From: Actinomycetota bacterium | GTDB lineage: Bacteria > Actinomycetota > Thermoleophilia > RBG-16-64-13 | Direction: 5' to 3' | Assembly: GCA_003157225.1 (NCBI GenBank) | Contig: PMIZ01000436.1 | Location: 9,204-15,191, forward strand | Length of the DNA stretch: 5,988 nt | In this document: piece by piece, positions 1 to 5,988 of the stretch | Layout of the letters: each line of letters starts with the position of its first letter | Position numbering within the stretch: position 1 is the first letter of the stretch | Notes under the pieces: generated by a model | Databases searched by the model: none | What the model was told of the DNA's origin: nothing | The model's input: only the letters and a program-made list of their open reading frames with translations | Program-made: the position numbers and the translations under genes

Positions 1-897
1 CAGGATCAGCGGCAGAAGCTGGAGACAGACTGGGAAGTGGACTTCTCCTATTCGCTCTATGGCATGGCTCGCTTTCGCGTGAACGCCTACTTCCAGCGCG
101 GTACGCTCAGTGCGGCCTTCAGGCTGGTGCCCGTTGGTATCAAGTCCATAGACCAACTGGGTCTGCCGAAGATTCTCCATTCCTTCTGCCACAAGCCCCG
201 CGGGTTCGTGTTGGTCACCGGTCCTACCGGCTCGGGCAAATCCACGACTCTGGCTTCCATCGTTGACGAGATCAACCAGACGCGCGCCGACCACATCGTG
301 ACCATCGAAGACCCCATCGAATTCCTGCATACCCACAAGCGCTGCGTGGTGAATCAGCGAGAGATCGGAAGCGACACCAGGAGCTTCCCCGTGGCCCTAC
401 GGTCGGCCTTGCGGCAGGACCCCGACGTCATACTCATCGGAGAGATGCGTGACCTCGAGACCATCCAGATCGCGCTGACAGCCGCCGAGACTGGGCACTT
501 GGTGTTCGCCACCCTTCACACGCAGGACTGCCCGCAATCGGTCGACCGCATCATCGACGTGTTCCCGCCTCATCAGCAAGAGCAGATCAGGGTGCAGATT
601 GCGGCCACTCTAGAGGGCATCGTGTCCCAACAGCTGCTCTCTAAGGCTGGGATGAAGGGCAGGGTCGTGGCCTGCGAGGTTCTCATGAGCACTCCTGCCG
701 CACGGAACCTCATCCGCGAGGGCAAGACCCACCAGCTCTACACGGTCATGCAGACCGGCAACCAGTACGGTATGCAGACCATGAACTCCTCGCTCGCCGA
801 TCTAGTGCGGCACGGTCAAATCACAAGGGAACTCGCACTCCGGCGGTCTTCAGTGCCCGACGAGCTGGAGCGCCTGCTTCTTGTCGGAGCGGCTTGA
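1..897 (+). CDS. pilT: Type IV pilus retraction ATPase PilT (5' truncated by window)
   Basis: PilT is the cytoplasmic hexameric ATPase that powers pilus depolymerisation and retraction (twitching). The frame is open from base 1 with no start codon in a plausible place, so the N-terminal part lies outside the window; 298 residues are visible. The ARFRVN segment comes first (around nt 67-84). Walker A GPTGSGKST follows at nt 220-246, then the acidic Asp box (VTIEDPIEF, about nt 298-324), Walker B (DPDVILIGEMRD, about nt 418-453) and the His box (ATLHT, about nt 508-522). AARNLIRE at nt 697-720 is a near match to the AIRNLIRE motif that distinguishes PilT retraction ATPases from PilB extension ATPases. 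The stop is TGA at 895-897, and pilC follows on the same strand after 127 bases. A GTG at 37 opens an internal frame, but conserved sequence continues upstream of it. Assignment to the PilT/PilU family is very secure; PilT versus PilU cannot be settled here. Confidence 0.95.
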   Translation, partial: QDQRQKLETDWEVDFSYSLYGMARFRVNAYFQRGTLSAAFRLVPVGIKSIDQLGLPKILHSFCHKPRGFVLVTGPTGSGKSTTLASIVDEINQTRADHIVTIEDPIEFLHTHKRCVVNQREIGSDTRSFPVALRSALRQDPDVILIGEMRDLETIQIALTAAETGHLVFATLHTQDCPQSVDRIIDVFPPHQQEQIRVQIAATLEGIVSQQLLSKAGMKGRVVACEVLMSTPAARNLIREGKTHQLYTVMQTGNQYGMQTMNSSLADLVRHGQITRELALRRSSVPDELERLLLVGAA

Positions 898-939
898 CGA
901 GCAGCCGGAGTGGGGTGGGGGCGCCGATGTCAATGGCGC

Positions 940-955
940 TTGAGTGATGTCTCAA
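940..955. repeat. Inverted repeat TTGAG-N6-CTCAA in the pilC upstream region
   Basis: Perfect 5-base arms at 940-944 and 951-955 are separated by TGATGT. The element overlaps the -35 region and spacer of the candidate pilC promoter, where a repressor or activator could bind. The arms are short enough to occur by chance. Confidence 0.3.
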
Positions 956-967
956 TTCCGCCGATAC
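940..967 (+). promoter_or_regulatory. Candidate sigma28/WhiG-type promoter for pilC
   Basis: GCCGATAC at 960-967 matches the FliA/WhiG-class -10 consensus GCCGATAA at 7 of 8 positions. A -35 at the expected distance is weak: TTGA at 940-943 (N16) or TGAG at 941-944 (N15) against TAAA, 2 of 4 each. A start near 974 would give a leader of about 50 bases before the pilC GTG. A second, poorer GCCGAT lies at 923-928. The call rests mainly on the -10 match and on the RsiG-like gene in the same window; pilC may simply be co-transcribed with pilT. Confidence 0.35.
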
Positions 968-989
968 AAAACACGAGAGTGTAGAAAGA

Positions 990-1003
990 CGGGCTCCGGC
1001 CCG
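990..1003 (+). other. GC-rich RNA hairpin with UNCG tetraloop in the pilC leader
   Basis: CGGGC (990-994), TCCG (995-998) and GCCCG (999-1003) form a five-pair GC-rich stem closed as C(UCCG)G, a member of the very stable UNCG tetraloop class. It ends 7 bases before the GGAG ribosome binding site (1011-1014). No U-run follows, so it is not a standard terminator. It could stabilise or set the 5' end of the pilC message, for example by separating pilC from pilT mRNA. Confidence 0.4.
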
Positions 1004-1010
1004 GGATAGA

Positions 1011-1014
1011 GGAG
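1011..1014 (+). promoter_or_regulatory. Ribosome binding site of pilC
   Basis: GGAG lies 10 bases before the GTG at 1025 and supports that codon as the start. The protein then begins with the usual PilC/GspF opening (MATYSYTAK). Confidence 0.7.
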
Positions 1015-1024
1015 CGGGGTAAGC

Positions 1025-2239
1025 GTGGCTACTTATTCCTATACTGCGAAGCGCGAAAGAGGGGCTCCCTTCACGGGAGACGTGGCCGGCGACAACAAAG
1101 CCGCGGTGGTTGCGGAACTTCGCCGCAAAGGGCTTACGGTCCTCAAGCTCGAGCAGAAGCGCAGCATCCCCGACATCCGTACGATTCTGGAGTCCAGCAC
1201 CAAGATCAAAGCGCGCGACAAGGCGGTCTTCGCTCGTCAGTTCGCGACGATGATTCAATCCGGGCTGGCCGTGTTGCGTGCTCTCTATGTACTCGAGGAG
1301 CAGACAGAGAACGTACGTTTCAAGAAGATCATCGCCTCCGTAAGAGAGGATGTCGAAGCGGGCATGGCGCTGTCCGATGCGATGGCCAGATATCCCGTAG
1401 CGTTCGACCGCCTGTACGTTTCGATGGTTCGCGCGGGCGAGGCGGGCGGCGCCCTCGACGCAACCCTTAACCGTTTGGCCGTCCAGTTGGAGAAAGACGA
1501 CAGCCTGCGCCGGACCATCAAGTCGGCCATGGCCTATCCTGTTCTGATTGCCTGCTTCGCCATCGTTGTCATGATCGGCATGCTGCTTTTCATCATCCCG
1601 ATCTTCTCCAAGATGTACGCCGACCTCGGAGGCAAACTGCCGACGCTCACGAGGATCATGATGGACCTCAGCAACCTGCTCAAGGGCTACTGGTTCGTAG
1701 TCTTTCCAGCGCTTTTCGGCATCGTCTGGGGACTCAAGCGACTCAAGAACACCGACAAGGGCCGGCAGTTCTGGGACCGCGCGAAGCTGAAGCTGCCCAT
1801 GAAGCTCGGACCGGTGATCCAGAAGATCGCCGTAGCGCGGTTCAGCCGCACCCTGGCGACACTGGTCGGGGCGGGCGTGCCAATCCTTCAATCCATCGAG
1901 ATAACGGGCAAGACCTCGGGCAACTACGTGATTGAGGAATCGATGGCAGACGTGAGAGAGAGCGTCCGCAGCGGTGAGTCCATTGCGAAACCGCTCTCGC
2001 GTGTGAAGGTGTTTCCGCCGATGGTCACGCATATGATATCCATCGGTGAAGAGACCGGGGCCCTCGATGCCATGCTGAATAAGATCGCCGACTTCTACGA
2101 GGACGAAGTCGAGGCGGCGGTCAAGTCTCTCACCTCCATCATCGAGCCGATCATGATGATGTTCGTCGGCGGACTCGTCGGTGTCATCGTCATCTCGATG
2201 TACCTGCCGATGTTCAACATGATGAACCTGGTGAAGTAG
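1025..2239 (+). CDS. pilC: Type IV pilus inner-membrane platform protein PilC
   Basis: PilC/GspF-family polytopic membrane protein that couples the PilB/PilT ATPases to pilin assembly and removal. At 404 residues it has the normal family length, with a GTG start and TAG stop. Two T2SF domains are visible as an internal duplication. FARQFATMIQSGL (69-81) parallels FSRTLATLVGAGV (273-285), and MVRAGEAGGALD (134-145) parallels MISIGEETGALD (337-348). Hydrophobic segments fall at about 170-194, 222-238 and 373-397, giving the usual three membrane helices. It follows pilT on the same strand, and the two probably belong to a larger pilus cluster extending upstream. The next gene, apt, is convergent, so pilC ends this transcription unit. 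A sigma28-like -10 and a stable hairpin precede it. Confidence 0.96.
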   Translation: MATYSYTAKRERGAPFTGDVAGDNKAAVVAELRRKGLTVLKLEQKRSIPDIRTILESSTKIKARDKAVFARQFATMIQSGLAVLRALYVLEEQTENVRFKKIIASVREDVEAGMALSDAMARYPVAFDRLYVSMVRAGEAGGALDATLNRLAVQLEKDDSLRRTIKSAMAYPVLIACFAIVVMIGMLLFIIPIFSKMYADLGGKLPTLTRIMMDLSNLLKGYWFVVFPALFGIVWGLKRLKNTDKGRQFWDRAKLKLPMKLGPVIQKIAVARFSRTLATLVGAGVPILQSIEITGKTSGNYVIEESMADVRESVRSGESIAKPLSRVKVFPPMVTHMISIGEETGALDAMLNKIADFYEDEVEAAVKSLTSIIEPIMMMFVGGLVGVIVISMYLPMFNMMNLVK

Positions 2240-2297
2240 CTCGCGTCTCTCAGGACAATCAGCGCGGACTGTTGGTCGCGGTGCTCAGGTCAGGCCC

Positions 2298-2319
2298 AAT
2301 GCACGATAATGTGCATTAT
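2298..2319. repeat. Overlapping palindromes in the pilC/apt convergent gap
   Basis: AATGCAC (2298-2304) and GTGCATT (2311-2317) are perfect inverted arms around GATAAT. The same stretch also holds ATAATG (2306-2311) and CATTAT (2314-2319) around TG, so two mutually exclusive hairpins can form. It is AT-rich beside its surroundings and lies between two converging stop codons, where a bidirectional terminator is expected. Neither strand has a clear T-run, so terminator function is only a possibility. Confidence 0.35.
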
Positions 2320-2332
2320 GTAAAGTAGCGCG

Positions 2333-2851
2333 CTAGACCTCGTACGTCAGCAGACTGAAGACCTCGTAACCTTCCAATCGGTCCCTCCCATGAAGCTCGG
2401 TGAGCTCTATTAGGAAGGCCAGGCCGGCCACGATCCCACCGGCATCCTCGACGAGGCAAATCTTCGCAGCTGCGGTGCCGCCGGTCGCGAGCAGGTCGTC
2501 ATGGATGAGGACACGCTGTCCCGGCTTGATGGCGTCAGAGTGCATCTCGAGAACATCGGTGCCGTACTCCAGGTCGTATTCGCAGCGATTGACCTTCCAA
2601 GGAAGCTTCCCAGGCTTGCGTGCGGTCGCGAAGCCTACTCCCAGCGCGTAAGCGAGCGCAGCTCCCAGAATGAAGCCACGGGCCTCAGCCCCAAGTATAA
2701 GGTCGACCTGCCTCCCGCGCGCGAACTCCGCCAATTGGTCCACCGAGTAGTGCAAAGCTTCGGCATCCTGAAGCATTGGCATGATGTCATGAAACAGAAT
2801 TCCCTCTTTGGGAAAACCAGGGATGTGGCGGATGAACCTGTCTAGTTCCAT
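2333..2851 (-). CDS. apt: Adenine phosphoribosyltransferase
   Basis: Cytoplasmic purine-salvage enzyme: adenine + PRPP gives AMP + pyrophosphate. The 172 residues are the usual length for the family. Visible family signatures are FPKEGILFHDI (13-23), GAEARGF (54-60), RKPGKLPW (78-85), YDLEYGTDVLEMH (92-104) and the PRPP-binding loop VLIHDDLLATGGTA (114-127) with its two acidic residues. The ATG at 2849-2851 is preceded by AAGGAG (complement of 2856-2861) at a short 4-base spacing, and the protein begins right at the conserved region. The TAG stop lies within the palindrome TAGCGCGCTA (2326-2335). It is on the same strand as the MerR gene but 179 bases away, so a separate promoter is plausible. 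In many firmicutes and actinobacteria apt sits beside relA; that is not the case here. Confidence 0.97.
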   Translation of the reverse strand: MELDRFIRHIPGFPKEGILFHDIMPMLQDAEALHYSVDQLAEFARGRQVDLILGAEARGFILGAALAYALGVGFATARKPGKLPWKVNRCEYDLEYGTDVLEMHSDAIKPGQRVLIHDDLLATGGTAAAKICLVEDAGGIVAGLAFLIELTELHGRDRLEGYEVFSLLTYEV

Positions 2852-2867
2852 GATGCTCCTTGCATAG

Positions 2868-2877
2868 CGAGGCCTCG
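2868..2877. repeat. Palindrome CGAGGCCTCG just upstream of the apt ribosome binding site
   Basis: A perfect 10-base palindrome lies 6 bases upstream of the apt Shine-Dalgarno sequence. It could be an operator, but GC-rich palindromes of this length arise by chance in such DNA. Confidence 0.2.
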
Positions 2878-2902
2878 TGCTTGGGCTACCAGCGCCCGAG
2901 CC

Positions 2903-2908
2903 ATTGTA
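2903..2908 (-). promoter_or_regulatory. Possible -10 element for apt
   Basis: The minus strand reads TACAAT, one base from TATAAT, about 50 bases upstream of the apt start. The position is suitable, but no convincing TTGACA-like sequence is seen 16-18 bases further upstream. This is the best candidate in the 179-base gap before apt and is weak. Confidence 0.2.
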
Positions 2909-2985
2909 CGATGGCGACGCATGGCCCGCCAGCAGGCTGCTGAATAGCGACGCTGCGCCGGGTGCCCTCTGGGCGTGGATACGAT

Positions 2986-3003
2986 CGCCAGCGTGTCCTG
3001 GCG
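2986..3003. repeat. Inverted repeat downstream of the MerR gene
   Basis: CGCCAG (2986-2991) and CTGGCG (2998-3003) are perfect arms around a 6-base loop, 27 bases past the MerR stop in the direction of transcription. There is no T-run, so it is not a classical intrinsic terminator, although it is the strongest hairpin in the gap. Confidence 0.25.
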
Positions 3004-3030
3004 GCCGTGGCTTCGTTGTTCAGCAGCCTC

Positions 3031-3786
3031 TCAAACGAGGCGCCGCAGCTCCTTGTAGAGCAGCAGGTGCAGGAGCTGGGAGAAGAGAGCGCCCAGGTCG
3101 CTCAGCATCTTCTCCCCGTACTCACGTTTGTCCGGGTGCGAAGACCTGAGAGCGGGCGTGACTATTTGCTCGAGAATGGCGGCTTCTCGCTCGGTGGACG
3201 AACTCAACAGCCGGAGGTTTCGGGGCTCCACACCGAAACGAGTCAGAAGCTGGCAGATACGGGCGATTTCCAGGTCAGGCTCCGTGAAGGCCTTTCCCGT
3301 GCGCGCGGAGCGATCGATCAGACGATAATCCAGAAGGAGCTGCACGAACTGTGCGCTGGCGCCCGCGGTGTCGCACATCTCCTGCAGGGAATAAGCAGGT
3401 GCCTCCCGCCGCAGCACCGCCCCAGAACGGCCACCGACCGCTCCCGGCAAGATAGGTTGACCCGATCCCATCGTCTTGCTCAGCTCGACTCGCTGCTTGA
3501 TGACCTCCAGCGGCAGATACTCGTCGCGCTGGAGCGCGAGGATCGCGCGTAGGCGACGAACGTCGGCTGGGGAGTATTTGCGGTAGCGGCCCTTGGTCCT
3601 CGCCGGAGATAGCAACCCTCGATCCTCGAGGTATCGCACCTTGGTGATGCTCAAATCCGGAAAATCGGGCTGCAACAAAGCGACGAGCTGTCCGATGTTG
3701 AGAAGCCGCTCGGGCTGACCTCGTCCCGGTTGTGCGGGTGGCACCTGCTCGCCCGGCCGGCCAGAACGTCTTGCCGCGTCTACCAT
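3031..3786 (-). CDS. ftsR: MerR-family transcriptional regulator, FtsR/Rv1828-like
   Basis: DNA-binding regulator of 251 residues. A MerR-type winged helix spans about 28-98 (LLNIGQLVALL, ITKVRYLEDRGLLSP, GRYRKYSPADVRRLRAI). A linker at about 103-128 is followed by a second helical domain (131-251) with YSLQEMCDTAG and FGVEPRNLRLL. This layout and the position after an FHA gene match the effector-independent regulators Rv1828 of Mycobacterium and FtsR of Corynebacterium, the latter linked to ftsZ control. No cysteine cluster for metal sensing is present. I chose the ATG at 3786: it begins 7 bases after the FHA stop, suggesting translational coupling, though its Shine-Dalgarno is poor. An in-frame ATG at 3858 would add 24 residues that only shadow the conserved end of the FHA gene. 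Conserved sequence begins near residue 28, so a later start is possible. Last gene of the rsiG-FHA-merR run. Confidence 0.85.
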   Translation of the reverse strand: MVDAARRSGRPGEQVPPAQPGRGQPERLLNIGQLVALLQPDFPDLSITKVRYLEDRGLLSPARTKGRYRKYSPADVRRLRAILALQRDEYLPLEVIKQRVELSKTMGSGQPILPGAVGGRSGAVLRREAPAYSLQEMCDTAGASAQFVQLLLDYRLIDRSARTGKAFTEPDLEIARICQLLTRFGVEPRNLRLLSSSTEREAAILEQIVTPALRSSHPDKREYGEKMLSDLGALFSQLLHLLLYKELRRLV

Positions 3787-3793
3787 GCTGAAC

Positions 3794-4570
3794 TCAGAGG
3801 TCGTCGGCTTCGGCGAGAAAAGCCAACTTGAACTTGCCGATCTGTACCTCATCGCCATCGAAAAGCTGATGCCGTTCGATGCGTTTGCGATTCACGTACG
3901 TACCGTTCAGGCTGTTGAGATCCTCGATGAGGAAACCCGTCTCGTCATGAAGGACGCGCGCGTGATGCCGCGACACGGTCACGTCGTCGAGAAAGAGATC
4001 GCTGTGCGGACTCCGTCCGATGGTGAGGACATCGCTCTCGATGCCCACCACTTGGCCCTCCCGGCCACCGCCCGCGCTGATCAGCAGCACCGGGCCCGCC
4101 AAGACGGCTCGCCTTGCAGCTTCACCCTCCATCTCCTCCCGCTCCGTGAGCGCTAACGAGAGCGTGGTCTCCTCCAGGTCGACAGGCCTGAGGCGGCTGC
4201 CACATCGGCTGCAGAAGTTGGCGTCGAGGGAGTTCTGGGCGTTGCACGCCCTGCAAACGACAGTCTCGGACGGGCACGTCTTGTCCGCCTTTTGCTTCTC
4301 TAGCGTCGTCACCGGGCGATAGCTCGCGAACTGGCGGCGGATCTCCTCTTCGATCGCGCGAATGACGGACGGGTTCTCGAGGATCTGCGCCCGCTCCTGG
4401 GCGCTGGTGTGACTGGCGAGATACTGGTCGTCGAGAATGTCATCAACGTGACGCCCCGACCGAAGCTGCCTCACGATGTATCGGATGACACGTTCTTCAC
4501 GAACGTCGACCGACAGGTCGCGAAATCTCTTCTGAATGCCCCGGACAACCGGCTCAACGTCATCGGTCAT
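3794..4570 (-). CDS. FHA-domain protein with zinc ribbon and GarA/OdhI-like phospho-motif
   Basis: Cytoplasmic protein of 258 residues. The N-terminus (about 1-82) is charged, helical and of unrecognised family. A zinc ribbon follows (C106-x2-C109, C120-x2-C123). Next is an acidic linker with E134-T135-T136, then an FHA domain (about 160-255) with G185-R186-S187, S200-R201-H202-H203 and N222-G223-T224. Several FHA stretches (LFLDDVTVSRHHA, LNGTYVN, GDEVQIGKFKLAFL) are very close to mycobacterial GarA and corynebacterial OdhI as I recall them. In those proteins an ETT motif ahead of the FHA domain is phosphorylated by PknB/PknG-type kinases and then bound by the FHA domain in cis, switching control of 2-oxoglutarate and glutamate metabolism. 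By inference this protein may be a kinase-controlled switch. GarA is about 160 residues without a zinc ribbon, so the N-terminal half here is an addition. The ATG at 4570 has CAGGAG 9 bases upstream (complement of 4580-4585). It starts 6 bases after the rsiG stop. Confidence 0.88.
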   Translation of the reverse strand: MTDDVEPVVRGIQKRFRDLSVDVREERVIRYIVRQLRSGRHVDDILDDQYLASHTSAQERAQILENPSVIRAIEEEIRRQFASYRPVTTLEKQKADKTCPSETVVCRACNAQNSLDANFCSRCGSRLRPVDLEETTLSLALTEREEMEGEAARRAVLAGPVLLISAGGGREGQVVGIESDVLTIGRSPHSDLFLDDVTVSRHHARVLHDETGFLIEDLNSLNGTYVNRKRIERHQLFDGDEVQIGKFKLAFLAEADDL

Positions 4571-4576
4571 GCGGAA

Positions 4577-4861
4577 TCACTCCTGCCGCAGTGGATCCTC
4601 TCCCGCTCCGCGACTGCTGAGAATCTCTGTGAGAGTGGCAACGTCACCATCCTGGACAAGCCCCCCGGCTCTGCTCTTGTCGCGTAGCCTTCTGACCATC
4701 TCAGCTCGGACGATGTCCAACTCGCCGTGTAGAAGGCGCCTGCGCATCGACAGTTCTTGCTCGTCTGCAGCCAGCCGGACGGCCAGCGTCTTCAGTTCCT
4801 CGTCGGTATACGACTGTATCTTGACGAGGCGTTCGAAAGAAGAATCGTTCAAGGCTTCCAC
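4577..4861 (-). CDS. rsiG: Small RsiG-like anti-sigma factor with a single c-di-GMP motif
   Basis: Protein of 94 residues, mostly charged helix (about 18-63), suited to an antiparallel coiled coil. It contains E34-x3-S38-x2-R41-x3-H45-x3-D49, matching the RsiG c-di-GMP signature E(X)3S(X)2R(X)3Q(X)3D except for His in place of Gln. Streptomyces RsiG carries two copies and binds sigma WhiG as a monomer. Single-copy RsiGs of basal actinobacteria form homodimers, and in Rubrobacter radiotolerans the complex controls type IV pilus genes. The surrounding residues (YTDEELKTLA, LSMRRRLLHGELDIVRAE) also look like that family. The GTG at 4861 has no good Shine-Dalgarno, but a promoter is placed so that transcription would begin at that codon. 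A TTG three codons later is an alternative. It is first in a tight run with the FHA and MerR genes. The family call is from memory of the motif; a generic coiled-coil protein is the alternative. Confidence 0.72.
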   Translation of the reverse strand: MEALNDSSFERLVKIQSYTDEELKTLAVRLAADEQELSMRRRLLHGELDIVRAEMVRRLRDKSRAGGLVQDGDVATLTEILSSRGAGEDPLRQE

Positions 4862-4867
4862 ACTTTC

Positions 4868-4896
4868 ACTATAGCGGTTCCTCGCGGAACCATCAA
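4868..4896 (-). promoter_or_regulatory. Promoter of the rsiG-FHA-merR operon, likely leaderless
   Basis: Reading the minus strand, TTGATG (complement of 4891-4896) is followed after exactly 17 bases by TATAGT (complement of 4868-4873). These match the housekeeping consensus at 4 of 6 and 5 of 6. Six bases (GAAAGT) then lead to the GTG at 4861, so the predicted start point is at or next to the start codon. A leaderless message would fit the missing Shine-Dalgarno. The promoter sits in the 53-base gap after gcvH, so the operon can be expressed apart from gcvH. Confidence 0.55.
4876..4891. repeat. Inverted repeat in the rsiG promoter spacer (operator candidate)
   Basis: Perfect 6-base arms GGTTCC (4876-4881) and GGAACC (4886-4891) surround 4 bases and take up nearly the whole -10/-35 spacer. 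A protein bound here would directly govern the promoter; MerR-family proteins bind inverted repeats between -35 and -10. If transcribed from gcvH, the minus-strand RNA would form a 6-pair stem with GCGA, a GNRA tetraloop, without a U-run. An operator and an RNA hairpin are both possible. Confidence 0.5.
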
Positions 4897-4914
4897 GCTA
4901 AGGTAGAGATGTGC

Positions 4915-5298
4915 CTATTCCTCTGAGGCCAGAAGTTCGTTGTACTCGTCCGCCGTCATGAGATCGTCGGCCTCGGAAGGATCGCTCAGCCGCACCTTGA
5001 TGAGCCAGCCCTCCTCATAAGGGCTCTCGTTAATGAGCTCGGGCGCGTCGACCACTTCGTCGTTGACTTCCAGAACCGATCCGCTCAAAGGCGCGTAGAC
5101 ATCAGAGACGGCCTTCACCGACTCGACCTCAGCGTAGGACGACCCGGCAACGACGTCCGTGCCTACCTCGGGGAGTTCGATGAACACGATGTCACCGAGC
5201 GTCTCCTGGGCGTAGTCGGTGAGACCAAAGACTGCGGTGTCACCATCGATCCGAACCCAGTCGTGCTCCCTGTGGTACTTGAGGTTCTTAGGATTCAC
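4915..5298 (-). CDS. gcvH: Glycine cleavage system H protein
   Basis: Lipoyl carrier of the glycine cleavage complex. It shuttles the aminomethyl group among the P, T and L proteins during glycine breakdown to CO2, ammonia and methylene-tetrahydrofolate. The 127 residues are the standard length. YHREHDWVRIDGDTAVFGLTDYAQ and LGDIVFIELPEVG are typical family segments in sequence order. The lipoylated lysine is K62 in ESVKAVSD, followed by PLSGSVLEVN and the C-terminal NESPYEEGWLIKV. The GTG start at 5296-5298 has an excellent AAAGGAG (complement of 5304-5310) at 5 bases. No other gcv gene is next to it, which matches the lone gcvH before garA in mycobacteria. It is the first gene on the minus strand after a divergent promoter region shared with mglB. 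Confidence 0.97.
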   Translation of the reverse strand: MNPKNLKYHREHDWVRIDGDTAVFGLTDYAQETLGDIVFIELPEVGTDVVAGSSYAEVESVKAVSDVYAPLSGSVLEVNDEVVDAPELINESPYEEGWLIKVRLSDPSEADDLMTADEYNELLASEE

Positions 5299-5333
5299 AA
5301 GCGCTCCTTTCTCGCCACAATCGGCTGGCCGTC

Positions 5334-5342
5334 ATGATAGCA
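5334..5342 (-). promoter_or_regulatory. Extended -10 promoter of gcvH
   Basis: The minus strand reads TG-C-TATCAT: a TGn extension (complement of 5340-5342) plus a -10 hexamer (complement of 5334-5339). No TTGACA-like -35 is seen at 16-18 bases, as is common for extended -10 promoters. Start near 5327 would leave a leader of about 29 bases that includes the strong gcvH Shine-Dalgarno. Confidence 0.4.
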
Positions 5343-5375
5343 CAGCGGTTTTCCGCGCCGGAGAATGGATGGCCC

Positions 5376-5403
5376 TGTGAACGTCTCCCCCGGCTTGTAT
5401 ACT
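5376..5403 (+). promoter_or_regulatory. Promoter of the mglB-mglA unit
   Basis: TATACT at 5398-5403 matches the -10 consensus at 5 of 6. TGTGAA at 5376-5381 (16-base spacing) is the best -35 and is poor. A start near 5410 gives a leader of about 28 bases containing the palindrome at 5413-5423 and the ribosome binding site. It diverges from the gcvH promoter. Confidence 0.4.
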
Positions 5404-5412
5404 GTGAGTGCA

Positions 5413-5423
5413 GGGTCTGACCC
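5413..5423. repeat. Palindrome GGGTC-T-GACCC in the mglB leader
   Basis: Perfect 5-base arms around one central base, just downstream of the predicted transcription start and one base before AAGGAGG. A protein bound at this spot would block the promoter. With only a one-base centre it cannot form a good RNA hairpin, so a DNA operator is the more natural reading. Confidence 0.3.
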
Positions 5424-5424
5424 G

Positions 5425-5431
5425 AAGGAGG
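5425..5431 (+). promoter_or_regulatory. Ribosome binding site deciding the mglB start
   Basis: A near-perfect AAGGAGG lies 6 bases before the GTG at 5438. This makes that codon the start rather than the in-frame GTG at 5408, which lies almost at the predicted transcription start. Confidence 0.85.
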
Positions 5432-5437
5432 ATCGCG

Positions 5438-5932
5438 GTGGCACGTCGCAGAGGTCTCGTCATTAACGACGAGCAGATGCAGATGATAGACGCTGTTCTC
5501 AGCAAGCTGCAGCGCGTAGCCGGCTCCACCTTCGTCGCCCTGATCTCTACTAGTGGCCAACCCATCACTACCGCTCCGCCCGACGTGGATGCCGACACCT
5601 TGTCCCTGGCTGCACTGGCCGCCGGTTCTTTTGCGGCTACTCGCCAACTGGCCGAGGTCCTGAAGGAACGAGAGTTCACCCTCTTGTTCCACGAGGGCCG
5701 CGAATCGAATCTTCACGTGGTGCAGGTGACCGAGCAGATCCTCCTGCTGATCACCTTCGGCCACGATACCCAGGTCGGCCGGGTGAGACTCTACACGAGC
5801 AGGGCAGTCGAGGTGCTCAAGCCGATTTTCGAAGATGCCGAAGAAGACCACGGGGGCGAACAGGTGATCGATCGCGATTATTCCCGGGAGGCTGGAACCG
5901 CGATCGACGACTGGTTCCCCCGCACCGAGTGA
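5438..5932 (+). CDS. mglB: MglB-like Roadblock/LC7 protein
   Basis: Protein of 164 residues with a Roadblock/LC7 domain (about 14-125). MglB proteins dimerise and act on the Ras-like GTPase MglA as activating and exchange partners, setting cell polarity for gliding or type IV pilus motility. Typical features are the opening helix (DEQMQMIDAVLSKLQRVAG), a strand-rich core (FVALISTSGQPI), a helix with AALAAGSFAATRQLAEVL, and LLLITFGHDTQVGRVRLY, recalling the domain's conserved hydrophobic end. After an acidic stretch (132-138) the tail VIDRDYSREAGTAIDDWF resembles the C-terminal helix of Thermus MglB as I remember it. The N-terminus is basic (ARRRG). The MglA-like gene begins 22 bases after the stop, so the two are almost certainly co-transcribed. 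Roadblock proteins are diverse in actinobacteria, where many pair with GTPases and sensor kinases; the tail and partner favour MglB. Confidence 0.82.
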   Translation: MARRRGLVINDEQMQMIDAVLSKLQRVAGSTFVALISTSGQPITTAPPDVDADTLSLAALAAGSFAATRQLAEVLKEREFTLLFHEGRESNLHVVQVTEQILLLITFGHDTQVGRVRLYTSRAVEVLKPIFEDAEEDHGGEQVIDRDYSREAGTAIDDWFPRTE

Positions 5933-5954
5933 CTAGTGGGCTAGGGAGCAGCGC

Positions 5955-5988
5955 GTGGCACTGATCAATCTTGCGGCGAGAGAAATAA
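5955..5988 (+). CDS. mglA: Start of MglA-like small Ras-family GTPase (3' truncated by window)
   Basis: A GTG at 5955 has GGGAG (5944-5948) 6 bases upstream and opens a frame reading MALINLAAREI to the window edge. The final TAA in the sequence is not in this frame. MglA proteins begin in this way (a short strand with IN..A.REI) directly before the P-loop strand, so the G1 motif should lie in the next 15 or so codons. Position immediately after an MglB-like gene is the classical arrangement. Only 11 residues are visible, so the call leans on context. MglA is the polarity GTPase that recruits motility machinery to the leading pole and, in several bacteria, interacts with the type IV pilus. Confidence 0.65.
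   Translation, partial: MALINLAAREI

Follow-up and report, generated by a model that had tools for sequence, protein, structure and literature searches.

A single-motif RsiG from an uncultured lineage of Thermoleophilia, with the main type IV pilin and a putative small RNA as candidate WhiG targets in its relatives

Single-motif RsiGs were described in 2021 from two Rubrobacter and three Thermoleophilia species, five in all, and the account that follows is limited to the available text of that study (PMC8325347). In Rubrobacter, two RsiG copies form a homodimer and hold a c-di-GMP dimer against WhiG; the pilus cluster there contains WhiG-type promoters. The glutamine of the motif is replaceable by histidine, and the histidine-bearing RsiG of Conexibacter binds c-di-GMP with a Kd of 25 uM and more tightly with WhiG. 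Single-motif relatives bind WhiG experimentally; when alone, single-motif RsiGs bind c-di-GMP more weakly than the twin-motif RsiG. The single-motif form as the ancestral state is the published view.

The window analysed here, which is the whole stretch of 5,988 nucleotides, contains a candidate for this family within a group of genes that includes components of a type IV pilus.

1–897, plus strand: type IV pilus ATPase of the PilT/PilB type, 5' end outside the window (open frame, PF00437)
1025–2239, plus strand: PilC-type pilus inner-membrane protein (PF00482)
2333–2851, minus strand: apt, adenine phosphoribosyltransferase (TIGR01090 and NF002633, both over cut-off)
3031–3858, minus strand: FtsR, MerR-type regulator (NF050798, E = 4.6e-58, over cut-off, residues 53–272)
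3794–4570, minus strand: FHA-domain protein with zinc ribbon (PF00498, E = 1.9e-21; PF13240)
4577–4861, minus strand: rsiG, single-motif RsiG of 94 amino acids with a GTG start (open reading frame, PF22802, matches to RsiG in the PDB)
4715–4762, minus strand: E-S-R-H-D c-di-GMP motif, codons 34–49 (translation; conservation in homologues)
4915–5298, minus strand: gcvH, glycine cleavage H protein, upstream of rsiG (profile searches)
5408–5932, plus strand: Roadblock/LC7 protein, MglB-like, divergent from gcvH (PF03259; MglB model below cut-off)

Judged by its sequence, the protein encoded at 4577–4861 is a single-motif RsiG and a member of the known family. A Pfam profile search places it in PF22802 (RsiG; E = 1.1e-13, 51 bits against a cut-off of 27), its best sequence match in the PDB is Streptomyces RsiG (6pfj, deposited as AmfC; E = 3.6e-9) and Rubrobacter RsiG is also matched (7lq2, 7lq3 and 7lq4; E 1e-6 to 4e-6), which bears out the RsiG homology proposed in the preliminary description. 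A second Pfam family, EAD7, scored under its cut-off, and NCBIfam models gave no match up to E = 1. The motif residues read from the translation are Glu34, Ser38, Arg41, His45 and Asp49, and the plus strand over the same positions is closed by two stops. In an AlphaFold2 model (mean pLDDT 78, pTM 0.53) helices span residues 8–13, 20–64 and 73–85, with the motif on the long one; the open-reading-frame translation, the motif residues and this model thus agree with the earlier claim of a motif on one helix of a 94-residue protein. The model has the layout of single-motif RsiGs, in which short helices at both termini flank a long coiled-coil one, and the protein is of single-motif type in its length, its one motif and its lack of a second motif helix. 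A Foldseek search of the model against the PDB gave no match at E <= 0.001, a result that is uninformative because the query fold is one long helix.

A total of 174 homologues were found. Among the best 120 of these, every protein has exactly one motif, and the fourth motif place is histidine in 110 and glutamine in ten; all five motif residues are invariant across a hand-picked alignment of 34 sequences. Among named genomes, the MAG RBG_16_64_13 is nearest (79% identity), and two homologues among the best 120 of 174, at 71% identity, are named as from a Thermoleophilia bacterium. The expectation that such a protein would be annotated as hypothetical fits most of the named homologues in the same 120, although three are named RsiG-like. 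Since single-motif RsiGs, those with histidine included, are described in the available text of PMC8325347, the window protein is of a known kind; what goes beyond the known family comes from its relatives: a conserved gene order, promoters at pilin genes and a putative small RNA.

The RsiGs of Rubrobacter radiotolerans and Conexibacter woesei, as far as the available text of that paper describes them, resemble the window protein in being small, with one motif and a long helix flanked by short helices, and the C. woesei protein shares the histidine at the fourth motif place. WhiG occurs in the same genomes, which for the window lineage is seen in relatives, and pilus genes are targets in Rubrobacter and, by promoter evidence, candidate targets in the relatives of the window RsiG. 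In contrast to both, the window protein comes from an uncultured lineage around RBG_16_64_13, and its relatives have a putative small RNA behind a WhiG-type promoter. Streptomyces venezuelae RsiG (6pfj and 6pfv) belongs to the same family and has the same motif, but it carries two motifs per chain, is a monomer and serves in sporulation control (available text of PMC8325347).

In the window the FHA gene begins 6 nt past the rsiG stop, and ftsR probably starts further downstream than listed. About 100 residues of the FHA protein, ahead of the zinc ribbon, are without a Pfam match over cut-off. The neighbourhood was compared across 22 chosen loci (L001, L002, 19 more class genomes and one from a phylum sample), with overlapping matches discarded, for which reason the window's own FHA match was lost. 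An FHA gene follows rsiG in all 22; apt is seen in 20 and FtsR, subject to the same dropping of overlapping matches, is shown in 19. Upstream, gcvH is present in 15/22 and the roadblock gene in 17/22, and a convergent pilC in 12/22, with several loci truncated by contig ends. Among the 30 phylum loci with the highest scores, taken as a second set, FHA adjoins rsiG in all 15 of single-motif type, whereas none of the 15 Streptomyces-type loci carries a gene for FHA or FtsR, or apt, within about 1.5 kb of rsiG. A literature search for RsiG together with FtsR found no paper, and no discussion of the rsiG–FHA–ftsR–apt order was found in the available text of PMC8325347. In L001 (8258–9574) a gene for an Arf-family (MglA-like) GTPase follows the MglB-like roadblock gene; the roadblock and GTPase genes beside the pilus genes are a possible polarity module.

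The preliminary description presupposed a WhiG/FliA-type sigma factor as partner, and among the relatives one is indeed encoded: a FliA/WhiG sigma scores over the curated cut-off in both nearest named genomes. Among 16 close relatives, defined as the class genomes with the best RsiG matches, WhiG and GGDEF domains are each present in 16/16, and flagellin was found in none by a search that was positive in four of 14 control genomes. The c-di-GMP contacts of S. venezuelae WhiG (Lys57, Gly61 and Arg62) align with Lys, Gly and Arg of the WhiG of genome G001, and these contacts are kept in all 15 relatives that cover the site, the sixteenth being cut by a contig end. In a sample of 396 genomes of the phylum (RsiG called at E <= 1e-3 and WhiG at E <= 1e-45), RsiG was called in 248 and WhiG in 262; both were present in 234, RsiG only in 14, WhiG only in 28 and neither in 120, counts that ignore kinship. 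An RsiG relative is encoded in 118 of 149 genomes sampled from the class around RBG_16_64_13. By analogy with these genomes, the organism from which the window derives would possess WhiG and a comparable regulon. The pilus ATPase of the nearest genome (L001, 14982–16712) carries an MshEN domain. This domain binds c-di-GMP in some homologues, and c-di-GMP may therefore act on pili at two levels.

A scan of the window for WhiG-type promoters gave two matches with three mismatches against 1.75 expected, and none with up to two; being not beyond chance, these matches were rejected as evidence. Around rsiG and the neighbouring pil genes of 23 loci, 30 sites were found against 26.7 expected, and the local pilB, pilT and pilC were rejected as direct WhiG targets because sites are not enriched there. 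The genome-wide pattern TAAA-N15-GCCGATAA, with up to one mismatch, matched 62 times in the 16 relatives against 56 for the reversed pattern, indicating no global promoter enrichment in these genomes. When 30 of the 62 matches were inspected as loci, four lay upstream of a type IV pilin and five upstream of gatC.

Pilins were chosen by protein similarity regardless of promoter (matches in 15 of the 16 close relatives), and the 350 bp upstream of each were scanned, leaving out three of 16 main-pilin loci and one of 14 second-pilin loci for which no start was found. A WhiG-type site with up to two mismatches is present upstream of 11/13 main pilins (0.39 expected from shuffles) and one with up to one mismatch upstream of 8/13 (0.03 expected). 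The sites lie 87–310 bp upstream, and their count was reached by none of 200 shuffles; among second pilins a site was found upstream of 1/13. The main pilins of G045 and G252 have no WhiG-type site within 350 bp. A re-check with a longer stretch found a site at two of the three left-out main-pilin loci, both from G002; the third yielded no entry. The pilin loci of G002 (L158) and G440 (L159) have identical match scores and an identical promoter, so that they are not independent; this shared locus may reflect MAG contamination or transfer. In G418 (L113, from 1501) the beginning of an open frame of 284 residues, which resembles a DUF4388 protein, overlaps with a WhiG-type promoter sequence.

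The gatC gene, again picked by protein similarity, was found in 15 of the 16 close relatives. With 13 loci parsed (G427 and G408 left out), a WhiG-type site with up to two mismatches is present at 12 (four exact; 0.23 expected), the G402 locus having none. Directly after this promoter lies a conserved element, with a GAGAGU...ACUCUC stem and CCCAU in the loop, followed by CCUUUCUCCUCU and then a GGGCGCC/GGCGCCC terminator with a T run. This element of about 65–70 nt is a putative small RNA. It is located at about 1229–1300 in L184 (G001), and also in L183, L185–L195 and L198–L212. It usually adjoins gatC, but in G188 the copy and its promoter lie 748 bp from gatC, and G001 and G427 each have a tandem pair of copies. 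The reading in which the promoter serves gatC itself was dropped because the terminator lies between promoter and gatC, because several sequences show a TATAAT-like box in this interval and because of the 748 bp separation in G188. The conserved, unpaired CCUUUCUCCUCU stretch resembles an anti-Shine–Dalgarno element and, going by its letters, may pair with Shine–Dalgarno sequences.

A covariance model built from 14 copies in 13 genomes gave strong matches (70–90 bits) to 17 copies in 15 of 149 class genomes; 13 of these 15 match by construction, the new finds being G452, G188 and the second G427 copy. Four further class genomes matched at 22–24 bits and were left out of the count. A WhiG-type promoter ends 7–9 nt before the stem in 15 of the 17 copies, one per genome in all 15 genomes, with up to two mismatches and exact in five (shuffles expect 0.17), although these copies are homologues rather than independent draws. 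No WhiG-type promoter precedes the second copy of the tandem pair in either G001 or G427. The spacer between the promoter boxes varies across the RNA copies while the boxes stay. The stems are conserved across copies, with compensatory changes in 0/13 pairs. In Rfam searches of seven of the 15 gatC loci, up to E = 1, no match overlaps the putative RNA; three matches were obtained, all below their gathering scores. A cspA thermoregulator match on the minus strand of L190 (1974–2313), beside the G252 small RNA, is likewise below its gathering score (41 against 78 bits, E = 1.1e-07). In G188, WhiG is present and RsiG gave no match, so that either the link between RsiG and the RNA is weakened or this genome is incomplete.

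A literature search on Thermoleophilia with small RNA and type IV pili found no paper. As the available text of PMC10578931 describes them, the sigma-28-dependent small RNAs of Escherichia coli are like the proposed RNA in being under a flagellar-type sigma factor. Those RNAs are derived from UTRs and act on flagella, whereas the RNA of the relatives stands alone with its own promoter and terminator; unlike the E. coli case, the relatives' genomes are without a flagellin match and their sigma factor has a c-di-GMP-dependent anti-sigma.

Twin-motif RsiGs also occur in the class. When ten class loci were fetched, two motif regions in one open frame were found in six (G485, G488, G113, G445, G493 and G499; the second motif of G493 carries Glu for Asp), while by the strict pattern two of the other four loci have one motif and two have none. 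The twin-motif gene (L143–L148) sits before the FHA gene in 6/6. When the two halves of each twin-motif protein are compared over 55 residues, identity reaches 0.60 and 0.62 in two proteins and 0.40–0.49 in the other four; the range in six Streptomyces-type proteins is 0.22–0.40. In a tree of halves, which has few columns and long branches, the class twin-motif halves fall among single-motif sequences of the class and away from the C halves of Streptomyces-type proteins. A common origin for all C halves is not rejected (p-AU 0.06); a single duplication for all twin-motif RsiGs is nevertheless disfavoured on account of gene position and half-to-half similarity. The class twin-motif RsiGs possibly represent a second, in-place duplication before the FHA gene.

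The best overall explanation, with a probability of roughly 0.88, is that the window encodes a single-motif RsiG that acts as a c-di-GMP-dependent anti-sigma factor of WhiG, with the main pilin and the putative RNA among its candidate targets. Two RsiG copies would pair as an antiparallel coiled coil, each giving one E-S-R-H-D motif, and together would clasp a c-di-GMP dimer that glues the pair to the flagellar-type sigma WhiG. At high c-di-GMP WhiG would be kept from use; when c-di-GMP falls it would be freed and its targets transcribed, which in this lineage, going by the promoters of relatives, would include the gene for the main type IV pilin as well as the putative small RNA. Family, motif, helix layout and gene order were computed, as were the WhiG contact residues and the promoter association in relatives, and homodimerization, ligand binding and WhiG inhibition would extend to the window RsiG by analogy with the Rubrobacter and Conexibacter proteins (available text of PMC8325347).

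It is unlikely that the protein has the RsiG fold and binds c-di-GMP but acts on a partner other than WhiG, for example the FHA protein or FtsR of the operon, with a role in cell division or metabolism. The constant position of FHA after rsiG (22/22 chosen loci, with FtsR shown in 19/22) and the 14 of 248 RsiG genomes without a strong WhiG match would suit such a partner, but RsiG and WhiG occur together in the other 234, the c-di-GMP-contact residues of WhiG are conserved in the relatives and single-motif relatives bind WhiG in experiment (available text of PMC8325347). Less probable still is a degenerate or ligand-free RsiG for which the hold on WhiG does not depend on c-di-GMP: the motif retains its five residues, and the Conexibacter protein functions with histidine instead of glutamine, against which stands the weaker c-di-GMP binding of single-motif RsiGs alone relative to twin-motif RsiG (both from the same text). 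The least credible alternative, now largely refuted, is a chance motif on the charged helix of a protein that is no RsiG. Charged helices can yield weak false matches, and the sub-threshold EAD7 match could be read in this way; however, PF22802 is over its curated cut-off, the pattern E(x)3S(x)2R(x)3[QH](x)3D arises in only 84 of 200,000 shuffles of the window protein, the motif is invariant and the gene order is conserved.

With the c-di-GMP-dependent anti-sigma role preferred, a wider reading is held with moderate confidence, namely that the RsiG–WhiG switch drives the main pilin and an undescribed small RNA in a lineage without a flagellin match, and that rsiG was fused into a twin-motif form a second time, within this operon. 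A switch known from two model groups is extended to a wide range of uncultured actinobacteria: an RsiG relative is present in 118 of 149 class genomes, compared with the five single-motif RsiGs of the 2021 survey (available text of PMC8325347). The conserved gene order ties rsiG to the ftsR regulator gene, and testable regulon members can be named: the main pilin, and the putative small RNA, which lies at a constant spacing from its promoter. Should the small RNA prove real, a sigma switch that depends on c-di-GMP would also operate at the post-transcriptional level, and a fall in c-di-GMP would change the translation of target mRNAs as well as leading to the making of pili.
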